Origin: Streptantibioticus ferralitis
GTDB taxonomy: Bacteria; Actinomycetota; Actinomycetes; Streptomycetales; Streptomycetaceae
DNA: 64,000 nt
NCBI RefSeq assembly: GCF_029223525.1
Contig: NZ_JARHTQ010000016.1
Coordinates: 62,001-126,000 of the forward strand
Direction of reading: 5' to 3'
Shown: positions 1 to 64,000 of the stretch, piece after piece
Position numbering within the stretch: the first letter of the stretch is position 1
Layout of the letters: each line of letters begins with the position of its first letter
Notes under the pieces: generated by a model
Seen by the model: the letters and a program-made list of their open reading frames with translations, nothing else
Databases searched by the model: none
What the model was told of the DNA's origin: nothing
Translations under genes and position numbers: made by a program

Positions 1-1713
1 ATCGCTGTGTGGGCCGCCGCCGATGGCATGCGCATCGGTGATGTGCAGGCCACCGGCCGCGCGTTGTTCCTGCGGCAGCCGCTCGGCGGGCTCGGAGCGG
101 GGATCAGGCCGGGGTCCCCAGGCCTCACCTTGACACTGTGGGCGGTGTTCCTTCTCGGCCCCACCCTTCTGGGATGGGCCGTGGTGCGGGCCTTCCGCCG
201 TCGCGTGCACGGTGCCGGAGGCGAAGGCCTGGCGACGGGCGCGGAGGCGCGGTCCGCGCTGGGTGAACAGCGGGCTCGTGACTCCGCCGCGCAGACCCGG
301 GCGGCTACGTTCACCCGGCCCGACGGCAGCTTCGACCCACGTGCGGCGGCTCGCGCCGATCTCAGGGAGGTCGGCTGGTCCCTCGGGCGCCAACTCGGCA
401 CCGGGCAGCGGCTGGTGGCGACTCCCGAGGACTCGGTCGCCGTGATCGCACCGTCGGGTGCGGGCAAGTCCCGTACGGTGGTGATCCCCGCGTGCCTCGA
501 CGCGCCGGGCCCGTTGGTCGTCACCTCCACCCGTGCCGATGTACTCGACGTCATCGCAGAGCCGCGTTCCCGGTTGGGGCGGGTCTGGGTCTTCGACCCT
601 CTCGACACGGTGGGCTGGCCGGACCCCATGGTCTGGGACCCGATAGCCGGGTGTGCGGATGGCGAGACCGCGACATCCCGGGCGTTGTCCTTCTCCGTCG
701 GCATGGGGGCGGATGACTCCTCGTCCTCCAACGCCGGATTCTTCCGCCAGACCGCCTCCTCGGCGCTGACCCGGCTGCTGCACGCGGCGGACCTGGAGCG
801 CAAGACCATCGAGCATGTGCTGCGGTGGGCCACCAACCTGGAGAACGCCAACGAACCGCGCGCCATCCTGGCTGACCACCCGCGTGCCGAACCCGGCTGG
901 GACGTCCTGCTGAGGTCGGTGTCCACCGGCGCGGACGAGACCATCGCCTCGACCCGGCAGACGCTCGCCGCCCAGATCGAACCGTTGGCCCTGCGCAAGG
1001 TGCTGCGGTGCGTCACGCCGCAACCAGGTGTGGCGTTGTTCCAACCGGACGCCTTCGTGGCGTCCCGGGACACCCTCGTGCTGATCAGTGACGCGAACGC
1101 CTCGACCAATGTGGCACCGCTGACCACCATGCTGCTCGGCGAGGTCGTCGATGCGGCGAAGCGACGTGCCCCACGCACCCCGTCCGGGCGGCTCGATCCG
1201 TTCATCCGCCTGGTGCTCGACGAGGTCGCCAACGTCGCCCCGCTGCCCAAGTTGCCCGCCCTCGCCTCCGACGCGCGCGGTTACGGCATCCACCTGGTGT
1301 ACGCCCTGCAGTCGCTCGGCCAGGCGGTACAGCGATGGGGCCGCCAGGAAGCGGACACACTCCTTGACAACGCGGCGGCAACGCTGGTCATGGGAGGTCT
1401 GAAGGACGTCGAGGCGCTGCGCCGCTTCTCCGAGCTGGTCGGCGAGACCGAACTGACCGAGGTCTCCACCCAACGCGACACCTCTCGTCTCTTCGGCTAC
1501 GGCACTGTCAAGAACGAGCGGGAGAAGCGGGTACTGCGGCCGGAGGAGATCCGGCAGTTGCCGAACGGCCAGGCACTGCTGCTGTTCCGTGGTGCTCCCG
1601 GTGTCATCGCGCAGCTCGAACCCTGGGACCAACGGCGGGAGGGTCGGCAGCTGCGCCAGGGTGAGCAGCTCACCCGGCAGCGGCGTCTGGGGACCGATCT
1701 GGAGAACGTGTGA
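1..1713 (+). CDS. VirD4/TraG-type conjugative coupling ATPase (5' end outside window)
   Basis: This is a type IV secretion coupling protein, the inner-membrane ATPase that delivers substrate DNA or protein to the secretion channel. The frame is open to the first base, and the first in-frame GTG at 7 lies just before a membrane segment, so the true start is probably upstream. One hydrophobic segment (LWAVFLLGPTLLGWAVV) near residues 43-60 is followed by the Walker A motif APSGAGKSR near residue 148. A Walker B-like LVLDEVANVAPLPKLP comes near residue 405, and a C-terminal region resembles the TraM-recognition part of the TraG family. The stop overlaps the next start by 4 bases, which marks an operon. 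It converges on the other secretion genes (5.0-14.9 kb) and presumably works with them. Family membership is clear; the substrate is unknown. Confidence 0.88.
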   Translation: MAVWAAADGMRIGDVQATGRALFLRQPLGGLGAGIRPGSPGLTLTLWAVFLLGPTLLGWAVVRAFRRRVHGAGGEGLATGAEARSALGEQRARDSAAQTRAATFTRPDGSFDPRAAARADLREVGWSLGRQLGTGQRLVATPEDSVAVIAPSGAGKSRTVVIPACLDAPGPLVVTSTRADVLDVIAEPRSRLGRVWVFDPLDTVGWPDPMVWDPIAGCADGETATSRALSFSVGMGADDSSSSNAGFFRQTASSALTRLLHAADLERKTIEHVLRWATNLENANEPRAILADHPRAEPGWDVLLRSVSTGADETIASTRQTLAAQIEPLALRKVLRCVTPQPGVALFQPDAFVASRDTLVLISDANASTNVAPLTTMLLGEVVDAAKRRAPRTPSGRLDPFIRLVLDEVANVAPLPKLPALASDARGYGIHLVYALQSLGQAVQRWGRQEADTLLDNAAATLVMGGLKDVEALRRFSELVGETELTEVSTQRDTSRLFGYGTVKNEREKRVLRPEEIRQLPNGQALLLFRGAPGVIAQLEPWDQRREGRQLRQGEQLTRQRRLGTDLENV

Positions 1714-2294
1714 GCGCCGAGCAACTGGAAGAGCTCGTCCGACAGTTCGCGTTGCGGGTCAAACGCGAGCAGCACGAGGTCGAGGAGGTCCTCGGTGAGG
1801 TGCTCCAGCGCCTGTCGGCGCTGGAGCAGGGCCAGGCCCGACAAGGCGGAACGGAAGCCGCCGCAGCGGCACCCGCCGGGGACGACCCCGCCATGCCCTC
1901 CCCCTGGTCGTACCGTGCCACCGAGAAGGACTGGCGGGACCTGGCCGGATGGGTCGACTGGATCAGCACCCACTACGCACCCCAACTCAACCTGCGCATC
2001 TGGCCGTGCTGGCCCTCGCATGGCGGAGTCGTGGAGGAACTCGCCGCCCTGCACGCCGCGTGGCGGGCGGCGGCCCTTGCCGACGCGGAGTCGCAGAGCG
2101 TCTCGCCCGACATGGCGTACTGGCATCAGATGTGGCTGTGGCCCACTCTCGACCGGATTCGGCAGAACTACATGTTCAAGAGCTGCGAGACCGACCACAC
2201 CCCCGACCGGGCAGGCCGCCCGACGGACCCGACCGTCCTGGAGAACCGCATTGCCGCCGCACCGGCCCGCGACAAGGGGAAGATGAGCACGTGA
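1710..2294 (+). CDS. DUF4913-like hypothetical protein
   Basis: The GTG start overlaps the coupling-protein stop (GTGA). The 194-residue product begins with an acidic, Gln/Glu-rich helical stretch (about residues 1-45) that could form a coiled coil. A conserved Trp-rich block follows (DLAGWVDWISTHYAPQLNLRIWPCW, then VEELAALHAAW and WHQMWLWPTLDRI), the pattern of actinobacterial DUF4913 proteins. These are commonly found next to conjugation genes and have no known reaction. No signal peptide or membrane segment is visible. Position between the coupling ATPase and a duplicated protein suggests a cytoplasmic accessory role in transfer, which is inference. Confidence 0.75.
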   Translation: MSAEQLEELVRQFALRVKREQHEVEEVLGEVLQRLSALEQGQARQGGTEAAAAAPAGDDPAMPSPWSYRATEKDWRDLAGWVDWISTHYAPQLNLRIWPCWPSHGGVVEELAALHAAWRAAALADAESQSVSPDMAYWHQMWLWPTLDRIRQNYMFKSCETDHTPDRAGRPTDPTVLENRIAAAPARDKGKMST

Positions 2295-3439
2295 ACACGT
2301 ATGAGGCACAGGGGAACCTGGCGGATCGGTACGAGCAGTTGTACTCGGCCGCGGCACGGATGCTGTGGGTACAGGAGAATCCTGCCTGGCGTCAGGACGT
2401 CTGGCCGCAGGAACGCCGTGTGGCCTGGGGCGAGTTGGAGGCAGTCCTGCGGGACGCCGACGCGAACCTGCCACAGTCCGGCACGCTTTCCGACCCGGCG
2501 CGCCATCTGCTCTCCCGGCGCGCGGCGGGCGCCGACGGCCAGGACCGACCGATCACCTTCGACGAGGCGGTACGGGACTGGAAGGCCCGGCTGGAGGCCG
2601 ACCCCGGCTTCCTGGAAGCACGGCAGGAACCCTTCCCTGACTACTACATGGAGCCGGGGGCGTGTGTGGTGGTCCACCCGTCGCGGCATCTCGCGATGGT
2701 CGGGATCTTCCCGGAACTCTTCCATCGGCTGGCACCGGGCCGCCCGGGCTGCACCATCGGGGCGGACGCCGCCGAACTCAGCCAACTGGCACACGAGGCC
2801 GCGGACGCACTGCGCGCACCGCTGACGGGCCAGGCCGCCACGTCGCACCCGGGCGCAGCGCCGTGGATCTCCCCGTCCTCCCAGCGCGTGAGCGATGTTC
2901 CCGACCTCACCGAGCGCTACGAGCGGCTGAGTCGAGCCGCATGGCGCGCGGCGGAGACGGTGCCGTCGCGCGAGGAACTGCGGGCTGCGTCGGACTACTC
3001 GGTGAAGCGCGAGGTGGCCGATGCGGCGGGGGCGGTGACGCAGCTCCTGGCGGGCCGGCAAGTCCAGGTGTGGCGAGAAGAATTCGACTTCATGGACCCG
3101 GCGCGTCACATCATGCACGCCATCGACACCGGGGATGACGGCGAGGACCGGCCGCTGTCCTTTGCGGAATCGGCTGACCGATGGCGCAAGCTGTTCGCTC
3201 AAGGACCGCTTCCGTGGACTCCGGCGGAGTACCAGGTCCAGTTCCACCCGGACCGCGGGGAGACCGACATCGCGCTGTCCGCTACCAGGGCGCTGGTCTT
3301 CGCCGAGTTGCTGGACGAGTTCGCGGCGCGCGTCTACCCCGGTCGGGAAGCAGGGGTGATCGAGTTCGGAGCGTACGAGCTCGGGCAGTTCGTAACGTGG
3401 GGTATCGGGCGTGAGCTGCGAGCTCACTCTGGATTCTGA
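2291..3439 (+). CDS. Hypothetical protein made of two diverged copies of one domain
   Basis: The chosen GTG at 2291 overlaps the previous stop (GTGA); the frame is open further upstream, but that part lies inside the DUF4913-like gene. The 382-residue soluble product has two homologous halves. The first contains LADRYEQLYSAA, then PARHLLSRRAAGADGQDRPITFDEAVRDWKARL and a segment ending in a Leu/Ala-rich helix. The second contains LTERYERLSRAA, then PARHIMHAIDTGDDGEDRPLSFAESADRW and a similar ending. I do not recognise the family. Operon position links it to the secretion locus. Confidence 0.72.
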   Translation: MNTYEAQGNLADRYEQLYSAAARMLWVQENPAWRQDVWPQERRVAWGELEAVLRDADANLPQSGTLSDPARHLLSRRAAGADGQDRPITFDEAVRDWKARLEADPGFLEARQEPFPDYYMEPGACVVVHPSRHLAMVGIFPELFHRLAPGRPGCTIGADAAELSQLAHEAADALRAPLTGQAATSHPGAAPWISPSSQRVSDVPDLTERYERLSRAAWRAAETVPSREELRAASDYSVKREVADAAGAVTQLLAGRQVQVWREEFDFMDPARHIMHAIDTGDDGEDRPLSFAESADRWRKLFAQGPLPWTPAEYQVQFHPDRGETDIALSATRALVFAELLDEFAARVYPGREAGVIEFGAYELGQFVTWGIGRELRAHSGF

Positions 3440-3453
3440 TTGGTAGTCAGTCT

Positions 3454-4962
3454 GTGGCTAATCGGCAGCGCATACTTGTCGTCTCCGACGAAAGTGGTCT
3501 TGGCCAGGGGGGTGTGCAGACTTTCAATCAAGAGCTCACCGAAGCACTTGCCAAAGAACATGACGTGACCCTCCTGACGGCGGACCCGAAGACCACCCGA
3601 CCGCACGCAGGCGCGAAGACCCTCACCATCGACCCTGCCGGAGACAGCAAGCGCGACGCTCTGACCAAGGCTGCCGAGCTGGACCCACGCAGCTATGGTC
3701 TGAACGACCCGCAGCAGGAGCCGTACGACCTGATCATCGGCCACTCCCGGTTCTCCGGACCGGCCGCGGCCGCTCTGCGGGAGAACTGGTACCCGGACGC
3801 CCGAGTCGCGCACTTCCTCCACACCAGTCCGGAGCGTCTTGACGAGGTCAAGGGCCAGCCCGAAAAGGGGGCGGCGAAGGCCGCGGTCGAACGTGAGGTG
3901 ATGCAGAAGGCCGACCTCGTCGTCGGCGTCGGCCCCCTGCTCACCGAGGAAGCCCAACGGCTGTCCGCGCAGGGTGGAGGGCGGCTCCCCGACTCGCATG
4001 AACTCGTTCCCGGCACGGGGATCGAAGAACTCGTCCAGCACTCAGGCCCGAAGGAACGCCTGAACCTGCTGCTCATGGGGCGCACCGATGACCCGATCAA
4101 GGGCGTTGACGATGCGCTCCGGGCCGTGCGCCAGCTGCGCCGCGAGGGAATGGATGTTCACCTCACTATTCGGGGGGCCAACGAAGAGACGCTGGCCCAG
4201 GTTCGCGGAGAGGCCGCGGCATTGGCCGGCGGGGCCAAGGCCGTCACGGTCCTCCCTCGTACCGACAACAAGGCCGAGCTGAACAACGACATCCGCAACG
4301 CCGATGCCGTCATCATGCCCTCCAGGCACGAGGGCTTCGGTCTGGTCGCCACCGAGGGCGCGGGTCATGGCGTGCCGATCCTGGTCAACGAGGAGAGCGG
4401 CGCAGCACGTTTCCTGAATGACGCCAAGCGCGTCCCGCCAGAGATCGGTCGGCCCTGTGTCGTCCCCGAGCCGCCGGATCCGAGCATGCGGCCCCAAGCG
4501 TGGGCCGATGCCATCCACCGACTCAAGGATGAACTTCCGCAACGGCAGCAGAACGCGGTGAAGTTGCGCGAGACCCTGAAGGGCTATTCGTGGGAGCACG
4601 CCGCTCGTGGTCTTACCGACGCGGCGATGCGGACCACGCCCGCGACACACCAGCAGCACACAACACACCATCAGCGTAGGAACGCCTCCGTCCAGGCGGC
4701 GTACGGAGAGCTCATCACCGAGGCACCGGTGGCCGAAGGGCAGGAGGCACAAGAAGCCCGGGAGGAGTTCGAAGTCAGCGAGGACCTGGTGGAGTTGCTC
4801 GGCGAGGACAGACCGAGTCTGCGGGATCGGTTGGCCAACCGCGCGGCGGCCGAGCCGGTCACCGCGCAGCCGGTCGCCGCGCCGCCGGTCATCGAAGGCC
4901 CGGCGCTGCCGCCGCCCCTCCCGCAGCAGGGCCCCGGCCACACGAAGGGGCCGTCGCTCTAG
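3454..4962 (+). CDS. GT4-family glycosyltransferase
   Basis: The product is a retaining GT-B fold glycosyltransferase. It has an N-terminal Rossmann start (RILVVSDESGLGQGGVQTFNQEL, with the GGVQTF loop typical of GT4), a C-terminal nucleotide-sugar domain starting LNLLLMGRTDDPIKGVDDALRA, and the EX7E motif inside HEGFGLVATEGAGHG near residues 292-302. Start is GTG, 14 bases after the previous stop, so it is probably cotranscribed with the coupling gene. Residues after about 385 form a Pro/Glu/Ala-rich tail that is not part of the GT fold and may be a flexible tether. There is no signal peptide, so it acts in the cytoplasm. Donor and acceptor cannot be deduced. A sugar transferase in a secretion locus is unusual. 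Confidence 0.85.
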   Translation: MANRQRILVVSDESGLGQGGVQTFNQELTEALAKEHDVTLLTADPKTTRPHAGAKTLTIDPAGDSKRDALTKAAELDPRSYGLNDPQQEPYDLIIGHSRFSGPAAAALRENWYPDARVAHFLHTSPERLDEVKGQPEKGAAKAAVEREVMQKADLVVGVGPLLTEEAQRLSAQGGGRLPDSHELVPGTGIEELVQHSGPKERLNLLLMGRTDDPIKGVDDALRAVRQLRREGMDVHLTIRGANEETLAQVRGEAAALAGGAKAVTVLPRTDNKAELNNDIRNADAVIMPSRHEGFGLVATEGAGHGVPILVNEESGAARFLNDAKRVPPEIGRPCVVPEPPDPSMRPQAWADAIHRLKDELPQRQQNAVKLRETLKGYSWEHAARGLTDAAMRTTPATHQQHTTHHQRRNASVQAAYGELITEAPVAEGQEAQEAREEFEVSEDLVELLGEDRPSLRDRLANRAAAEPVTAQPVAAPPVIEGPALPPPLPQQGPGHTKGPSL

Positions 4963-4971
4963 GCGCCCATA

Positions 4972-5000
4972 CCGGCGCACCCCTACCCGGGGTGCGCCGG
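4972..5000. terminator. Bidirectional hairpin between convergent operons
   Basis: Perfect 12-bp arms, CCGGCGCACCCC and GGGGTGCGCCGG, surround a 5-base loop. The hairpin lies 9 bases after the glycosyltransferase stop and just before the stop of the convergent minus-strand gene, where a shared terminator is expected. It lacks a T-run, as is usual in streptomycetes. Confidence 0.7.
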
Positions 5001-5007
5001 GTGGGCG

Positions 5008-5763
5008 TCAGGCGTCCGCCGGGCGTCCGCCGACTCGCAGGCTCAGCTCCCGCAGCCGCCGCTCGGCACTGGCGACTGGGCGGGGGTCCTCCCGGCAGAC
5101 CACCTGCCACATCTGGAGGACCTGCTGCCCGATGTGCAGTGCCGTGGTCGGGTCCGCGATCAGCTTCCAGGCGGCGTGCGCGTTGCGCGCCGCCTGGAGC
5201 GTCTGGTCGTACGGTGCGCCGCCCACCTCGCGCATCCGGGCGACCTGGGCGTGCAACCAGGCGGCCTGCGGGTAGTCGTTGGCCACCAGGGCCAGGTGGC
5301 CCTGGATGTGCAGGGTGTTGACCGTGTACGGATGGTCGGCGCCGTAGCGCTGGGTGAGCATCCCCACCAACTGGCCGGCGACGGTCATGGCCCGCCCGGG
5401 GGCGCCGCCGGTCTCGGCGTCCCGGATCTGCTCCCAGAACGGCTCGTACTCACGCGGCGGCGGCGCGTTCCAGTCGTGCCGCACGATCGGCTGCGGTTCC
5501 GGGTGCGGGCTGGAGGAGGCCGTCACCGTGCCGTCCACGTCCACGAAGAGCGGCCATGTGGAGCCGTCCACCTCCTTGGCGTTGACCCGCACCGGGCGGC
5601 CGAGGAACGCGGCCTTGATGGTGGCCTCACGCAGCCCGGCCACCCGGGGGTCGCCGCTGGTGGGAAGCGCTTCACCGTCCACGCTCACGCTGCCGTCGGC
5701 CATCAGCACGATGGTCATGACCGGCGACAGCGGGACGGCCGACGGATCGGATATGGCGGGCAC
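5008..5763 (-). CDS. Helical-repeat (TPR-like) protein at the end of the secretion operon
   Basis: The 251-residue product has an N-terminal beta-rich part of about 85 residues containing MTIVLMADGSVSVDGEALP and VNAKEVDGSTWPLFVDVDGTV. A helical C-terminal half follows (residues about 110-240) containing RYGADHPYTVNTLHIQGHLALV and repeated Ala/Leu helices, like the TPR proteins common in streptomycetes. No catalytic motif, signal peptide or membrane segment is seen. It is the last gene of the minus-strand secretion operon, 33 bases after the cell-wall hydrolase gene. A scaffold or chaperone role is possible but unsupported. Confidence 0.72.
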   Translation of the reverse strand: MPAISDPSAVPLSPVMTIVLMADGSVSVDGEALPTSGDPRVAGLREATIKAAFLGRPVRVNAKEVDGSTWPLFVDVDGTVTASSSPHPEPQPIVRHDWNAPPPREYEPFWEQIRDAETGGAPGRAMTVAGQLVGMLTQRYGADHPYTVNTLHIQGHLALVANDYPQAAWLHAQVARMREVGGAPYDQTLQAARNAHAAWKLIADPTTALHIGQQVLQMWQVVCREDPRPVASAERRLRELSLRVGGRPADA

Positions 5764-5796
5764 GGCTGGATCCTACTTCCTCCTGGTTCGCGCCCA

Positions 5797-6981
5797 TTAC
5801 CCCGCGTGCGGATAGTAAGGAGGCGCCCAACCCAGGTAGGTCGCCCCCCACTTGGACTCGATCTCCGTGGCGGGAACGACGTCGATGTACCCCGGCCGCA
5901 GGATGTCGTTGCTGGCGATCATGCCGTTGCCGACGTAGATGGCCACATGCCCGGCCCGTTCACCGGTGTCCCAGAACATCAGGGCGCCCGGGGGCGGATT
6001 GCGGTCGCCGTCGTGCCGCATCGACTGGGGCATGTCGACCAGGTACAGATCCTTGGCGTAATTGGTGCCCGAGAAGCTCCATCCGTACGCGATCGCGGTG
6101 AACGCCAGGCACTTGTCGTACCAGTCTCCGGAGCCGTTGACCTGCTGCTTGGCCCAGGAGATGGCGTCCTGCGAGGAGCGCGGGTTCTTGACCTGCGCAG
6201 GCCAGGGGGAGTTCCCGTCGTGGAACGGCTCACCTGGCTTCCCAGGAGTGCCGGAGTCGCCACCGGTCTGGCACTGTCCTCCGTCGTGGGTGGTACCGCC
6301 GCTCGTATCGCCGCCACCAGAGGTGGAACCCTGCGCGCTGCCGTCCCGGTTGAGGTCGATGCCCGCCTTCTGCGCGACCTGGCGTGCCTCGCCCTCCCGC
6401 GTCGCGTACAGGTCGGGGAACGCGGAGACCTGGACGGCCTGCGCCGCGTCACCCAGGGGCATGGTCAACCAGTTCTTGATGTCGACCAGGCCGGGCGGCC
6501 AGTTGGCGCCGCGACCGCCGAAGAACGCGTTGGCCGAGTACTTCGGATCCATGATCTGGTCCTTGCTGCCCCAGCCCGCCGACGGCCGCTGCTGGAACAG
6601 GCCGATGGAGTCCCGGTCCCCGTAGTCGATGTTGTGCAGTCCGGACTCCTGCAGCGCGGTCATCAGGGCGATGAGAGTGGCGCGGCCCGGCAGTTTACGG
6701 TCGGCGGCCACCCCGTCGATGACCTTGGCGTTGCTGATCTCGTCCTGCGTCGGGTCGCCGCCGCTGACCACCGTGCTGCCGTTGCCGTTTCCGTCGCCCT
6801 GCGGTTGCCCGCCACAGGTGCCGCTGTCCGCGCCGAGGGCGGCGCCGGAGCCCACGCCGCCCACCAGACCCACCAGGATCAGGAAGATCAGAAAGAGCGC
6901 CGCCGCGGCGGCGGCGACCTTCATTCCCACCGCGCGACTCGCGACTCCCGCCGCGGCCGCGACGAATTCGCGTCCCTCCAT
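5797..6981 (-). CDS. Conjugation-associated cell-wall hydrolase (lysozyme-like plus NlpC/P60-like)
   Basis: This membrane-anchored peptidoglycan hydrolase is expected to open the wall locally for the secretion channel, as TcpG and CwlT do in Gram-positive conjugation. One N-terminal membrane helix (VAAAAAALFLIFLILVGLVGG) precedes a lysozyme/SLT-like domain with ALMTALQESGLHNIDYGDRDSIGLFQQRP, where Glu of QES is the likely catalytic acid. A Gly/Thr-rich linker leads to an endopeptidase domain: KCLAFTAIAYG supplies the Cys and RAGHVAIYVGNGMIAS the His. The length (394 aa) fits bifunctional hydrolases of this type. The start lies 3 bases after the stop of the preceding VirB8-like gene. Confidence 0.85.
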   Translation of the reverse strand: MEGREFVAAAAGVASRAVGMKVAAAAAALFLIFLILVGLVGGVGSGAALGADSGTCGGQPQGDGNGNGSTVVSGGDPTQDEISNAKVIDGVAADRKLPGRATLIALMTALQESGLHNIDYGDRDSIGLFQQRPSAGWGSKDQIMDPKYSANAFFGGRGANWPPGLVDIKNWLTMPLGDAAQAVQVSAFPDLYATREGEARQVAQKAGIDLNRDGSAQGSTSGGGDTSGGTTHDGGQCQTGGDSGTPGKPGEPFHDGNSPWPAQVKNPRSSQDAISWAKQQVNGSGDWYDKCLAFTAIAYGWSFSGTNYAKDLYLVDMPQSMRHDGDRNPPPGALMFWDTGERAGHVAIYVGNGMIASNDILRPGYIDVVPATEIESKWGATYLGWAPPYYPHAG

Positions 6982-6984
6982 TCC

Positions 6985-7776
6985 TCAGGCCAAATCGGGT
7001 ATGCGGGAGACCAGCCATCCCGTGTTCCCGTAGACGAGTTCGAGATGCAGGGTGCGAGTCTGCGTGGTGGTCTTGTCCGCCGTGACCTCGATGGAGGCAG
7101 TGGTCGCCCGGTAGACACGCTCCTTCGGCAGATCCACCGGCAGGCCGTCGCCGCCCTTCTGGACCGCCACGTTCACCACGCGGGCGACGCCGCCCTGGAT
7201 CACCAGCCGCTTGAACGCCGGATCGGCGAACTGCATCAGGTTGTCGTGCAGCGCACTGGTCATCCAGGGCGTGGCGCGCTGCACCGACGGCTGCCAGGTC
7301 TGGTCCTTGACCGGGTTGCGGGTCAGGTATGCCGTGATGAACGCGGACGCCACCGCGTCCGGGTTCTGCGTGTCAACCACCGGTGACGCGGAGGCCGTTG
7401 GTGCGGACGCACCCGTGCTGTCGGACGGCGGCGCGATGGACGGCGCGACCGCGGTCGGCGAGGCGGCGGCGGTCGCACCACCGGACTTCCCCCCGCTGTG
7501 CGACAGCCACGCGGTGCCCGCTCCGATCAGCAGGATCACCGCCATGACGACGATCACGCCGCCCGGGGTGACCGGCTCCGCCTCGCGTTTGCGTTGGATC
7601 CACTCCTTGCGGGCGTCCCGGTCGTCCGCCCGCCACTGCTTGCGGGCCCGTCTGCGCTGCCGCTTGCTGTCCTGCGGGGACACGAGGTCGTCGGGGTAGG
7701 CGTAGTCGGCCTTCAGCAGATCGCGCCAGTGCTGCGGGGGCGGCGGCTTGCGTCGGGATTCCTTGTCGTCGGACAC
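6985..7776 (-). CDS. VirB8/TcpC-like bitopic channel protein
   Basis: The 263-residue product has a basic, charged cytoplasmic N-terminus (about residues 1-70) and one membrane helix (GVIVVMAVILLIGAGTAWLS). A Ser/Thr/Ala-rich linker is followed by an external domain of about 130 residues starting AVASAFITAYLTRNPVKDQTW, with an NTF2-like pattern as in TcpC and VirB8. Such proteins form the periplasmic or extracellular core scaffold of the channel. Its stop is 3 bases from the hydrolase start and its start directly abuts the stop of the VirB6-like gene. The operon also encodes a larger TcpC-like protein at its head, so two VirB8-like subunits are present. Confidence 0.75.
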   Translation of the reverse strand: MSDDKESRRKPPPPQHWRDLLKADYAYPDDLVSPQDSKRQRRRARKQWRADDRDARKEWIQRKREAEPVTPGGVIVVMAVILLIGAGTAWLSHSGGKSGGATAAASPTAVAPSIAPPSDSTGASAPTASASPVVDTQNPDAVASAFITAYLTRNPVKDQTWQPSVQRATPWMTSALHDNLMQFADPAFKRLVIQGGVARVVNVAVQKGGDGLPVDLPKERVYRATTASIEVTADKTTTQTRTLHLELVYGNTGWLVSRIPDLA

Positions 7777-9693
7777 CTAGCGTTCCTCTTTGTCGGCGGC
7801 GCGGCGGGTGGGGCGCGGGGTCCGGTTGCCCTGCGGCTGCGGGGGACGGAAGGCGAACTCCGCCTTGCCGCGCTGCCCTTGGCGGCGCGGGCCCGACGGG
7901 TTGCGCTGGGCCTGCTGCCGCCGGTCGGCGGTGCGGTGCATCCGCTGGTTGGGCCGGATGTCACCGACCGGGACGGAACGCCGCCGAGGCGGCACGTACC
8001 GGGTACGCGAACCCGGACCGATCTCGCCCGCGCGCGGCTCGCCCGGCCTCCCGTTGGCCGGTGGGCGCTGGTCGCTCGACGGCTGGCTGCGGGGCCCGTC
8101 CGGTTGCTGGGGCCGCGGTGCGTTGCCGTTGCCGGTGCCGTTGGGGGCCTGGAAGGGCCCTCGGTTCAGGATGTTGAACCGCCGAGGGATGGGGGAGTCC
8201 GAGTCGTCTCCGCCGGAGCTGCCCCCCGACCTGCCACCTGCGCCCCTCGCGGAGACCCTTGCGCCTGCGCCGAGTCCGCCGCCACCGCCACCTGCGCCGA
8301 GGAACTTGCTCGCCGCACCGCTGTAGGCGCGCATCGCCATGGACGAGGCCATGTTGCCCAGGGCTCCGGGGCCGCTCACCGAACCCACGATGGTCTCGAC
8401 GAGGCGGCGGAGCTTGAAGGCGACGATGGCCGCCGTGATCGACAGTCCGGAGGAGACGAACCAGCCCAGTTTGTCGGCCGTCTGCGTGCACGCAGACGTA
8501 ATGATCATGACGCAGCCGAGCACCAGCGTGGCGACGAACGACTGCAGCACCATGCCGAGCAGCGTGTCGAACCACTTCACGCCCCACTGCCGTGGCCTGC
8601 CGGGGATCATCCACAGACAGGCGAAGACCACCCCGCATATCAGCAGCATCAGGGCGCCCAGCAGCGAGGCGATCGAGGCGAACGCCAGCATCAGGGCGAG
8701 GGCCGCGTAGATGATGATGGAGATGAGTCCCAGCAGCAGGACCATGAAGCGGCCCGCGGGCTGCTTGCCCTGGCGCCACTCGACGGATGCCTTGCCGACG
8801 AACAGGTCACCGGAGTTGTGGTTTCCGGGGTCGTTGTTCACCGCGTGGTCCAGCCAGTCGTCCCGGCTCTTCCCCCGTTGTGCTTGTTGCAGCAGGCCGT
8901 CTCCGGCCTTCTGGCACACCTCAAGGCTGCCGAACTCCGCGAAGCACCAGGGGGTTGCGACATAGGTCCGCCAGACCGCGTCGCCCGCCTTCCGCATGAC
9001 GACGTCCTTCGGCTTTCCCGCGATCTCGACCTTGTGGTCCATCTTGATCGGGAAGTCACCAGGGTCCCCGATCCCGGCGTCGGCCACGGCGAACGAGATG
9101 TCGGAGCCGATGTTCCGGGTCGAGTTGACCCCGTCGATCCATGTGCCGGGGCTGGTCAGCAAGGAGACGGAGAAGACTCCGGCCGCCACCAACCAGCCGA
9201 TCTGGGTCAGTGCCGAACCGTGTGCCTTCTTGTGGTTCCCGAAGGCGACGAGGGCGCCCACCACCAGGCAGGCCGGCAGGAGGGTGGTGACCAGTTTGTC
9301 GGAGGCACCGGAAATGGCCTTCTGGATGGGGTCGCTGAGTTCGGGAACGGACGCCCCCTCAAGGGCCCACTGGGTGATGACCACACAGCACCGGCCGATC
9401 AGCACGATGACGCCCATCAACACCGTGTTGATGACGTGCATGACGAGCTGAAGGTCGGCGTTGACGTCCGTCCCCCAACTGGTGTCGATGTGTTCGTCCA
9501 GCGACCAGACCCCGAGGTTCGTGGAGTACGTCTCGTAGAGGGTGCCGGTACCTTTCGGGGGCTGGATCGGCGCGGGTATGAGGCCCCCGATACCCACCGG
9601 GTCGATGGGGGTCGCCGCCGAGGCGACACCGGAGAACACCACGATCGTGGTGAGCGCCCCCAGGACGGGGATGGCAAGAGTGCGCAGGCGCAT
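7777..9693 (-). CDS. VirB6/TrbL-like polytopic secretion channel protein
   Basis: The 638-residue protein has a signal-like N-terminus (IPVLGALTTIVVFSGVASAAT) and roughly six further hydrophobic segments between residues about 80 and 430. These include VINTVLMGVIVLIGRCCVVI, LVTTLLPACLVVGALVAFG, MVLLLGLISIIIYAALALML and SLLGALMLLICGVVFACLWM. A Gly-rich then Pro/Arg/Gln-rich cytoplasmic-type tail of about 190 residues follows. This layout is that of the inner-membrane channel subunit VirB6/TrbL of type IV secretion systems, for which sequence conservation is low. Assignment rests on topology and on its place between the VirB4-side genes and the VirB8-like gene. Confidence 0.8.
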   Translation of the reverse strand: MRLRTLAIPVLGALTTIVVFSGVASAATPIDPVGIGGLIPAPIQPPKGTGTLYETYSTNLGVWSLDEHIDTSWGTDVNADLQLVMHVINTVLMGVIVLIGRCCVVITQWALEGASVPELSDPIQKAISGASDKLVTTLLPACLVVGALVAFGNHKKAHGSALTQIGWLVAAGVFSVSLLTSPGTWIDGVNSTRNIGSDISFAVADAGIGDPGDFPIKMDHKVEIAGKPKDVVMRKAGDAVWRTYVATPWCFAEFGSLEVCQKAGDGLLQQAQRGKSRDDWLDHAVNNDPGNHNSGDLFVGKASVEWRQGKQPAGRFMVLLLGLISIIIYAALALMLAFASIASLLGALMLLICGVVFACLWMIPGRPRQWGVKWFDTLLGMVLQSFVATLVLGCVMIITSACTQTADKLGWFVSSGLSITAAIVAFKLRRLVETIVGSVSGPGALGNMASSMAMRAYSGAASKFLGAGGGGGGLGAGARVSARGAGGRSGGSSGGDDSDSPIPRRFNILNRGPFQAPNGTGNGNAPRPQQPDGPRSQPSSDQRPPANGRPGEPRAGEIGPGSRTRYVPPRRRSVPVGDIRPNQRMHRTADRRQQAQRNPSGPRRQGQRGKAEFAFRPPQPQGNRTPRPTRRAADKEER

Positions 9694-9707
9694 GACCGTC
9701 CCCCCGC

Positions 9708-10271
9708 TCAGTGATCTTCGCTGAGCGTGTTGACGACCTTCTGGGGGTCGGAGCTCTCCGGCGTCGCGAGAACCGTGACCTGATCGACCAGCCAGCTCCC
9801 GTCCTTGGACACCAGCCGCACGGCATAACCGTTCGTCTGCGGCTTGCCCTCCTCCGTGAAGTTGCAGGAGGCGCGCAGGCCGACGCCGGCCGGGTGGGCA
9901 CCGAAGGCCGGAACGTTCACCCGGGCGTCGAACTGCCAGGTGTGCGACTCCGCGTTGTTGCCCTGGTGTGCCGTGACGCAGTTGCCCACCGTCGGCGCAG
10001 GCATGTCACTCGCGTCCCGGTCCGACCACACACCGGACGCGCCGATCTCCGCCGCCCGGTTCGCCTCCGTCGACAGCTCGCACATCCGCTTCCAGTCGGC
10101 CGCGTCCTTGGCCTTGTAGTAGGCCGTCGCCACGCTTTCCGGTGTCTGCGGAGGCTGCGCGGGCCTGCTCGCCGTACCCGAGGCGGAGCCGGACGAGGAG
10201 CAGCCCACCGCCCCCACCGCCAGGCAAACGGCCAGGGCGCCGCCCTTCGTGATCACGGCAAGCCGCGTCAT
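9708..10271 (-). CDS. Lipoprotein of the secretion operon
   Basis: The ATG at 10271 overlaps the VirB4-type stop by 4 bases (ATGA), which fixes the start although the frame is open further upstream. The 187-residue product starts with a short charged region and hydrophobic core (LAVCLAVGAVGC), ending in a lipobox-like Cys near residue 23. A Ser/Gly/Ala linker and a small folded domain follow (PESVATAYYKAKDAADWKRMCEL and VRLVSKDGSWLVDQVTVL), which resembles an NTF2-like fold. It is probably anchored to the outer face of the membrane with the channel. Function is not established. Confidence 0.78.
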   Translation of the reverse strand: MTRLAVITKGGALAVCLAVGAVGCSSSGSASGTASRPAQPPQTPESVATAYYKAKDAADWKRMCELSTEANRAAEIGASGVWSDRDASDMPAPTVGNCVTAHQGNNAESHTWQFDARVNVPAFGAHPAGVGLRASCNFTEEGKPQTNGYAVRLVSKDGSWLVDQVTVLATPESSDPQKVVNTLSEDH

Positions 10272-12838
10272 ACGAATGTCTCCTTCGTAAGTACCGTCCT
10301 GGGATCGGCTGCCGCGGGGGCCTGCGACTGCGCAGCCGGGTAGCCGCTCACCGTCGGCGTCGTGCTCAGCAGCGTCAGCAGTTCGGCGCTCGGGATGTCG
10401 AACTGCGTGGTGGCGCAGGCGAAGCGGCGGTCGCGGGTGATGCAGTGGCCGTGCCGGATCTCGCCGTCCGGCAGCAGTCCGATGGCCTGGATCAGCCGGC
10501 GGGTGTGGTTGCCCTCGGGCAGGCCCAACAGCGCGGCGAGCGCGTCCTGTTGCTGCGGGGTGGTGAGCTGGAATCCGAAGACCGTGGTCAACTGCTCTAC
10601 CAGGCCGGTGAGTCCGGCCAGGCTCTCCGGGTCCTGGGTGTCCACCACCAGCGCTGTGGAGAGCGCACGACCGACCCGGGCGATGTACTGGAGGAACGCG
10701 CTGCCCTCGCGCGTGGCCGTGAGCACATGAACCTCGGGGACGGCGACGACCTTGCGCATGCCGCGTAGGTCCTTGCGGCCCGCCGTGGTCACCGCGTAGG
10801 CGATCATCGAGTGCATCAGGGCGACGGACAGTCGCTGGGTCACGTTCCAGTCCTCGCGGTCGCTGTCCGCGTCCGGCAGCGAAAGGCCCGGCATCTGGAC
10901 GACCCACAGCCCCGGCCGGGGCACCAGCATGCCCTCGCCGGTGGGCCGTCCCATGAAGGGTGCGCCCACACCGGTCTGGGACAGCTCGTAGAGGGCCTCC
11001 CCGGCCTCGCGGGCCAACGGGTCGTCAGCCCGCCGGAGCCGTTCGATCACCTTCCAGGTGGCCGGGTCCCCCTCGGCGATGGTCTGGTTGACCGCTTTCT
11101 GGATCGGCGTCTCGGCACCGCGGACCCGCAGATGCGAGGGGAGGGCGATGCCCAACTGCGCCGGAACCTCGATCTGCGCGCGTTCATCCTCTTCCAGCAT
11201 GCGGAACAGGTCGGCGACACCCGCGTAGTGTGTGCCGGTCTGGACGAGGTGGGCGTTGAGGCCGTACGCCTGCGCCGCGTTGACCAGCCCGCCCAGGTCG
11301 CCCTTGAAGTCGAGGGCGAGCACGAATGCCCCGCGGAATCCGGCGTCCAGCAGGCTGAGCATCATGCCGGTGGTCTTGCCGCGCCCCGAGCGCCCGATGA
11401 ACGCGCTCGTGGTGGCGTCACCGCGCTCGCTGCCCGCGGTCACGTCGTTGCGGACCACTCCCGGAGTCGAGCCCGTCAGATAGCCGACGATGGGTCCGCT
11501 GTCGTCGCCCACCTGCGCACCGCCCCAGAACCAGGAGCCGGCGAAGGCGTCGACGGTGCGGGTGTGGCCGAGGTCGGTCACCCGGGTCTGGTCACCGGGC
11601 TGTGCCTCAAGCCACAGCTCGCGCTGTTCCTCGACGCCGACCACGACCTCGATGCCGATCCCGCCGTAGTAGCTGATGACGGCGTCGACCTTGGCCCGCA
11701 GGTCCTCCACGCTCACATCGCTGCTGACCACCAACCGCGGATGGTCCTCCAGCAGCGTGACGTCGTCGCGCTTCATGTCACGGCTCAGATCGGCCATGAC
11801 CTGCTCGGTCTCCTCGATCTCACGACCGGCTTCGCCCGCGGAGTGCTTGGCCGCGGACTGGCGCTGCTCCTTGGCGAGCCGGCGCACTTCGTCGATCGCC
11901 TTGAGCGCGTCCCGCTTGTGCATCACCTCGAAGCGGACGGAAACCTCCGGGTTGACCGGTACGACCGGGATGGAGCCGAAGTCCTCGAAGTCGTCGCCGC
12001 CCTCCGGGATGTACGTGATCTCCGAGACCGCGCGGAGCCACTCACCGCTGCCGGGGGCCTCCATCTCCTCCGGAAAACCCGTCATGGACAGGATGGAGAC
12101 CCATGAGGCGGTCTCCCCGCTCGCGTCGACCACCCGCAGATGGTCCGGGTAGGGGATGATCCGGCCCTGGGTGAGCTGGGCGAGCTTGGCCCCGGTGACC
12201 GCTCCGTCGGCATTGGAGCTGGGCAGCGGCACACTGCGGTGCTGCTCACGGGAGATCATCCAGGCGAGCATCTCCACGGATGCGGGCTGCGCCCGCCACG
12301 GCGTGGATTCCAGCTGGCGGCCGAGCCGCCGGGTGAGGGCGTCCAGGCGCGCCAGTTCCTTGTACGACACGGCGCGGGTGCCCAAGCCCAGGGCTTCCTG
12401 GAACCCGGCCCGGCTCTTGGCCTTCGTCTGGTTGTTGCGTTCGGCGATGCGTACGCCCAGCAGCAGGTGACGGGTGGGCAGTTGGAGGGCGTCCAGTCGG
12501 TCAACTCGAAGCGCGGCCCAGTCCTGGTGGCGGCCGGCGACGAACAACTCCCCTGCCTCGGTGAGGTAGTCGGCCGAGTTCAGCGGTGACCACAGCACCT
12601 TCAGATGGCATTCGTAGCCCGCGAGCGTACGGGCCAGGACGGAGGAGATGGTGTCCTGTTCGGCGTCCCGGGCCGACTCCGCCATCAGATCGGTGTTGGA
12701 ACCCGACAGCAGGAACCACGCCTCGGCGGCCAGGTCGGTGACCACGAGGCCGTCGGCGACGGCCTCGTACCTGGCCGGCGGCAGTGCCCGTTCGGGACCG
12801 AGCCCGAAAAAGCGGCCGATTCCCTTGGTGAACTTCAC
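10268..12838 (-). CDS. VirB4-type secretion ATPase
   Basis: The 856-residue protein is the large cytoplasmic ATPase that powers assembly and substrate movement in type IV secretion (VirB4/TcpF/ConE group). The N-terminal half (residues about 1-450) is the VirB4 N-domain. Walker A, FIGRSGRGKTTGMML, lies near residues 478-492, followed by FVLALDFKGDLGGLVNAAQAYGL. A C-terminal helicase-like part includes GMRKVVAVPEVHVLTATREGS and TALVVDTQDPESLAGLTGLV. It overlaps both neighbours by 4 bases: the TcpE-like gene before it and the lipoprotein gene after it. Length and motifs match the family. Confidence 0.88.
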   Translation of the reverse strand: MKFTKGIGRFFGLGPERALPPARYEAVADGLVVTDLAAEAWFLLSGSNTDLMAESARDAEQDTISSVLARTLAGYECHLKVLWSPLNSADYLTEAGELFVAGRHQDWAALRVDRLDALQLPTRHLLLGVRIAERNNQTKAKSRAGFQEALGLGTRAVSYKELARLDALTRRLGRQLESTPWRAQPASVEMLAWMISREQHRSVPLPSSNADGAVTGAKLAQLTQGRIIPYPDHLRVVDASGETASWVSILSMTGFPEEMEAPGSGEWLRAVSEITYIPEGGDDFEDFGSIPVVPVNPEVSVRFEVMHKRDALKAIDEVRRLAKEQRQSAAKHSAGEAGREIEETEQVMADLSRDMKRDDVTLLEDHPRLVVSSDVSVEDLRAKVDAVISYYGGIGIEVVVGVEEQRELWLEAQPGDQTRVTDLGHTRTVDAFAGSWFWGGAQVGDDSGPIVGYLTGSTPGVVRNDVTAGSERGDATTSAFIGRSGRGKTTGMMLSLLDAGFRGAFVLALDFKGDLGGLVNAAQAYGLNAHLVQTGTHYAGVADLFRMLEEDERAQIEVPAQLGIALPSHLRVRGAETPIQKAVNQTIAEGDPATWKVIERLRRADDPLAREAGEALYELSQTGVGAPFMGRPTGEGMLVPRPGLWVVQMPGLSLPDADSDREDWNVTQRLSVALMHSMIAYAVTTAGRKDLRGMRKVVAVPEVHVLTATREGSAFLQYIARVGRALSTALVVDTQDPESLAGLTGLVEQLTTVFGFQLTTPQQQDALAALLGLPEGNHTRRLIQAIGLLPDGEIRHGHCITRDRRFACATTQFDIPSAELLTLLSTTPTVSGYPAAQSQAPAAADPRTVLTKETFV

Positions 12839-13422
12839 CTATGGGCCTTCCCAGTAGCGGTGGAAGTGGTCTTCGCGGCCAGACCGGTCCGCTGGCGTGC
12901 CCGCCAGACCCGGTCCGGGCCGTACAGCCGGGCGCGGGCGTCCAGCCGGATCGCGGCGCCCGCCGTGATCTCGCCCTGCTCGATGCCGCCTAGCACCGGT
13001 TCCAGGCCGCCGAAGCCGGGCAGCTCCAGCAGCTGTTCGATCCGGTCGCCCCAGCGGGCCCGTACCGGGATCCACTCGGACCGTTCCGCGGCCCGGCGGC
13101 CGCCGTTGATGATCGGCCGGTGGCCTCTGCGTACGTACCGGATCGCCAGGGCCCAGCAGGTCAGGTTGCGGCGCCGGTCCACCCGGCGGTTGCGCTGCGC
13201 CCCCAGCACGGCGATGACCAGGGGAGGCAACATGTAGATCGAGAAGGTGTACTTCGACGGCGCACCGAAAACGAGGAACAGGCCACCGCACCACACCACG
13301 CACAGCGTCACCCCGAGGATCAGGGTGCGGCGCGGCACTCCTTCACCCAGGTCGAGCCCCATGATCTCGTGTTGCCGAGTCTCCAGGTCGAAGTGCCGGG
13401 TGAACGTGTACCCCTTGCGCAT
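12835..13422 (-). CDS. TcpE-family conjugal transfer membrane protein
   Basis: The start at 13422 (MRKGYTFTRHFD) overlaps the TcpD-like stop by one base (TGATG); the frame is open further upstream but conflicts with that gene. The 195-residue product starts with the family-typical FTRHFDLE motif. Two membrane helices follow (LILGVTLCVVWCGGLFLVF and FSIYMLPPLVIAVLGAQ), then an Arg-rich cytoplasmic tail containing RRVDRRRNLTCWALAIRYV. TcpE of plasmid pCW3 is a small membrane protein needed for efficient transfer. It overlaps the VirB4-type gene. Confidence 0.82.
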   Translation of the reverse strand: MRKGYTFTRHFDLETRQHEIMGLDLGEGVPRRTLILGVTLCVVWCGGLFLVFGAPSKYTFSIYMLPPLVIAVLGAQRNRRVDRRRNLTCWALAIRYVRRGHRPIINGGRRAAERSEWIPVRARWGDRIEQLLELPGFGGLEPVLGGIEQGEITAGAAIRLDARARLYGPDRVWRARQRTGLAAKTTSTATGKAHR

Positions 13423-13664
13423 CAGTTGCCCGCGACCTTGCCCCAGATTCCCTTGAACAGGCCGACGGCCGCGTCGGGCGCGTAGACAAGGCCGGCGATC
13501 ACGACCGCGGCCATCAAGTGGCCTATGAGTTCGCCCCATTCGCGCTTGGCGTAGTACCCGATGGCACGCACCGCCATGATCACGATGAAGACGTTGCCGG
13601 CGATGAGAATGACCCAGTTCTTCAGGTCTTGACCAGTCGTCAGGTCAGCGGCGAGCTGTAGCAC
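13422..13664 (-). CDS. TcpD-like small membrane protein
   Basis: The 80-residue product has a hydrophobic helix (WVILIAGNVFIVIMAVRAIGYY), a short charged loop and a second helix (IGHLMAAVVIAGLVYAP), with a lysine near the end. A strong AGGAG sits just upstream of the GTG start. Size, topology and position before the TcpE-like and VirB4-type genes match the TcpD family of Gram-positive conjugation systems. It probably forms part of the membrane channel. Confidence 0.75.
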   Translation of the reverse strand: MLQLAADLTTGQDLKNWVILIAGNVFIVIMAVRAIGYYAKREWGELIGHLMAAVVIAGLVYAPDAAVGLFKGIWGKVAGN

Positions 13665-13721
13665 GACAAGCTCCTAGTGCATTGGTTTGCTTGGTGTGAA
13701 AGTTCGTACGGTCGCGGAGGC

Positions 13722-14876
13722 TCAGTAAGCTCCGCCGTGCAGGTCGGATACCTGCCAGCGCTGCGCGCTGGCGGACGCTACCCGGGTGATCACCACTCGG
13801 TAGGTCTGCTCAATGGTTCCGCCGGCGGTCTGCCACTTGATCACAGCGGTGCCGGAACGATTCGCCCCGGACCCGGCGTCCACGTTCCAGTCCTGCACGG
13901 ACGCGAGGGTGAACCCCTTGGGCAGTGTGGGGATGTCGGCACCCGGCGCGGCCACGGTGGATGCGTTCCCGGAGGCGTACGCGGTGAAGAACTGCGAGAT
14001 GACGTCTTTGGTCTGCTGCGACATGTCGACGTCGGGCTGCGTGGGGCTGGGCGTCGGGACCGTCACGGAATCGAGGTCGAGTCCTACGATCCCGGGTTCC
14101 CCGGACACGACGATGCGTCCATGGGTCTGGGCCACGGGCACATCGAGCGCCAGCCAGTTGCCCTGGTCCGCGGAACCGCCGTTCGCGATGACGTGGGCTT
14201 CGACATGGACCCGGGCCTGTCCGTGCTGCAGAACCGTGACCTCGCCCGCGTACAGCTCGTCCACGCTCTGCCGCCCCTTGCCGTCCCAGCCGAGGGCGGT
14301 GTTGGCATCGGAGGGCATGTCCATCGCCAACGCCGTCTGGCGGGCGGTGGGGTTCTTCTCATCCCACGTCAGATACGCCGTTGCCCACCGAGAGGCCACC
14401 GCTCGGGCGGCGTCGGTCGGGTAGTCGGGGCCACTCTTCACCACGGGTGGCGGTGCGGGAGCAGGCCGATCCGGGAAGAACCATGAGCGCAGCCCGGTGA
14501 CGGCCGCGAGGGCCACCACCGTCCACAGCAGCCCGCGACCGAGGCGGCGAGCGAACAACGTGCCGCTCTTCTCGTCCTGGACGTTCCATGGAATGGTCGA
14601 TGCGGCCTTACCGGGCCGCGTGCCCCCCGCGGTCTCGTCCACGGCATGGCCGTTCGCGTTCAGGAGGCGATGCTCGTCCTGATCCTCGGCGGCCTTGCCC
14701 AACCGCTGCGCGGCAGCGACCCACGGGTTGGGTTGTGTCTGCCCCGCCCCGGCCTGAGCCGTTGCTGGAGGCGCGGGCTCGACCCCTGCGTAGCCTGTCG
14801 GAGTGCTCCTCGGGAGATCCTGATGCGGAGTGGGCAAGTTGAGAATTTTGCGAACAGCAGTATGAACCGCTCCCAT
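13722..14876 (-). CDS. TcpC-family conjugal transfer protein
   Basis: This first gene of the minus-strand secretion operon encodes a bitopic protein: a Pro/Ala-rich cytoplasmic region of about 125 residues, one membrane helix (LLWTVVALAAVTGLRSWFF), and an external part of about 240 residues with two NTF2-like units. The first unit begins DAARAVASRWATAYLTWDE and the second TKDVISQFFTAYASGNAS, the two-domain architecture of TcpC, the pCW3 VirB8 counterpart. The start chosen is ATG at 14876, preceded by GGGGAAACGGGG; an in-frame ATG at 14906 is possible. A 57-base gap separates it from the TcpD-like gene. Confidence 0.8.
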   Translation of the reverse strand: MGAVHTAVRKILNLPTPHQDLPRSTPTGYAGVEPAPPATAQAGAGQTQPNPWVAAAQRLGKAAEDQDEHRLLNANGHAVDETAGGTRPGKAASTIPWNVQDEKSGTLFARRLGRGLLWTVVALAAVTGLRSWFFPDRPAPAPPPVVKSGPDYPTDAARAVASRWATAYLTWDEKNPTARQTALAMDMPSDANTALGWDGKGRQSVDELYAGEVTVLQHGQARVHVEAHVIANGGSADQGNWLALDVPVAQTHGRIVVSGEPGIVGLDLDSVTVPTPSPTQPDVDMSQQTKDVISQFFTAYASGNASTVAAPGADIPTLPKGFTLASVQDWNVDAGSGANRSGTAVIKWQTAGGTIEQTYRVVITRVASASAQRWQVSDLHGGAY

Positions 14877-14988
14877 GCCCCGTTTCCCCGTTTCCCCCGT
14901 GCGCATCTCGCGCGTGCCGGTAAAAATACAGCATGGAGCCGGATGGTTGACATGGGCACGTGTGAACTCCGTTACGTGAAAACGCTGG

Positions 14989-15014
14989 TGGGGCACCCTG
15001 GGCAGGGTGCCCCA
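14989..15014 (-). terminator. Hairpin downstream of the SDR gene
   Basis: Perfect 11-bp arms TGGGGCACCCT and AGGGTGCCCCA enclose a 4-base loop. The hairpin lies about 180 bases after the SDR stop (minus strand) and before the secretion operon. It probably insulates the two units. The rest of the gap from 14877 to 15190 shows no convincing gene. Confidence 0.6.
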
Positions 15015-15190
15015 GCGCTCGCACTGCGGGTAACGAGTGCCTGATGACCGTTACAGCGCGGCGGTCCTGGCGCTGACTCGGTCTGGAGATATCCCCGCGA
15101 TGCCGCCTCGGTCGGGTGGCCGGGCCCGGCGCCGGGCGTTGGAGTGGCCCCCGGGGCGGCGGCATTGGGCGCCGCGCGGCGGTGAGCGGG

Positions 15191-16051
15191 TCAGGAGACC
15201 CAGGTGCTGGTGAGGGCGAGGGTGGCGGAGCCGTCCAGGTCCGTCAGCTTGGTGCTGGCGAAGCCGCGGGCGGTCTGTGAGGTCTGCATCCGCAGGGCGG
15301 GACGCTCGGTGTCGAGCGCCTCGATGATCGTCGCGGCGGCCTCGGCGGGGGTCTGCGCGTTGGCGAAGGCGTTCTGGGTGCGGTCGAGGTAGCGCTGCAG
15401 CGCCGGTGCGTACGGACCGGCCGCCTCCAGTGCGGCGGAGGTGTCGACGTTCACGTTCGCCACGAACTCGCTTGCCACGGCGCCCGGTTCGACCAGTGTG
15501 ACGCGGACGCCGGTGGTCGCGGCGACCGGGGCGAGCGACTCCAGGAAGCCTTCGACGGCGAACTTCGCCGCGCAGTACGCCTCGTTGAACGGCTGGCCGA
15601 CGACGCCGCCGACGCTGGTCACGGTGATCAGGCGGCCCCGGGAGGCGCGCAGATGCGGCAGGGCGGCTCGCACGACCTCCACCACACCGAAGAAGTTGAC
15701 CTCCAGCACGGCGCGCACATCGTCCACGCTCTCCTGCTCGATGGTGCCGACATGGCCCGCGCCCGCGTTGTTCACCACCGCGTCCAGCCGTCCGTGCTCG
15801 GCGAGCACGCCGTCCAGGCAGGCGGCCACGGATGCCGGGTCGGTGACGTCGAGCTGCCGCACCTCGACCCGGTCGGCCACACCGGCCTCGGCGGCGGCCT
15901 GGCGCAGGGCGTCCGCGCGGGAGGTGTCGCGCATGGTCGCGACGGTGTGCCAGCCCGCCTGGGCGGCGGCGACCACGGCGGCCAGGCCGATGCCGGACGA
16001 GGTCCCGGTGATCAGGACGGTCTTGCGCTGGTTGTCCCTGGTGGAAGACAT
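15191..16051 (-). CDS. SDR-family oxidoreductase
   Basis: This classical short-chain dehydrogenase/reductase (286 aa from the ATG at 16051) has the TGTSSGIG cofactor motif near residues 15-22, the NNAG motif in AVVNNAGAGHVG, and the catalytic YxxxK in AYCAAKFAVEG. The length is normal for the family. The frame is open further upstream, but starts there would lie in the operator palindrome. It is divergent from a MarR regulator with a long palindrome between them, so it is probably repressed by that regulator. The substrate cannot be deduced. A role in handling small toxic carbonyl or phenolic compounds is an inference from the MarR pairing. Confidence 0.85.
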   Translation of the reverse strand: MSSTRDNQRKTVLITGTSSGIGLAAVVAAAQAGWHTVATMRDTSRADALRQAAAEAGVADRVEVRQLDVTDPASVAACLDGVLAEHGRLDAVVNNAGAGHVGTIEQESVDDVRAVLEVNFFGVVEVVRAALPHLRASRGRLITVTSVGGVVGQPFNEAYCAAKFAVEGFLESLAPVAATTGVRVTLVEPGAVASEFVANVNVDTSAALEAAGPYAPALQRYLDRTQNAFANAQTPAEAAATIIEALDTERPALRMQTSQTARGFASTKLTDLDGSATLALTSTWVS

Positions 16052-16105
16052 GGGTGGGGCCTCATCTCGGGGTCGGTGCGGCGGGGCCGGTGGCGGTCCG
16101 CAGTA

Positions 16106-16147
16106 TTGCGTGTACACACACTAATTAATGCGTGTGTGTACACGCAA
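16106..16147. promoter_or_regulatory. Long palindromic operator between SDR and marR
   Basis: Perfect 16-bp arms run from TTGCGTGTACACACAC (16106-16121) to its exact complement (16132-16147), around an AT-rich 10-base centre, TAATTAATGC. It lies between divergent starts at 16051 and 16165 and covers the likely promoters. Its symmetry is what a dimeric MarR protein recognises. Each arm also contains the small palindrome TGTACA. Confidence 0.8.
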
Positions 16148-16164
16148 GCCGTACCATGGGTGTC

Positions 16165-16629
16165 ATGAGCCGTCGCCCCGATCTGTCCATCGGAACCCTG
16201 TCCGAGCAGGATCACGCCTTCTACGGCCTGGTCTGGGCGGGCACCACGCTCGCCGCGCGGGTGGATCGCGAGCTCACCCGGGTGCACGGCCTGCCGCTGT
16301 CCTGGTTCGAGGTGCTGCTGTGGCTCAACGGCCAGAGTGAGCCGGTGGCCTCCTCGGACCTGGGAGCCAAGACGATGCTCAGCCGCAGCCAGGTCTCCCG
16401 CGTTCTGGACGCACTGGTGGCCCGAGGCCTGGCGGTCCGCTCGCCCTCGCCCACGGACGCGAGGTCGGTGCAGGTGGAGCTGACCGAGGAAGGCCGCGCG
16501 GCCTTCGACACGGCGGACGCGACGCGCAGGGCGGTACTCGGCCCGGTCTTCACCGAACTCCTCGACCAGGACGACATCCGCGCCTTGGAGGCCGTCTGGC
16601 GCAAGCTCAAGCAGTCTCCGGCGCGATAG
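16165..16629 (+). CDS. MarR-family transcriptional regulator
   Basis: The 154-residue winged-helix repressor has the MarR core: LSWFEVLLWLNG, then DLGAKTMLSRSQVSRVLDALVARGLAVRSPSPTDARSVQVELTEEG, with the recognition helix in LSRSQVSRVLDALV and the wing in DARSVQVELT. The ATG at 16165 (MSRRPD) is preferred; ATG 16156 is possible. It should bind the palindrome at 16106-16147 and control both itself and the divergent SDR gene, with a small ligand relieving repression. Confidence 0.87.
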   Translation: MSRRPDLSIGTLSEQDHAFYGLVWAGTTLAARVDRELTRVHGLPLSWFEVLLWLNGQSEPVASSDLGAKTMLSRSQVSRVLDALVARGLAVRSPSPTDARSVQVELTEEGRAAFDTADATRRAVLGPVFTELLDQDDIRALEAVWRKLKQSPAR

Positions 16630-16951
16630 GGCCCCTCCGGCGGATCCGCGCCGGGATCGCGGACGGTCGGGCGCCGCCGGAGCGCCCCATCGTGATCGCT
16701 CGCCGTCGCGGCGAGGAGTCCATGGTGCCGTCGCGCCGAAGGTCGGCCGAAAACATCTCGCGTAATGGCCGCACGGCCCCGCACGGAGCGCCAGCATGAC
16801 ATCTGTCACGCGCAAGTGCGGACGGTCGGCTCTGCAGTGCTGCCCCCTCCCGGCGCGAAGCTGAACGCGCCCGGCCGGCACCGTGAACGCCGAAGCCGGC
16901 GCACGGCAGGCCGCCCGACCACCGTCACTCCACCTCCGAAAGGGCGCAGAC

Positions 16952-17304
16952 ATGCGACGCCACGGCATCAACTACGACACCGGCTTCGACCCGTTCGGCG
17001 ACGGCACCAGCCGTACGTACTTCGACCCCGACACCGTCCGCCGTGACATGGCGGTCATCGCCGACGAACTGCGCTGCGACGCGATACGTATCTCCGGCGG
17101 GGACCCCGCACGCCTCACCATCGCCGCCGAGGCGGCCGGTTCACCTACGCCGCCTGGCAGCTCACCCGTCACGACGGTGACCCCGCCCCCGATCTCGACC
17201 TCGCCGGGTACGGGGTCCAGGCGGTCCTTCCGGACGGCACGCTCCGCCCCAAGGACGTCTTCCGCACCATGGCCGCGGCCTACCGCGCGGCAACGGCCGA
17301 CTGA
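16952..17304 (+). pseudogene. Remnant with the N- and C-terminal ends of a conserved actinobacterial protein
   Basis: An AAGGG ribosome site precedes ATG 16952. The first 60 or so codons read MRRHGINYDTGFDPFGDG, then DTVRRDMAVIADELRCDAIRISG, the start of a streptomycete family that I recall as about 350 residues long and loosely annotated abortive infection protein. Near 17131-17140 that frame loses sense, and the next frame (-1) gives FTYAAWQLTRHDG ... TLRPKDVFRTMAAAYRA up to TGA 17302-17304, which looks like the C-terminus of the same family. The central barrel is missing. I read this as an internal deletion plus frameshift. The preceding gap 16630-16951 shows no gene. Confidence 0.6.
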
Positions 17305-17452
17305 CGCTGCCGCCTGCGCATTCTGACGCCAAGTCAGCGCAAAAGCATTGAACCGCCAACGTCTCGATTCCGTAAACGTGGCCGAACGGATCGGCATCGG
17401 CAGACCCACCGTGCGCTCGGGCAAGGGGGAGCGCCTGGGAGATCGGAGCGCG

Positions 17453-18337
17453 ATGAAGCGAGCGGTAGGTTCACGGCGCGGCGACACTCGTGGGCGCGGT
17501 CGCTTCAACGGACCGGCGGACAGCTTCGGGTCGCCGGGCGCTCCACCGACGGGCACCATGGAACTCAGCCCGTCCACACGGATGTTGATGGGCACCGTGC
17601 TGGCCGTGGTGGCCGGTGCGGTGGGGCTCGGGCTGGTGCTGAGCGCCGGTGCGGGCGTGCGCGGCTTCCTGGACTACTTCGCCGGTGTCATCTCGCTGGT
17701 GGCGCTGACCGGAGCCGTTCTGTGGGGTGTCATCAGCACCGACACCGCCTTCCTCGGCCCGCGAAGCCGACTGTGGGCGCAGGGCGTGCACCGGGGGCTG
17801 GGCGTCATATCGCTGGGGTTCCTGGTGCTGCACGTCGGCATCAAGGTCTCCGAACAACACGCCTCGCTCATCGCGGCGTTCGTGCCGATCGGCTTCACGG
17901 CCCGCGGGCTGCTGATCGCGCTCGGTGTCGGCGCGGGCTATCTGCTGGTGCTCGCGGTGGGCACCGGAGTGGCGCGCCGGGCCTTCGCCGCCCGTCGGCA
18001 TCCGGTGCGCTGGCGCATACTCCACGCCGGCTCGTACGTCTCCTGGTTAGCGGCGCTGGTCCACGGCCTCAAGGCGGGTCGGCCAGCGGCGTGGTGGGTC
18101 ACCGCGTCGTACGTCGCCTGCATGATCGCCGTCACGGTCGTCGTGGCGGTACGAATGCGCGGTCCGGCACGTCAGGAACGCGCCCCGTCGATACGTCGGC
18201 CGCCCATCGTGCCGACCGGGCGCCGCCGTGCGCGCGGTCGCCGTAGACGAGCGGACCGGAGGATCCCCATGACATCGAACTCCCCTTACCCGCCCGCCCC
18301 GGAAGCGACACGGTCGCGGATCGAGGGCCGCCGGTGA
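17453..18337 (+). CDS. Cytochrome b / ferric-reductase-like membrane protein
   Basis: The ATG at 17453 follows GGAG; ATG 17558, directly before MELSPSTRM, is the alternative start. The product has about six membrane helices, including LMGTVLAVVAGAVGLGLVLSA, YFAGVISLVALTGAVLWGVI and GLLIALGVGAGYLLVLAV. Histidines sit on helices in QGVHRGLGVISLGFLVLHVGIKV and WRILHAGSYVSWLAALVHGL, a pattern of heme-binding b-type cytochromes. An Arg/Pro-rich tail ends in a 4-base overlap with the NuoF-like gene. It probably passes electrons between the membrane and that flavoprotein. The physiological acceptor is unknown. Confidence 0.78.
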   Translation: MKRAVGSRRGDTRGRGRFNGPADSFGSPGAPPTGTMELSPSTRMLMGTVLAVVAGAVGLGLVLSAGAGVRGFLDYFAGVISLVALTGAVLWGVISTDTAFLGPRSRLWAQGVHRGLGVISLGFLVLHVGIKVSEQHASLIAAFVPIGFTARGLLIALGVGAGYLLVLAVGTGVARRAFAARRHPVRWRILHAGSYVSWLAALVHGLKAGRPAAWWVTASYVACMIAVTVVVAVRMRGPARQERAPSIRRPPIVPTGRRRARGRRRRADRRIPMTSNSPYPPAPEATRSRIEGRR

Positions 18338-19842
18338 ACAACCTGCCCGTGCGCAGCCTGGCGAGCGACCTGCCGGAGGTGCGCCCCTTCGGACTTCCGC
18401 GGCTGACCGCCGGAATGGACCTGGCGGCGAGGCTCGACTGGACGACGCACCTGTCCGTACACGGCTCGATGCCCGACCTGAGCCTGATCCAACTCACCGA
18501 CCTGGCAACGGAGATCGACCTGCGCGGCCGGGGCGGTGCGGGCTTCCCGTTCGCCCGGAAGCTGCGCGCCGTGGCCGACTCGGCGCGCAAGCGCCGGACC
18601 GGTACCGCCGTCGTGGTCAACGGCTGCGAGGGCGAGCCGGCCTGCCAGAAGGACACCGTGCTGCTGGCCCGTGCCCCGCACCTGGTGCTGGACGGCGCGC
18701 TGCTGGCCGCCGAGGCGCTCGGCGCCGAGCAACTGGTGGTCGGCGTCACCCGCGGGCCGCTTGAGGAGTCGGTGCGTCAGGCGATGGCGGAACGCGGGCT
18801 GTCCGACCGGCGCGGGCGTCGGCTGCGGGCCCGGGTCTTCCGGATGCCCGAACGCTTCGTCTCCGGTGAGGCCACGGCACTGCTGCGGGCGGCCGACGGC
18901 GGTCCGGCGCTGCCGCCGGGACGGCGGGTGCGTTCTTCCGAGCGCGGTCTGTCGGGGCTGCCCACCCTGGTCTCCAACACCGAGACGTTCGCGCAGATGG
19001 CGGTGGCCGCGCGGATGGGCGCCGAGTACTACGCCGCGACGGGCGCGCGCGGGGAGCCGGGTACGGTGCTGCTCACCCTGGGCGGCTCCGTGCCGCGGCG
19101 CACGGTGGTGGAGACCCCGACCGGTGTGCCGTTGGCACACGTCCTGGAGAGCTGCGGCAGCGGCATCGGCCAGGGTGTGCTGGTCGGCGGCTACCACGGC
19201 GCCTGGCTGGACCCCAGCGCCGCCTCGATGGCCTCGATCTCCCGTAGCAGCATGGCCGCGCACCGCGCGACACTCGGCGCGGGTGCGGTGCTGCCGCTGT
19301 CCTACGACGTGTGCCCGTTGGGCGAGACGCTGTTGGTCGCCCAGTGGCTGGCCGCCGAGACGGCGGGCCAGTGCGGGCCGTGCCGACTGGGGCTGCCCGC
19401 TCTCGCCGGAGCGCTGGCCGACATCCTGGGCGGCGGTGGCCAGCCCGCGCTGGAGACGCTGCGGCAGTACGCGGGTTCGGTGCGCGGCCGGGGCGCCTGC
19501 AAACACCCGGACGGCTCGGCCCGGTTCGTCCTCTCGGCGGTGAACACCTTCACCGACGACCTGGCGGCCCATGTGCTGGGCAGCGGCTGCGGGCGGCCGG
19601 TCGCCGGGGTGCTGCCGCTGCCGACGGACGGCGAGCCGAGCGTCGGCGAACGGCTCACCGTCGACTGGACGCTGTGCGTGGGCCACGGTCTGTGCGCCGA
19701 CCTGCTCCCGGAGGCGATGCGGCTGGACCGGGACGGCTATCCGGTCTTCGGCGACGGCCCCCTGCCGGAGTACCTGCTGCCGCGCGCCCGCCGTGCGGTG
19801 GCGCGCTGCCCGGCACTGGCCCTGCGGCTGGAACGGCGGTGA
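18334..19842 (+). CDS. NuoF-like NAD(P)H:ferredoxin-type flavoprotein with C-terminal [3Fe-4S] ferredoxin
   Basis: The 502-residue protein has the complex I 51-kDa fold. The nucleotide site is RGRGGAGFPFARKL, the FMN region NGCEGEPACQKDTVLL, and there is an SLBB-like middle part. The cluster motif is QCGPCRLGLPALAGAL followed by RGACKHPDG; the first Cys of the usual SCGxCxPC motif is Ala here. A ferredoxin domain is fused at the end, with CVGHGLC and a distant CP (ARCPALA), the three-Cys pattern of [3Fe-4S] ferredoxins. It overlaps the cytochrome-like gene and should take electrons from NAD(P)H through FMN and Fe-S to the membrane partner. Confidence 0.85.
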   Translation: MNNLPVRSLASDLPEVRPFGLPRLTAGMDLAARLDWTTHLSVHGSMPDLSLIQLTDLATEIDLRGRGGAGFPFARKLRAVADSARKRRTGTAVVVNGCEGEPACQKDTVLLARAPHLVLDGALLAAEALGAEQLVVGVTRGPLEESVRQAMAERGLSDRRGRRLRARVFRMPERFVSGEATALLRAADGGPALPPGRRVRSSERGLSGLPTLVSNTETFAQMAVAARMGAEYYAATGARGEPGTVLLTLGGSVPRRTVVETPTGVPLAHVLESCGSGIGQGVLVGGYHGAWLDPSAASMASISRSSMAAHRATLGAGAVLPLSYDVCPLGETLLVAQWLAAETAGQCGPCRLGLPALAGALADILGGGGQPALETLRQYAGSVRGRGACKHPDGSARFVLSAVNTFTDDLAAHVLGSGCGRPVAGVLPLPTDGEPSVGERLTVDWTLCVGHGLCADLLPEAMRLDRDGYPVFGDGPLPEYLLPRARRAVARCPALALRLERR

Positions 19843-19962
19843 GTGGTCCAACGCCGGTGTGCCGCCCATCTGTTGGGGCGCCCGGCCTGGTGTGCGTGGC
19901 GCTGCGGTGACAGCCGTGGGCGTCCCGCGCGGGCGTGCTGTCGCGGGCTGATCGGCGGCGGA

Positions 19963-20556
19963 TCAGTGGCGGGTGTATCGGGCGACGAACGACGCGGAGG
20001 AGATTGCCTGGCTCTGGATCCCCCGTAGGGTCTGGGCGGGCGGCGCGCTGCCGCCCAGGGAGGCGGGGGTCGGTTGGCGCAGCGCGTACAGCGTCAACTG
20101 GTACCTGTGCGTGCTGCCGTGCGGCGGGCACGGACCGTCGTAGGTGGCCTCCCCGAAGTCGTTGAGGGCCTCGCGGGCGCCCGGGATCAGGTGGTGCGGG
20201 GCGATCTTCGTGGCGTTCGGCGGGATGCCGAGCTGCAGCCAGTGGATCTTGTGCACATCGAGGTCGACCATGGTGACGGCGAGTTCGGCGGTACCGGCCG
20301 GCACATTGGCGAAGTTCAGACCTGGCGAGTAGTCCCTTGGATCGTCACAGGTCATGAGTGGGATGAAGTCGCCCGACCGGTCGAAGCCCTGCCCAGGGGT
20401 GAGGGTGAGGGGGCCGGTGGGGGTCGCGGTCGTGCGTGCGGGCGCCGTGGCGGATGCCGATGTGTCAGAAGCGGGCTTCGTGGTGCCGGAGCAGGAGGCA
20501 CACGCCAGCAGCGCCGTCGTGACCGCAACACCCGCCCGGATTCGGTGTCCTCGCAT
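19963..20556 (-). CDS. PEBP (YbhB/YbcL-type) lipoprotein
   Basis: The protein has a signal sequence with lipobox-like LLACASC, a Ser/Thr/Ala linker, and a phosphatidylethanolamine-binding-protein fold of about 150 residues: PLMTCDDPRDYSPGLNF, VTMVDLDVHKIHWLQLGIP, YDGPCPPHGSTHRYQLTLYAL. The DP..YSP and GPCPPxGxHRY motifs form the anion-binding pocket of the family. ATG 20556 or GTG 20565 may be the start. It stands alone, convergent with the NuoF-like gene. Bacterial members have no settled function. Confidence 0.85.
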   Translation of the reverse strand: MRGHRIRAGVAVTTALLACASCSGTTKPASDTSASATAPARTTATPTGPLTLTPGQGFDRSGDFIPLMTCDDPRDYSPGLNFANVPAGTAELAVTMVDLDVHKIHWLQLGIPPNATKIAPHHLIPGAREALNDFGEATYDGPCPPHGSTHRYQLTLYALRQPTPASLGGSAPPAQTLRGIQSQAISSASFVARYTRH

Positions 20557-20646
20557 AGCGCCCACTGTAGGGACACCGGTGTGCTCGATCGGTCACCGAC
20601 GCCACGGCGATAGAAAGTGGTAAGACCGCGCCGTCGGGGTACGGGG

Positions 20647-21189
20647 TCAGCGCGGGCTGTCCGCCTCGGTGTCCTCGAAGTAGACGTCCAGGACGGCGTC
20701 GAGTTCCGTCGTCCACTGCTTGGGCAGGCTCCTGCTCGGCGCCTCGACGTCGGCCTCGTAGCTGCGGCGACCGGTGGTGTGGACCGTGACGGTGAACCGG
20801 CGCGCGAACCGGGGAGTGTCGATCTCCACCGCGCCGATCTCGTCCCAGTGGAACTCGGCCGTCTCGTCATCCAGCTGGAACGTGACGCCAGCGGGGCCGA
20901 CGACGATCGAACCACGGCGGTCGGAGACCTCGAAGACCGGTCCGTCGGCCCGCCGTTCGGCCCCCTCCTCGGTGGCAGCCTCCTCCTCGGCGGCCGCCTC
21001 TTCCTCGGGGGCGACGGCTTCCGGCGCGGGGTCTTCGGGGACGGCGTCGCCGGGCGGCTGCTCCGCCGCCGGTTCCACAGCCTTCTCTTCCGCCGCGACC
21101 GGGCGCGAGAACGTCAGGCCGGGGACGTGCGCCGGATCGGTCCCGGCGGCGTGTACGGGCGGGGTGTTCGGGCCTATGCGCTGCTCCAC
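20647..21189 (-). CDS. Hypothetical protein with acidic linker and PH-like C-terminal domain
   Basis: The C-terminal 100 residues (VFEVSDRRGSIVVGPAGVTFQL, EFHWDEIGAVEIDTPRFARRFTVTVHT, LPKQWTTELDAVLDVYFED) look like a small beta-sandwich PH-like domain known from many streptomycete hypothetical proteins. Ahead of it is a long Glu/Ala-rich acidic stretch of about 50 residues. The start is uncertain: GTG 21189 (VEQRIGPN) is used, and the frame is open to 21258. No signal peptide is seen. It lies upstream of no obvious partner, and I cannot name a function. Confidence 0.62.
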   Translation of the reverse strand: MEQRIGPNTPPVHAAGTDPAHVPGLTFSRPVAAEEKAVEPAAEQPPGDAVPEDPAPEAVAPEEEAAAEEEAATEEGAERRADGPVFEVSDRRGSIVVGPAGVTFQLDDETAEFHWDEIGAVEIDTPRFARRFTVTVHTTGRRSYEADVEAPSRSLPKQWTTELDAVLDVYFEDTEADSPR

Positions 21190-21324
21190 GGCCGGAAGTA
21201 TGGCCGATGGACCTGTGCGGGCAAAAGGCGCCTCGGCCGGAAGGCCGCCACCGTGCACGGCCGACCGGGCGCGGTGCCGGTCGCGGTGGAGGCGGCGGCC
21301 GGTACCGGCCGGACGGGCTGCCGC

Positions 21325-22323
21325 TCAGGACGCGCTGGTCGTCTGCCGGCCGGTGGCGCTGTCCGCCAGCCACTGCGACCAGGAGACGTTGAAGTCCGCG
21401 TAGCCGTTGTCCCCGGCGACATTGCCGCGCGGAGACCCGGAGATGGTGACCGGGTCGCCCGGCTCGACGTTGTTGTAGAACCACTCGGCGTCGGACAGCG
21501 ACAGGTGCACGCAGCCGTGCGAGCCGTAGCTGTGGCCCGGGTAGGGGTCGCCGGTGGAGTAGTGGACGTAGGTGCCCGACGTGGTGAGCTGGACGTCCCA
21601 GGGCAGGGTGAGGTCGTAGAAGTTGGGGTTGCCCTTGTCGCAGGTTATGCCCACGCTGCAGGAGGTCATCCGCACCTCGCGCTGCTTGTCCATCACCGCC
21701 ATGGTGCCGTCCCAGGACGGGAAGTCCGGGCTACCGGCGTCGATCGCCATGGTGCGTACCACCGAGCCGTTCCGGGTGACCTTCATGGTGTGGTCGGGCA
21801 CGGACACGGTGGTCTCGAAGTCGGACCCGATGGTGAAGCTGTGCTGGTAGCTGCGGGTGCCGTAGCGGCCGTTGCCGTCGGTCACCCCGTCCAGGTCGGC
21901 GTTGAGCGTGACCCTGGTGCCGGACGGCCAGAACTTCTCCGGCCGCCAGTCGACGCGGGTGTCGCTGAACCAGTGCCAGGCGCCGGTGACCGGTACCGAG
22001 GTGGTCACCTTCAGGTGCCGCTCGATCGCCGCCCGGGCCGAGGAGGACACCGCATGGGTGAACTCCACCGAGATCGGCATGGCCACGCCGACGGTGCTGC
22101 CGCTCTCGGGCGTGATCGTGTCCAGCAGCAGCGGCGGGCCGGACGGGCGTGTCGGCGACGGGCTCGCACTCGCGCCGGCCGTCGTGCCGGCCTTGGCACT
22201 GGCCTTCGGAGACGACTTCGCGTCGGCGGTCGAGGCGGCCGCGTGGCCGCCGCATGCGGTGGCGCTTGCCAGCACCGCACCAGCCGCCAGTGCCATACCG
22301 ATGCTGCGCTTGATCCGCCCCAC
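21325..22323 (-). CDS. L,D-transpeptidase, Ig-like plus YkuD domains (lipoprotein copy)
   Basis: The protein cross-links peptidoglycan stems (3-3 links) outside the membrane. It has a signal sequence ending in an A-T-A-C lipobox-like site, an Ala/Ser/Thr linker, and bacterial Ig-like domains (STVGVAMPISVEFTHAV to WRPEKFWPSGTRVTLNADLDG). The YkuD catalytic domain follows, with the HYSTGDPYPG region and the SHGCVHLSLSDAEW motif that carries the catalytic Cys and His. The 332-residue length fits LdtMt2-like enzymes. A tandem paralogue of equal length lies 234 bases upstream, with its own terminator between. Confidence 0.9.
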   Translation of the reverse strand: MGRIKRSIGMALAAGAVLASATACGGHAAASTADAKSSPKASAKAGTTAGASASPSPTRPSGPPLLLDTITPESGSTVGVAMPISVEFTHAVSSSARAAIERHLKVTTSVPVTGAWHWFSDTRVDWRPEKFWPSGTRVTLNADLDGVTDGNGRYGTRSYQHSFTIGSDFETTVSVPDHTMKVTRNGSVVRTMAIDAGSPDFPSWDGTMAVMDKQREVRMTSCSVGITCDKGNPNFYDLTLPWDVQLTTSGTYVHYSTGDPYPGHSYGSHGCVHLSLSDAEWFYNNVEPGDPVTISGSPRGNVAGDNGYADFNVSWSQWLADSATGRQTTSAS

Positions 22324-22506
22324 GCACTTGCTCCACTCACGTCACTTCATTGGATGTTCAACATCCCCAGAGACATCGACTTTAGGCAACCGGTTGCAGG
22401 GAGCTTGCAAAGCAAAGGCCAAAACTAGGCTTGACGTCAGATTTCCCAGTGCCGACGGGCTGACGGGCGGTGCGTCGGCTGGTGCCGGGGACGGTGCCGG
22501 ACAAGC

Positions 22507-22537
22507 ATCAGGCCCAGGTCAGCGACCTGGGCCTGAT
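22507..22537 (-). terminator. Terminator of the second L,D-transpeptidase gene
   Basis: Perfect 14-bp arms ATCAGGCCCAGGTC and GACCTGGGCCTGAT surround loop AGC, 20 bases after the stop at 22558 on the minus strand. It is followed in the minus direction by the leader of the first transpeptidase gene. Near-identical hairpins occur at 45494-45520 and 54422-54448. Confidence 0.8.
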
Positions 22538-22557
22538 GGCGGAGCGGGCGACGGCGG

Positions 22558-23556
22558 CTAGCTGGCGCTGGTCGTCTGCTGGCCGGTGGCGCTGCCCGCC
22601 AGCCACTGCGACCACGACAGGTCGAAGTCCGCGTAGCCGTTGTCCCCGGCGGCCTTGCCGCGCGGTGAGCCGGTGATGGTGACGGGGTCGCCCTGCTCGA
22701 CGTGGTTGTAGTACCACTGGGCGTCGGACAGCGACAGGTGGATGCAGCCGTGCGAACCGTTGCTGCTGCCCGGGTAGGGGTCGGCGGGGGAGTAGTGGAC
22801 GTAGGTGCCCGAGTTGGTCAGGTGGACGTCCCAGGGCAGGGTGAGGTCGTAGTAGTTGGGGTTGTGCGGGTCGCAGGTTATGCCGACGCTGCAGGAGGTC
22901 ATCCGCACCTCGCGCTGCTTGTCGATGACCGCCATGGTGCCGTCCCAGGAGGGGAACTTCGGGCTGCCCGCGTCCATCGGCATGGTGCGTATCACACGGC
23001 CGTTGTGGGTGATCTTCATCGTGTGGCCCGGCACGGACACGGTGGTCTCGAAGTCGGACCCGATGGTGAAGCTGTGCTGGTACCCGTGGATGCCGTAGCG
23101 GCCGTGGCCGTCGCCGACCCCGGTCAGACCGGCGTTCAGCGTGACCTTGGTGCCGGACGGCCAGAACTTCTCCGGCCGCCAGTCGACGCGGGTGTCGCTG
23201 AACCAGTGCCAGGCGCCGGTGACCGGTACGGAGGTGGTCACCTTCAGGTGCCGCTCGATTCCGGCCCGGGCCGAGTGGGCCACCGGGTCGGTGAACACGA
23301 CCGAGATCGGCATGGCCACGCCGACGGTGCTGCCGCTCCTCGGCACGATCGAGTCCAGCAGCATCGGCGGGCCGGACGGGTGGGCCGCCGACGGGCGCGC
23401 ACTCGCGCCGGTCTTCGCGGCGACCGGCGTACTGGCCTTTGGAGACGGCTTCGCGGCGGGCGTTGCCGCCACCGCGTTGCCGCCGAACACACCTACGCTG
23501 GCCATCACCGCGCCGGCCAGCAACGCGGCCCCGGTGCTGCGCTTGATCCGCCCCAC
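22558..23556 (-). CDS. L,D-transpeptidase, tandem paralogue without lipobox Cys
   Basis: The 332-residue protein is about three-quarters identical by eye to its neighbour at 21325-22323, with the same Ig-like and YkuD layout and the catalytic motif SHGCIHLSLSDAQW. The signal region reads MASVGVFGGNAVAATP: the Cys found in the neighbour (TACGG) is Phe here (VFGG). Signal peptidase I cleavage after AVA is then likely, giving a released or wall-bound enzyme instead of a lipoprotein. The two genes look like a recent duplication with altered location. Confidence 0.9.
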   Translation of the reverse strand: MGRIKRSTGAALLAGAVMASVGVFGGNAVAATPAAKPSPKASTPVAAKTGASARPSAAHPSGPPMLLDSIVPRSGSTVGVAMPISVVFTDPVAHSARAGIERHLKVTTSVPVTGAWHWFSDTRVDWRPEKFWPSGTKVTLNAGLTGVGDGHGRYGIHGYQHSFTIGSDFETTVSVPGHTMKITHNGRVIRTMPMDAGSPKFPSWDGTMAVIDKQREVRMTSCSVGITCDPHNPNYYDLTLPWDVHLTNSGTYVHYSPADPYPGSSNGSHGCIHLSLSDAQWYYNHVEQGDPVTITGSPRGKAAGDNGYADFDLSWSQWLAGSATGQQTTSAS

Positions 23557-23744
23557 GCTTTTGCTCCGCTCATGTCACGAAATCGGGTTCAACGTCGTCT
23601 GAGACACGGGGCTCGTGCAAAAGGTTGCGGTCGACTGGCAAAGCGTCGGCCAAGAATGCCCGGGGAGCGGGCGAGCGGCCGCGCGGGGCAGGGCTGGAGG
23701 TCAACCACTGCCCTTCGTGGGTGAGTTGGCATCCGGGCAGACCG

Positions 23745-23820
23745 CGCGGGTGCCGACGGCGGCGAGAGGTGTGCAGCGCGGGTGCCGACGGCGACGCGAG
23801 GTGTGCAGCGCGGGTGCCGG
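23745..23820. repeat. Tandem repeat, 32-bp unit, about 2.4 copies
   Basis: The unit starting CGCGGGTGCCGACGGCG and ending GGTGTGCAG occurs at 23745-23776 and 23777-23808, with the first 12 bases again at 23809-23820. It sits in the 515-base gap (23557-24071) upstream of the permease-phosphatase gene. The gap is very G-rich and otherwise shows no convincing gene. Confidence 0.75.
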
Positions 23821-24071
23821 GGCACCCGTGGCCCTGGCGTGGGCGGGGTGTCGGCCGTGGGTTCCCGGGCTGGTGACGCGGCGGGCGCGCGGTCCGGGGC
23901 GGCGGGTTCCGGCGATGTGCGGGACGGTGGATACCCGGTCTGGCGTGGGCCGGGCACGTGGCGTGCCGGGAGGCGGGGCCCGGACGGACGGCTCGGGAGC
24001 GGCGGAGCCGGCGTCCCGGGCGCCCGGGACGTTGCGTTGCGCCCGAGTGGGATGCGGAGTTGGAATCAGGT

Positions 24072-26711
24072 GTGAAGGTCTTCGGTGGTGCCGCGTCCGC
24101 CGTCCGACTCGCGCCTGGCCCGGGCGCGGGCCGGAAGGGCCTCAAAACCGGCGCCCTGGGCCTGTTCTCCTCGGTTGTCATCGGCCTGGCGTCCACCGCC
24201 CCGGCGTACAGCCTCGCGGCCACCCTCGGTCTCATCGTGGCGGGGGTGGGCCTGCAGGCCCCGATCGTCACCATGCTGGCGTTCATCCCGATGCTGCTGA
24301 TCGCCTACGCCTACCGGGAGCTCAACGCGGGCAACGCCGACTGCGGCACCACCTTCACCTGGGCGACCCGTGCCTTCGGTCCGCGTGTCGGCTGGATGGG
24401 CGGCTGGGGCATCATCGTCGCCGACATCCTCGTGATGGCGAACCTCGCCGAGATCGCCGGTATCTACGGCTTCCGGCTGCTGGGCTACGACGCACTGGCG
24501 GCGAACAGGGTGTGGACCACCGTCGCGGGTGTCATCTGGATCGCCGTGACGACCGCGATCTGCTACGTCGGCATCGAGCTCTCGGCCGCTGTGCAGCGCT
24601 GGCTGCTGTGCCTTGAGGTGGGGGTGCTGATCCTGTTCGCCGTCACCGCCCTGGTCAAGGTCTACACCAGCCATCCCCCGACGGCGATGCATGTCTCCAC
24701 CTTCTGGTTCGACCCCTTCCAGGTGACCTCGGCCAGAGCGCTGACCTCGGGCATCCTCGCCGCGGTGTTCATCTACTGGGGTTGGGACACCGCCGTCACG
24801 GTCAACGAGGAGACCGCCGACAGCGCGCACATCCCGGGGCGCGCCGCGGTCATCTCCATCGTGCTGCTGCTGGTCACCTATGGGCTGGTCGCCACCTCGG
24901 CGCAGGCGTTCGCCGGAGTGGGCCGGTCGGGAATCGGGCTGGGCAACGCGAGCCACTCGGGCGATGTGTTCTCCGGACTGGGCGACGCGGTCTTCGGCAG
25001 CCACGGTCCGGGACTCTTCCTCTCCCGGATGCTGGTCCTCATGGTGCTGACGTCCGCGGTGTCCTCCACCCAGACCACCATCCTGCCGATGGCCCGCACC
25101 GTGTTCTCCATGGCCGCCCACAAGGCCGTACCGTCCCGGTTCGCCCGGGTGCACCGCAGGTTCCTCACCCCGACCTGGTCGACCGTCGGTGTGGGCCTGG
25201 CCTCCATCGGCTTCCTCGTCCTGCTGACGCTGCTCAGCCACAATGTGCTGGCCGACTCGATCGAGTCGGTCGGCCTCGCGATCGCGTTCTACTACGGCCT
25301 CACCGGCTTCGCCTGCGTCTGGTACTACCGCAGGGTGCTCACCCGCAGCGTCAGGGACTTCCTGTTCAAGGGCCTGCTGCCGGGTCTTGGCGGGCTGATG
25401 ATGCTCTTCCTCTTCTGCTACGCCGCGTTCGACGTCTACGCGGACCCCCGTTACGGCGCGACCTCCTTCGACCTGCCGCTCATCGGGCCGACGGGCGGGG
25501 TGACGGTGGTGGGGCTCGGCGCCCTGCTGCTCGGCGTCGTGCTGATGCTGGTCGTCACGCGTGAGCACAGCGCGGCCCTGAGGCTTCAGCGCAGCCTGCT
25601 GCCGCAGAGCCTGCCGCGGCAGGCCGCCGTCGAGTTGGCGAGCCGATATGTGCCCGCCGACAGCGGGACCGGGGTGGGCGGTGACTGGTTCGACGTCATC
25701 CCGCTGTCGGGCACCCGGGTCGGGCTGGTCGTCGGCGATGTGATCGGCCATGGCCTGCGGGCCGCCGCCACCATGGGACGCCTGCGTACCGGGGTACGTG
25801 TGCTCGCCCGGCTGGACCTCGCGCCGGACGAGCTGCTGTCGCGGCTGGACGACCTGGTGGGGCAGACCGCGAAGGAGCGGACGGCCGTTGACGGCGCGGG
25901 CAGCGCCCGGCCGGGGGAGGACGAGGCTCTGGGGGTGACGTGCCTTTACGCGGTGTACGACCCGGTGTCCGGACGGTGCAGCATGGCGCGGGCCGGTCAT
26001 TCGCGGCCCGCGGTGGTCACACCGCACAACGGCGCCGCCAGCTATCCCGAGCTGCCGCCCGGCCCGCCGCTGGGCGTCGGCGGCCCGCCGTACCAGAGCG
26101 CGGAACTCCAGCTTCCGCCGGGCAGCCTCATCGCCCTGTTCACCGACGGCCTCGTCCAGGCGGCCAACCACGACCTGGACGTCGGGCTCGGCCTGCTCGC
26201 CAGAGCCCTCGCCCAGCATCAGCAGCCCCTGGAAGAGCTGTGCGACCGGGCGCTCGCGACGCTGCTGCCCGGGCCGGTGGACGACGACGCGGCGCTGCTC
26301 CTCGCCCGTACGCGGCTGCTCGGCGAGGACCAGGTGGCGGTGTGGGAACTGCCCGCGGAACCGGAGATGGTCGGCCATGCCCGCACCGCGGTCGCCCGGC
26401 GACTCGCCGACTGGGGGCTGGAGGAGCTGACGTTCAACACCGAACTGATCGTCAGCGAGCTGGTCACCAACGCCATACGGCACGCCACCGGGCCGATCCA
26501 GGTCCGACTGATCCGCGACCAGACCCTCATCTGCGAGGTCTCCGACACCGGACACACCTCGCCCCATCTGCGCCACGCCGCCAACGACGACGAGGGAGGC
26601 CGCGGTCTGTTCATCATCGCCCAGATCGCTGACCAGTGGGGGACGCGCTACACGCCCACGGGCAAGACGATCTGGGGCGAGCAGGCCCTGCCGTCCGGGG
26701 AAGGCAGCTGA
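24072..26711 (+). CDS. APC amino-acid permease fused to SpoIIE phosphatase and RsbW-type ATPase
   Basis: One uninterrupted frame encodes 879 residues. Residues about 15-490 are a complete APC-superfamily permease with some 12 helices (GALGLFSSVVIGLASTAPAY, FIYWGWDTAVTVNEE, VSSTQTTILPMARTVFSM). Near residue 496 it passes directly into a PP2C/SpoIIE phosphatase (HSAALRLQRSLLPQSLP, GTGVGGDWFDVIPL, VVGDVIGHGL, VDDDAALLLART). The last 120 residues are a GHKL anti-sigma kinase domain (TELIVSELVTNAIRHATG N-box, DEGGRGLFIIAQ). Metal-binding aspartates and the ATP-lid motifs are present. In usual streptomycete relatives a PAS or GAF domain precedes SpoIIE; here a transporter replaces it. GTG 24072 is chosen, after AGG and GGAG; the frame is open upstream to 23958. 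Transport-coupled control of a partner-switching sigma pathway is my inference. Confidence 0.88.
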   Translation: MKVFGGAASAVRLAPGPGAGRKGLKTGALGLFSSVVIGLASTAPAYSLAATLGLIVAGVGLQAPIVTMLAFIPMLLIAYAYRELNAGNADCGTTFTWATRAFGPRVGWMGGWGIIVADILVMANLAEIAGIYGFRLLGYDALAANRVWTTVAGVIWIAVTTAICYVGIELSAAVQRWLLCLEVGVLILFAVTALVKVYTSHPPTAMHVSTFWFDPFQVTSARALTSGILAAVFIYWGWDTAVTVNEETADSAHIPGRAAVISIVLLLVTYGLVATSAQAFAGVGRSGIGLGNASHSGDVFSGLGDAVFGSHGPGLFLSRMLVLMVLTSAVSSTQTTILPMARTVFSMAAHKAVPSRFARVHRRFLTPTWSTVGVGLASIGFLVLLTLLSHNVLADSIESVGLAIAFYYGLTGFACVWYYRRVLTRSVRDFLFKGLLPGLGGLMMLFLFCYAAFDVYADPRYGATSFDLPLIGPTGGVTVVGLGALLLGVVLMLVVTREHSAALRLQRSLLPQSLPRQAAVELASRYVPADSGTGVGGDWFDVIPLSGTRVGLVVGDVIGHGLRAAATMGRLRTGVRVLARLDLAPDELLSRLDDLVGQTAKERTAVDGAGSARPGEDEALGVTCLYAVYDPVSGRCSMARAGHSRPAVVTPHNGAASYPELPPGPPLGVGGPPYQSAELQLPPGSLIALFTDGLVQAANHDLDVGLGLLARALAQHQQPLEELCDRALATLLPGPVDDDAALLLARTRLLGEDQVAVWELPAEPEMVGHARTAVARRLADWGLEELTFNTELIVSELVTNAIRHATGPIQVRLIRDQTLICEVSDTGHTSPHLRHAANDDEGGRGLFIIAQIADQWGTRYTPTGKTIWGEQALPSGEGS

Positions 26712-26740
26712 GGCCCCGCCGGAAAGGATCCCGGCGGTGT

Positions 26741-28567
26741 TCAGGTTCCCGGTGGCGGCGATGGCCGCTCGGCGTCGCGGATGGCGCGGGCGGCGTTGAT
26801 CAGTCCGATGTGGCTGAAGGCCTGGGGGAAGTTCCCGAGGGCCTCCCCGGTGGCGATGTCGGTCTCCTCGGCCAGCAGGCCGACATCGTTGGCCTGGGCG
26901 ACGGCGGCCTGGAACACCTGCCGGGCGCGCGCGGCATGACCGGTCAGCGCGAGGGCGTGGGCCAGCCAGAAGGTGCACAGCAGGAAGGCTCCCTCGCCCT
27001 CGCCGATCTCGTCGCCGAGATAACGGCGCACCAGGCCGCCCGGCTCGGTGAGGTGGGTGGCGACCGCCTGCACCGTGGACTGGACCCGGGGGTCCTCCGG
27101 CGGCAGGAAGCCGACGATGGGCAGCATCAGTGACGAGGCGTCCAGGTCGTCGCTGTCGAACGCCTGGGTGAAGGCGCCCAGGCGGGGGTTCCAGCCCCGG
27201 CGCTCGACGGCGTGCCGGATCTGGTCGCGCTCGTGCTGCCAGCGGGCTACGTGTTCGTCGGCCTGCAGGGAGGCGGCCAGGGCGATGGCGCGGTCGAGGG
27301 CGACCCAGCACATCAGCTTCGAGTGCAGGAAGTGCCGGCTCGCCCCGCGCCTCTCCCAGATGCCCTGGTCGGGCTCGCTCCAGCGGCGGGCGGCGGTCTC
27401 GGCCGCCTGGCGGAGGAAGGCGCGGGTGGGCGGGTCGAGGTGCTCACCGGGCGGGAGGGTCTGGTGGGCGGCGTCGAGCAGCTCGCCGTAGACGTCGAGT
27501 TGGCGTTGGCGCCAGGCGTCGTTGCCGGTGCGCACCGGGATGCTGCCGCGCCAGCCGGTCAGATGGGGCAGCAGCCGTTCGCTCAGATCGCGTTCGCCGC
27601 CGATGCCGTACATGATCTGCAGGTCCACGCCCCGGTGCAGCTGGCTCGCCGCGGCTCTGGTGAGGAAGCCGAAGAACCTGTCCTGCTCCTTCTCACAGGC
27701 GGCGGTGGCCAGCGCCTGCAGGGTGAAGCTGGCGTCCCGGATCCAGGTGTAGCGGTAGTCCCAGTTGCGTGTGCCGCCCGGGCGCTCGGGCAGGGAGGTG
27801 GTGGCCGCGGCGATGACCGCCCCCGTGGGCGCGAAGGTCAGCGCGCGCAGCACCCGTCCGCTGTGGCTCACCTCGTCCTGCCAGGGGCCGACGTAGCCGC
27901 TGTGCAGCCGGGACCACGAGCGCCAGCCCTCGGCGGTGTCCGCGAGGCGTCGGCGGATGCGCCGTGGACCCCAGGGCGCCGGCCGGCTTCCCCAGGCCGG
28001 GCCGATGTGCAGGGCGAAGCCGAGGCGCTCCGGGGCCCGTAGCGTGAGCTGGGCGTGCGCGGTGGAACCGCGCACCGTCAAGGAAGCGGGGCTCGACAGC
28101 AGCAGGGTGTAGGCGCCGCCACAGGCGGTGAGCCCGCCGTGGACGGACGACAGGAGCGGGTGGACGAGTCCGAACTCCGGGCGCGGCGCGTAGTCGATCT
28201 CGACCGGCACCTGCCCTTCGGTACAGGTGATCTGCCGCAGCAGGACTCCGGGGGAAGCGGCGCCGAGTGCGTGACCGCGTTCCCGGCGGCCCAGGGCGAG
28301 CGCGTCGCGCAGGACCGCTGTTCCACCGGGTGTGCGGAAGGTCGTCTCCAGCACCAGGGTTCGCTCGACGTACCGGCGGCTGACCTCGGCCGGGCCGACG
28401 GGGCGGATGGACCAGTGCCCGGCGTCCTCGTCGAGCAGCCGGGCGAAGACCGCCGGGCTGTCGAAGCGGGGAAGGCACAGCCAGTCCACCGAACCGTCGG
28501 AGGTGACCAGGGCGGCCGAGCGGCAGTCGGACAGCAGGGCGTGGTCACTGATGGGTCGTGAGCTCAC
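26741..28567 (-). CDS. GH15-family glycoside hydrolase (glucoamylase/trehalase-like)
   Basis: The 608-residue cytoplasmic enzyme has an N-terminal beta-sandwich starting ISDHALLSDCRSAALVTSDGSVDWLCLPRFDSPAVFARLLD, the usual start of GH15 proteins of actinobacteria. The (alpha/alpha)6 barrel carries NWDYRYTWIRDASFTL and ends with EETDIATGEALGNFPQAFSHIGLI, which contains the second catalytic Glu region. Actinobacterial members include trehalases as well as glucoamylases, so the substrate (alpha-glucan or trehalose) is open. The GTG start overlaps the methyltransferase stop by 4 bases; it is the last gene of a four-gene operon. Confidence 0.87.
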   Translation of the reverse strand: MSSRPISDHALLSDCRSAALVTSDGSVDWLCLPRFDSPAVFARLLDEDAGHWSIRPVGPAEVSRRYVERTLVLETTFRTPGGTAVLRDALALGRRERGHALGAASPGVLLRQITCTEGQVPVEIDYAPRPEFGLVHPLLSSVHGGLTACGGAYTLLLSSPASLTVRGSTAHAQLTLRAPERLGFALHIGPAWGSRPAPWGPRRIRRRLADTAEGWRSWSRLHSGYVGPWQDEVSHSGRVLRALTFAPTGAVIAAATTSLPERPGGTRNWDYRYTWIRDASFTLQALATAACEKEQDRFFGFLTRAAASQLHRGVDLQIMYGIGGERDLSERLLPHLTGWRGSIPVRTGNDAWRQRQLDVYGELLDAAHQTLPPGEHLDPPTRAFLRQAAETAARRWSEPDQGIWERRGASRHFLHSKLMCWVALDRAIALAASLQADEHVARWQHERDQIRHAVERRGWNPRLGAFTQAFDSDDLDASSLMLPIVGFLPPEDPRVQSTVQAVATHLTEPGGLVRRYLGDEIGEGEGAFLLCTFWLAHALALTGHAARARQVFQAAVAQANDVGLLAEETDIATGEALGNFPQAFSHIGLINAARAIRDAERPSPPPGT

Positions 28568-29265
28568 CGGCCGCACACCCGGCGTTCCAGGGACGAGTTC
28601 CGCCGGCCGAGGGCGAGGAACCGCCGATGCCCGCTGTCCCACTGGTCGGTGACGCGCAGGCCGAGGCCCTCGGCGACCCTGCGGGCGGCCGGTGCCCCCA
28701 ACCGTGCCCAGGGAAACGGCGGGCCGCGGTGGCCGTGGGCGTCCTCCACCCAAGCGGTGCAGCGCTCCTCCACATCCTGCTGGTCGACCTCGACGAGCAG
28801 GGCTCCCGTCGGATCGGCGAGCTCGGCGCAGCGGCGCAGCAGGGCGTGCGGGTCACCGCCGATACCGATGTTCCCGTCGGCGAGCAGCAGGGTCTGCCAG
28901 CCGCCCTCGGTCGGCAGCGGGTCGAAAACCGACCGGCACAGTGCGGCCCCGCCGAGGGCGACGGTCCGGGCGACCGCGCGCGGAGCGACATCGACACCGA
29001 GGGCGAAGACGCCGCGGCTCATCAGCGCCGTGCACAGTCGGCCGGGTCCGCAACCCACGTCCAGCACCCGGCTGTTGCAGCGCTCCAGCAAGGTCTCGTC
29101 GGCCCTGCTGGGCCGGGAGCACCAGCGGTGCACCGGCAGCCGGATCCGGCGCCCGTCCGCCCACCGCAGGTACAGCGGCAGGTACAGCGGTCCGCGGCCG
29201 TTCTGCAGGGCCAGTGCGTAGGGGTCCTCGCCCGCGCGGGGCGAGCGCGTTTCCTCGGGCATCAC
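28564..29265 (-). CDS. Class I SAM-dependent methyltransferase
   Basis: The 233-residue protein contains motif I, VLDVGCGPGRLCTALMSRG, near residue 70, followed by the acidic motif LGVDVAP and the motif-IV region LLLADGNIG. The GTG start overlaps the preceding membrane-protein stop (GTGA). It has no signal peptide. Its operon contains a molybdopterin oxidoreductase and a small membrane protein, an arrangement seen in other streptomycetes. The methyl acceptor is unknown. Confidence 0.82.
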   Translation of the reverse strand: MMPEETRSPRAGEDPYALALQNGRGPLYLPLYLRWADGRRIRLPVHRWCSRPSRADETLLERCNSRVLDVGCGPGRLCTALMSRGVFALGVDVAPRAVARTVALGGAALCRSVFDPLPTEGGWQTLLLADGNIGIGGDPHALLRRCAELADPTGALLVEVDQQDVEERCTAWVEDAHGHRGPPFPWARLGAPAARRVAEGLGLRVTDQWDSGHRRFLALGRRNSSLERRVCGR

Positions 29266-29765
29266 GGCTCGGCGTCACGACCGGACGGCGGTCCTGCCTC
29301 CGCGGCGCGGGCGGCTCGGCGGATCCCGCCCAGTCTGAGCGCGAAGGCCAGTGCCGACGCGCCGAACAGCACACCGGTGATCGCCAGCCATCGGCCGAGG
29401 TAGACGCTTTCCGGCAACCGGGTGTCGCCTCCGTAGGGGACCGCCAGATCGAGGATCAGGGGGAACCACACCAGCAGCAGCACACCGGACAGGAAGGTGG
29501 GCACCCGCAGGTAGTTGATCCACGGCACTGTCGGCACCCGCTCGGTGCGGTGCCGCAGCACGGAGTGGGCGGAGAGATCGGCGAGCGAGTACAGCGGCAG
29601 CAGGATCAGGTCGTGCAGGATCGCCGCGCCCACGAACCAGATCGCCACGTCGACCGGTCGAACGGCGAACAGCCGCACGAAGGCGTAGGCGGTGAGGGCG
29701 AAGGAGCAGACCAGGACGAGCAGGTGCAGGGGTCCGGCGCCGTACCAGCGGACGAAGCGTGCCAT
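29262..29765 (-). CDS. Four-helix membrane protein of the molybdoenzyme operon
   Basis: The 167-residue product has about four hydrophobic helices: LHLLVLVCSFALTAYAFVRLF, VAIWFVGAAILHDLILLPLY, FLSGVLLLVWFPLILDLAV and WLAITGVLFGASALAFALRL. A short Arg/Pro tail follows. Histidines in the second helix region (AAILHDLILL) could bind heme or quinone, but there is no established motif. It starts 2 bases after the cytochrome-molybdopterin gene and overlaps the methyltransferase, so it is probably a subunit or partner of the oxidoreductase. Confidence 0.75.
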   Translation of the reverse strand: MARFVRWYGAGPLHLLVLVCSFALTAYAFVRLFAVRPVDVAIWFVGAAILHDLILLPLYSLADLSAHSVLRHRTERVPTVPWINYLRVPTFLSGVLLLVWFPLILDLAVPYGGDTRLPESVYLGRWLAITGVLFGASALAFALRLGGIRRAARAAEAGPPSGRDAEP

Positions 29766-29767
29766 CG

Positions 29768-31222
29768 TCAGGTCCTGAAGGTGAGTCGGTGCACCCACTT
29801 GGTGTTGTTCACACCGGGGTTGGCAGGAACGATGACCCGGGCCGGGAAGCCGTGGTCGAGCGACAGGTCCGCCCCGTTGACGCGCAGCGCCAGCAGCGAC
29901 CTGGGGTCGTGGATCTGGTTGCCGCGCAGCACCACCGAGCTGTAGGGGCCGGGCGGTTGGACCGATTCCACCAGGACGCTTCCGGCACCGGGCAGTCCGG
30001 CCATGGCGGCGAGGTCGGTGAGCCGCAGGCCGCTCCAGAGCTGGTCCGGGGTGGACCAGCCCTCCACACAGGCGATCGGCAGCGCGGCGGCGTGCTGGCG
30101 CAGCGCGAGGAGCTGTGCGCGGGTGAAGACCAGGGCGGGGGAGCGGCCGCGCACCTCCAGCCGCCAGCTCGGGCCGACATGCGCCGGGGAGACACCGACG
30201 GCCGCGGCCGTCTTGTTGATCTGAAAGCCGTTCGGTCCGCTGCCCGGGTCGCGGTTGTGCGGGGCGAGCAGCGCGGTGCCGCGCAGTAGCCCGCCGACGC
30301 TCTGACCCGCGGTGACCACCAGCAGGGTCAGTGATCCCGCGCCCACCAGGCCCAGGGCGCCGCGCCGGGTCATCGTCGGCGCCGCCGGTGCGGTCGGCAC
30401 CAGGCCGTGCGGGTCGGGGGGCTCGGGGACGGTGTGCGCGAGGTCGGTGCGCAGTTCCGTGGCCAGGTCGCGGCTGCCCAGCGCGCGGGTCATCCGGCCG
30501 AGCTTGAGGCACACATGGACGATGAACGCGGCGATGAACACCCAGGCGCCGTAGAAGTGCAGGGTGTAGAAGGAGCCCGGGAAGACGTAGTACAGCTGGA
30601 TGTTGAGGATCCCGGTCACGAACTCGAAGATGACCCCGCCCACCAGCAGCAGCAGTGACAGCCGTTCGAGTCCGTGGGCGACCGACCGCACCGGCAGCCA
30701 CTCGAACAGCTTCGGGATGACCGCCCACAGCTTGGCCAGCAGCACCGGGACGAGGACCACGCCGAGCGTCACGTGTACGCCCTGGGTCAGCCGGTACAGC
30801 CAGTAGGGCTGTGTGGGCCAGTCGAACAGGTAGAAGCCCAGCAGGCCCTTGTCGGGGGTCTGGTCGTTGAGCGGGCCCAGATCGGGGTTGTACGCGGCGT
30901 AGGAGAGCGCGCCGGTGACGAAGAGCACCGGAATGCCGACCAGCAGCACCAGGCCGAACACCGACGTCAGCCACGGCCCGCGGATCGGACTACGCCAGAA
31001 CCCGGGCCGGAAGGGCCCCGGCGGCGGAGGTGTCCGGCCGACCCGCCGCGCGATCGCCTGGGCCCGGGCCGCCGCCGCGTCGCCTGCGGACGCGATGGCG
31101 TGGATCGCGGCGGCCGACGCGGCGCCGAGCCGCGGCAAGCGCCGCCGTGCGGGCTCCTGGTCCCGCTTCGGGCCCTGCGGTCCCCCGGAAGAACCGGACG
31201 CCGACCGCCCGCCACTGCCCAT
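29768..31222 (-). CDS. Cytochrome b561-like domain fused to sulfite-oxidase-type molybdopterin domain
   Basis: The 484-residue product begins with about 80 Pro/Arg-rich residues, then roughly five membrane helices with conserved histidines (LYRLTQGVHVTLGVVLVPVLLAKL, SFYTLHFYGAWVFIAAFIVHVCLKL). A Tat-like TRRGALGLVGAG segment comes next, followed by an external molybdopterin domain. The domain contains IACVEGWS, whose Cys near residue 385 is the expected Mo ligand, and HGFPARVIVPANPGVNNTKWV. Electrons from an oxidised substrate outside should pass to the membrane heme, or the reverse. ATG 31222 is chosen although the frame continues upstream. It heads the operon that runs to 26741. Confidence 0.85.
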   Translation of the reverse strand: MGSGGRSASGSSGGPQGPKRDQEPARRRLPRLGAASAAAIHAIASAGDAAAARAQAIARRVGRTPPPPGPFRPGFWRSPIRGPWLTSVFGLVLLVGIPVLFVTGALSYAAYNPDLGPLNDQTPDKGLLGFYLFDWPTQPYWLYRLTQGVHVTLGVVLVPVLLAKLWAVIPKLFEWLPVRSVAHGLERLSLLLLVGGVIFEFVTGILNIQLYYVFPGSFYTLHFYGAWVFIAAFIVHVCLKLGRMTRALGSRDLATELRTDLAHTVPEPPDPHGLVPTAPAAPTMTRRGALGLVGAGSLTLLVVTAGQSVGGLLRGTALLAPHNRDPGSGPNGFQINKTAAAVGVSPAHVGPSWRLEVRGRSPALVFTRAQLLALRQHAAALPIACVEGWSTPDQLWSGLRLTDLAAMAGLPGAGSVLVESVQPPGPYSSVVLRGNQIHDPRSLLALRVNGADLSLDHGFPARVIVPANPGVNNTKWVHRLTFRT

Positions 31223-31570
31223 CAACCGTCTCCTCCATCTCAGCGCCACATCCTCGATGGGGAGCGGTCGGCCGCGATCACGCCGCGGTACGCGCGGCCG
31301 GTCGAAATCCCGCCAGGACTCACCACCACCGTCGATTACATGTGTGGACCGGGGGTCCCGCACACGGTGATCCCCCATGTCGCGCCTTCCGTCAGCCGAA
31401 CGGCCGAACCCGACGCCCGGATGTGCCGCGGCTCGCGGTCTGCCGACGCCCCTGCCGATGGCAGCCGGCGGTGGCCGTCGGCGTTGGACACCGACGGCCA
31501 CCGTGGGGTGCGCGGGCGCCGGCTCCGTCACGAGCGGCGGCGGGCGCGACGTCCGTGCGGCAGCCGGCTG
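31223..31570. other. Gap between esterase and molybdoenzyme operon
   Basis: About 350 bases with no convincing gene on either strand. It must contain the promoter of the molybdoenzyme operon. A hairpin with 12-bp perfect arms lies at 31470-31502. Confidence 0.5.
31470..31502 (-). terminator. Hairpin downstream of the esterase gene
   Basis: Arms GGTGGCCGTCGG (31470-31481) and CCGACGGCCACC (31491-31502) pair perfectly around a 9-base loop. It lies about 70 bases after the esterase stop on the minus strand and ahead of the molybdoenzyme operon. Confidence 0.6.
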
Positions 31571-32722
31571 TCAGCGGCGGCCCCGCCCCGACCCGTAGAG
31601 GGCTTGGCGGAGTGCGCTGTTGGTCTGCGCGACGGCCTGTTTGTCGGCCTGGGTGCCCGCCAGTGCGTCGAGCATCATGAAGTCGTGGGTGATGCCCGCG
31701 TAGTGCGTGGTGGTCACCGGGACTCCGGCGGTCCGTAGCTTCGCCGCGTAGGCGTTGCCCTCGTCGGTGAGCACGTCGGAGTCGGTGATCACCAAAGCCC
31801 GGGGCAGGCCGCGGAGTTGGGCGATGCCGGCGCGCAGCGGGGAGGCGAGCGGCTGGGCACGGGTGCGGACGTCGGGGGCGTAGGCGTTCCAGAACCACTC
31901 CATGGCGGGGCGGGTGAGCCAGCAGCCGTCGGCGAAGCGGTTGTAGGACGCGGTGGTGAAGCGGGCGTCGGTGACCGGGTACAGCAGGACCTGCTGGCGG
32001 AACCTGGGGCCGCCGCGCTGGTTGGCCAGCATGGTGACGGCCGCGGCCATGTTGCCGCCGACCGAGTCCCCGGCGATGGCCAGCCGGGACGCGTCGACGT
32101 TGATAGCGCTCCCGTTGCGGGCGACCCACCTGGCGACGGTGTAGGCCTGCTCGATCGGGACCGGGAAGTGCGCCTCGGGGGAGGGCGTGTAGTTGACGAA
32201 GACCACCGCGGCGCGCGCTCCGTTGGCGATCTGGCGGACGAGCCGGTCGTGGGTCTGGGCGTTGCCGAGGACCCAGCCGCCGCCGTGGGTGTAGATGATG
32301 CCGGGCAGCGGGCCCTTGACCCCGGCGGGCCGGACGACGCGGATGGACACCGGTCCGGTCGGGCCACCGGGGACGGTGCGTTCGCTGATGTCGGCGGGGA
32401 GCTTGGCGATCGGACCGGCCTGGAGCTTGTTGAGCACCTGGCGGGCCGCGGCGTAGGACTGCTTGTAGAGCGGCGTCCCGTCGGCGGCGGCCAGTTGGTT
32501 CAAGAAGGCCTGGTCCTGCTTCTCCAGGGTGGCCGGGGGCTTGCCGCAGGGGGCGTACCTGGCCGCGGCGCGGTCGGCGCCGGTCAGCGCGGGATGGTCC
32601 AGGTGTGCGGCGGCCGATGGACGGGCGGCGGATGTGCCGCAGTTGAGTGCGGTGGCCGCGGTGAGCGCTGCTGTCAGGGCGAGGGCCCGGCGACCTGAGC
32701 GGACGTGCGAGGCAGGGGGCAT
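31571..32722 (-). CDS. Secreted alpha/beta hydrolase (hormone-sensitive-lipase type)
   Basis: The 383-residue esterase has a signal peptide (RRALALTAALTAATALNC, with Cys that could also act as a lipobox), the oxyanion motif THGGGWVLG, the nucleophile elbow IAGDSVGGN, and later Asp and His candidates (VITDSDVLTDEG, AGITHDFMML). This is the HSL/GDXG esterase family, acting on acyl esters outside the cell. ATG 32722 follows GGAG. An anti-Shine-Dalgarno-like CCACCTCCTT lies just ahead of that site in the leader. Confidence 0.85.
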   Translation of the reverse strand: MPPASHVRSGRRALALTAALTAATALNCGTSAARPSAAAHLDHPALTGADRAAARYAPCGKPPATLEKQDQAFLNQLAAADGTPLYKQSYAAARQVLNKLQAGPIAKLPADISERTVPGGPTGPVSIRVVRPAGVKGPLPGIIYTHGGGWVLGNAQTHDRLVRQIANGARAAVVFVNYTPSPEAHFPVPIEQAYTVARWVARNGSAINVDASRLAIAGDSVGGNMAAAVTMLANQRGGPRFRQQVLLYPVTDARFTTASYNRFADGCWLTRPAMEWFWNAYAPDVRTRAQPLASPLRAGIAQLRGLPRALVITDSDVLTDEGNAYAAKLRTAGVPVTTTHYAGITHDFMMLDALAGTQADKQAVAQTNSALRQALYGSGRGRR

Positions 32723-33066
32723 GGGTCTTGCTCCATCCGAAGGAGGTGGTTCCCCCCTGTCCACCCTTGGGGTGACCCGCATGGCCGAGCACGCCGAGGT
32801 ACTCCACCGGAGTGGTTTTCCGGACGGCCGAGCACAGGCGCCGGGGCCGCCCGGCCGCCGCACCCCGGGTGGCGGCGTCCGGACTGCGGGGCACCCGTCG
32901 CCGTGGTCCGATGTCACTGTCGGTTGTCCATGGGTGATCCAAGCCGACCGCCCGGCTTTGCGAACGTCCGGGGCGCGGCCGGTCGCAGCACAGCGCCGCG
33001 GCCAGGGACAGCGGCGGTCGCGGCACCCATACGGCTCCCCGCCGTGCTCGTTCGGAGAGGGAGAAC
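32723..33066. other. Divergent promoter region, esterase / DyP peroxidase
   Basis: This 344-base gap separates divergent genes. On the plus strand it contains AAGGAGGTGG at 32740-32749 without a matching gene start. The complementary minus-strand leader of the esterase therefore carries CCACCTCCTT, which can pair over 4 bases with the esterase GGAG. No operator is obvious. Confidence 0.4.
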
Positions 33067-34368
33067 ATGGCTGACGAGAGGACCCGGGCCCGCGCGGACG
33101 GGTGGCACGGCGCAGGATGCCCCGCGAGTCTCTTCGCGCGGCGGTCGATCCTGCAGGGCACCGCCGCCGGTCTGGTCGCAGCGGCGGGCGAAAGCCTGCT
33201 CGGCGGCGATGCGGCCCTTGCCGAGGGGGCGAGCGGCGGTGACCGGACGACCGGGAGCCTGATTCCGTTCCACGGCTACCACCAGGCGGGCATCGCCACT
33301 CCGCCGCAGACGGTCGGGGCGTTCTCCGCCTTCGACGTGACCGCCTCCGACCGCCGAGAACTCACCGAGCTGCTCCGCACGTTGACCGAACGGGCCCGCT
33401 TTCTCACCGCGGGCGGAACCGGGCCGAAGGCGTCCCCCAACGAACCGCCGCCGGACAACGGCATCCTGGGACCGGGCACCGTACGGGACGACCTCACCAT
33501 CACCGTCGCGGTCGGTGCGACGCTCTTCGACGACCGGTACGGACTGCGCCCGCGCAAGCCCGTCCAGCTCAAGACCATGACGCCGTTCCTGCACGACGAT
33601 CTGGACCCCGCGCTGTCCCAGGGCGATCTGCTGCTGCAGGTGTGCTCCGGACACCGCGACACGACGGTGCACACGACGCTCGACATCCTCGCCCACACCA
33701 AGGGCGTGTTGAAGCCGCGCTGGCGCTTCCACTGCCAGCGCAATCCGCCGCGGCCCACCGGAATCCCCCGTGACTGGTTCGGTTTCAAGGACGGCATCAC
33801 CAACCCGGACGCCACGAACACCGCCCTGATGGACAAGGTGGTCTGGGTACAGCCGAACACCGCCGAGCCCGCCTGGACGGCGGGTGGTACCTACCAGGCG
33901 GTGCGCGTCGTCCACTTCTACCTCGACGCGTGGCAGAAGGTGCCGGTCGCCCAGCAGGAGCGGATCTTCGGCCGCCGCAAGATCAGCGGTGCTCCGCTGT
34001 ACGCCCTGTCCGACACCGCCCCGGACACGTTCGATCCCATCTACACCAACGACCCGCAGGGCCTGATCACCCCGCTGAACTGCCATGTCCGGCTGGCCAA
34101 TCCGCAGACCCCGCAGACCGCGTCGACCAGCGCCATCCTGCGGCGCAGCTACGACTACGAGCGCAGTCCCGATGTGGACGGCGACCTCGACCTGGGGCAC
34201 GTGTTCTGCTGCTTCCAGCGCGAGCTCGACACCTACATCGCGATGCAGACCCGGTTGGAGGGCGAGGCGCTGGTGCCGTACATCTCTCCACGGGGCGGAG
34301 GTTACTTCTTCGCCCTGCCGGGAGTGCGCGACGAGCGGGACTACTTCGCCCGCGGGCTGCTGACCTGA
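33067..34368 (+). CDS. Tat-exported DyP-type peroxidase
   Basis: The 433-residue heme peroxidase of the EfeB/DyP class has a twin-arginine signal (FARRSILQGTAAGLVAAAGE) without a lipobox. The DyP signature DWFGFKDGITNP near residues 237-248 carries the catalytic Asp (GxxDG). The proximal His lies in NCHVRLANP, and FFALPGVRDERDYFARGL ends the fold. A strong GGAGAGGGAG precedes ATG 33067. EfeB normally occurs with efeU/efeO iron-uptake genes; none is present here, so this is a stand-alone exported peroxidase, possibly acting on dyes, phenolics or heme. Confidence 0.9.
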   Translation: MADERTRARADGWHGAGCPASLFARRSILQGTAAGLVAAAGESLLGGDAALAEGASGGDRTTGSLIPFHGYHQAGIATPPQTVGAFSAFDVTASDRRELTELLRTLTERARFLTAGGTGPKASPNEPPPDNGILGPGTVRDDLTITVAVGATLFDDRYGLRPRKPVQLKTMTPFLHDDLDPALSQGDLLLQVCSGHRDTTVHTTLDILAHTKGVLKPRWRFHCQRNPPRPTGIPRDWFGFKDGITNPDATNTALMDKVVWVQPNTAEPAWTAGGTYQAVRVVHFYLDAWQKVPVAQQERIFGRRKISGAPLYALSDTAPDTFDPIYTNDPQGLITPLNCHVRLANPQTPQTASTSAILRRSYDYERSPDVDGDLDLGHVFCCFQRELDTYIAMQTRLEGEALVPYISPRGGGYFFALPGVRDERDYFARGLLT

Positions 34369-34438
34369 CCGCTGCCGCTGGGCCGGTCCGCGAGCGGCGG
34401 TCCGGGCCGCAGACCGACGTTCCGCGACAGGAGGCGAG

Positions 34439-35497
34439 ATGCGTTTCCCCCGGCGAACCAGAACTCACGCCGAAGGCGGCGAGCGGAAGAGGGCGCTTCG
34501 GCCGGTGCCGGCCGTCAGCGTCGGACTCGTGCTGGCCTCCGGCCTGCTCGTCGCGTGGCTCGTCCCGGCGTCACCCGCGGTGCGCCCCGCCGCCCCGCCC
34601 ACCGGCGCCGTCGGGGGCCGGGTGTACGTCACCAACCAACTGGACAACACCGTCTCCGTGATCGACGCCGGAACCCACAAGGTCGTCGCCACCGTCCCGG
34701 TCGGCAACGCCCCCGAAGGCATCGCGATCACCCCGGACGGCAGGCACGCCTACATCGCCGAGAACGGGTCGGCCAAGGTCTCCGTGCTGGACACCCGGAC
34801 CGACAAGGTCGTCGCCACCGTGCCGGTCGGGGACCAGCCCGTCGGCGTCCGCCTGAGCCCGGACGGCAGGACCCTGTACGTCGCCAACGGCGGTGCGAAC
34901 AGCGTCTCGGTGCTGGACACCCGGACCGACCGGGTCACCGCGTCGGTAGCGGTCGGCGTCTCTCCCGTGAGCGTGGCCGTCAGTCGCGACGGTGCGACGG
35001 CCTATGTCGCCAACGCCGGTTCGCGGAGCCTGTCGGTGATCGACACCCGCACGCATCGTGTCGTGCGCAGCCTGCCCGCCGACCGGTCCCCGGTGGGCGT
35101 CGCCGTCACCCCGGACGGCGGATCGGCCTACGTGGCCAACGAGGCGACGGCCCGCGTCTCGGTGCTGGGGACCGGAAGCGGCAGGATCGCGGCGACCGTG
35201 CCCGTCGCCGAGGGCCCCTTCGACGTACAACTGTCACCGGACGGCTCGAAGGCCTACGTCACCGGTCTCGGCCCGGGCACGGTGTCCGTGATCGACGCTC
35301 GCACCCGCCGCGTCTCGGCGACCGTCGCCGTCGGCCCGCCGGGCACCGACCCGTTCAACCTGGCGGTCACCGACGGCGCGGTCTACGTCACGGAACAGGG
35401 GGCGGGCACCCTTACGGTCATCGACCCCCACACCCTCAAGGTCACCGCGACCGTCCCGGTCGGCACCAGCCCCTTCGGGGTGGCGGTGGGCCCGTGA
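34439..35497 (+). CDS. Secreted YVTN beta-propeller protein
   Basis: After a basic N-terminus and one hydrophobic segment (AVSVGLVLASGLLVAWLVP), the 352-residue product consists of about seven 42-residue repeats. Each contains a core such as RVYVTNQLDNTVSVIDAGTHKVVATVPVG or AYVANEATARVSVLGTGSGRI. These make a closed beta-propeller outside the membrane. Propellers of this family usually bind proteins or surfaces. A good AGGAGGCGAG precedes the ATG. It follows the DyP gene by 70 bases and may be cotranscribed. Confidence 0.87.
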   Translation: MRFPRRTRTHAEGGERKRALRPVPAVSVGLVLASGLLVAWLVPASPAVRPAAPPTGAVGGRVYVTNQLDNTVSVIDAGTHKVVATVPVGNAPEGIAITPDGRHAYIAENGSAKVSVLDTRTDKVVATVPVGDQPVGVRLSPDGRTLYVANGGANSVSVLDTRTDRVTASVAVGVSPVSVAVSRDGATAYVANAGSRSLSVIDTRTHRVVRSLPADRSPVGVAVTPDGGSAYVANEATARVSVLGTGSGRIAATVPVAEGPFDVQLSPDGSKAYVTGLGPGTVSVIDARTRRVSATVAVGPPGTDPFNLAVTDGAVYVTEQGAGTLTVIDPHTLKVTATVPVGTSPFGVAVGP

Positions 35498-35665
35498 CGC
35501 CGGGGTCGTCCGCTTTCGGCGCGTCCCGCGCCGGACTCCGGCTCACCCCTGCTGGACGGGGACGACGACCAGGTCCGCGATGTCCCCCAGGAGGGCCGAT
35601 CGTAGGAGTATCACGGCCACCTTCCGGGGTCCCTTGCGACCGCTCGCGGGCCTAGCCTCGGTGTC

Positions 35666-36538
35666 ATGGACAGCGAGAACCTGCTCGGTCAGTTCCTGAG
35701 CGCCCGCCGTGCGCTCGTACGGCCCGAGGACCTGGGTGTGCCGGTCGGCGCCCGGCGCCGGGTGGCGGGCCTGCGCCGGGAGGAGGTCGCGATGCTGGCG
35801 GGAGTGAGCACCGACTACTACATACGGCTGGAGCAGGGCCGGGAGCGGCATCCTTCGGCGCAGGTGGTCGATGCGCTGGCGCGGGTGCTGGGGTTGGAGG
35901 AGGACGCGGCCGCCCATCTGCACCAGTTGGCGCGGCCGCTGCCGGGGCGGCGGCGGGCGGCCGCGCGGCGGGAGCGGGTCAGTCCCAACCTGCTGCGGAT
36001 GATGGAGGGCTGGCCGCGGACTCCGGCCGTGGTCCTGGGACGCTGCCTGACCATACTGGCCCACAACGCCCTGGGCGGAGCACTGTTCGACGGCCACACC
36101 CACAGCCGGGACCTGGTGCGGCTGGTCTTCCTCGACCCGGACGCGCGGGAGTTCTACCCCGACTGGGAGCGGGTGGCCGTCAACACCGTCGCCGGACTGC
36201 GGGCGGCGGCCGGGGCCGACCACGACGACCCGCAGCTGGTCGAAGTGGTCGGCGAACTGTCGCTGCGCAGCGAGGAGTTCCGCAGACTGTGGGCCCGGCA
36301 CGACATCCGCCAGAAGGCCCGCGAGACCAAGCGCTTCCGCCATCCCCTGGTCGGGGAACTGACCCTGGACTACGAGTCGCTGGCCGTGAACAGCGCTCCG
36401 GGTCAGCAACTGGTCGTCTACCAGGCCGAGTCGGGCAGCCCGTCCGAACACGCGCTTTCCCTGCTGGGCAGCCTCACCGCCACCGAGAGCGCCGAGGCCG
36501 TGCGGCCATCCCGGAACGCGGCCAGCACCGAACGGTGA
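35666..36538 (+). CDS. XRE-family regulator with MmyB-like ligand domain
   Basis: The N-terminal helix-turn-helix is GLRREEVAMLAGVSTDYYIRLEQGRERHPSAQVVDALARVL. The C-terminal MmyB-like domain of about 170 residues (MEGWPRTPAVVLGRCLTILAHNALGGALF, YPDWERVAVNTVAGLRAAAG, LVGELTLDYESLAV) is known to bind a fatty acid in related proteins. The length of 290 aa is standard. It lies 155 bases upstream of an SDR gene in the same direction, a common pairing in streptomycetes that suggests it controls that gene. Confidence 0.9.
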   Translation: MDSENLLGQFLSARRALVRPEDLGVPVGARRRVAGLRREEVAMLAGVSTDYYIRLEQGRERHPSAQVVDALARVLGLEEDAAAHLHQLARPLPGRRRAAARRERVSPNLLRMMEGWPRTPAVVLGRCLTILAHNALGGALFDGHTHSRDLVRLVFLDPDAREFYPDWERVAVNTVAGLRAAAGADHDDPQLVEVVGELSLRSEEFRRLWARHDIRQKARETKRFRHPLVGELTLDYESLAVNSAPGQQLVVYQAESGSPSEHALSLLGSLTATESAEAVRPSRNAASTER

Positions 36539-36693
36539 CCGCGGCCCGCCGCCGATCCGCCGGCGACCTCGTGCGCCCGCGCCTGTGGCGACCCCATGCG
36601 CCCGCGCGCCGCCCGGGTGCCCGCCGTCGGACGGCGCATCGCCATGGCCGACCCCACTGACAGCACCCGTACTTCGACGGAGGATCAGCCCAT

Positions 36694-37551
36694 ATGACTG
36701 TCAACACGCCCGTCTGGTTCATCACCGGTTGTTCCACCGGTCTGGGCCGGGCGCTCGCCACCGCGGTCCTCGAACGCGGCTGGCGTGCCGTGGTCACCGC
36801 ACGCGACCCGCGGAAGGTGGCCGACATCGTCGCCGAGCACGGGGACCGTGCACTGGCCCTGGCACTCGACGTCACCGACACCGTCCGGATCACCGAGGCG
36901 GTCAAGCAGGCGGAAGCCGCCTTCGGCCGCATCGACGTACTGGTCAACAACGCGGGCTACGGCTATCTCGCCGCCGTCGAGGAGGGCGAGGACGACGAGA
37001 TCCGTGCCCTGTTCGACGCCAACGTCTTCGGCCTGATCGACGTCACCCGGGCCGTGCTGCCCGGTATGCGCGCCCGCCGCAGCGGCCATGTCGTCAACAT
37101 CTCCTCCCTCGGCGGCCTGGCCGCCTTCGGCGCCACCGGCTACTACCACGCCACGAAGTTCGCCGTGGAAGGCGTCTCGGAATCACTGGCCGCCGAGGTG
37201 GCCCCGCTGGGCATCAAGGTGACGATCGTCGAACCCGGCGCGTTCCGCACCAACTGGGCCGGGCCCTCCATGCGCCAGTCCGCGATCCACATCGACGACT
37301 ACGCCCAGACCGCGGGTGCGCGGCGCACGGCCACCCTGGCCACCTTCGGCCACCAGCCCGGTGATCCGGTGCGGGGCAGCGAAGCGATCATCAGCGCAGT
37401 CCAGGCCGACGAGCCACCGCTGCGCCTGCTGCTGGGCAAGGTCGCACTGCAGGTCGCCGGGGCCAGGCTCGACACCCTCAGGACGACCTTCGACGCCTGG
37501 CGGGAGCTCACCTTGAGCGCCGACTATCCGGAAGACAGCCCGACCGGTTGA
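36694..37551 (+). CDS. SDR-family oxidoreductase (second)
   Basis: This 285-residue classical SDR has the cofactor motif TGCSTGLGRA near residues 11-20, an NNAGYG motif, and the active-site GYYHATKFAVEGVSESLA (YxxxK). The C-terminus is the extended type that includes FGHQPGDPVRGSEAIISAVQ. It is probably regulated by the XRE protein just upstream. It is only distantly similar to the SDR at 15191-16051. The substrate is unknown. Confidence 0.88.
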   Translation: MTVNTPVWFITGCSTGLGRALATAVLERGWRAVVTARDPRKVADIVAEHGDRALALALDVTDTVRITEAVKQAEAAFGRIDVLVNNAGYGYLAAVEEGEDDEIRALFDANVFGLIDVTRAVLPGMRARRSGHVVNISSLGGLAAFGATGYYHATKFAVEGVSESLAAEVAPLGIKVTIVEPGAFRTNWAGPSMRQSAIHIDDYAQTAGARRTATLATFGHQPGDPVRGSEAIISAVQADEPPLRLLLGKVALQVAGARLDTLRTTFDAWRELTLSADYPEDSPTG

Positions 37552-37571
37552 ACGACGCCGACGCCCACACC

Positions 37572-37607
37572 GGGAGTCTCCTGGCACAGGGGTGCCGGGA
37601 GACTCCC
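37572..37607 (+). terminator. Hairpin after the second SDR gene
   Basis: 15-bp arms GGGAGTCTCCTGGCA and TGCCGGGAGACTCCC, with one G-T pair, enclose a 6-base loop, 20 bases after the SDR stop. The following 37608-38104 is about 500 bases without a convincing gene and must hold the promoter of the S53 peptidase. Confidence 0.75.
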
Positions 37608-38104
37608 GTCGGCATGCACACCGTCCCGAACCGGCCGTCGTTCCGCATGTTCCATGCATCTTCCGCCCGCGCATCAACGTGCGCTAGCCTCCAGCTCATC
37701 GCACGGGGGGAGTAGCCCGGGGGCTGCACTCACTTGACTGAACGGACGGCGAAGGCCGCCGTCCCAGCCATGGTCCACCCATGTCTCCATCGCCCCGCAC
37801 GGGAGGAAACGGGTGGCCCGGCACTGGCTTCGCACGCGGCGCGGCCACACCGCCGTCACAGCGGACGGCCAGCCGTCGACACACTCCTTATCACCCGCGG
37901 TGGCGTAACCACCCGCAGTGGCGGATTCGGCCGGAGCGGCGCAAAGCCCTCCCGCCGCGGGCACGCCCTGCGCACCGCGCGCTCGTCTGCGCACATCGCC
38001 CAGCACCGAGCGGTACCACTGACTTCACGCATCCCCTGACGGCACCGCTTTGTCATGGGCGGGCCAGTCATGGCTGCGTCATCACCACACAGAAGGGCGG
38101 TTCC

Positions 38105-40108
38105 TTGCGTTCAAGGACCGAACACTCCAACACAGAGCCAGGCGACCGACGCAGACAGTGGGCGGGCTCCGGCGCGACCGCGCTGCTGGCCACCACGGCA
38201 CTCGTGTCCGGCGGGCTGCTCGCGGCCACTCCGTCCGTCGCATCCCCGGCACCGTCGGCACCCTCCGCGGGACACGTCCGGCACCTGTGCGCAGGGGCCG
38301 CCAAGCCCGGTCAGATGGCGTGCCTCGCCGAAGCCCGCACCGACATCGCCCAGCACCTGAGCATCGGCGTGAACACCACACCGTCCGGCTACGGCCCCGC
38401 GGACCTGCAGAGCGCCTACAACCTGCCGTCGTCCACGGCCGGTTCGGGCCAGACGGTGGCCATCGTGGACGCGCAGGACGACCCCAACGCCGAGTCGGAC
38501 CTGGCCACCTACCGCTCCCAGTACGGGCTCCCCGCCTGCACCACGGGAGGCGGCTGCTTCCGCAAGGTCGACCAGGCGGGCGGCACCAACTACCCGGCCG
38601 GAAACTCCGGTTGGGCCGGTGAGATCTCCCTCGACCTCGACATGGTCAGCGCGGCCTGTCCGCAGTGCCGCATCGTGCTCGTCGAGGCCAACAGCGCCAG
38701 CCTGTCCGACCTGGGCACGGCCGTGAACGAGGCGGTCAGCCTCGGCGCGAAGTACGTCTCCAACTCCTATGGCGGAGCGGAGGACCCGTCCGAGGCCAGC
38801 GCGGACAGCCAGTACTTCAACCACCCCGGCGTCGCCATCACCGTCAGCGCGGGGGACAGCGGCTACGGCGTCGAGTACCCGGCCGCCTCCCCGTACGTCA
38901 CCTCCGTCGGAGGCACCTCGCTCAGCCGGGCCGCCAACTCCCGTGGCTGGACCGAGTCGGTGTGGAGCACCAGCGGTACCGAGGGCACCGGCTCCGGCTG
39001 CTCCGCGTACGAGCCCAAGCCGTCCTGGCAGACGGACGCCGGCTGCTCCCGCCGTACCGTCGCGGACGTCTCGGCGGTCGCCGACCCGGCCACCGGGGTC
39101 GCGGTCTACGACTCCTACGGCGCCTCCGGCTGGAACGTCTACGGCGGCACCAGCGCCGCGTCGCCGATCATCGCGGCCACCTACGCCCTGGCGGGCGCCC
39201 CGGCCGCGAACAGCTACCCCTCCTCGTACCCGTACGGCCGCCCCTCGGCGCTGAACGACGTCACGACCGGCGCCAACGGCAGCTGCTCGCCGAGCTACCT
39301 GTGCACCGGGGGCACCGGCTACGACGGCCCGACCGGCCTCGGCACCCCGAACGGCACCGCCGCCTTCAGGGGCGGACCGACCACCGGCAACGCGCTGCAG
39401 CCGGGCCAGCGGCTGACCTCCGGGCACAGCCTGACCAGCGGCGGCATGACGCTGGCCATGCAGTCCGACGGCAACCTGGTGGCCTACCTCAAGACCGGCG
39501 GCAGCGGCACCGGCCCGGCGGTGTGGGCCACCAACACCGCGGGTAACTCCGGCGCGTACGCGTACATGCAGAGCGACGGGAACCTGGTCGTCTACCGGAG
39601 CACCGGCGGTGCGCTGTGGGCCAGCGGCACCTGGGGCAACCCCGGCGCCTGGGCCGATCTGCAGGACGACGGCAACCTGGTGGTCTACAAGAGCGGCGGC
39701 GGTCCCACCACCGGCGGCTCGCTGTGGGCCGACGGTACGTACGCGCGCTCGCAGACCATCGGCTCGGGCCAGCGGCTCCAGGCCGGATCGTGGACGCAGG
39801 CCCAGTACACCCGGCTGGTGGTGCAACTGGACGGCAACCTCGTGATGTACCGCAAGAGCGACGGCAAGGCCATCTGGTCCAGCGGCACTTCGGGCCACTC
39901 CGGCGCGTACGTGTACATGCAGAGCGACGGGAACCTGGTCGTGTACGGGAGCTCCGGGGGCGCGCTGTGGGCCACCGGCACCTGGGGCCACTCCGGCGCC
40001 TACGCCATCATGCAGAACGACGGGAACCTGGTGGTGTACAAGAGCGGCGGCGGTCCCTCCACGGGCGGCTCGCTGTGGGCCACCGGCACCTATCGCTACG
40101 TGCCCTGA
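38105..40108 (+). CDS. Secreted S53 (sedolisin) peptidase with mannose-type bulb-lectin repeats
   Basis: The 667-residue product starts at TTG 38105, with AGAAGGGCGG before it; the frame is open from 37781 but the upstream part is not protein-like. After a signal region (LLATTALVSGGLLAATPSVASP) comes the sedolisin domain, with catalytic Glu and Asp in GEISLDLDM near residues 174 and 178, the oxyanion Asp in SAGDSGYG, and Ser in YGGTSAASP near residue 349. Residues about 430-667 are two B-lectin domains with repeated MQSDGNLVVY-type mannose-binding motifs. No long activation pro-domain is seen. It probably digests proteins at low pH while tethered to glycans. Confidence 0.9.
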   Translation: MRSRTEHSNTEPGDRRRQWAGSGATALLATTALVSGGLLAATPSVASPAPSAPSAGHVRHLCAGAAKPGQMACLAEARTDIAQHLSIGVNTTPSGYGPADLQSAYNLPSSTAGSGQTVAIVDAQDDPNAESDLATYRSQYGLPACTTGGGCFRKVDQAGGTNYPAGNSGWAGEISLDLDMVSAACPQCRIVLVEANSASLSDLGTAVNEAVSLGAKYVSNSYGGAEDPSEASADSQYFNHPGVAITVSAGDSGYGVEYPAASPYVTSVGGTSLSRAANSRGWTESVWSTSGTEGTGSGCSAYEPKPSWQTDAGCSRRTVADVSAVADPATGVAVYDSYGASGWNVYGGTSAASPIIAATYALAGAPAANSYPSSYPYGRPSALNDVTTGANGSCSPSYLCTGGTGYDGPTGLGTPNGTAAFRGGPTTGNALQPGQRLTSGHSLTSGGMTLAMQSDGNLVAYLKTGGSGTGPAVWATNTAGNSGAYAYMQSDGNLVVYRSTGGALWASGTWGNPGAWADLQDDGNLVVYKSGGGPTTGGSLWADGTYARSQTIGSGQRLQAGSWTQAQYTRLVVQLDGNLVMYRKSDGKAIWSSGTSGHSGAYVYMQSDGNLVVYGSSGGALWATGTWGHSGAYAIMQNDGNLVVYKSGGGPSTGGSLWATGTYRYVP

Positions 40109-40126
40109 GCCCGGGTGAACACGCTG

Positions 40127-40160
40127 GCCCGGGTTGCGGACCTCGGTCCCTGACCCGGGC
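40127..40160. terminator. Bidirectional hairpin after the S53 peptidase
   Basis: GCCCGGGT pairs with ACCCGGGC and the inner GGACC with GGTCC, across a symmetric 3-base bulge, around a 2-base loop. It lies 18 bases after the peptidase stop in a convergent gap. Confidence 0.6.
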
Positions 40161-40268
40161 CTCGGTGCTTCGTGCGGGGTGGGAGCGGCGGATACCAGCG
40201 GATACCCGCGAAGGGAGGCCCATCCGCCGCGGACCGCGATGTGCATCTCGGGCCTGCCGCGGTTGAGT

Positions 40269-41333
40269 TCAGTGGGCCAGGGCGTTGACCGTGTGCCGGA
40301 AGAGCGCGGGTGCGGTGGCGCACAGCGGCACGATCAGCCGCCTGCCGATCGGCGGGGTGGTGGCGAGCACCAGGGCGCGGCTCAGCAGCCGGTACTGGCG
40401 GGTGATGCGCCGCCAGGCGCGTTCGTAGTGTGCTGGCTCGCGGGCGAGGATGGCCGCCACGGCGGCCTGCGCCTGGGCCAGGGCGAGGCTGATGCCCTCG
40501 CCGGTGAGCGCGTCCTCATATCCGGCCGCGTCGCCGACGAGCAGCACCCTGCCGTGCACCCGGCCGCGGGGAAGACAGCGCAGCGGCCCGGCACCGCGGA
40601 CCGGGCCGACGGGTTCGGCGGAGGCGAGGCGCGCTGCGAGCGCGGGGAAGCCGGACAGCAGACGGGTGTACGCATCGGTGGCGGGCGACGCGGCACCGCG
40701 TTGCGGGCGGTACAGCAGTGCCACCCCCACCAAGTCGGCATCCACCGGGGTGACATACGCCTCGGCGTGTGCCGCCCAGGTCACTTCGACCAGTTCGGAC
40801 CAGGCGCGGATCCGCCAGTGGCGGCGCAGGCCGAACCGGCGCGGTGTCCCGCTCGTCGTGGGGACGTTCAGCCGCCGTCGGACGCCGGAGTGCAGTCCGT
40901 CAGCGGCTACCAGCCACCGGGCGCGCACACCGGCGGCGGTCACCGAGTCGGCGTCCTGCGCTACGCGGTGGACCTTGGTGGATGACCAGTGCGCGCCCGC
41001 GTGGGTGGCCGCGGTGGCCAGGGCGGCGTGCAGCGCGGTGCGGCGTACGCCACGGCCCGGGCCGTGCGGGAACCGGGTCTCGGCGCGGTTCCCCACTCCG
41101 TCGAGGTAGGCGAAGCCGGTGAAGGCGACGCCTGGTGGATCGACTCCGAGGGCGTGCAGACGGGCCAGGCCACCGGGCATGAGTCCCTCTCCGCAGGCCT
41201 TGTCGATGGGCGTTCGCCGCGGATCGCAGACCACGACGTCAAGACCGGCCCGCGCGGCGTGGACGGCGGTGGCCAGCCCCGCGGGGCCGCCGCCCACGAC
41301 GAGCAGGTCGGTGTCGTATCCCGTGCCCGTCAC
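40269..41333 (-). CDS. FAD-dependent monooxygenase (SrsC-like)
   Basis: The 354-residue flavoprotein of the geranylgeranyl-reductase/PHBH group has the FAD-binding DLLVVGGGPAGLATAVHAARAG, the DG motif RWLVAADGLHSGVRRRL, and the late GD motif GRVLLVGDAAGYEDALTGEGISLALAQ. Its GTG start overlaps the stop of an isoprenylcysteine-methyltransferase-like gene (GTGA). This pair matches srsB-srsC of phenolic-lipid operons, where SrsC hydroxylates an alkylresorcinol or alkylpyrone. The polyketide synthase that should precede them is missing except for its tail. Specific function is inferred from context. Confidence 0.82.
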   Translation of the reverse strand: MTGTGYDTDLLVVGGGPAGLATAVHAARAGLDVVVCDPRRTPIDKACGEGLMPGGLARLHALGVDPPGVAFTGFAYLDGVGNRAETRFPHGPGRGVRRTALHAALATAATHAGAHWSSTKVHRVAQDADSVTAAGVRARWLVAADGLHSGVRRRLNVPTTSGTPRRFGLRRHWRIRAWSELVEVTWAAHAEAYVTPVDADLVGVALLYRPQRGAASPATDAYTRLLSGFPALAARLASAEPVGPVRGAGPLRCLPRGRVHGRVLLVGDAAGYEDALTGEGISLALAQAQAAVAAILAREPAHYERAWRRITRQYRLLSRALVLATTPPIGRRLIVPLCATAPALFRHTVNALAH

Positions 41334-41848
41334 GAGGCCAGCCCGAGGGCGGCGTTCTCAACGCGCAGGCGTACCGCGAGCACCGCGGCGTTGACGGCGG
41401 TGAAGCAGAGGGCGGTCACCCAAGCCGTGTGCACCAGCGGCAGGGCGACGCCTTCCAGGACGACCGCCACGTAGTTGGGGTGCCGTAGCCACCGGTAAGG
41501 GCCCTTGGCGACCAGGGGCAGCCCGGGGACGACGATCACCCGGGTGTTCCATCGCGGACCGAGCGCCCGGACACAGGACCACCGCAGGAGTTGGGCGGCG
41601 ACGGTGAACGCGAGCATGGGCCAGCCCAGTTCCGGCACGAACGGCCGCGCGGCCCACCACACTTCGAGCGGCATGCCGACCAGGAACGCCGTGTGCAGGG
41701 CGACCATCACCGGATAGTGGCCCGCACCGTGTTCGACCCCGCCACGGGCGAGGGACCAACGAGTGTGCCGGAACGCGATGACCAGCTCGACCGCCCGCTC
41801 CACGGCGACCGCGGCGACCAGGACGCCGAACCACGGAACACCGGCCAT
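41330..41848 (-). CDS. Isoprenylcysteine carboxyl methyltransferase-like membrane enzyme (SrsB-like)
   Basis: The protein of about 172 residues has several membrane helices (FGVLVAAVAVERAVELVIAF, YPVMVALHTAFLVGMPLEV, AWVTALCFTAVNAAVLAV). The conserved ICMT/PEMT core GPYRWLRHPNYVAVVLEGVALPLV binds SAM. In srs-type operons the homologue methylates a hydroxyl of alkylresorcinols. ATG 41848 lies 2 bases after the stop of a type III PKS remnant; GTG 41857 is an alternative start. It overlaps the monooxygenase gene. Confidence 0.82.
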   Translation of the reverse strand: MAGVPWFGVLVAAVAVERAVELVIAFRHTRWSLARGGVEHGAGHYPVMVALHTAFLVGMPLEVWWAARPFVPELGWPMLAFTVAAQLLRWSCVRALGPRWNTRVIVVPGLPLVAKGPYRWLRHPNYVAVVLEGVALPLVHTAWVTALCFTAVNAAVLAVRLRVENAALGLAS

Positions 41849-41850
41849 GG

Positions 41851-41925
41851 TCACCACCGCGGCGGAACCATCGCGGAGCGGAGCCCTGGCCCCATCGCCA
41901 TCAGCAGCCCCAGCCCGCCGAACGC
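41851..41925 (-). pseudogene. C-terminal remnant of a type III polyketide synthase
   Basis: Reading the minus strand into the stop at 41851-41853 gives GLGLLMAMGPG, then seven residues, then PPRW and stop. GxLxAxGPG followed by a short hydrophobic end is the invariant C-terminus of chalcone-synthase-like type III PKSs such as SrsA. Upstream of about 41925 the frame no longer resembles the family. The fragment sits exactly where srsA would precede srsB. I infer loss of most of the synthase gene, perhaps with its start end lost altogether. The boundary of the fragment is approximate. Confidence 0.6.
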
Positions 41926-42588
41926 CGGCGATGTGCGGCCTTCGAAGCGCGGCTCAAGGCATGCGACCGCTGCCATCGGCGGCATGGAGTACCTCGTCAC
42001 CAAAGGGGAGGGCGCGAATTCCGGCCTCCGGCGATCGTATTGCGTACTCCGCGGATGGGACGTGCCGCGACGCGCCCCGGGCGTGTCCCGGCGGCGCGGT
42101 ACGCCAGGGGCGTTTTCTCACGGGCCGACCCCGTAACAAGTCGATCAAACTGCGGATAACAAGCAACATCGATAAGCCCACTCGCCCCAACTTCCAGTCG
42201 CTTCGCGTATGTCTGGTGGATTGGCGTCGGCGGATTGGTACGACTACTCCCCTGGCGCGATGCGTCGGTCGCACGTGCTGCGCGCCTCCATTCGATTCTG
42301 TGTGGGTGGTCCGCGCTGCCGTCGGCTGTTCGGCTGCGGGACCCGCCGTGGACGAGGTGCCGGAACAGCCCGCGGGTTGCGGACGAGGAAAGGGCAAAAG
42401 CGGACCATGACGCGGTGGTGGCCGGAATGACTGCTCTGAGGGCGGAAGCGGCAGGCGTCACCGACGCGGAGTTCGCCGCAGCGGCCCGCCCGAGTTGCTT
42501 CAGCCGGACGGTTGGACGGCGGCGTAAACGGTCGATGACGAGGAATTCGGGCGACAAGCCGGATGCGACACCGCGCGAGAGGTGCTCA
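41926..42588. other. Gap of about 660 bases upstream of the GTPase gene
   Basis: I see no intact gene here. One plus-strand frame, near 42427-42495, spells MTALRAEAAGVTDAEFAAAARPS, which resembles a degenerate SHOCT-type tail (the pattern xLTDEEFAAAK). It could be a remnant but may be chance. The gap should hold the promoter of the GTPase gene and the former upstream part of the PKS locus. Confidence 0.35.
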
Positions 42589-43167
42589 GTGGACTTTGCA
42601 GGATCTGACGGCGTGTCTCGCCTCACCACCTCCGCGAAGATCGTGGTGGCGGGCGGTTTCGGCGTGGGCAAGACCACGTTCGTCGGTGCTGTGTCGGAGA
42701 TCGACCCGCTACGTACCGAAGCCGCGATGACCGCCGCCTCGTCGGGAATCGACGACCTGACGCACGCCCCGGACAAGGCCACCACGACGGTGGCGATGGA
42801 TTTCGGCCGCATAACACTCGATGACGACCTCGTCCTGTCTCTGTTCGGCACGCCGGGACAGGACCGCTTCTGGTTCATGTGGGACGACCTGGTGCGCGGC
42901 GCCATCGGTGCCGTCGTCCTCGTCGACACCCGACGGCTCGCCGACTGCTTTCCCGCCGTCGACTACTTCGAGAACTCCGGGCTGCCGTTCGTCATCGCCC
43001 TCAACGGGTTCAACGGCTGCCAGCCCTACGACCCCGACGAGGTGCGAGAAGCCCTCCAGATGGGATCCGAGACACCCATCATGAGCATCGACGCCCGCCG
43101 GCGCTCCGCGGTGAAAGGCATTCTCATCACGCTGATGGAACACACGTTGATGGCACGGATGCGGTAG
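42589..43167 (+). CDS. Orphan conservon-type (CvnD/MglA-like) small GTPase
   Basis: The 192-residue Ras-like GTPase starts at GTG 42589 after GAGAGG. It has the P-loop VVAGGFGVGKTTFVGAVSEI near residue 16, the acidic-Thr switch region, the switch II LFGTPGQDRFWFMWDDLVRGAIGAVVLVD and the guanine motif IALNGF, with Asn where NKxD is usual (the conservon form). Such proteins are the fourth gene of cvnABCD conservons, working with a membrane kinase-like protein, a roadblock protein and a DUF742 protein. None of the three partners is next to it, so it is an orphan or must act with a conservon elsewhere. Confidence 0.85.
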   Translation: MDFAGSDGVSRLTTSAKIVVAGGFGVGKTTFVGAVSEIDPLRTEAAMTAASSGIDDLTHAPDKATTTVAMDFGRITLDDDLVLSLFGTPGQDRFWFMWDDLVRGAIGAVVLVDTRRLADCFPAVDYFENSGLPFVIALNGFNGCQPYDPDEVREALQMGSETPIMSIDARRRSAVKGILITLMEHTLMARMR

Positions 43168-43256
43168 TGCGCATCGACAGCCTTCGAAAGCCAGTCAGCA
43201 GGGATTCGCGGTCGCCGTACGGGCCCCCAATTCCCCGACCAGCGCATCCGGGCTGG

Positions 43257-43826
43257 TCAGCCCATGCTTTTGGCGCCGTCCAGGGACTCGCGGATGATGT
43301 CGGCGTGGCCGGCGTGCTGGGCGGTCTCGGCGATGATGTGCACCAGCACCCGACGCGCCGACCACCGCGTCTTGGCCTCGAACCACGGAGCCTTCGGCAG
43401 CGGCTGGGTGGCGTCCAGGTCGGGGAGGCTGGCCACCAACTCGTCGGTCCGGCGGGCCACCTCGGCGTAGTCGGCCAGCACACCGGCCAGCGTCTCGCCG
43501 GGCAGCATCCGGAACTCATCGGCCCGCCGGGCCCAGTCGGCCTCGGTCATGGCGGTGAAGTCGCCCATCGCCGACGGGCCGCTCAGGATGAAGTCCACCC
43601 AGCTCCGCTCGGCCGCCGCGACGTGCTTGATCAGGCCGCCCAGACACAGCTCGCTGGCGGTGGTCCGCTGTCCGGCCTGCTCGTCGGTGAGGTCGCGGGT
43701 GGTGAAGCGCAGGAAGTGCCGGTGCTTGGCCAGCACCTCCAGCAGGTCGGCGCGTTCGCCAGTGGCCGCCGGAGCGTCGGCCAGGTCACGGGTGGTCGGT
43801 TCGTTGACGCTCGTGGTCTCGTTCAT
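43257..43826 (-). CDS. DinB-family (mycothiol-dependent type) protein
   Basis: The 189-residue four-helix protein has the DinB metal-site histidines: CLGGLIKHVAAAERSW, and VLVHIIAETAQHAGHADIIRESLDG near the end. Actinobacterial members are thiol transferases or isomerases that use mycothiol. ATG 43826 is chosen; an upstream in-frame ATG at 43883 is possible. The gene diverges from a WYL regulator, a common pairing, so regulation by that protein is likely. Confidence 0.85.
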   Translation of the reverse strand: MNETTSVNEPTTRDLADAPAATGERADLLEVLAKHRHFLRFTTRDLTDEQAGQRTTASELCLGGLIKHVAAAERSWVDFILSGPSAMGDFTAMTEADWARRADEFRMLPGETLAGVLADYAEVARRTDELVASLPDLDATQPLPKAPWFEAKTRWSARRVLVHIIAETAQHAGHADIIRESLDGAKSMG

Positions 43827-43925
43827 GGCTTCCGCCTTCCGTTCGTCCTGCTTCTCTCGGGCAAGGACCACACTAGGAGCCATAGCGGTCACTTTCTGAC
43901 CTGAATGCACGGAAGAATCAGGGAC

Positions 43926-44885
43926 ATGGCGAACACCAGCTCCCGGACGCTGCGGCTGCTGTCCCTGCTGCAGACCCACCGGTACTGGCCGGGCGACGAA
44001 CTGGCGGAGCGGCTGGGAGTCTCGGTCCGCACCCTGCGCCGGGACATCGACCGGCTGCGCGAGCTGGGCTATCCGGTCGAGGCGCAGCGCGGCGTCGACG
44101 GCGGCTACCAGCTCGCCGCGGGCGCCGCACTGCCGCCGCTGGTGATCGACGACGAGGAGGCGATCGCCCTGGCCGTCGGGCTGCAGGCCGCCGCGCAGGG
44201 CGCGGTGGAGGGCATCGCCGAGTCCTCGGTCCGGGTGCTGGCCAAGGTGGTGCAGGTGATGCCTGCCCGGCTGCGGCACCGGGTCGAGGCGCTGCGCGCG
44301 ATGACCGTGCCCGCCGAGTGGGGCGGTCCGGCCAGGGCGGGCGTCGACCCGGGTGTGCTCACCGAGATCGCGCTGGCCTGCCGGGACAGCGAACAGCTCC
44401 GCTTCTCCTACACCGCCGCCGACGGCCGGCACACCGACCGGCACGTGGAGCCGCATCGGTTGGTCTGTCTCGGTCGGCGCTGGTACCTGGTCGCTTACGA
44501 CCTCACCCGGCACGACTGGCGCACCTTCCGGGTCGACCGTCTCACCGCGCCCCACGGCACCGGCTCCCGGTTCCGGCCCCGTGTGCTGCCCGCCGCCGAC
44601 GCTGCCGAGTTCGTCCGCGCGAGCCTGGACGGCCTGCCCCGCCCGTACCGGGTAGAGGTCCTGGTCGAGGCTCCGGCCGCGGCCGTGCGCGAACGGATCG
44701 GCCGGTGGAGCACGGTCGAGGAGGTTGATGCCGAGCGCTGCCGGATGCTGATGACCACCGACTCCCTGGACTGGCCGGCCATGGCACTGGGCGTGCTCGG
44801 CGCTGACTTCCGCGTCCTCGACCCGCCCGAACTGCTGGACCGGATCCACGACTGGGGTGCCCGGTTCAACCGGGCCCAGGGCTGA
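43926..44885 (+). CDS. YafY-type HTH/WYL transcriptional regulator
   Basis: The 319-residue regulator has an N-terminal HTH_11 domain (LRLLSLLQTHRYWPGDELAERLGVSVRTLRRDIDRLRELGYPV), a WYL domain (residues about 135-210, with PHRLVCLGRRWYLVAYDLTRHDWRTFRVDRL) and a C-terminal WCX-like extension. ATG 43926 follows AGGGA. The divergent DinB gene begins 99 bases away and is the probable target. WYL domains sense small ligands or nucleic-acid fragments; the ligand is unknown. Confidence 0.88.
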   Translation: MANTSSRTLRLLSLLQTHRYWPGDELAERLGVSVRTLRRDIDRLRELGYPVEAQRGVDGGYQLAAGAALPPLVIDDEEAIALAVGLQAAAQGAVEGIAESSVRVLAKVVQVMPARLRHRVEALRAMTVPAEWGGPARAGVDPGVLTEIALACRDSEQLRFSYTAADGRHTDRHVEPHRLVCLGRRWYLVAYDLTRHDWRTFRVDRLTAPHGTGSRFRPRVLPAADAAEFVRASLDGLPRPYRVEVLVEAPAAAVRERIGRWSTVEEVDAERCRMLMTTDSLDWPAMALGVLGADFRVLDPPELLDRIHDWGARFNRAQG

Positions 44886-44948
44886 CGCGGCCGCCGCCGT
44901 GGAGTCGGCGAGAGGCGTGCCCGCAACCCGGAACGGCGCCGGGAGAAC

Positions 44949-45146
44949 TCACTCTGAGTACCTCTGAGCACGGAACCACGTCACAACAACCATGAGCGCG
45001 GTGAAGTACACCGCCGCGGCGATGTAGACCACTTCTCCGACGTACGGCTCGAAGCCGTCTGCCCGCAGCTCCACCGCGAGGAAGACAAGTGCGGTCCCGA
45101 GCGCCGCGAGCGCGGCGGACAGGGCGCCGAATGGGACCTTTGCCAT
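44949..45146 (-). CDS. Small two-helix membrane protein
   Basis: The 65-residue product has two hydrophobic segments, LSAALAALGTALVFLAVEL and VVYIAAAVYFTALMVVVTWF, with basic ends (AKVPF, RAQRYSE). A GGAGG-like site lies upstream of ATG 45146. I do not recognise the family. It is transcribed away from the two-component region and is separated from the next gene by about 490 bases. Confidence 0.6.
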   Translation of the reverse strand: MAKVPFGALSAALAALGTALVFLAVELRADGFEPYVGEVVYIAAAVYFTALMVVVTWFRAQRYSE

Positions 45147-45635
45147 GTGACGTCCTCCAAGTAGCGAAACGACCCGATCACCGCCGAGTCTATGTCAACT
45201 GCCCTTTCGCTGCCCGGAATTGAGCAACCCACGCATGCGAGTGGGGCCACCCGCCCGCCGGATCGGTGAGCGGCCCTTGGCGCTGCGACATGGTCTTCCG
45301 CGCGGCCCGGTCCAGCCAGAGCCGCTGAGCCTGGTAACGGGGTTGGCCCTCCGGGCGGGCGGGATGCCCGTTGACCGTCACGCGTTGAAGCCGCTCGCCC
45401 GGCCCGTCCGCCGACCTTGAAACGGGCTTCCACCGAACCAGGCCACGTGGAGGGGGACGGGCCCGCGGACCTGCACAGGACCAGACAAGCAACAAGGCCC
45501 AGGTCTTCGACCCAGGCCTTGCACCTCGTGAGGAAGGGCGGCCGTGACATCTCGCCGAGAGGGCGACGGACGGCCCGGCACACACATCCGACCGCGGCAC
45601 AGCCGTTGGGCGGCTGGCCGCGGTCGGACGGGCGA
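45147..45635. other. Gap of about 490 bases with one terminator-like hairpin
   Basis: There is no convincing intact gene. On the minus strand a frame ending at 45190 gives a protein-like tail containing RLWLDRAARKTMSQRQGPLTDP, possibly a gene remnant that I cannot name. The hairpin at 45494-45520 lies inside. Confidence 0.4.
45494..45520 (-). terminator. Terminator of the 45636-46172 gene
   Basis: AAGGCC pairs with GGCCTT and GGTC with GACC, across CA/CA internal loops, around loop TTC. It lies 116 bases after the stop at 45636 (minus strand). Its sequence and its left flank (GACAAGCA) match the hairpins at 22507 and 54422. Confidence 0.55.
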
Positions 45636-46172
45636 TCAGTGGTGGCCGACGGCCACCGGGGCCGCGGTGATGCGGTGGGTGTGGCGGACGCGGGAGGTCC
45701 GGCCCAGCAGCGCGGCGGTGCGGGACAGGAGCATGCCGACAGCGAGGAAGATCAGTGCGTCGGTCAGTGCGTCGGGGGTGATGTGGTTGGTGGCCAGCCA
45801 GTGGCCGAGCTGGGTCGGGAACACGTGCACCGAGGCGTAGGCGAAGTACAGGCGGGCGCCGACCACGGCCGCCCACAAGGCTGCGTAGGCGGCGCCGGCG
45901 CGGGAGAAGACGGTCTTTTCGGCGGTGTCGTATTCGGTGCGCATCAGGGCCGCGGCGCCCAGGCCGAGCAGGATCCCGGCGGCGGCTCCGGTGAGTTCCA
46001 GGGTGAGCCCGGCTCCGGCGGTGGCGATGTTCTTGGCGAAGAACGGGATGATGGCGGCGGCCATCAGGATCGGGCGGGCCAGGCGGAACCAGGCGACCTT
46101 GCGACGTCCCAGGTCCGCTTCGAGGACGGCGGTCAGTACGGCGAGGTTGACGATCCAGACGCTGGCGTTCAT
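45636..46172 (-). CDS. Polytopic membrane protein beside a two-component system
   Basis: The 178-residue product has about five hydrophobic segments: VWIVNLAVLTAVLEADL, PILMAAAIIPFFAKNI, LELTGAAAGILLGLGAAAL, AGAAYAALWAAVVGARLYFAY and DALIFLAVGMLLSRTAALLG. It begins at ATG 46172 after AAAGGGA. Nothing catalytic is visible. It diverges from the sensor kinase gene at 46436, and a second membrane gene follows the response regulator, so it may be a target or partner of the system. Confidence 0.72.
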   Translation of the reverse strand: MNASVWIVNLAVLTAVLEADLGRRKVAWFRLARPILMAAAIIPFFAKNIATAGAGLTLELTGAAAGILLGLGAAALMRTEYDTAEKTVFSRAGAAYAALWAAVVGARLYFAYASVHVFPTQLGHWLATNHITPDALTDALIFLAVGMLLSRTAALLGRTSRVRHTHRITAAPVAVGHH

Positions 46173-46435
46173 GGGACGGTCCCTTTCGGCGGGGTTCCTG
46201 CGGGCTGTTGTAGCGACGCTGATGACGGTAGGTTTTGCCTCCCATCCGGCTCGTCGGCCCGCGGGTTGATGCCGGGTTGACGTCGGGTGGAAGCCGCCGT
46301 CCGGGTACACGGGCCCGCAGGCGCCGCTCACAGCCCTGTGGAGGCCGGGGAGCGGGGTATCGGCGGCATGCCGTGATCACGTGTGGGTGCCATGATTCTC
46401 GTGGCGGGAGTCATCCGATCGGCGAGGAGCGAAGA

Positions 46436-47635
46436 ATGCCGACAGGCTCCGTGGCGGCCCTGCGTGAGCGGCCCGCCTACGTCTGGGGGATCCGGGCGAT
46501 GCGCATCGCCGGTCTGGCCGCGCTGGTCGGCACCACGACGCGTGCCCACCCCGCTCCCGGCGGGCAGGGCAGAGGGCTCGCCCTCACCTGTGTGCTGGTT
46601 GTGGCCGCGCTCGCGTGGCTGGTCTGGATACTTGTCGAGGGCAGACGCCGCTGGACGGCGGCCGCGCTGATGGTGATGGCCGTGGCGGGCGGTGTGCTCG
46701 GAGGGCTGAGCCCGCACAGCTTCGTGATCGCGTTCCCGGCGGTGGCGGCGCTGGCCGCGGGCGGCAGTCTGGCCCCCGAAGTCTCCATCGCGATCACCGT
46801 CGCCGCGGCTCTGGCCCTGACCGCGACCACCTTGGCGGTCGGTGGTGACACCGCCGTCATGCTCGGCTACCTGGTCGCGATCGGCGCCGGACTGGGCGCC
46901 GGGTTCATCCGCCTCGGCTACGTCGAGCGTGCCGAGGTCGCGGAACTGCTCCTGGAACAGACACGCCGGGCCCAACAGGCAGAGGCCCAAGCCGCCGCCC
47001 TGCGCGAGCGCACCCGTATCGCCCGCGAGATCCACGACATCCTGGCCCACTCCCTCGGCGCCCTGTCCATGCAGCTGGAGGCCGCCCACGCCCTGCTCGA
47101 CGGCAGCCCCGCACATGAAACCGACCCCGCGGTGGCCAAGGCGCTGCGGTGCGTGGAGCGCTCCGGGCACCTGACCCGCGAGGGCCTGACCGAAACCCGT
47201 CGCGCCGTCCTCGCCCTGCGCGAGGACACCGCCCTGCTGCCCGAGATGCTGGCCTCGTTGGTCGCCTCCCGTGGAGGTGATGAGCACGAGGGCGAGTGTT
47301 CGCCCGCCATCGCCGTGCGTACCCGCGGTACTCCTCGACGCCTGGCGCCGGAGGCCACTGTCGCCTTGTACCGCACCGCCCAGGAGGCGGTCACCAACGC
47401 CGCCAAGCACGCCCCGGGCCAACCGGTCACCCTCGACCTGGCGTACACCCCCGAGCAGGTCACCCTGACGGTCACCAATCCCCTTGCCGCCGCCGGCACC
47501 GAGCGGCCCCTGGGCGCCAGCGGTGCCGGATACGGTCTTACGGGGCTGCGCGAGCGTGCCGAGCTGGCCGGGGGCACCCTGACCGCCAGGGTGGTGGACA
47601 ACACCTGGTCCGTGTGCGTCACAATCCCCGTGTGA
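46436..47635 (+). CDS. NarL-type sensor histidine kinase
   Basis: The 399-residue kinase has about five or six membrane helices in the first 165 residues with only short external loops, so it probably senses within the membrane. A coiled linker (AELLLEQTRRAQQAEAQAAALRERTRIAREIHDILAHSLGAL) follows, carrying the phospho-acceptor His in REIHDILAHSL. The HATPase domain has YRTAQEAVTNAAKHAPG (N-box) and GYGLTGLRERAEL (G2-box). ATG 46436 follows GAGGAG; the frame is open upstream to 46235. Its stop overlaps the response-regulator start by 4 bases. Confidence 0.88.
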   Translation: MPTGSVAALRERPAYVWGIRAMRIAGLAALVGTTTRAHPAPGGQGRGLALTCVLVVAALAWLVWILVEGRRRWTAAALMVMAVAGGVLGGLSPHSFVIAFPAVAALAAGGSLAPEVSIAITVAAALALTATTLAVGGDTAVMLGYLVAIGAGLGAGFIRLGYVERAEVAELLLEQTRRAQQAEAQAAALRERTRIAREIHDILAHSLGALSMQLEAAHALLDGSPAHETDPAVAKALRCVERSGHLTREGLTETRRAVLALREDTALLPEMLASLVASRGGDEHEGECSPAIAVRTRGTPRRLAPEATVALYRTAQEAVTNAAKHAPGQPVTLDLAYTPEQVTLTVTNPLAAAGTERPLGASGAGYGLTGLRERAELAGGTLTARVVDNTWSVCVTIPV

Positions 47636-48315
47636 GCGCCTCTTCCGCCCCGATCCGTGTACTCGTCGCAGACGACCAGGCAGCCGTTCGTGAGGGCCTG
47701 GCCCTGCTCCTGGACACCATCGCCGACGTCACCGTCGTCGGCCAGGCCGAGGACGGGCTGGCCGCCGTCGACCTGGCGACCGAACTGCACCCCGACGTGG
47801 TCCTGATGGATCTCAACATGCCGCGCTGCGACGGGATCGACGCCACCAGGCGTATCCGTGCCCAGCGCCCCGACACCCGCGTCGTGATGCTGACCACCTA
47901 CGAGGACGACACCTCCATCGTCAGCGCGCTGCAGGCCGGAGCGCTCGGTTACCTGACCAAGTCCGCCACCCGCGCCGACATCGAACGCGCGGTCAAGGCC
48001 GCCGCCGCGGGCCAGGCGATCCTCGACCCCGCGGTCCAGCAGCGTCTGCTCGCCGCCGCCACCGGCGTCCCCGACGCCGCGCAGTCCGCCGAACCAGCCT
48101 CAGCCGATGTCCTCACCGCCCGGGAGGCCGACGTGCTGCGCCTGATAGCCGAAGGCCACGGCAATCGTGAGATCGCCCGGCTGTTGTTCGTCAGCGAGGC
48201 CACCGTCAAGACCCACATCAACCGGATCTTCACCAAGACCGGCAGCCGTGACCGCGCCCAGGCCGTGCACTACGCCTACACCCACGGATACGCCGAACCG
48301 CGGTCCGCCCCGTGA
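47632..48315 (+). CDS. NarL/LuxR-type response regulator
   Basis: The 227-residue protein has a receiver domain (VLVADDQAAVREGLALLLD; phospho-Asp in VVLMDLNMPRCDG; conserved Thr in MLTTYEDD; Lys in YLTKSA) and a LuxR HTH (LTAREADVLRLIAEGHGNREIARLLFVSEATVKTHINRIF). The GTG start overlaps the kinase stop, so the two are translationally coupled partners. It overlaps the following membrane-protein gene by 4 bases. Targets are not visible, but the flanking membrane genes are candidates. Confidence 0.9.
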   Translation: MSASSAPIRVLVADDQAAVREGLALLLDTIADVTVVGQAEDGLAAVDLATELHPDVVLMDLNMPRCDGIDATRRIRAQRPDTRVVMLTTYEDDTSIVSALQAGALGYLTKSATRADIERAVKAAAAGQAILDPAVQQRLLAAATGVPDAAQSAEPASADVLTAREADVLRLIAEGHGNREIARLLFVSEATVKTHINRIFTKTGSRDRAQAVHYAYTHGYAEPRSAP

Positions 48316-48725
48316 ACCACCGCACGGACACCCCCACTCCGGCACTGCCCCGTTGGGTCGCCCCGCTGTACATCGTGCTCGGTCTGGTCCTGCTGCCGTG
48401 GATCGTCTACCTCTCCCAGACGCTTCCGCAGCGGCAGCTCTCCCCGCACTACCGCACCGCCTGGGTCGGCTTCGACGTCCTACTGCTCGGACAGCTCGCC
48501 CGCACCGGCGTGTGCGCGCTTCGCCACCGCTGGCGCCACCTCGTCCCGCGCCACGCAGCCGCCAGCGCCACGCTGCTGACCGTCGACGCCTGGTTCGACA
48601 CCACCACCAGCACTCCGCACGACCTGCCCCTGGCCCTGGTCCAGGCCCTGCTGGTCGAACTTCCCCTCGCCGGTCTGTGCTGGTGGCTCGCCACCAGGCG
48701 GGATCCGCCCCACGTGTCGCCCTGA
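48312..48725 (+). CDS. Small polytopic membrane protein in the two-component operon
   Basis: The 137-residue product has about four hydrophobic segments, including WVAPLYIVLGLVLLPWIVYLS, GFDVLLLGQLARTGVCAL, SATLLTVDAWFDTTT and LALVQALLVELPLAGLCWWLA. It starts with GTG in a 4-base overlap with the response-regulator stop. The pattern PRWVAPLYIVLGLVLLPWIVYL is typical of streptomycete hypothetical membrane proteins. Tight coupling suggests it is part of the sensory unit. Confidence 0.78.
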   Translation: MNHRTDTPTPALPRWVAPLYIVLGLVLLPWIVYLSQTLPQRQLSPHYRTAWVGFDVLLLGQLARTGVCALRHRWRHLVPRHAAASATLLTVDAWFDTTTSTPHDLPLALVQALLVELPLAGLCWWLATRRDPPHVSP

Positions 48726-48799
48726 CAAGCGTGCTCGCACCGGTAGGCAGCGGCACGCCCGGCGTTGGAGCGCTCCGGGGTGCCGCCACGGGCCGGGCC

Positions 48800-50311
48800 T
48801 CAGATGTGGACGGGCTGCCGCGCGGCGCTGCCCTGCCCGGTGACCGGCCCCGGACGGTACAGCGATACCGCCATGACGGCCCCGACGACGAAGAGGCAGG
48901 CCGTGCACCAGAACGCGGCCGCGTAGCCGTGGACGGCCGCGGCCGCCAGCGTGGCGGGCGTGGCCTGCCTGCCCGCCGCGAACGCCGAGGTGGCCGCCGC
49001 CGCAAGGGTGTTGAGGACGGCGGTGCCGATGGACCCGCCGATCTGCTGCGTGGTGTTCGCGGTGGCCGCCGCCGCCCCGGCGAACCGCTCTTCCACTCCG
49101 AACGTCGCCAGGCTCACGGACGTCGGCAGGACCAAGCCCATGCCGATTCCCATCAGCAGCAGGGACGGCAGGACGTGGGAGAGGTAGCCGCTGTCCACGC
49201 CGAGGCGGGTCAGTAGCGCCATTCCGGCGGCGGCCAGCATCATCCCCGCCGGGACCAGGGGCTTCGGACCGAAGCGGGGCAGCAGGACGGTGGTGGTGAT
49301 CTGCGAGGTGACCACCAGGACGGCGATCAGGGGGATGAACGCCAGGCCGTTGTCGACCGGCGAGTAGTGCCGGATCTGCTGCAGGTAGTAGGTGAGGAAC
49401 AGGAAGATCGCGAACATGCCCGCACCGGCGATCAGGATGGAGAGGAAGGAGGCGGCGCGCGTACGGTCGGTGAGGACGCGCAAGGGCAGCAACGGGCTGA
49501 CCGCGCGGGTCTGCCACCAGGTGAAGCACGCCAGCAGCACGGCGCCCGTGACGAGAAGGCCCCAGGTCATGGGAGATGCCCAGCCGTGCGGCTCGGCGTT
49601 CGCGCAGCCGTCCACAAGGGCGAAGAGGCCACCGACGACCAGGGCCGTGCCAGGAAGGTCCAGCGCGGGGCGGGCGTTGTCCTGCGGACGCGGCAGCAGG
49701 AGGACAGCGCCGAGCACCGCGACCCCGGCGATGATGAGGTTGACGTAGAGCGTCCATCGCCAGCTCAGTTGCTCGGTGAGTACGCCGCCGAGCAGCAGTC
49801 CCACGGCGCTTCCCGCACCTCCGACGGCGCCGAAGACGCCGAAGGCCCTGGCGCGTTGCCTGCTCTCGGTGAAGGTGGTGGTCAGCAAGGAGAGCGCCGA
49901 GGGAGCGAGCAGCGCCGCGAACATCCCCTGCAGCGCGCGGGCGATGACCAGCATGGTGAAGCTCGTGGCCGCCCCACCCACGGCTGAGGCGGCCGCGAAG
50001 CCGACCAGACCGATCAGGAAGGCGCTCTTGCGGCCGAAACGGTCGCCCAGGCGGCCACCGAGAAGCAACAGGCCGCCGAAGGCAAGCGCGTAGGTCGTCA
50101 CGATCCACTGGCGGTCGCCGCTGGAGAACCCGAGATCCTTCTGCGCCGACGGCATGGCGATGTTCATGATGGTGGCGTCGAGCACGACCATCAGCTGCGC
50201 CAGGCTGATGACGCCCAGCGTCCACCACTGGCGCCCCGGGGCAGCCGATGTCCGGGCGCCGGCCATCCGTACGTCCGGGCCCGGCGCCGGGCCGGTGACT
50301 GCGTCTTCCAT
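48800..50311 (-). CDS. MFS drug exporter, DHA2 (14-helix) family
   Basis: The 503-residue transporter has 14 predicted helices, with family motifs LDATIMNIAMPS in helix 1 (motif D1) and GRLGDRFGRKSAFLIGL (motif A). FAALLAPSALSLLTTTF corresponds to motif C-like sequence. It exports small, often cationic or hydrophobic, molecules by proton antiport. ATG 50311 is chosen; the frame continues upstream without a good ribosome site. It diverges from the peptide-P450 cassette and could export its product. Confidence 0.88.
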   Translation of the reverse strand: MEDAVTGPAPGPDVRMAGARTSAAPGRQWWTLGVISLAQLMVVLDATIMNIAMPSAQKDLGFSSGDRQWIVTTYALAFGGLLLLGGRLGDRFGRKSAFLIGLVGFAAASAVGGAATSFTMLVIARALQGMFAALLAPSALSLLTTTFTESRQRARAFGVFGAVGGAGSAVGLLLGGVLTEQLSWRWTLYVNLIIAGVAVLGAVLLLPRPQDNARPALDLPGTALVVGGLFALVDGCANAEPHGWASPMTWGLLVTGAVLLACFTWWQTRAVSPLLPLRVLTDRTRAASFLSILIAGAGMFAIFLFLTYYLQQIRHYSPVDNGLAFIPLIAVLVVTSQITTTVLLPRFGPKPLVPAGMMLAAAGMALLTRLGVDSGYLSHVLPSLLLMGIGMGLVLPTSVSLATFGVEERFAGAAAATANTTQQIGGSIGTAVLNTLAAAATSAFAAGRQATPATLAAAAVHGYAAAFWCTACLFVVGAVMAVSLYRPGPVTGQGSAARQPVHI

Positions 50312-50778
50312 GATTCCAACTCCGATGCGAATGGCGGCCGATGGCTGTGGCCGTGGACTGTCTGGCGTTCGGGCCGATGGCCGTAACGCTAGGCAGCGGC
50401 CCCCTCGCCACTCGTCGAACCGGGGGTGGGGACCGGGTGCGGACGGGGTTGACCGCCCTCGCGGTGTCCCGGCGTCTCCTCGCTTCAGTGAGCCGGCCAC
50501 GCGGCGGCGCACCACTGCGGAAACGCGGTACCAGGGCCGCCCGGCAGCGGCCCGATGCCGCCCGCCGCCGTCACGGCACAGCGCTCGGGGAACGGGCCGC
50601 GCCGCGCGGCTCCACCCGGGCTCAACCCGGTCTCCACCTGGGGACTGACGGCCGGGATATTCGGCTGCCCCTACGTTCGGAGGCACCGGGGATCGCGGAG
50701 CCGAGAGGCGGCCGATCCGGGCGCGAATTCCCTCACACAGACGGAAATTCGCTCACGCACACCGAAAAGGGGACAGCC
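50312..50778. other. Divergent control region, MFS exporter / peptide-P450 cassette
   Basis: This gap of 467 bases has no convincing gene on either strand. Just before the peptide gene, two imperfect direct repeats occur: AATTCCCTCACACAGACGGA (50735-50754) and AATTCGCTCACGCACACCGA. They may be protein-binding or promoter elements. Confidence 0.45.
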
Positions 50779-50841
50779 ATGCTCGTCGGAATCATCGTCC
50801 GCATCGTCAAGGCCCTCAAGAAGCAGAAGGCCGGCCGTTAG
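50779..50841 (+). CDS. 20-residue cationic amphipathic peptide gene
   Basis: ATG 50779 follows AAAAGGGGACAGCC, a strong ribosome site at normal spacing, and the frame ends at TAG 50839-50841. The peptide starts MLVGIIVRIV and ends KALKKQKAGR, with six basic residues, no acidic ones, and no aromatic residue, Cys or His. It looks like a short amphipathic helix. Third codon positions are about 90 percent G or C, as in real genes here. A P450 gene starts 59 bases downstream on the same strand, followed by its complete electron chain. It could be a bioactive or signalling peptide, a substrate of the P450, or a leader peptide. It has no established family that I know. Confidence 0.6.
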   Translation: MLVGIIVRIVKALKKQKAGR

Positions 50842-50860
50842 GAATCCGCACCGCCCCCAT

Positions 50861-50891
50861 CGAAGAACACGCCGAAGAACACGCCGAAGAA
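50861..50891. repeat. 12-bp tandem repeat in the peptide-P450 gap
   Basis: CGAAGAACACGC occurs at 50861-50872 and 50873-50884, followed by the partial copy CGAAGAA that runs into the AAGGAG ribosome site of the P450 gene. In the frame of the P450 it would read as an Glu-Glu-His-Ala repeat upstream of the start. Confidence 0.7.
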
Positions 50892-50900
50892 GGAGTCGAG

Positions 50901-52121
50901 ATGAGCAATCAGGCCGATGAGCTACGGGATCTGCCGTTCCCGCGTTCAGCGCCGATGGAGCCCCCGGTGGAGTGGGCCGAGCTGCGGGAGAAGTGCCCGT
51001 TCGCGGCCGTGCGGCTGCCGAGCGGCGACCGGGCGCGGATGCTGACCCGGTACGAGGACGTGCGCAAGGTGCTGACCGATCCGCGGTTCAGCCGGGACCT
51101 GGCCCGCCCGGACGCTGCTCGGCTGACCACCGCCGGGGATCAGGGGTTCATGAACGCCAGGCGGCCGGGTGTGGACATCACCGACGGGCCGGGACACACC
51201 CGCTGGCGCAGGCTGGTGGGCCGCACGTTCACCATGAAGCGGGTGGAGGGGCTGCGGCCGCGGATCGGTGCGATGGTCGACGAACTGCTCGACGCGATGA
51301 CGGCCCATCAGGGGCGGCCGGTGGATCTGGTGCCGAACCTGGCGCTTCCGCTGCCGGTCGGGGTGATCTGTGAACTGCTCGGCGTCCCGGCCTCGGACCA
51401 GGGCCGGTTCACCGAGTGGGCGAACCAGATGCTGAGCCTGACCCGCTACGACGCGGATGAAGTGGCGGCCGGGCGGGCGGAGTTCGCCGCCTACATGACC
51501 GGCCTGATCGCGGCCAAGCGCGCCGAGCCGGGCGATGACCTGCTCAGCGAGCTGATCTCGGTGACCGATGCCGAGGACGGTCGGCTCAGCGAGGCGGAGC
51601 TGCTGGCGACGTCGATGAGCCTGCTGGCGGCCGGTCACGAGACGACCGCGAGCATGATCGGCAAGATGGCCGCGATCCTGCTGTCGCACCGCGAACGGTA
51701 CGAGACGCTGTTGGCCGACCCCTCGCTGGTGCCGGCGGCGGTCGAGGAGGTCATCCGCTTCGACGCGATGTCGGAGTTCGGCCTGCCCCGCTACGCCACC
51801 GAGACCGTCGAGGTCGGCGAGAGCGTGGTGGAGAAGGGCACCACGGTGCTGCTGAGTCTGCAGGCGGCCAACCGGGACCAGAGCGTCTTCGCCTCGCCGG
51901 AGACGTGGGACGCGCACCGCGGCGACAACCACCACCTCGGTTTCAGCGCGGGCGCCCACTTCTGCATGGGGTCGCCGCTGGCCAGGGTCGAGCTCCAGGA
52001 GGTCCTGGCCGGGCTGCTGAGGCGGCTGCCGACGCTGCGGCTGGCAGTGCCGGCTGAGCAGTTGCGACGTCGTGAGGGGCTGCTGGTCGGCGGTTACGAG
52101 TCAGTCCCGGTGACCTGGTGA
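50901..52121 (+). CDS. Class I cytochrome P450
   Basis: The 406-residue soluble monooxygenase has all key motifs: I-helix LLAAGHETTAS near residue 247 (the Glu-Thr pair is the oxygen-activation site), ExxR in AVEEVIRF, and the heme loop HLGFSAGAHFCMGSPLARVE with the proximal Cys near residue 355. Such bacterial enzymes take electrons from a ferredoxin and its reductase, both encoded just downstream (52640 and 52834). ATG 50901 follows AAGGAG. The stop overlaps the next membrane gene. Substrate is unknown; the upstream peptide gene and the divergent exporter are context clues. Confidence 0.92.
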   Translation: MSNQADELRDLPFPRSAPMEPPVEWAELREKCPFAAVRLPSGDRARMLTRYEDVRKVLTDPRFSRDLARPDAARLTTAGDQGFMNARRPGVDITDGPGHTRWRRLVGRTFTMKRVEGLRPRIGAMVDELLDAMTAHQGRPVDLVPNLALPLPVGVICELLGVPASDQGRFTEWANQMLSLTRYDADEVAAGRAEFAAYMTGLIAAKRAEPGDDLLSELISVTDAEDGRLSEAELLATSMSLLAAGHETTASMIGKMAAILLSHRERYETLLADPSLVPAAVEEVIRFDAMSEFGLPRYATETVEVGESVVEKGTTVLLSLQAANRDQSVFASPETWDAHRGDNHHLGFSAGAHFCMGSPLARVELQEVLAGLLRRLPTLRLAVPAEQLRRREGLLVGGYESVPVTW

Positions 52122-52588
52122 ACGCGGAGAACCCCGCGAACCCGACGACCACCGCGAAGACGGTGAGCACGGTCGACGCGGCGAAGGACGACACAGCCGG
52201 CGGCCGTCGCCCGCGCCGTCCGTGGATCTTCCTGGTAGCGGGTCTGGGCATCGGCACGATGTGGTCGCTCAACGACTTCCGGCCGGACCCGTACCACCTG
52301 CTCCGCCTGGCCGTCGTGCTGTTCGTCGGGCTGCCGACGGTGGTCCTGACGCACCGCTGGTGGCTACGGCGCACCGGCCGCGCCCCCAGCCGTCAACTGC
52401 CGCTGCGCTGGCTGATGCTCGGCAAGCTCGTCCTGCTCGGTATCGCATCCGCGTTGACGGCGCTGCTGACCGGGACAACCCGCTACCCCTACACCATCAC
52501 CGGCGCCCTGCTGCTGGTGCTGACCGTCGTTGTCGGCCACTGGGCAGCCACCCGGCAGACCCCGTCCGCCGACCGCGACGCCACCTGA
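52118..52588 (+). CDS. Membrane protein in the P450 operon
   Basis: The 156-residue product has about 40 polar residues, then about four hydrophobic segments (IFLVAGLGIGTMWSLNDF, LLRLAVVLFVGLPTVVLTH, LMLGKLVLLGIASALTALL, ITGALLLVLTVVVGHWAA). The GTG start overlaps the P450 stop by 4 bases. I do not recognise the family. Translational coupling to the P450 suggests a partner, immunity-type or export-assisting role, none of which is proven. Confidence 0.78.
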   Translation: MNAENPANPTTTAKTVSTVDAAKDDTAGGRRPRRPWIFLVAGLGIGTMWSLNDFRPDPYHLLRLAVVLFVGLPTVVLTHRWWLRRTGRAPSRQLPLRWLMLGKLVLLGIASALTALLTGTTRYPYTITGALLLVLTVVVGHWAATRQTPSADRDAT

Positions 52589-52639
52589 ACCGCCCCCCCG
52601 CCTGACAAATCCACCCCACACCCGTTGGAGGACTGAACG

Positions 52640-52837
52640 ATGCGAGTGATCACCGAAGAGGACAAGTGCTGCGGCAGCGGCCTGTGCGTCATAGCCGCCC
52701 CCGAGCTCTTCGACCAGCGCGACAGCGACGGCGTGGTCGTGGTTCTCGACGAAACCCCCGGCGCCGACCGGCACGACGCGGTCCGCAAGGCCGTCGCCGC
52801 CTGCCCCGCGGCCGCCATCAGGTTGGCCCGGCAATGA
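52640..52837 (+). CDS. [3Fe-4S] ferredoxin of the P450 system
   Basis: The 65-residue ferredoxin has the three-Cys pattern KCCGSGLC (C-x5-C, counting the first of the two adjacent Cys or the next) and ACPAAAI near the end, typical of ferredoxins that donate to actinobacterial P450s. GTTGGAGGAC precedes ATG 52640. Its stop overlaps the reductase start (ATGA). It should shuttle electrons from the reductase to the P450 at 50901. Confidence 0.9.
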   Translation: MRVITEEDKCCGSGLCVIAAPELFDQRDSDGVVVVLDETPGADRHDAVRKAVAACPAAAIRLARQ

Positions 52838-54078
52838 CCACGCCACACCGGATCCTCATCATCGGCGCCTCACTCGGCGGCCTGAGCACCGCCGAGGCGC
52901 TGCGCCGGGAAGGCTACGACGGCACCGTCACCCTGGTCGGCGCAGAGCCCCACCTGCCCTACGACCGCCCGCCCCTGTCCAAACAGGTCCTCGCCGGAAC
53001 CTGGGACCCCGACCGCGCCCAACTGCCCGCCGCCGCACAACTCGACGGCCTCGACATCGAGTTGCTGATGAAACAGGAGGCCGTCGGCCTGCGCCCGGCG
53101 GAACGTGTGGTCCAGCTGCGCGACGGGGAACGGTTGCGCTACGACACGCTGGTGATCGCCACCGGACTGCGGCCACGATGGCTCCCCGGTTCGCGGCAAC
53201 TGGACGGGGTGCATGTGGTGCGCACGCTGGATGATGCGCTCGCCCTGCGGCAGACCCTGCGGCAGGGCCCGCGCCTGGTCGTCGTCGGCGGCGGTTTCAT
53301 CGGCATGGAAGTCGCCGCCACCGCCCGGAGTCTGGGCGTGGAGGTGACGGTGGTCGACCCCCATGCCCATCCCCTGGCCGGTCGGCTCGGCGGCGTGGTG
53401 GGCGACGCGGTGCTGGGACTCCACCGCGACCACGGCGTCCGCTTCCGCCTCGGGCAACGCGTCTCAGGACTCGCGGCCGATGGCAACCGCAGCGTCGTCG
53501 GCGTCCTCCTCGCGGACGGCTCCGTGATCGACGCCGACGCGGTGGTCCTCGGCTTGGGCTCGATCCCGACCACGCAGTGGTTGAAGGGCAGCGGAGTCCC
53601 GGTCGGCGACGGGGTGTTGTGCGACCAGTACTGCGCCGCCGCACCGGGCATCTACGCGGTCGGCGACATCGCCAACTGGCTCGATGTGCACTCCGGTCGG
53701 CGCCGCAGGGTCGAGCACCGCACCAACGCCAGTGAACAGGCGGTCGCCGTCGCCCGGAACATCCTCGCCGACCACGACAAGCAGACCGCCTACACGCCCA
53801 CCCCGTATCTGTGGTCGGACCAGTTCGACTGCCGGATCCAGTGCTATGGCTGGGCCGACGAGGGCCAGGAGGTGCACGTGGTCGAAGGAGATCCGGCGGG
53901 GCGCAAGTTCATCGCCCTCCACCGCGACCACGGCCGCGTCATGGCGGTGGTCGGGATGAACTCCGCCCGTGGCATGCGCAGCCACCTCGGCGCACTCGGC
54001 AGCACCGCCGACCCTGTCGGTCCGAGTAGGGCCCAGGTCGTCAACCCGGCCTCCACCCGCGGTCAAACCGCGGACTGA
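52834..54078 (+). CDS. NAD(P)H-dependent ferredoxin reductase
   Basis: The 414-residue FAD flavoprotein (putidaredoxin-reductase type) has the FAD motif RILIIGASLGGLSTAEALR, the early PYDRPPLSK motif, the NAD(P) motif LVVVGGGFIGMEVAATARSLG, and the late FAD motif GIYAVGDIANW. ATG 52834 overlaps the ferredoxin stop. It supplies electrons to that ferredoxin and then to the P450. The last 25 residues after LGALGSTADP are low-complexity and probably disordered. Confidence 0.9.
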   Translation: MTTPHRILIIGASLGGLSTAEALRREGYDGTVTLVGAEPHLPYDRPPLSKQVLAGTWDPDRAQLPAAAQLDGLDIELLMKQEAVGLRPAERVVQLRDGERLRYDTLVIATGLRPRWLPGSRQLDGVHVVRTLDDALALRQTLRQGPRLVVVGGGFIGMEVAATARSLGVEVTVVDPHAHPLAGRLGGVVGDAVLGLHRDHGVRFRLGQRVSGLAADGNRSVVGVLLADGSVIDADAVVLGLGSIPTTQWLKGSGVPVGDGVLCDQYCAAAPGIYAVGDIANWLDVHSGRRRRVEHRTNASEQAVAVARNILADHDKQTAYTPTPYLWSDQFDCRIQCYGWADEGQEVHVVEGDPAGRKFIALHRDHGRVMAVVGMNSARGMRSHLGALGSTADPVGPSRAQVVNPASTRGQTAD

Positions 54079-54178
54079 GGCCCACCCGGTACCGCCCCGC
54101 CTACGGTGAATTCCGGTCGATGAAAGCGGCGACAGCCGATCGACAAGAAAGTCCGACATCAAGGCAAGGAGGCCCACC

Positions 54179-54346
54179 ATGTTTATCGCCCACTACATCT
54201 CCGGATGGCTCGGCATCCCGGCCGGAATCGTGATCGCCGCCCTGTTCATCCTGCGCAAGCGCGGCAAGGCGCTACAAGCCCGCCGCAAGCAGGCCCGAGC
54301 CGCCAACGCCAGCCGGCCCGCACCGGTGAATCCCACCGAGCAGTGA
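54179..54346 (+). CDS. 55-residue single-helix membrane peptide
   Basis: ATG 54179 lies 7 bases after a perfect AAGGAGG. The product starts MFIAHYISGWLGIPAGIVIAALFIL (one membrane helix), then a highly basic stretch (RKRGKALQARRKQAR) and a short polar tail ending NPTEQ. It has no recognised family. It follows the ferredoxin reductase by 100 bases and is followed by a strong terminator, so it may be the last gene of the P450 cassette or stand alone. Confidence 0.65.
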   Translation: MFIAHYISGWLGIPAGIVIAALFILRKRGKALQARRKQARAANASRPAPVNPTEQ

Positions 54347-54421
54347 CCGAACGAAGCGGCGTCCACCGGCCCCGCGTCCGGGCCCCAATCGGCGCCCCCC
54401 GGAAAGACTTAGACAACAACC

Positions 54422-54448
54422 AAGCCCCAGGTCGCTGACCTGGGGCTT
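54422..54448 (+). terminator. Terminator after the small membrane peptide gene
   Basis: Perfect 12-bp arms AAGCCCCAGGTC and GACCTGGGGCTT enclose loop GCT, 76 bases after the stop at 54346. It is the third copy of a similar hairpin in the window. A tRNA-like 3' end on the opposite strand begins 6 bases further on, so the hairpin may instead terminate that former transcript. Confidence 0.75.
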
Positions 54449-54453
54449 CGTCA

Positions 54454-54530
54454 TGGACCGGGTGACGGGAATCAAACCCGCGCTATGAGCCTGGGACTCA
54501 CGGGTGCGTACGGCGCCCATCGCCTTACTG
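54454..54530 (-). other. Degenerate tRNA-like 3' part ending in CCA
   Basis: On the minus strand the sequence GCGGGTTTGATTCCCGT forms a T-arm with a 5-bp stem and 7-base loop (C56 of the usual TTC changed to T). It is followed by CACCCGG, a discriminator T and CCA, and then by the 54422-54448 hairpin. Upstream, GTGAG and CTCAT can pair around a 7-base loop, but no 5' strand complementary to CACCCGG is present, and the variable region is too short. It is a pseudo-tRNA or an old attachment site rather than a working gene. No integrase is seen nearby. Confidence 0.4.
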
Positions 54531-54639
54531 GCCCGCACAGACGCCTGTGGGGCCCGCACTCCCGCAGCATCTCCGATTGCCACCGCCGACCGATGTCATT
54601 GCTTGCCCCCGGCGCCTGACAATCCCCGCAGAAAGGCGC

Positions 54640-56298
54640 TCAGTTGGAGAAGTCCTGGGTGAGCCAGACCGTGCCGTTGGGGTCCCGGTAGACGGCAATG
54701 CCGACGTGGGTGAACGTGCTGCTGAGGATGTTCTGGCGGTGGCCGTCGTTGGGCGGTTGCTCGTTCAACATGGCCTGCGTGAGGTTGACGGCGGCCGTGG
54801 CGATCTGCTGGGCATCCGGTCCCGCGGATGCCTGCCCGATGTTCTCTCCTGCGGCGCCCCACTGGACGCCCGCAGCTGTCTCCCTGCCTCCCAGCGGGGC
54901 TTCGCCTGGGCACTGGTGGGAGAGGCCGCATCCGTTGTCCATCGCGGAGTTGTGTCCGGTCGCGCTGTGGGTGAGGCCGGTGGTGATGGTGTAGGGCGGC
55001 AGGCCGTGGGCGGCTCGTGCCTGGTTGATCAGGGCGAGGACCTGCGCGGCCGGGTCGGATTCGGCGAGCGGCCGGGTGGCTGGCGGGTTCGAGGCGGTGG
55101 GGGTCGGTGTGGCCGTCGGGGACGGTTCGGCTGTGCGCGGCGCGACGGTCGGTGTCCGGCTCGGGGAGGCCGTGGGCGGGTGGGTGGTCGGGTGCGAAGG
55201 GGTATGCGGTGGCGCGCTGGCTATCGGCGCCGTCTTCACCAGCACCGGCTGGGTGGCGGCGGTGGAGTTCACCGTGTGGTGGTCGTCCGGTGAGCCGAGA
55301 GCCACGGATATCACGGTGGCCGCAGCCGTCACCGCGGCGCCTCCAGCGAGCATGTGCGCGCCTCGGGGCCGGACCCTCGGACGGCGGTGGCCGCCGAACT
55401 GCCTGCCACCCCGGCTGCTCGGGCGGTGTGCCGCATGCCGTGCCACCGTCGGGGGCCTGGTGTTCGAACCGCTCAACTGGACCGCTGGGCTGAAGAGCGG
55501 GCCGCCGTGGCCTGCTTGGGCCGCGGACCAGGCCAGAGCGGCGGTCGGTGGTACCAGAGCGATGCCGACGAGGAGGCTTTGCGCCGGTATCAGGGTGCTG
55601 CGCCGACCTGAGCAGGCCCTGCAGTCGCGGACATGGCGGGATATGCGCTTGCGCCACAGCGTGGACGGAACACCGTCCCACCGTGCCACGACGGGCTCCA
55701 ACCGCGGACAGCGCGATGTCGCCGACAGCGCGCGCACCACCAACCGGGCGGCCTCCAGCTGCGCCTTCATCCGCTGCACCCGGACCGCGACGAACCGCGA
55801 CGGCAGCTTCAAGGCGGCGGCCACTTCCGAGCGGGTCAGCTCACCTGCGGCCTCCAGCCACCACAACGACAGCAGCGCGCGATCGTCCTCGTCGAGCCAC
55901 CGGGTCGCCTCGGCGACCTCCCGGCGCTGACCGGAAAGCCCCAGGCGGATGATGGTCAGATCGACGAAGTCCGCTCCAGGATCGGCCAGTTCGACCACCT
56001 CGTCGACCCTGCTATCCCTGGCCGACGCCTGTTTGCTGTGCCAGTGCCGACGTATCTCGTTCATCGTCACGGCCACCAGCCAGGCGCGGAAGCGGTGGGG
56101 TTTGCGAAGGCCGGCCATTCCGTCCAGTGCGCGCAGCATGGTCTCCTGCACCACGTCGTCGACATCCGCGTGACCGTGCAGTGCGCGTCCGACGATGTTG
56201 TAGACCAGCGGTAGATATTCGGCGATCAGCTCGTTCTGCGCCCGCTCGTCCCCTGCCTGCGCGTTCGCGACGACCGTGGCCTCACGCTCTGGTGTCAT
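54640..56298 (-). CDS. ECF-type sigma factor fused to zinc-motif, membrane and CAP (SCP) domains
   Basis: The 552-residue product begins with sigma region 2 (LIAEYLPLVYNIVGRALHGHADVDDVVQETMLRALDGM, HRFRAWLVAVTMNEIRRHW) and region 4 (WLEAAGELTRSEVAAALKLPSRFVAVRVQRMKAQLEAAR). A zinc-finger-like HVRDCRAC follows, as in anti-sigma factors. Two hydrophobic segments (LLVGIALVPPTAALAWSAA; MLAGGAAVTAAATVISVAL) lie on either side of a basic linker, then a long Pro/Thr linker and a C-terminal CAP domain (LINQARAAHGLPPYT, HSATGHNSAMDNGC, NDGHRQNILSS). ATG 56298 follows AGGGAGCGAGGACGG. ECF proteins with such extensions are known; the extension probably ties sigma activity to a signal at or outside the membrane. 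Confidence 0.85.
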   Translation of the reverse strand: MTPEREATVVANAQAGDERAQNELIAEYLPLVYNIVGRALHGHADVDDVVQETMLRALDGMAGLRKPHRFRAWLVAVTMNEIRRHWHSKQASARDSRVDEVVELADPGADFVDLTIIRLGLSGQRREVAEATRWLDEDDRALLSLWWLEAAGELTRSEVAAALKLPSRFVAVRVQRMKAQLEAARLVVRALSATSRCPRLEPVVARWDGVPSTLWRKRISRHVRDCRACSGRRSTLIPAQSLLVGIALVPPTAALAWSAAQAGHGGPLFSPAVQLSGSNTRPPTVARHAAHRPSSRGGRQFGGHRRPRVRPRGAHMLAGGAAVTAAATVISVALGSPDDHHTVNSTAATQPVLVKTAPIASAPPHTPSHPTTHPPTASPSRTPTVAPRTAEPSPTATPTPTASNPPATRPLAESDPAAQVLALINQARAAHGLPPYTITTGLTHSATGHNSAMDNGCGLSHQCPGEAPLGGRETAAGVQWGAAGENIGQASAGPDAQQIATAAVNLTQAMLNEQPPNDGHRQNILSSTFTHVGIAVYRDPNGTVWLTQDFSN

Positions 56299-57106
56299 TT
56301 CCGTCCTCGCTCCCTGTCGCAACGTGTCCGCATGCCTTCGATACCTGGGAGACCCTGACAGGGCAGGCCGGATAACAGAAACCTTGAAATTCTTCTCCGG
56401 GCTTCTCTGGAGCCCCTCGACGAGTCGCCTAATTCCGCCACATCAGTGCCACATTGCCGGTGTTGTAAGGACATTTAGGCCCTCTGCCGGGTTTGCCGCG
56501 CGCCATCGGCGATGACGTCACGCGCCGTTGTGGATTGGCTGCGGTGTGCATCGCGATTGAATGGCGCAAGTGCCGGCAATGTGCTGCGAGCTGCGGCGCC
56601 GCAGGCCGCACGGCCCCTCCAGGCCCGCGTCCCGACCAACAGAGGTTGTGACGTAGGCCACTTGGGGCTTGATCGGAGCGCCTGACCCGGCTAACTTCCT
56701 CTGCTCATTGGACATGCCTTCGAAAGCGTCCAGTTCACTACAGCTCCGGCAGCTCTGAATTCCTCAGGGGCGCTGCCGATTTCCCCCCACGTTCCGGGAC
56801 CGCCCGCGAAGCATTCGCCGTTGTCAAACGATGCGCCGCGGACTGTTCCCATCACCTCAGGCAGGTAGGGCCGTTGTTGACTTCGTCTCGATCGCGCGGA
56901 AACCACGTACGGCGCGTCTTCACCGGCTGACCGCCAAGGCAAGTACCCACGTCCATCCCCCCCGTTGGGCAACGCGCTGGCACGCGGCGGGGCTTGACGA
57001 CACATACCCACCGGCGCTGGGGCACCGGCCCGTTCGGCTTTCAGGGGCGCTCCGAAGGCGTCCATTCCAGGCTGTCAGGCACATGCCATCCCGAAGGAGA
57101 ACATCA
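56299..57106. other. Gap of about 800 bases between divergent genes
   Basis: No convincing gene is visible; the frame of the following protease is open from 56831, but that part is not protein-like and has no ribosome site. A 14-base palindrome CTGCGGCGCCGCAG occurs at 56591-56604. Promoters for the sigma-CAP gene and the papain-like gene must lie here. Confidence 0.45.
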
Positions 57107-58087
57107 ATGTCTCGTGCTTCCCACAAGTGGAAGACCATCAGCGGTAAGGCACGTGCTGCCATCGCGCTTGCCTCGGCCGGGACGATCGTGGCCGTGGCCG
57201 TCGGGGTCTCCTCGGCGAGCACCGTCGTGCCCGGTCACGACCAGGCCCCCAGTCAGGCACCGCGGGCTGCGAGCGGAAAAAGGCACCCGTTCGGTCTCGG
57301 CGCTGTGCCGTCCAAGTCGGCGTGGCGCCAGTCCATGCTGCGTCAGTCCGTCGAGCCACGACTGGAGGCCACCGCTCCGCGGCCGACCATCGACGCCACC
57401 AAGCCGAAGAAGAAGCGCCAGGCCCTTCCCGCCAGCGTCGATCTGACCAAGTACGCCGCCACGCCAGGCGATCAGGGCCAGGTCGGCGCCTGCGTCGCGT
57501 GGTCCATCGACTACTCGGCCTACAGCATCCTGGAGCACGAGCAGGGGATCTCCGGCGGACCCCAGGCGCCCATGTACACCTACTCCCAGATCGTCCAGGG
57601 ACAGAACGTGGGCACCTCGCCGGAGCAGCACTTCCAGATCGCCACCACGCAAGGAGTCGACTCCAAGTCCGACTACTCGCAGGGCGACTTCGACTACACC
57701 ACCCAACCGACCGCGAACGAGATAGCCAACGCGGCGAAGTGGAAGCTGTCCGGTTACACCCCGCTGCACACGGGCAACCAGATCAAGAACGATGTGGAAT
57801 CGGCCCTCAGCCAGCGGGAGCCGGTCACCATCGCGATTCCGGTGTACGACAGCTTCTTCTACCTCACCCGGCAGCAGGCCGCTTCCTACGCGTACTACCC
57901 GGCCTCCGGCGAACAGTTCGCGGGCGGCCATGAGATCACCATCGTCGGCTACAACAGCAAGGGCGTGCGGGTCGAGAACTCCTGGGGCAGGGGCTGGGGC
58001 GACCACGGATACATCAACCTCTCCTGGAACTACCTGGCCAACCAGGTATGGGAAGCCAACGCCGTCGGCAAGCTCATCAAGCGGTGA
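57107..58087 (+). CDS. Secreted papain-like (C1A) cysteine protease
   Basis: The 326-residue protein has a signal sequence (RAAIALASAGTIVAVAVGVSSAS), about 90 residues of pro or linker sequence, and a papain-fold domain starting LPASVDLTKYAATPGDQGQVGACVAWSIDYSAYS, where Cys of GAC is the nucleophile. The His is in AGGHEITIVGYNSKG and the Asn in VENSWGRGWGDHGYINLSW. The triad is complete. A good GAAGGAGAAC precedes ATG 57107. Secreted papain-like proteins are rare in streptomycetes compared with serine proteases. It is divergent from the sigma-CAP gene and could be one of its targets, which is speculation. Confidence 0.88.
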   Translation: MSRASHKWKTISGKARAAIALASAGTIVAVAVGVSSASTVVPGHDQAPSQAPRAASGKRHPFGLGAVPSKSAWRQSMLRQSVEPRLEATAPRPTIDATKPKKKRQALPASVDLTKYAATPGDQGQVGACVAWSIDYSAYSILEHEQGISGGPQAPMYTYSQIVQGQNVGTSPEQHFQIATTQGVDSKSDYSQGDFDYTTQPTANEIANAAKWKLSGYTPLHTGNQIKNDVESALSQREPVTIAIPVYDSFFYLTRQQAASYAYYPASGEQFAGGHEITIVGYNSKGVRVENSWGRGWGDHGYINLSWNYLANQVWEANAVGKLIKR

Positions 58088-58125
58088 GGTCTCAGCAGGG
58101 CCGACTCGGCTGAACGGTCCGTCCT

Positions 58126-58163
58126 CGTCGGGGCTGGCCGCATTGCCGCGGGCAGCCCCGACG
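58126..58163. terminator. First hairpin after the papain-like gene
   Basis: Arms CGTCGGGGCTG (58126-58136) and CAGCCCCGACG (58153-58163) pair perfectly. It lies about 40 bases after the protease stop in the convergent gap before the PBP gene. Confidence 0.65.
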
Positions 58164-58197
58164 GTGGCGGCCACCGCACACCGCCTTCCCGTACCTC

Positions 58198-58253
58198 GGT
58201 TGCCCGTCGCTTACCGCCGCTGCTGGTGTGGCAGGGGCGTGCGACGGGCAACC
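58198..58253. terminator. Second hairpin in the protease/PBP convergent gap
   Basis: Arms GGTTGCCCGTCGC (58198-58210) and GCGACGGGCAACC (58241-58253) are perfect 13-bp complements around a 30-base loop. It lies 41 bases past the PBP stop (minus strand) and is probably its terminator. Confidence 0.6.
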
Positions 58254-58293
58254 GCGGCGGTTCCGCATGTCGGCGAGTACCCGCGGTGGGGAA

Positions 58294-60627
58294 TCAGTGG
58301 CACTTGTGGCGGCAGGTGGGGTTGGTGGTGGTCCGCCGGGGGACGGTCGTCCGTTTGGAGGTGCTGTCCTTCTTGGCCGGAGGCGTTGCTGAAGGGGAGG
58401 GGGAGGGGGACGGGACACCGGGTTCGTTGGTGCCGGGTCCGAGTGGAGCAGGGGTGGGGAAGGGGGCATCGGGCTGGCCGACCAGGGCGGCATGCATGTA
58501 CTGGGTCCAGATCTCGGTGGGAATGTCGCCGCCGAACACCTTCTGCAGGCCGCCGACGCCCTCCAGGGAGAGCAGCTGCGGGTGGTTCGGGTCCTCTCGG
58601 AAGAGGGCTATGGAGGTGGAGAGTTGGGGGGTGTAGCCGGTGAACCAGGCCGACTGGTAGTCGTCGGTGGTGCCGGTCTTGCCCGCGGCGGTGCGGCCGA
58701 GTGCCTGGGCCTTGGTTCCGGTGCCGCGCGTGATGACACCACGCAGGACGTCGGTCACGTTGTCGGCGACCGCCGCGGGCAGAGCCCGCAGGGGTGTGGG
58801 CGGCGTGAAGTCGGTCAGCGGGCTGCCGTCGTAGGTCACCTTCGCCACCGAGTAGGGGTCGGTGTGCATGCCGTTGGCGGCGAAGGTCGCGTAGGCACCG
58901 GCCATCCGGATGGCACTCGGTGTCGAGGTGCCGATGAAGAACCCTGCGCTGGGGGAGGCGAGGCTGTGGGCACGCAGGCCAAGGCCTTCCGCCGTCGTCG
59001 CCACGTTGCGGTAGCCGACGTCTTCGCCCAGTTGCACGTACGGGGTGTTGACCGACTGCTCCATCGCCTTGCGCAGGTCGATGTAGTTCCAGGGGTAGTT
59101 GGTGTCGTTGTGCTGGTGGAGGAACCCGGTGGGGTCCTTGGTGTCGGTGACGTAGTTGCCCTGCTGGTCCTTGATCTGGATGCCGTCGTCACCGTTGAAC
59201 TTGCTGTCCGGGGTGATCGGTTCCGCGGGCTTGCCGGGTTGCAGCACGGCTCCGTGCTGGAGCGCGGCGGCGAGGACGATCGGCTTGAAGGTCGAGCCGA
59301 CCGGGACGCCTGAGGTGTCGGCGTTGTTCGCGTAGTGGGCCTGGTCGAAGCCGGGACCGCCGTAGACGGCCACGATCCTTCCGTTCGTGGGATCGATGGA
59401 GGCTGCTCCGATCTGGACGTTGCGGTCGACGGACCGGTGTGCGGGGTCGAGGCGTTGCCTGCTCACCTTGTCGACGGCCTGGTTCAGCTCCGTGGTCCGC
59501 TGTCTGTCGAACGTGGTGTAGATCTGGTAACCGCCCCTGCTCAGGCCCTTGTCGGTGATGTTCTTGTCGTGCTCCTGCAGATAAGACCTGGCCAGTTCGG
59601 CCAGGTAGCCGGTCTGGCCGTGCAGCCCTGAGCCGGGTGTCCACTTCGTGGGCGTGGGGAAGTCGGCGGCGGTGTACTTGGCCCGCTGCGCCGGTGTCAG
59701 CCTGCCGATCGTCGCCATCCGGTCGAGCACCCAGGACCAGCGCTTCTCCGCCTGTGCCCGGGCCTTTGGGTCGGAGTCCGCGTACTGGTAGAGGCTCGGC
59801 TCGTTGACCGCGGCGGCGAGGAAGGCTCCCTGGCTGACGTTCAGTTTCTGCACCGGGAGGTTGAAGTACATGCGGGAGGCGGCCTGCACGCCGTTGGCCT
59901 GCCGGCCGAAGAAGCAAGTGTTCAGGTAGCCCTGGAGCACCTGTTGCTTGGACATGGCAGCGCCGACCTTGGCTGAGATCAGCAGTTCCTTGAACTTGCG
60001 GGTGATCGTCTGCGACTGGTCGAGGTAGGTGTTCTTGACGAACTGCTGGGTGATCGTCGAACCGGACTGGACGGAACCGCCCTCGGCCATGTGCATCACG
60101 GCGCGCAGGATGCCCTGCGGGTCAATGCCCGGGTCGGTGTAGAAAGAGGTGTTCTCCGCAGCCAGGAAGTCCCACTGCACGTCCAGCGGCACCTGGTCGA
60201 GGGTGGCGTTCTCCCGGTTGACACTGCCGTCGGTCGCCAGCACCGTGCCGTCGGACCAGTAGTAGACGTTGTTCTGCAGCAGCGTTGACGGGTTGGGGTT
60301 GGGGATGGTGACCGTGGCGTAGGCACAACCGACGGCTGCCACCACGGAGCCGGAGCAGAGCAGGAGCCCCGCCAGTATCTGCCGCACCGACGGCAGCCAG
60401 CGGCGCGGGCCGGTCCTGCCCCGACGCGGGTAGTCGATCCACCGGCGCTGGGACGGCGCCGTCCTCGGGACGCGGCGTTCTGCGCGAGGCTCGGAAGGCC
60501 GCTGGTTCCCTGAGGCACGGTTGCCCAGGGCTCGGCTGGCCAGGGCTCGGCTGCCCCGGACCAGGTGTCTGAGGACGGGCCTTGCGCCGTTGTCGCGCTG
60601 CGGCGGTCGTCGCCGGTTTCCGCTCAT
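58294..60627 (-). CDS. Bifunctional class A penicillin-binding protein
   Basis: The 777-residue cell-wall synthase has an Arg-rich cytoplasmic part of about 80 residues and one membrane helix (ILAGLLLCSGSVVAAVGCAYATV). The GT51 transglycosylase has catalytic Glu in AAENTSFYTDPGIDPQGILRAV and GSTITQQFVKNTYL. The transpeptidase follows, with SxxK in VGSTFKPIV near residue 445, SxN in SVNTPYV and KTG in AGKTGTTDDYQ near 645. The first GT51 motif reads EN where ED is usual. A Ser/Pro/Thr-rich tail ends CRHKCH, with two Cys and two His. ATG 60627 lies 18 bases after a frameshifted upstream gene. Confidence 0.92.
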   Translation of the reverse strand: MSGNRRRPPQRDNGARPVLRHLVRGSRALASRALGNRASGNQRPSEPRAERRVPRTAPSQRRWIDYPRRGRTGPRRWLPSVRQILAGLLLCSGSVVAAVGCAYATVTIPNPNPSTLLQNNVYYWSDGTVLATDGSVNRENATLDQVPLDVQWDFLAAENTSFYTDPGIDPQGILRAVMHMAEGGSVQSGSTITQQFVKNTYLDQSQTITRKFKELLISAKVGAAMSKQQVLQGYLNTCFFGRQANGVQAASRMYFNLPVQKLNVSQGAFLAAAVNEPSLYQYADSDPKARAQAEKRWSWVLDRMATIGRLTPAQRAKYTAADFPTPTKWTPGSGLHGQTGYLAELARSYLQEHDKNITDKGLSRGGYQIYTTFDRQRTTELNQAVDKVSRQRLDPAHRSVDRNVQIGAASIDPTNGRIVAVYGGPGFDQAHYANNADTSGVPVGSTFKPIVLAAALQHGAVLQPGKPAEPITPDSKFNGDDGIQIKDQQGNYVTDTKDPTGFLHQHNDTNYPWNYIDLRKAMEQSVNTPYVQLGEDVGYRNVATTAEGLGLRAHSLASPSAGFFIGTSTPSAIRMAGAYATFAANGMHTDPYSVAKVTYDGSPLTDFTPPTPLRALPAAVADNVTDVLRGVITRGTGTKAQALGRTAAGKTGTTDDYQSAWFTGYTPQLSTSIALFREDPNHPQLLSLEGVGGLQKVFGGDIPTEIWTQYMHAALVGQPDAPFPTPAPLGPGTNEPGVPSPSPSPSATPPAKKDSTSKRTTVPRRTTTNPTCRHKCH

Positions 60628-60645
60628 GACTCAGTCACCGTCCTC

Positions 60646-61054
60646 TCAGTACCACTGCGGCGTTTCGTGCTGGGCGGGTTGCGGGTTGCGGGTTGCCGAG
60701 CCGCTGGGGGCAAAGTGGCCCCACGGAGCGTCCGGTGCCTGGTCGGGCCAGGCCTGTGCCGGGTCGAAGGCGGGGCGGGGTGCCGGGGGGTGTGCCGTCG
60801 GGGCCATACCATGCCGCTTCGGTGTGAAATGCACCGTCCGCGTACTCTCCAGGTCTTTTGCCGATCCATGGGAGGAGTTGCTCCGGGTCCCAGGGCATCG
60901 TGATCGTGTCGGTGGTGGCACTGGCGCCGCACTCGTATCCGGAGCCGTATCCCGAGCCGTATGCGGAGCCGTATCCGGAGCCGTACGGGTGCGAGCGCCC
61001 GCTGCTGTACGGGTCGTTTCCATACGTGCTGCCGCTTTCGTCCGTCCACTGCAC
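60646..61054 (-). pseudogene. Frameshifted hypothetical gene upstream of the PBP
   Basis: From GTG 61054, with CAGGGGAC before it, the frame reads VQWTDESGSTYGNDPYSSG, several YGSGYGSAYGSG repeats encoded by 12-bp tandem repeats (plus-strand 60931-60990), then ITMPWDPEQLLPWIG. Sense continues in a different frame after about 60790: PRPAFDPAQAWPDQAPDAPW to ETPQWY and stop at 60646. The shift lies at a run of six G/C bases (60785-60790). It is a broken gene, a sequencing error or a slippage site. Without a shift the frame ends at 60635 with unconvincing sequence. Function is unknown. Confidence 0.5.
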
Positions 61055-61214
61055 TGGCTGCGTCCCCTGTCCTGACCGACCCGCTTGGCCGACCGCACAT
61101 AGAGAGCCAATGCGGCTGCGGGTGTTACACCTCGGCCCGTGCCGCCGACACAAGGTGTGAGAAAGCGGGAGGAATCAGATCGACAGCGCGGCGGCGCCCC
61201 AGGCATGAGGCAGG

Positions 61215-61862
61215 ATGGCCGCCGTGCGCGAGGCGAGCAGAGGCCCGACGGCCAGGGACCGGCAGCGGGACGCTGCCGCTCTCTCGGATGCCGTGCACGC
61301 CGCGCAGGCCGGTGACGAGGAAGCCTTCCGCCGGCTCTACCGGGCGGTGCACCCGATGCTGCTGCGCTATGTGCGCACGCTGGTGGGCGGCGCCGATGCC
61401 GAGGACGTCATGTCCGAGGCATGGCTCCACATCGCACGTGACCTCGGCTCTTTCCGGGGGAATGCCGAAGGATTCCGGGGCTGGGCCGCCAAGGTGGCCC
61501 GCAACCGGGCGCTCGACCATCTGCGGCGCACTGGTCGCAGACCCCTGATAGGTGGCGACGAGAGCGACCTGCGGGAGCTGCCGTCGAACTCCGACACGGC
61601 AGATGAGGCGCTCGAAACGATATCGACCCAGCGCGCGCTGGCCCTGATCGCCAGCCTGCCCCGCGAGCAGGGCGAGGCCGTGCTGCTGCGGGTCGTGCTG
61701 GGGCTGGACGCCAAGCACGCGGGGCGGGTGCTGGGCAAACGCCCGGGCGCGGTGCGCGTCTGCGCCTACCGGGGGGTTCGGCGTTTGGCCGAGGTGCTGC
61801 GCACCGGCCGGACGCCACAACCGGTCCTGGGCCGAGCGTCGATGCAGGAGGACACCGCGTGA
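61215..61862 (+). CDS. RNA polymerase ECF-type sigma factor
   Basis: The 215-residue sigma-70 family protein has region 2 in DEEAFRRLYRAVHPMLLRYVRTLVGGADAEDVMSEAWLHIARDLGSFRG and FRGWAAKVARNRALDHLRR. Region 4 is ISTQRALALIASLPREQGEAVLLRVVLGLDAKHAGRVLGKRPGAVRVCAYRGVRRLAEVL. ATG 61215 is chosen. The stop overlaps the next gene (GTGA), which encodes a membrane protein placed like an anti-sigma factor. It differs from the sigma-CAP protein in lacking extensions. Confidence 0.88.
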   Translation: MAAVREASRGPTARDRQRDAAALSDAVHAAQAGDEEAFRRLYRAVHPMLLRYVRTLVGGADAEDVMSEAWLHIARDLGSFRGNAEGFRGWAAKVARNRALDHLRRTGRRPLIGGDESDLRELPSNSDTADEALETISTQRALALIASLPREQGEAVLLRVVLGLDAKHAGRVLGKRPGAVRVCAYRGVRRLAEVLRTGRTPQPVLGRASMQEDTA

Positions 61863-62614
61863 AGGACCAACAGCGGAACCGGCTGGACGACCGCAAGGCC
61901 GAGCAACTGCTGCGCTGCGAAGCGGAAGACACCACCGGCGTCGAGGAACTCCGCACACTGTCGGCGCTGTTGCAGGCGGCTGCCACCGCGCCGGTCGTCG
62001 CCGACGATGCTCCGTCCGCGGCCGGGGAGGATGCCGCGGTAGCGGCCTTCCGGACCGCGCGGGCGGGCGTGCGCCAGCCTGGTCGGCGGCGGATGCCGGG
62101 CTCGTTCAAGGTGGGGATCGGTGCGGTGGCGGGGGCGCTGGTGTTCGGCGGAGTGGCTGTGGCCGCCCAGACCGGAGGACTCCGCCTGCCCTTCTCCGGA
62201 AGGCAGGAACCAGGTCCGGGTGGAGCCGGTGTCTCCGCCTCGGCACCGGCCCGGCCTTCGACGGCACCTATGCCTGGGGAAGTGCCAGATGGCAACGGGC
62301 GCTCCAGTGCGGCGGCAGGCGGGCCGGAGGGCACCGGCGCGCCGTCGTCCTCGGGAGCGGCGGAGCCACGTGATGCGACGCAGTCCCTGCGCGGCCTGTG
62401 CACCGCTTACCGGACGGCCCGGCAGTCGCACGGCAACCCGCATCCGACCGGCGGACTGCGCCGCCTGGTCCAGGCGGCGGGAAGCGAGGCGGCTGTCGCC
62501 GATTACTGCGCCGAACTACTCGGGCCGGATGGCACCGGCGACGGCCGTGGCGGGGGTAAGCCGGAGGGCGGCGGAAAGACGACAGGCAATTCCCAGAACG
62601 GGAAGGCGAAGTGA
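61859..62614 (+). CDS. Putative anti-sigma-like membrane protein
   Basis: The 251-residue product starts with an acidic cytoplasmic part of about 75 residues (EAEDTTGVEELRTLSALLQAA). One membrane helix follows (FKVGIGAVAGALVFGGVAVAAQ), then a long Gly/Pro/Ser linker and a small outer part containing LCTAYRTARQSHGNP. No zinc-finger motif is seen. Its 4-base overlap with the sigma gene and its bitopic form suggest it regulates that sigma factor, but homology is not evident. Confidence 0.7.
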   Translation: MKDQQRNRLDDRKAEQLLRCEAEDTTGVEELRTLSALLQAAATAPVVADDAPSAAGEDAAVAAFRTARAGVRQPGRRRMPGSFKVGIGAVAGALVFGGVAVAAQTGGLRLPFSGRQEPGPGGAGVSASAPARPSTAPMPGEVPDGNGRSSAAAGGPEGTGAPSSSGAAEPRDATQSLRGLCTAYRTARQSHGNPHPTGGLRRLVQAAGSEAAVADYCAELLGPDGTGDGRGGGKPEGGGKTTGNSQNGKAK

Positions 62615-62816
62615 CAGTGCGGGGCGGTGTAGGCCCGTCCGGTGAGCTGACCCCTCCCTGAGCGGCGAGGGGTTCATCACACGTGACTGGCTCATGACGA
62701 GCTCGTCAGGTTCACTGTGCTGCCCGTCGGTGAACTACCCGGTTCGGAGCATGCTTCTGACACCAGCACCCGGGTGCACGGCCCAGGTCACCCCGATCTT
62801 GACCAATCCTCGGCAT

Positions 62817-63410
62817 TCAATCCAGTGGTGCGCGAGAGTCCAGGACTTTGGCGGTGAAGGCCGCCAGGTGTGCCCGCATCTGCTCGCGGGGCATGTGCTG
62901 CCGGCTGGTGAGGTGTTCAACGAGGTCGGCGCGGGTGGCCGCGAGCAGTGCGTGGGCGGTGAAGCCACTGTCGGTGAGACCGGGAATCTGCTCCAGTACG
63001 GCCTGGAGTGTGCTGTGCCACCGCTCGTAGTGCCCTGCCTGGTAGGGACTGTCACTGCCGGTTCCCTCAAGGGCCAAGGCCAGGTGGCGATTGTCCAGCT
63101 TGAAGCACAGGACGGCGTCCAGCAGGGCGGGTACCCGTTGAAGAGGCGGGGTGGCGGGCCCCAGGGGTGGCGGACCCTCCTCGACGGCGTTCCTGATCGG
63201 TTCGAGCCGTGCTTCGTACAGCGCGTGGATCAGGCCGGTGCGATCGCCGAAGGCACGGAAGAGCGTTGCCTTGCCCACGCCGGCTGCTGCCGCGATGTCG
63301 GCCATGGTGACGGCTTCGGGGCTCTCGCAGTGAGCGAAGAGGTCGTCGGCTGCCGCGAGGACGGCCGCCCGGTTGCGGGCGGCGTCCTTGCGTGGCTTGC
63401 GTTCGGGCAT
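62817..63410 (-). CDS. TetR-family transcriptional repressor
   Basis: The 197-residue repressor has an N-terminal HTH (NRAAVLAAADDLFAHCESPEAVTMADIAAAAGVGKATLFRAFGDRTGLIHALYEARL) and an all-helical ligand/dimer domain. ATG 63410 (MPERKPRK) is chosen, although the frame is open upstream. It diverges from a SnoaL-like gene, with two matching palindromes between them. The leader up to 62816 (about 200 bases) shows no gene. Confidence 0.88.
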   Translation of the reverse strand: MPERKPRKDAARNRAAVLAAADDLFAHCESPEAVTMADIAAAAGVGKATLFRAFGDRTGLIHALYEARLEPIRNAVEEGPPPLGPATPPLQRVPALLDAVLCFKLDNRHLALALEGTGSDSPYQAGHYERWHSTLQAVLEQIPGLTDSGFTAHALLAATRADLVEHLTSRQHMPREQMRAHLAAFTAKVLDSRAPLD

Positions 63411-63431
63411 GCGGTTCCTCCATTTGCAAAG

Positions 63432-63446
63432 CGGACCCGAGGTCCG
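63432..63446. promoter_or_regulatory. TetR operator 1
   Basis: Palindrome CGGACC-CGA-GGTCCG inside AGCGGACCCGAGGTCCGTATCG. It lies 22 bases upstream of the tetR start and 33 bases from an equal site. Confidence 0.7.
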
Positions 63447-63464
63447 TATCGTCGCAACATGAAG

Positions 63465-63479
63465 CGGACCCTCGGTCCG
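63465..63479. promoter_or_regulatory. TetR operator 2
   Basis: Palindrome CGGACC-CTC-GGTCCG with the same flanks (AG before, CATCGT after) as operator 1. The centre-to-centre distance of 33 bases is about three helical turns, so two dimers would sit on the same DNA face. It lies just upstream of the SnoaL-like gene. Confidence 0.7.
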
Positions 63480-63501
63480 CATCGTACGGGACGGAGTACC
63501 C

Positions 63502-63927
63502 ATGCCCACAAACACGGCACCGGCGGACCTGTACCGCCACGGCCTGCAACTGCTGCTGGACAAGAACATCCCCGCCTGGGTCGACCTCTGGGACGACAAC
63601 GGAATCTTCGAGTTCCCCTTCGCGCCCGAAGGGTGGCCCAAGCGGCTGGAAGGCAAGGCCGCGGTCGCCGACTACATGCGCGACTACCCCGACCACATCG
63701 ACCTCCACGACTTCCCCGACGTGGAGATCCACCAGACCACCACCGCGCACACCATCGTGGTCGAAATGCGCGGGGTGGGCCGTCTGGTGGAGACCGACAG
63801 CCCCTTCGACATGACCTACATCGCCGTGGTGACCGTCAAGGACGGCCTCATCACCCGCTACCGCGACTACTGGAACCCCCTCGCGGTTCTCCAGGACCCC
63901 GCGAGCGACTTCACGGGGAGGAGCTGA
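63502..63927 (+). CDS. SnoaL/NTF2-like protein
   Basis: The 141-residue NTF2-fold protein has the pattern LYRHGLQLLLDKNIPAWVDLWDDNGIFEFPFAPEGWPKRLEGKAAVADYM and MTYIAVVTVKDGLITRYRDYWNPLAVL, as in SnoaL-like cyclases, isomerases and related small enzymes. It is under probable control of the divergent TetR. The next gene begins on the last base of its stop (TGATG), so an operon is likely. Specific activity cannot be assigned. Confidence 0.85.
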   Translation: MPTNTAPADLYRHGLQLLLDKNIPAWVDLWDDNGIFEFPFAPEGWPKRLEGKAAVADYMRDYPDHIDLHDFPDVEIHQTTTAHTIVVEMRGVGRLVETDSPFDMTYIAVVTVKDGLITRYRDYWNPLAVLQDPASDFTGRS

Positions 63928-64000
63928 TGACCACTGTCGGCACCACCCTGGTCATCGGGGCCACCGGCACCACCGGTAGCCGCGTCGCCTCCCAACTCGC
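63927..64000 (+). CDS. NAD(P)-binding (NmrA/SDR-like) protein, cut by the window end
   Basis: ATG 63927 overlaps the SnoaL-like stop (TGATG). The visible 24 residues, TTVGTTLVIGATGTTGSRVASQL, contain the GATGxxG dinucleotide-binding loop of NmrA-type atypical SDRs. Partnership with a SnoaL-like gene under TetR control is common in streptomycetes. The rest lies beyond the window. Confidence 0.75.
   Translation, partial: MTTVGTTLVIGATGTTGSRVASQL

Follow-up and report, generated by a model that had tools for sequence, protein, structure and literature searches.

A putative APC-type permease joined to SpoIIE phosphatase and RsbW-like kinase domains in one reading frame: a candidate transceptor in Streptantibioticus ferralitis and its relatives

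Can an amino-acid permease take the place of the sensor in a partner-switching regulator? The question is raised by a gene in a 64,000-nucleotide stretch of contig NZ_JARHTQ010000016.1 of S. ferralitis (referred to here as the window), which an earlier note had read as a permease, a phosphatase and an anti-sigma kinase in a single polypeptide. One open frame indeed holds all three domains. It is uninterrupted for 879 codons (24072–26708, forward strand) up to the stop codon at 26709–26711, and the Pfam order in the 879-residue product is AA_permease, SpoIIE and HATPase_c_2. The start at GTG 24072 is not proven; an alternative in-frame GTG at 23958 would give a protein of 917 residues, and the region around GTG 24072 is common to several of the 12 relatives compared. 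No STAS domain was found in the protein by Pfam, and no sensor domain besides the permease was recognised in the chain. The features are as follows.

24072..26711, forward strand: whole gene for the permease–SpoIIE/PP2C–GHKL fusion (open frame, Pfam, recurrence in 54 distinct complete named ORFs)
24147..25556, forward strand: APC-type permease, residues ~26–495, with 12 predicted membrane helices (Pfam PF00324, fold neighbours)
25497..25598, forward strand: predicted continuous helix joining TM12 to the N-terminal phosphatase helix, residues 476–509 (two AlphaFold2 models)
25629..26312, forward strand: SpoIIE/PP2C phosphatase domain, residues ~520–747 (Pfam, motifs, alignments to related chains)
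25737–25739, 26145–26147 and 26286–26288, forward strand: aspartates of the metal-ligand type, Asp556, Asp692 and Asp739, respectively
26349..26675, forward strand: RsbW-like GHKL ATPase/anti-sigma kinase domain, residues 760–868 (Pfam HATPase_c_2)
26457–26459 and 26469–26471, forward strand: N-box residues E796 and N800, respectively

Distribution and origin of the fusion

A stop codon or frameshift at the junction had been named beforehand as the observation that would tell against a single polypeptide. None was seen, the frame being intact in all 55 fusions of the aligned set. The fusion is uninterrupted in 3/3 genomes of the genus. Among 394 genomes sampled across the family, 29 carry it, that of the window included, with one of these copies truncated where its contig stops; to be counted, a family match had to cross the junction and reach the last residue of the 561-residue query. 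Other proteins that combine a permease with SpoIIE were also found. The best 80 of 487 relatives comprise 54 distinct complete named ORFs with the fusion, one fusion truncated at the edge of its contig and 25 distinct stand-alone permeases; since this set is the best 80 of 487, species absent from it may still carry the fusion. Because the same uninterrupted fusion occurs across the genus, the family and the named ORFs, a frameshift or false assembly join at ~25560 is excluded, and the occurrence in family genomes and named ORFs likewise disposes of an oddity of one strain.

Weaker matches in the family did not conceal further fusions. Ten more loci were checked, nine of which had matches past residue 500 or long open frames and one of which was an additional long frame, and locus L173 was re-read; 11/11 are stand-alone permeases that extend 22–64 residues beyond residue 493/494, or 40 beyond residue 484. 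In 394 genomes of the class, among the matches listed, none outside the family extended beyond residue 522 of the query (561 residues), and eight long open frames outside the family, when examined, ran only 11–57 residues past the end of the match. Distant fusions outside the family could be missed by this class-wide search.

In the permease tree (99 rows: 55 fusions, 38 stand-alone permeases and 6 outgroup sequences), the fusions form one clade with an SH-aLRT of 100, nested inside the stand-alones, and in the output-module tree (89 rows: 55 fusions and 34 paralogs) a single branch, again with an SH-aLRT of 100, separates them from the paralogs; both are quick trees without bootstrap, with long-branch warnings among outgroups and paralogs. 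As the 55 fusions form one clade on both trees, the sequences indicate that the fusion arose by a single event.

The permease and its junction with the phosphatase

Pfam AA_permease (PF00324) matches residues 35–433 (4e-19, 69.1 bits against a cut-off of 24.6), and the Foldseek neighbours of the permease half are ApcT (1.3e-10), BasC (1.4e-8) and LAT-type transporters. For the complete chain, the AlphaFold2 model (mean pLDDT 74, pTM 0.55) has 12 membrane-type helices by our own count, with TM1 broken, in agreement with the full 12-helix APC permease described before and with a LeuT-type fold such as that of ApcT. Of the two Pfam families then proposed, PF00324 stands, and PF13520 is not listed for the fusion protein; the latter is the top match (6e-30) of a stand-alone permease in the same genome that is 74% identical to residues 14–495. 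A search of a viral structure library with the fusion returned generic transporters and PP2C proteins only.

The core residues of TM1 (38–51) and TM6 (233–248) resemble those of stand-alone permeases. Consistent differences between 55 fusions and 38 stand-alones, defined as majorities of over 85% and over 80%, respectively, are confined to positions 82, 89, 444 and 447, none of which lies within the TM1 or TM6 core. Thus, the permease half looks like a functional transporter, and transport is putative. Asp118 in TM3 is invariant in 38/38 stand-alones and is replaced by Asn in 23/55 fusions, so that some members of the family may transport differently. Neighbouring genes gave nothing informative on the substrate.

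Genome-wide, there are 33 other matches to the phosphatase part (our own count of match rows), of which 24 were fetched and 20 scanned with Pfam at a sensor threshold of E ≤ 0.001. A classical sensor (PAS, GAF, sCache, CHASE3 or HAMP) is present in 19/20, counting L148, which has GAF only, below the Pfam curated cut-off; L150 is without a recognised sensor. This accords with the earlier statement that streptomycete SpoIIE–ATPase proteins sense through PAS, GAF or similar domains. A transporter domain occurs in 0/20. Matches to stand-alone permeases stop at about residue 494 and those to the best paralogs start at residue 495, placing the homology junction near residue 495 (codon 496 begins at 25557). 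A transporter does therefore occupy the sensor's place, as had been proposed.

Both AlphaFold2 models predict that TM12 continues into the phosphatase as one helix, which spans residues 476–509 in the whole-protein model (low confidence at the junction, block means 55–62) and 476–508 in a second model of residues 366–750 (pLDDT 79, pTM 0.58, confidence again low at the junction, block means 49–56). The stretch 476–545 is exactly 70 residues long in 55/55 aligned fusions. Constant length is no special property of this stretch, being found equally in 26–100, 300–400, 546–600 and 750–770; the loop 600–640 has 14 lengths among the 55 fusions. Helical linkers have been proposed, in the text drawn on from PMC12143880, to relay the signals of exchangeable sensors to a PPM phosphatase that dimerises. 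By analogy, the fusion fits this proposal with a transporter in the sensor role; the words transporter, permease and transmembrane have 0 occurrences in the main text of that paper.

It may be asked whether the permease is an anchor and not a sensor, i.e. whether it transports and otherwise only tethers the module at the membrane, any signal being perceived by the module itself on the cytoplasmic side. The resemblance of the permease core to stand-alone transporters agrees with this, as does CbrA, for which the sections used of PMC9100948 report that uptake does not require the kinase domain and that signal perception does not require the SLC5 domain. However, the chain carries no other recognised sensor than the permease, the join lies exactly at the place of the paralogs' sensors and the junction length is constant in all aligned fusions; a mere anchor is considered unlikely.

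Expression as two proteins from an internal start near residue 490, giving a free phosphatase–kinase, was the other observation named beforehand as speaking against the fusion. Codon 492 is ATG in 49/55 fusions, as this explanation would want, but a Shine–Dalgarno-like sequence precedes it in 0/49. Met is also found at this position in 37/38 stand-alone permeases, and Met492 hence counts as a TM12 residue; a product from codon 492 would moreover retain part of TM12. At other in-frame start-like codons near the junction a Shine–Dalgarno-like sequence is rare (at most 4/28, codon 480). In streptomycetes, translation starts without a Shine–Dalgarno sequence occur, and an internal start is accordingly judged unlikely rather than impossible from the sequences; two separate proteins as the explanation of the locus are scarcely credible.

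The phosphatase and kinase domains

The Pfam SpoIIE model matches residues 547–747 (5e-50, 170.6 bits against a cut-off of 25), and Asp538, Asp541, Asp556, Asp692 and Asp739 are all present in the window's copy. The metal ligands of SpoIIE are given as D628, D746 and D795 in the portion consulted of PMC5468089, and by motif Asp556, Asp692 and Asp739 would answer to these. Alignments to related chains show matching aspartate motifs, some with weak E-values.

Asp538, Asp541 and Asp739 are invariant in 55/55 aligned fusions. In contrast to these positions, Asp556 is changed in 10/55 (Glu in 7, Asn in 3) and Asp692 in 20/55 (Gly 11, Ala 5, Glu 2, Leu 1, Arg 1). One of the two is changed in 30/55 and both in none, and thus the metal-ligand feature is incomplete in those 30 members. 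The minimum number of state changes on the permease tree is 9 for Asp692, 4 for Asp556 and 12 for either. As a control, Asp556 and Asp692 are both present in 50/51 paralogs: 24/24 fetched from the same genome (24 of its 33), 11/11 from sister genomes and 15/16 from the flanks of named loci. At the other sites, one paralog (L026) has Gly at position 538, two have Glu or Ser at 541, and four have Ala, Ile or a gap at 739, for the most part close to the ends of the alignment. Glu in place of Asp may leave some phosphatase activity. Judged by these residues, phosphatase activity is probably present in the window's copy and impaired in many relatives.

Asp692 is absent from 14/23 Asn118 copies and 6/32 Asp118 copies; only 2 independent pairs lie on starred branches, and no link between Asp118Asn and the loss of Asp692 is claimed. 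Nor is one claimed for Pro493 and Gly498, which are both present in 16/20 copies without Asp692 in a pattern that follows clades.

HATPase_c_2 is matched at 2.5e-16 (60.3 bits against a cut-off of 27.4), with N and G boxes. The GHKL residues E796, N800, D825, G827, G843 and G845 are invariant in 55/55 fusions, and the window's copy keeps all catalytic residues checked. The curated NCBIfam models score below their cut-offs (RsbW 11.1/155, SpoIIAB 16.1/135 and RsbA 58.4/210 bits); since the domain falls far below the RsbW cut-off, it is named RsbW-like and not RsbW. By a crude estimate (NG86, 7 groups of 2–6 relatives), dN/dS is below 0.5 for each domain in each group, at 0.24–0.46 for the permease, 0.14–0.46 for the phosphatase (highest of the domains in 4/7 groups) and 0.11–0.35 for the ATPase (lowest of the three in 4/7 groups). 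The best reading of these sequences is that the kinase, as the part kept by every aligned copy, would be the constant output.

Decay of the fusion, in which the output module is being lost and the protein is mainly a permease, would account for a changed phosphatase aspartate in more than half of the copies, the at least 12 state changes and the highest dN/dS in the phosphatase. Such decay is highly improbable, as the GHKL residues are invariant, the ATPase has the lowest dN/dS in 4/7 groups and the module is complete in 54/54 complete named fusions. Furthermore, the rest of the module varies no more in copies that lack Asp692 than in the others, with clade sampling that differs between the two sets.

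The occurrence of opposing phosphatase and kinase domains in one chain, to which the earlier note had drawn attention, proves ordinary: SpoIIE and HATPase_c_2 occur together in 14/20 scanned paralogs, and Rv1364c has both. Neither is the phosphatase arm of the self-contained switch envisaged there kept family-wide, given the 30/55 fusions with a changed aspartate.

Signal flow in the reverse direction may also be considered, the kinase/phosphatase module gating the transporter by phosphorylation, nucleotide state or partner binding. The permease resembles a functional transporter, and APC-type transporters in fungi are controlled by their C-terminal regions. Against this, the module is the standard output following sensors in 14/20 scanned paralogs and keeps its kinase residues, which makes reverse flow more improbable than a mere anchor.

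Proposed mechanism and comparison with known systems

The reading to which we incline, with confidence just past even, is a single-chain APC transceptor that feeds partner switching with the kinase as its constant output. An APC amino-acid permease would have replaced, by a single ancestral event, the GAF/PAS sensor of a streptomycete SpoIIE–RsbW-type regulator. Substrate binding or transport would move TM12, and since TM12 is predicted to be continuous with the PP2C helix, its shift would alter how the cytoplasmic module is posed or dimerises. This module would in turn change the phosphorylation state of at least one STAS anti-anti-sigma protein from another locus and by this route affect a SigB-like sigma factor. 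The phosphatase would be a second activity that may oppose the kinase in the window's copy. We infer the ligand, the TM12 coupling, the enzyme activities, the STAS target and the sigma factor.

The fusion is flanked in the window by two L,D-transpeptidase genes on one side and by a GH15/trehalase-like gene on the other, each of the three being encoded on the opposite strand. No recurrent neighbour or operon partner was found, the best neighbour family occurring in 9/54 fusion loci (from our own approximate gene calling in flanks of 8 kb, some of them shorter). The genome has 7 STAS loci, detected by both Pfam STAS models, that are candidate targets; 0 of 7 lie on the window's contig. With no recurrent neighbour and no STAS locus on the contig, the target of the output module is probably encoded elsewhere in the genome.

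Several observations weigh against the transceptor reading: the neighbours are not recurrent, the STAS genes are off the contig, and the junction is modelled with low confidence and shares its constant length with other stretches. Asp118Asn, the changed phosphatase aspartates, the low RsbW score and, by analogy, the reported dispensability of the CbrA transporter part for perception count in the same direction. A bolder version is rather doubtful, namely that the permease directly gates the anti-sigma kinase via a continuous TM12–phosphatase helix, the PP2C domain is becoming, repeatedly and independently, a non-catalytic transmission piece, and amino-acid supply sets sigma activity through the kinase alone in many streptomycetes.

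If the transceptor reading is true, partner switching, a main Gram-positive control of stress and sporulation sigma factors, would receive input straight from a transporter, and in streptomycetes a single protein would connect amino-acid supply with sigma activity. The family also serves as a natural experiment in how a PPM phosphatase turns into a pseudoenzyme. As close relatives include copies with and without the metal ligands, the roles of phosphatase and kinase are testable with natural variants.

The closest known counterparts of the C-terminal half are soluble-sensor regulators. The RsbU–RsbW part of Rv1364c (PDB 3ke6) is its best structure match (2.7e-18 by sequence, 2.4e-15 by fold) and has the same PP2C–GHKL order and fold, as have GAF/PAS–SpoIIE regulators such as S. 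coelicolor OsaC. The sensors of these proteins, as described in the sections used of PMC12143880, are soluble PAS or GAF domains, whereas the fusion has a 12-helix permease at its N-terminus; Rv1364c also has a STAS domain, unlike the fusion, where none was found.

The earlier note knew of no described system of this form, and this holds in part. No paper on an APC–SpoIIE fusion was found in the open PMC literature by title or start of abstract, which is weak evidence of absence, and the architecture may already be listed in domain databases. The use of a transporter as a sensor, by contrast, is known. In SLC5/STAC histidine kinases (see also PMC8871633 and PMC6591292), a transporter and a signalling output share one chain, and CbrA is called a transceptor in the excerpts of PMC13022988 and PMC9100948, although its transporter part is reported in the latter of the two CbrA papers as not essential for signal perception. 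The CbrA type combines an SLC5 transporter, STAC and a histidine kinase working with a response regulator, whereas the fusion combines an APC permease with PP2C–GHKL; none of SLC5, STAC and histidine kinase is among its Pfam matches, which places it outside this type. Ks-Amt5 is likewise an uptake transporter reused as a sensor and joined directly to a kinase without HAMP; it differs in being an Amt channel with a histidine kinase that, in the extract used of PMC5764959, is reported to bind and not translocate ammonium, whereas the fusion is a putative APC transporter. Yeast Ssy1 is an amino-acid receptor evolved from amino-acid transporters, with a TM12 hinge proposed for signalling in the text consulted of PMC12958826. 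Ssy1 differs in that it is eukaryotic and signals via separate Ptr3 and Ssy5, without a fused enzyme.

The membrane part of Bacillus subtilis SpoIIE is not known as a transporter, and no GHKL domain is known in that protein. It is a partner-switching PP2C phosphatase behind 10 membrane segments, with a regulatory domain between the membrane part and the phosphatase (as given in the portion consulted of PMC5468089). The architecture of the fusion, with its putative signalling, fits that of a transceptor, a kind that is not new, since transporter–kinase fusions and a transporter-derived amino-acid receptor have already been described.

Residues in TM3 and at the end of TM12

Three positions of the alignment of 55 fusions and 38 stand-alone APC-type permeases, numbered as in the window fusion protein, were compared.

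24423-24425, + strand: position 118, TM3
25548-25550, + strand: position 493, end of TM12
25563-25565, + strand: position 498, end of TM12

Position 118 is Asp in all 38 stand-alone permeases and Asn in 23 of the 55 fusions. At position 493, Pro is found in 30/55 fusions and Leu in 32/38 stand-alone permeases, and Gly occupies position 498 in 28/55 fusions. Pro493 and Gly498 may form a hinge at the end of TM12; their distribution among the 55 fusions tracks clades.

Genes flanking the fusion and placement of two fusions

The fusion gene in the window is flanked by the following genes.

20647-21258, - strand: 203-aa frame, no match in a Pfam search
21325-22323, - strand: L,D-transpeptidase (Big_10 + YkuD), 332 aa, first tandem copy
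22558-23556, - strand: L,D-transpeptidase (Big_10 + YkuD), 332 aa, second tandem copy
26741-28753, - strand: GH15/trehalase-like protein
29768-31531, - strand: molybdopterin oxidoreductase domain protein

The L,D-transpeptidase pair lies upstream of the fusion gene in divergent orientation, and a similar protein is encoded close to the fusion in 2 of the 54 fusion loci. The GH15/trehalase-like gene is convergent with the fusion gene, 30 bases from its stop. N-terminal to its oxidoreductase domain, the 29768-31531 product has a cytochrome b561-like membrane part (a weak match, below the Pfam cut-off).

The fusions of loci L059 and L077, whose source records are labelled Saccharothrix sp. ST-888 and Streptosporangium nondiastaticum, group within Streptomyces/Kitasatospora clades. 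Therefore, these genomes are probably misnamed, or, alternatively, the gene has moved.

SpoIIE genes beside fusions and stand-alone permeases

In S. glomeratus, which has two fusions (loci L073 and L075), and in Streptomyces sp. RB17, a separate SpoIIE-ATPase paralog lies immediately upstream of a fusion.

L075, 8001-9137, same strand as fusion: SpoIIE-ATPase paralog, ~57% identical
L121, 7998-9128, same strand as fusion: SpoIIE-ATPase paralog, ~57% identical

The L121 paralog has Asn where Asp692, a metal-ligand type aspartate of the phosphatase domain, aligns. In some relatives, a separate SpoIIE gene (L123, 10674-11477; L126, 10693-11301; L204; L210; L211) is located within a few kilobases of a stand-alone permease. 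These SpoIIE genes belong to another subfamily (~34-37% identical), and their proximity to permease genes may point to an earlier connection of permease and SpoIIE functions.
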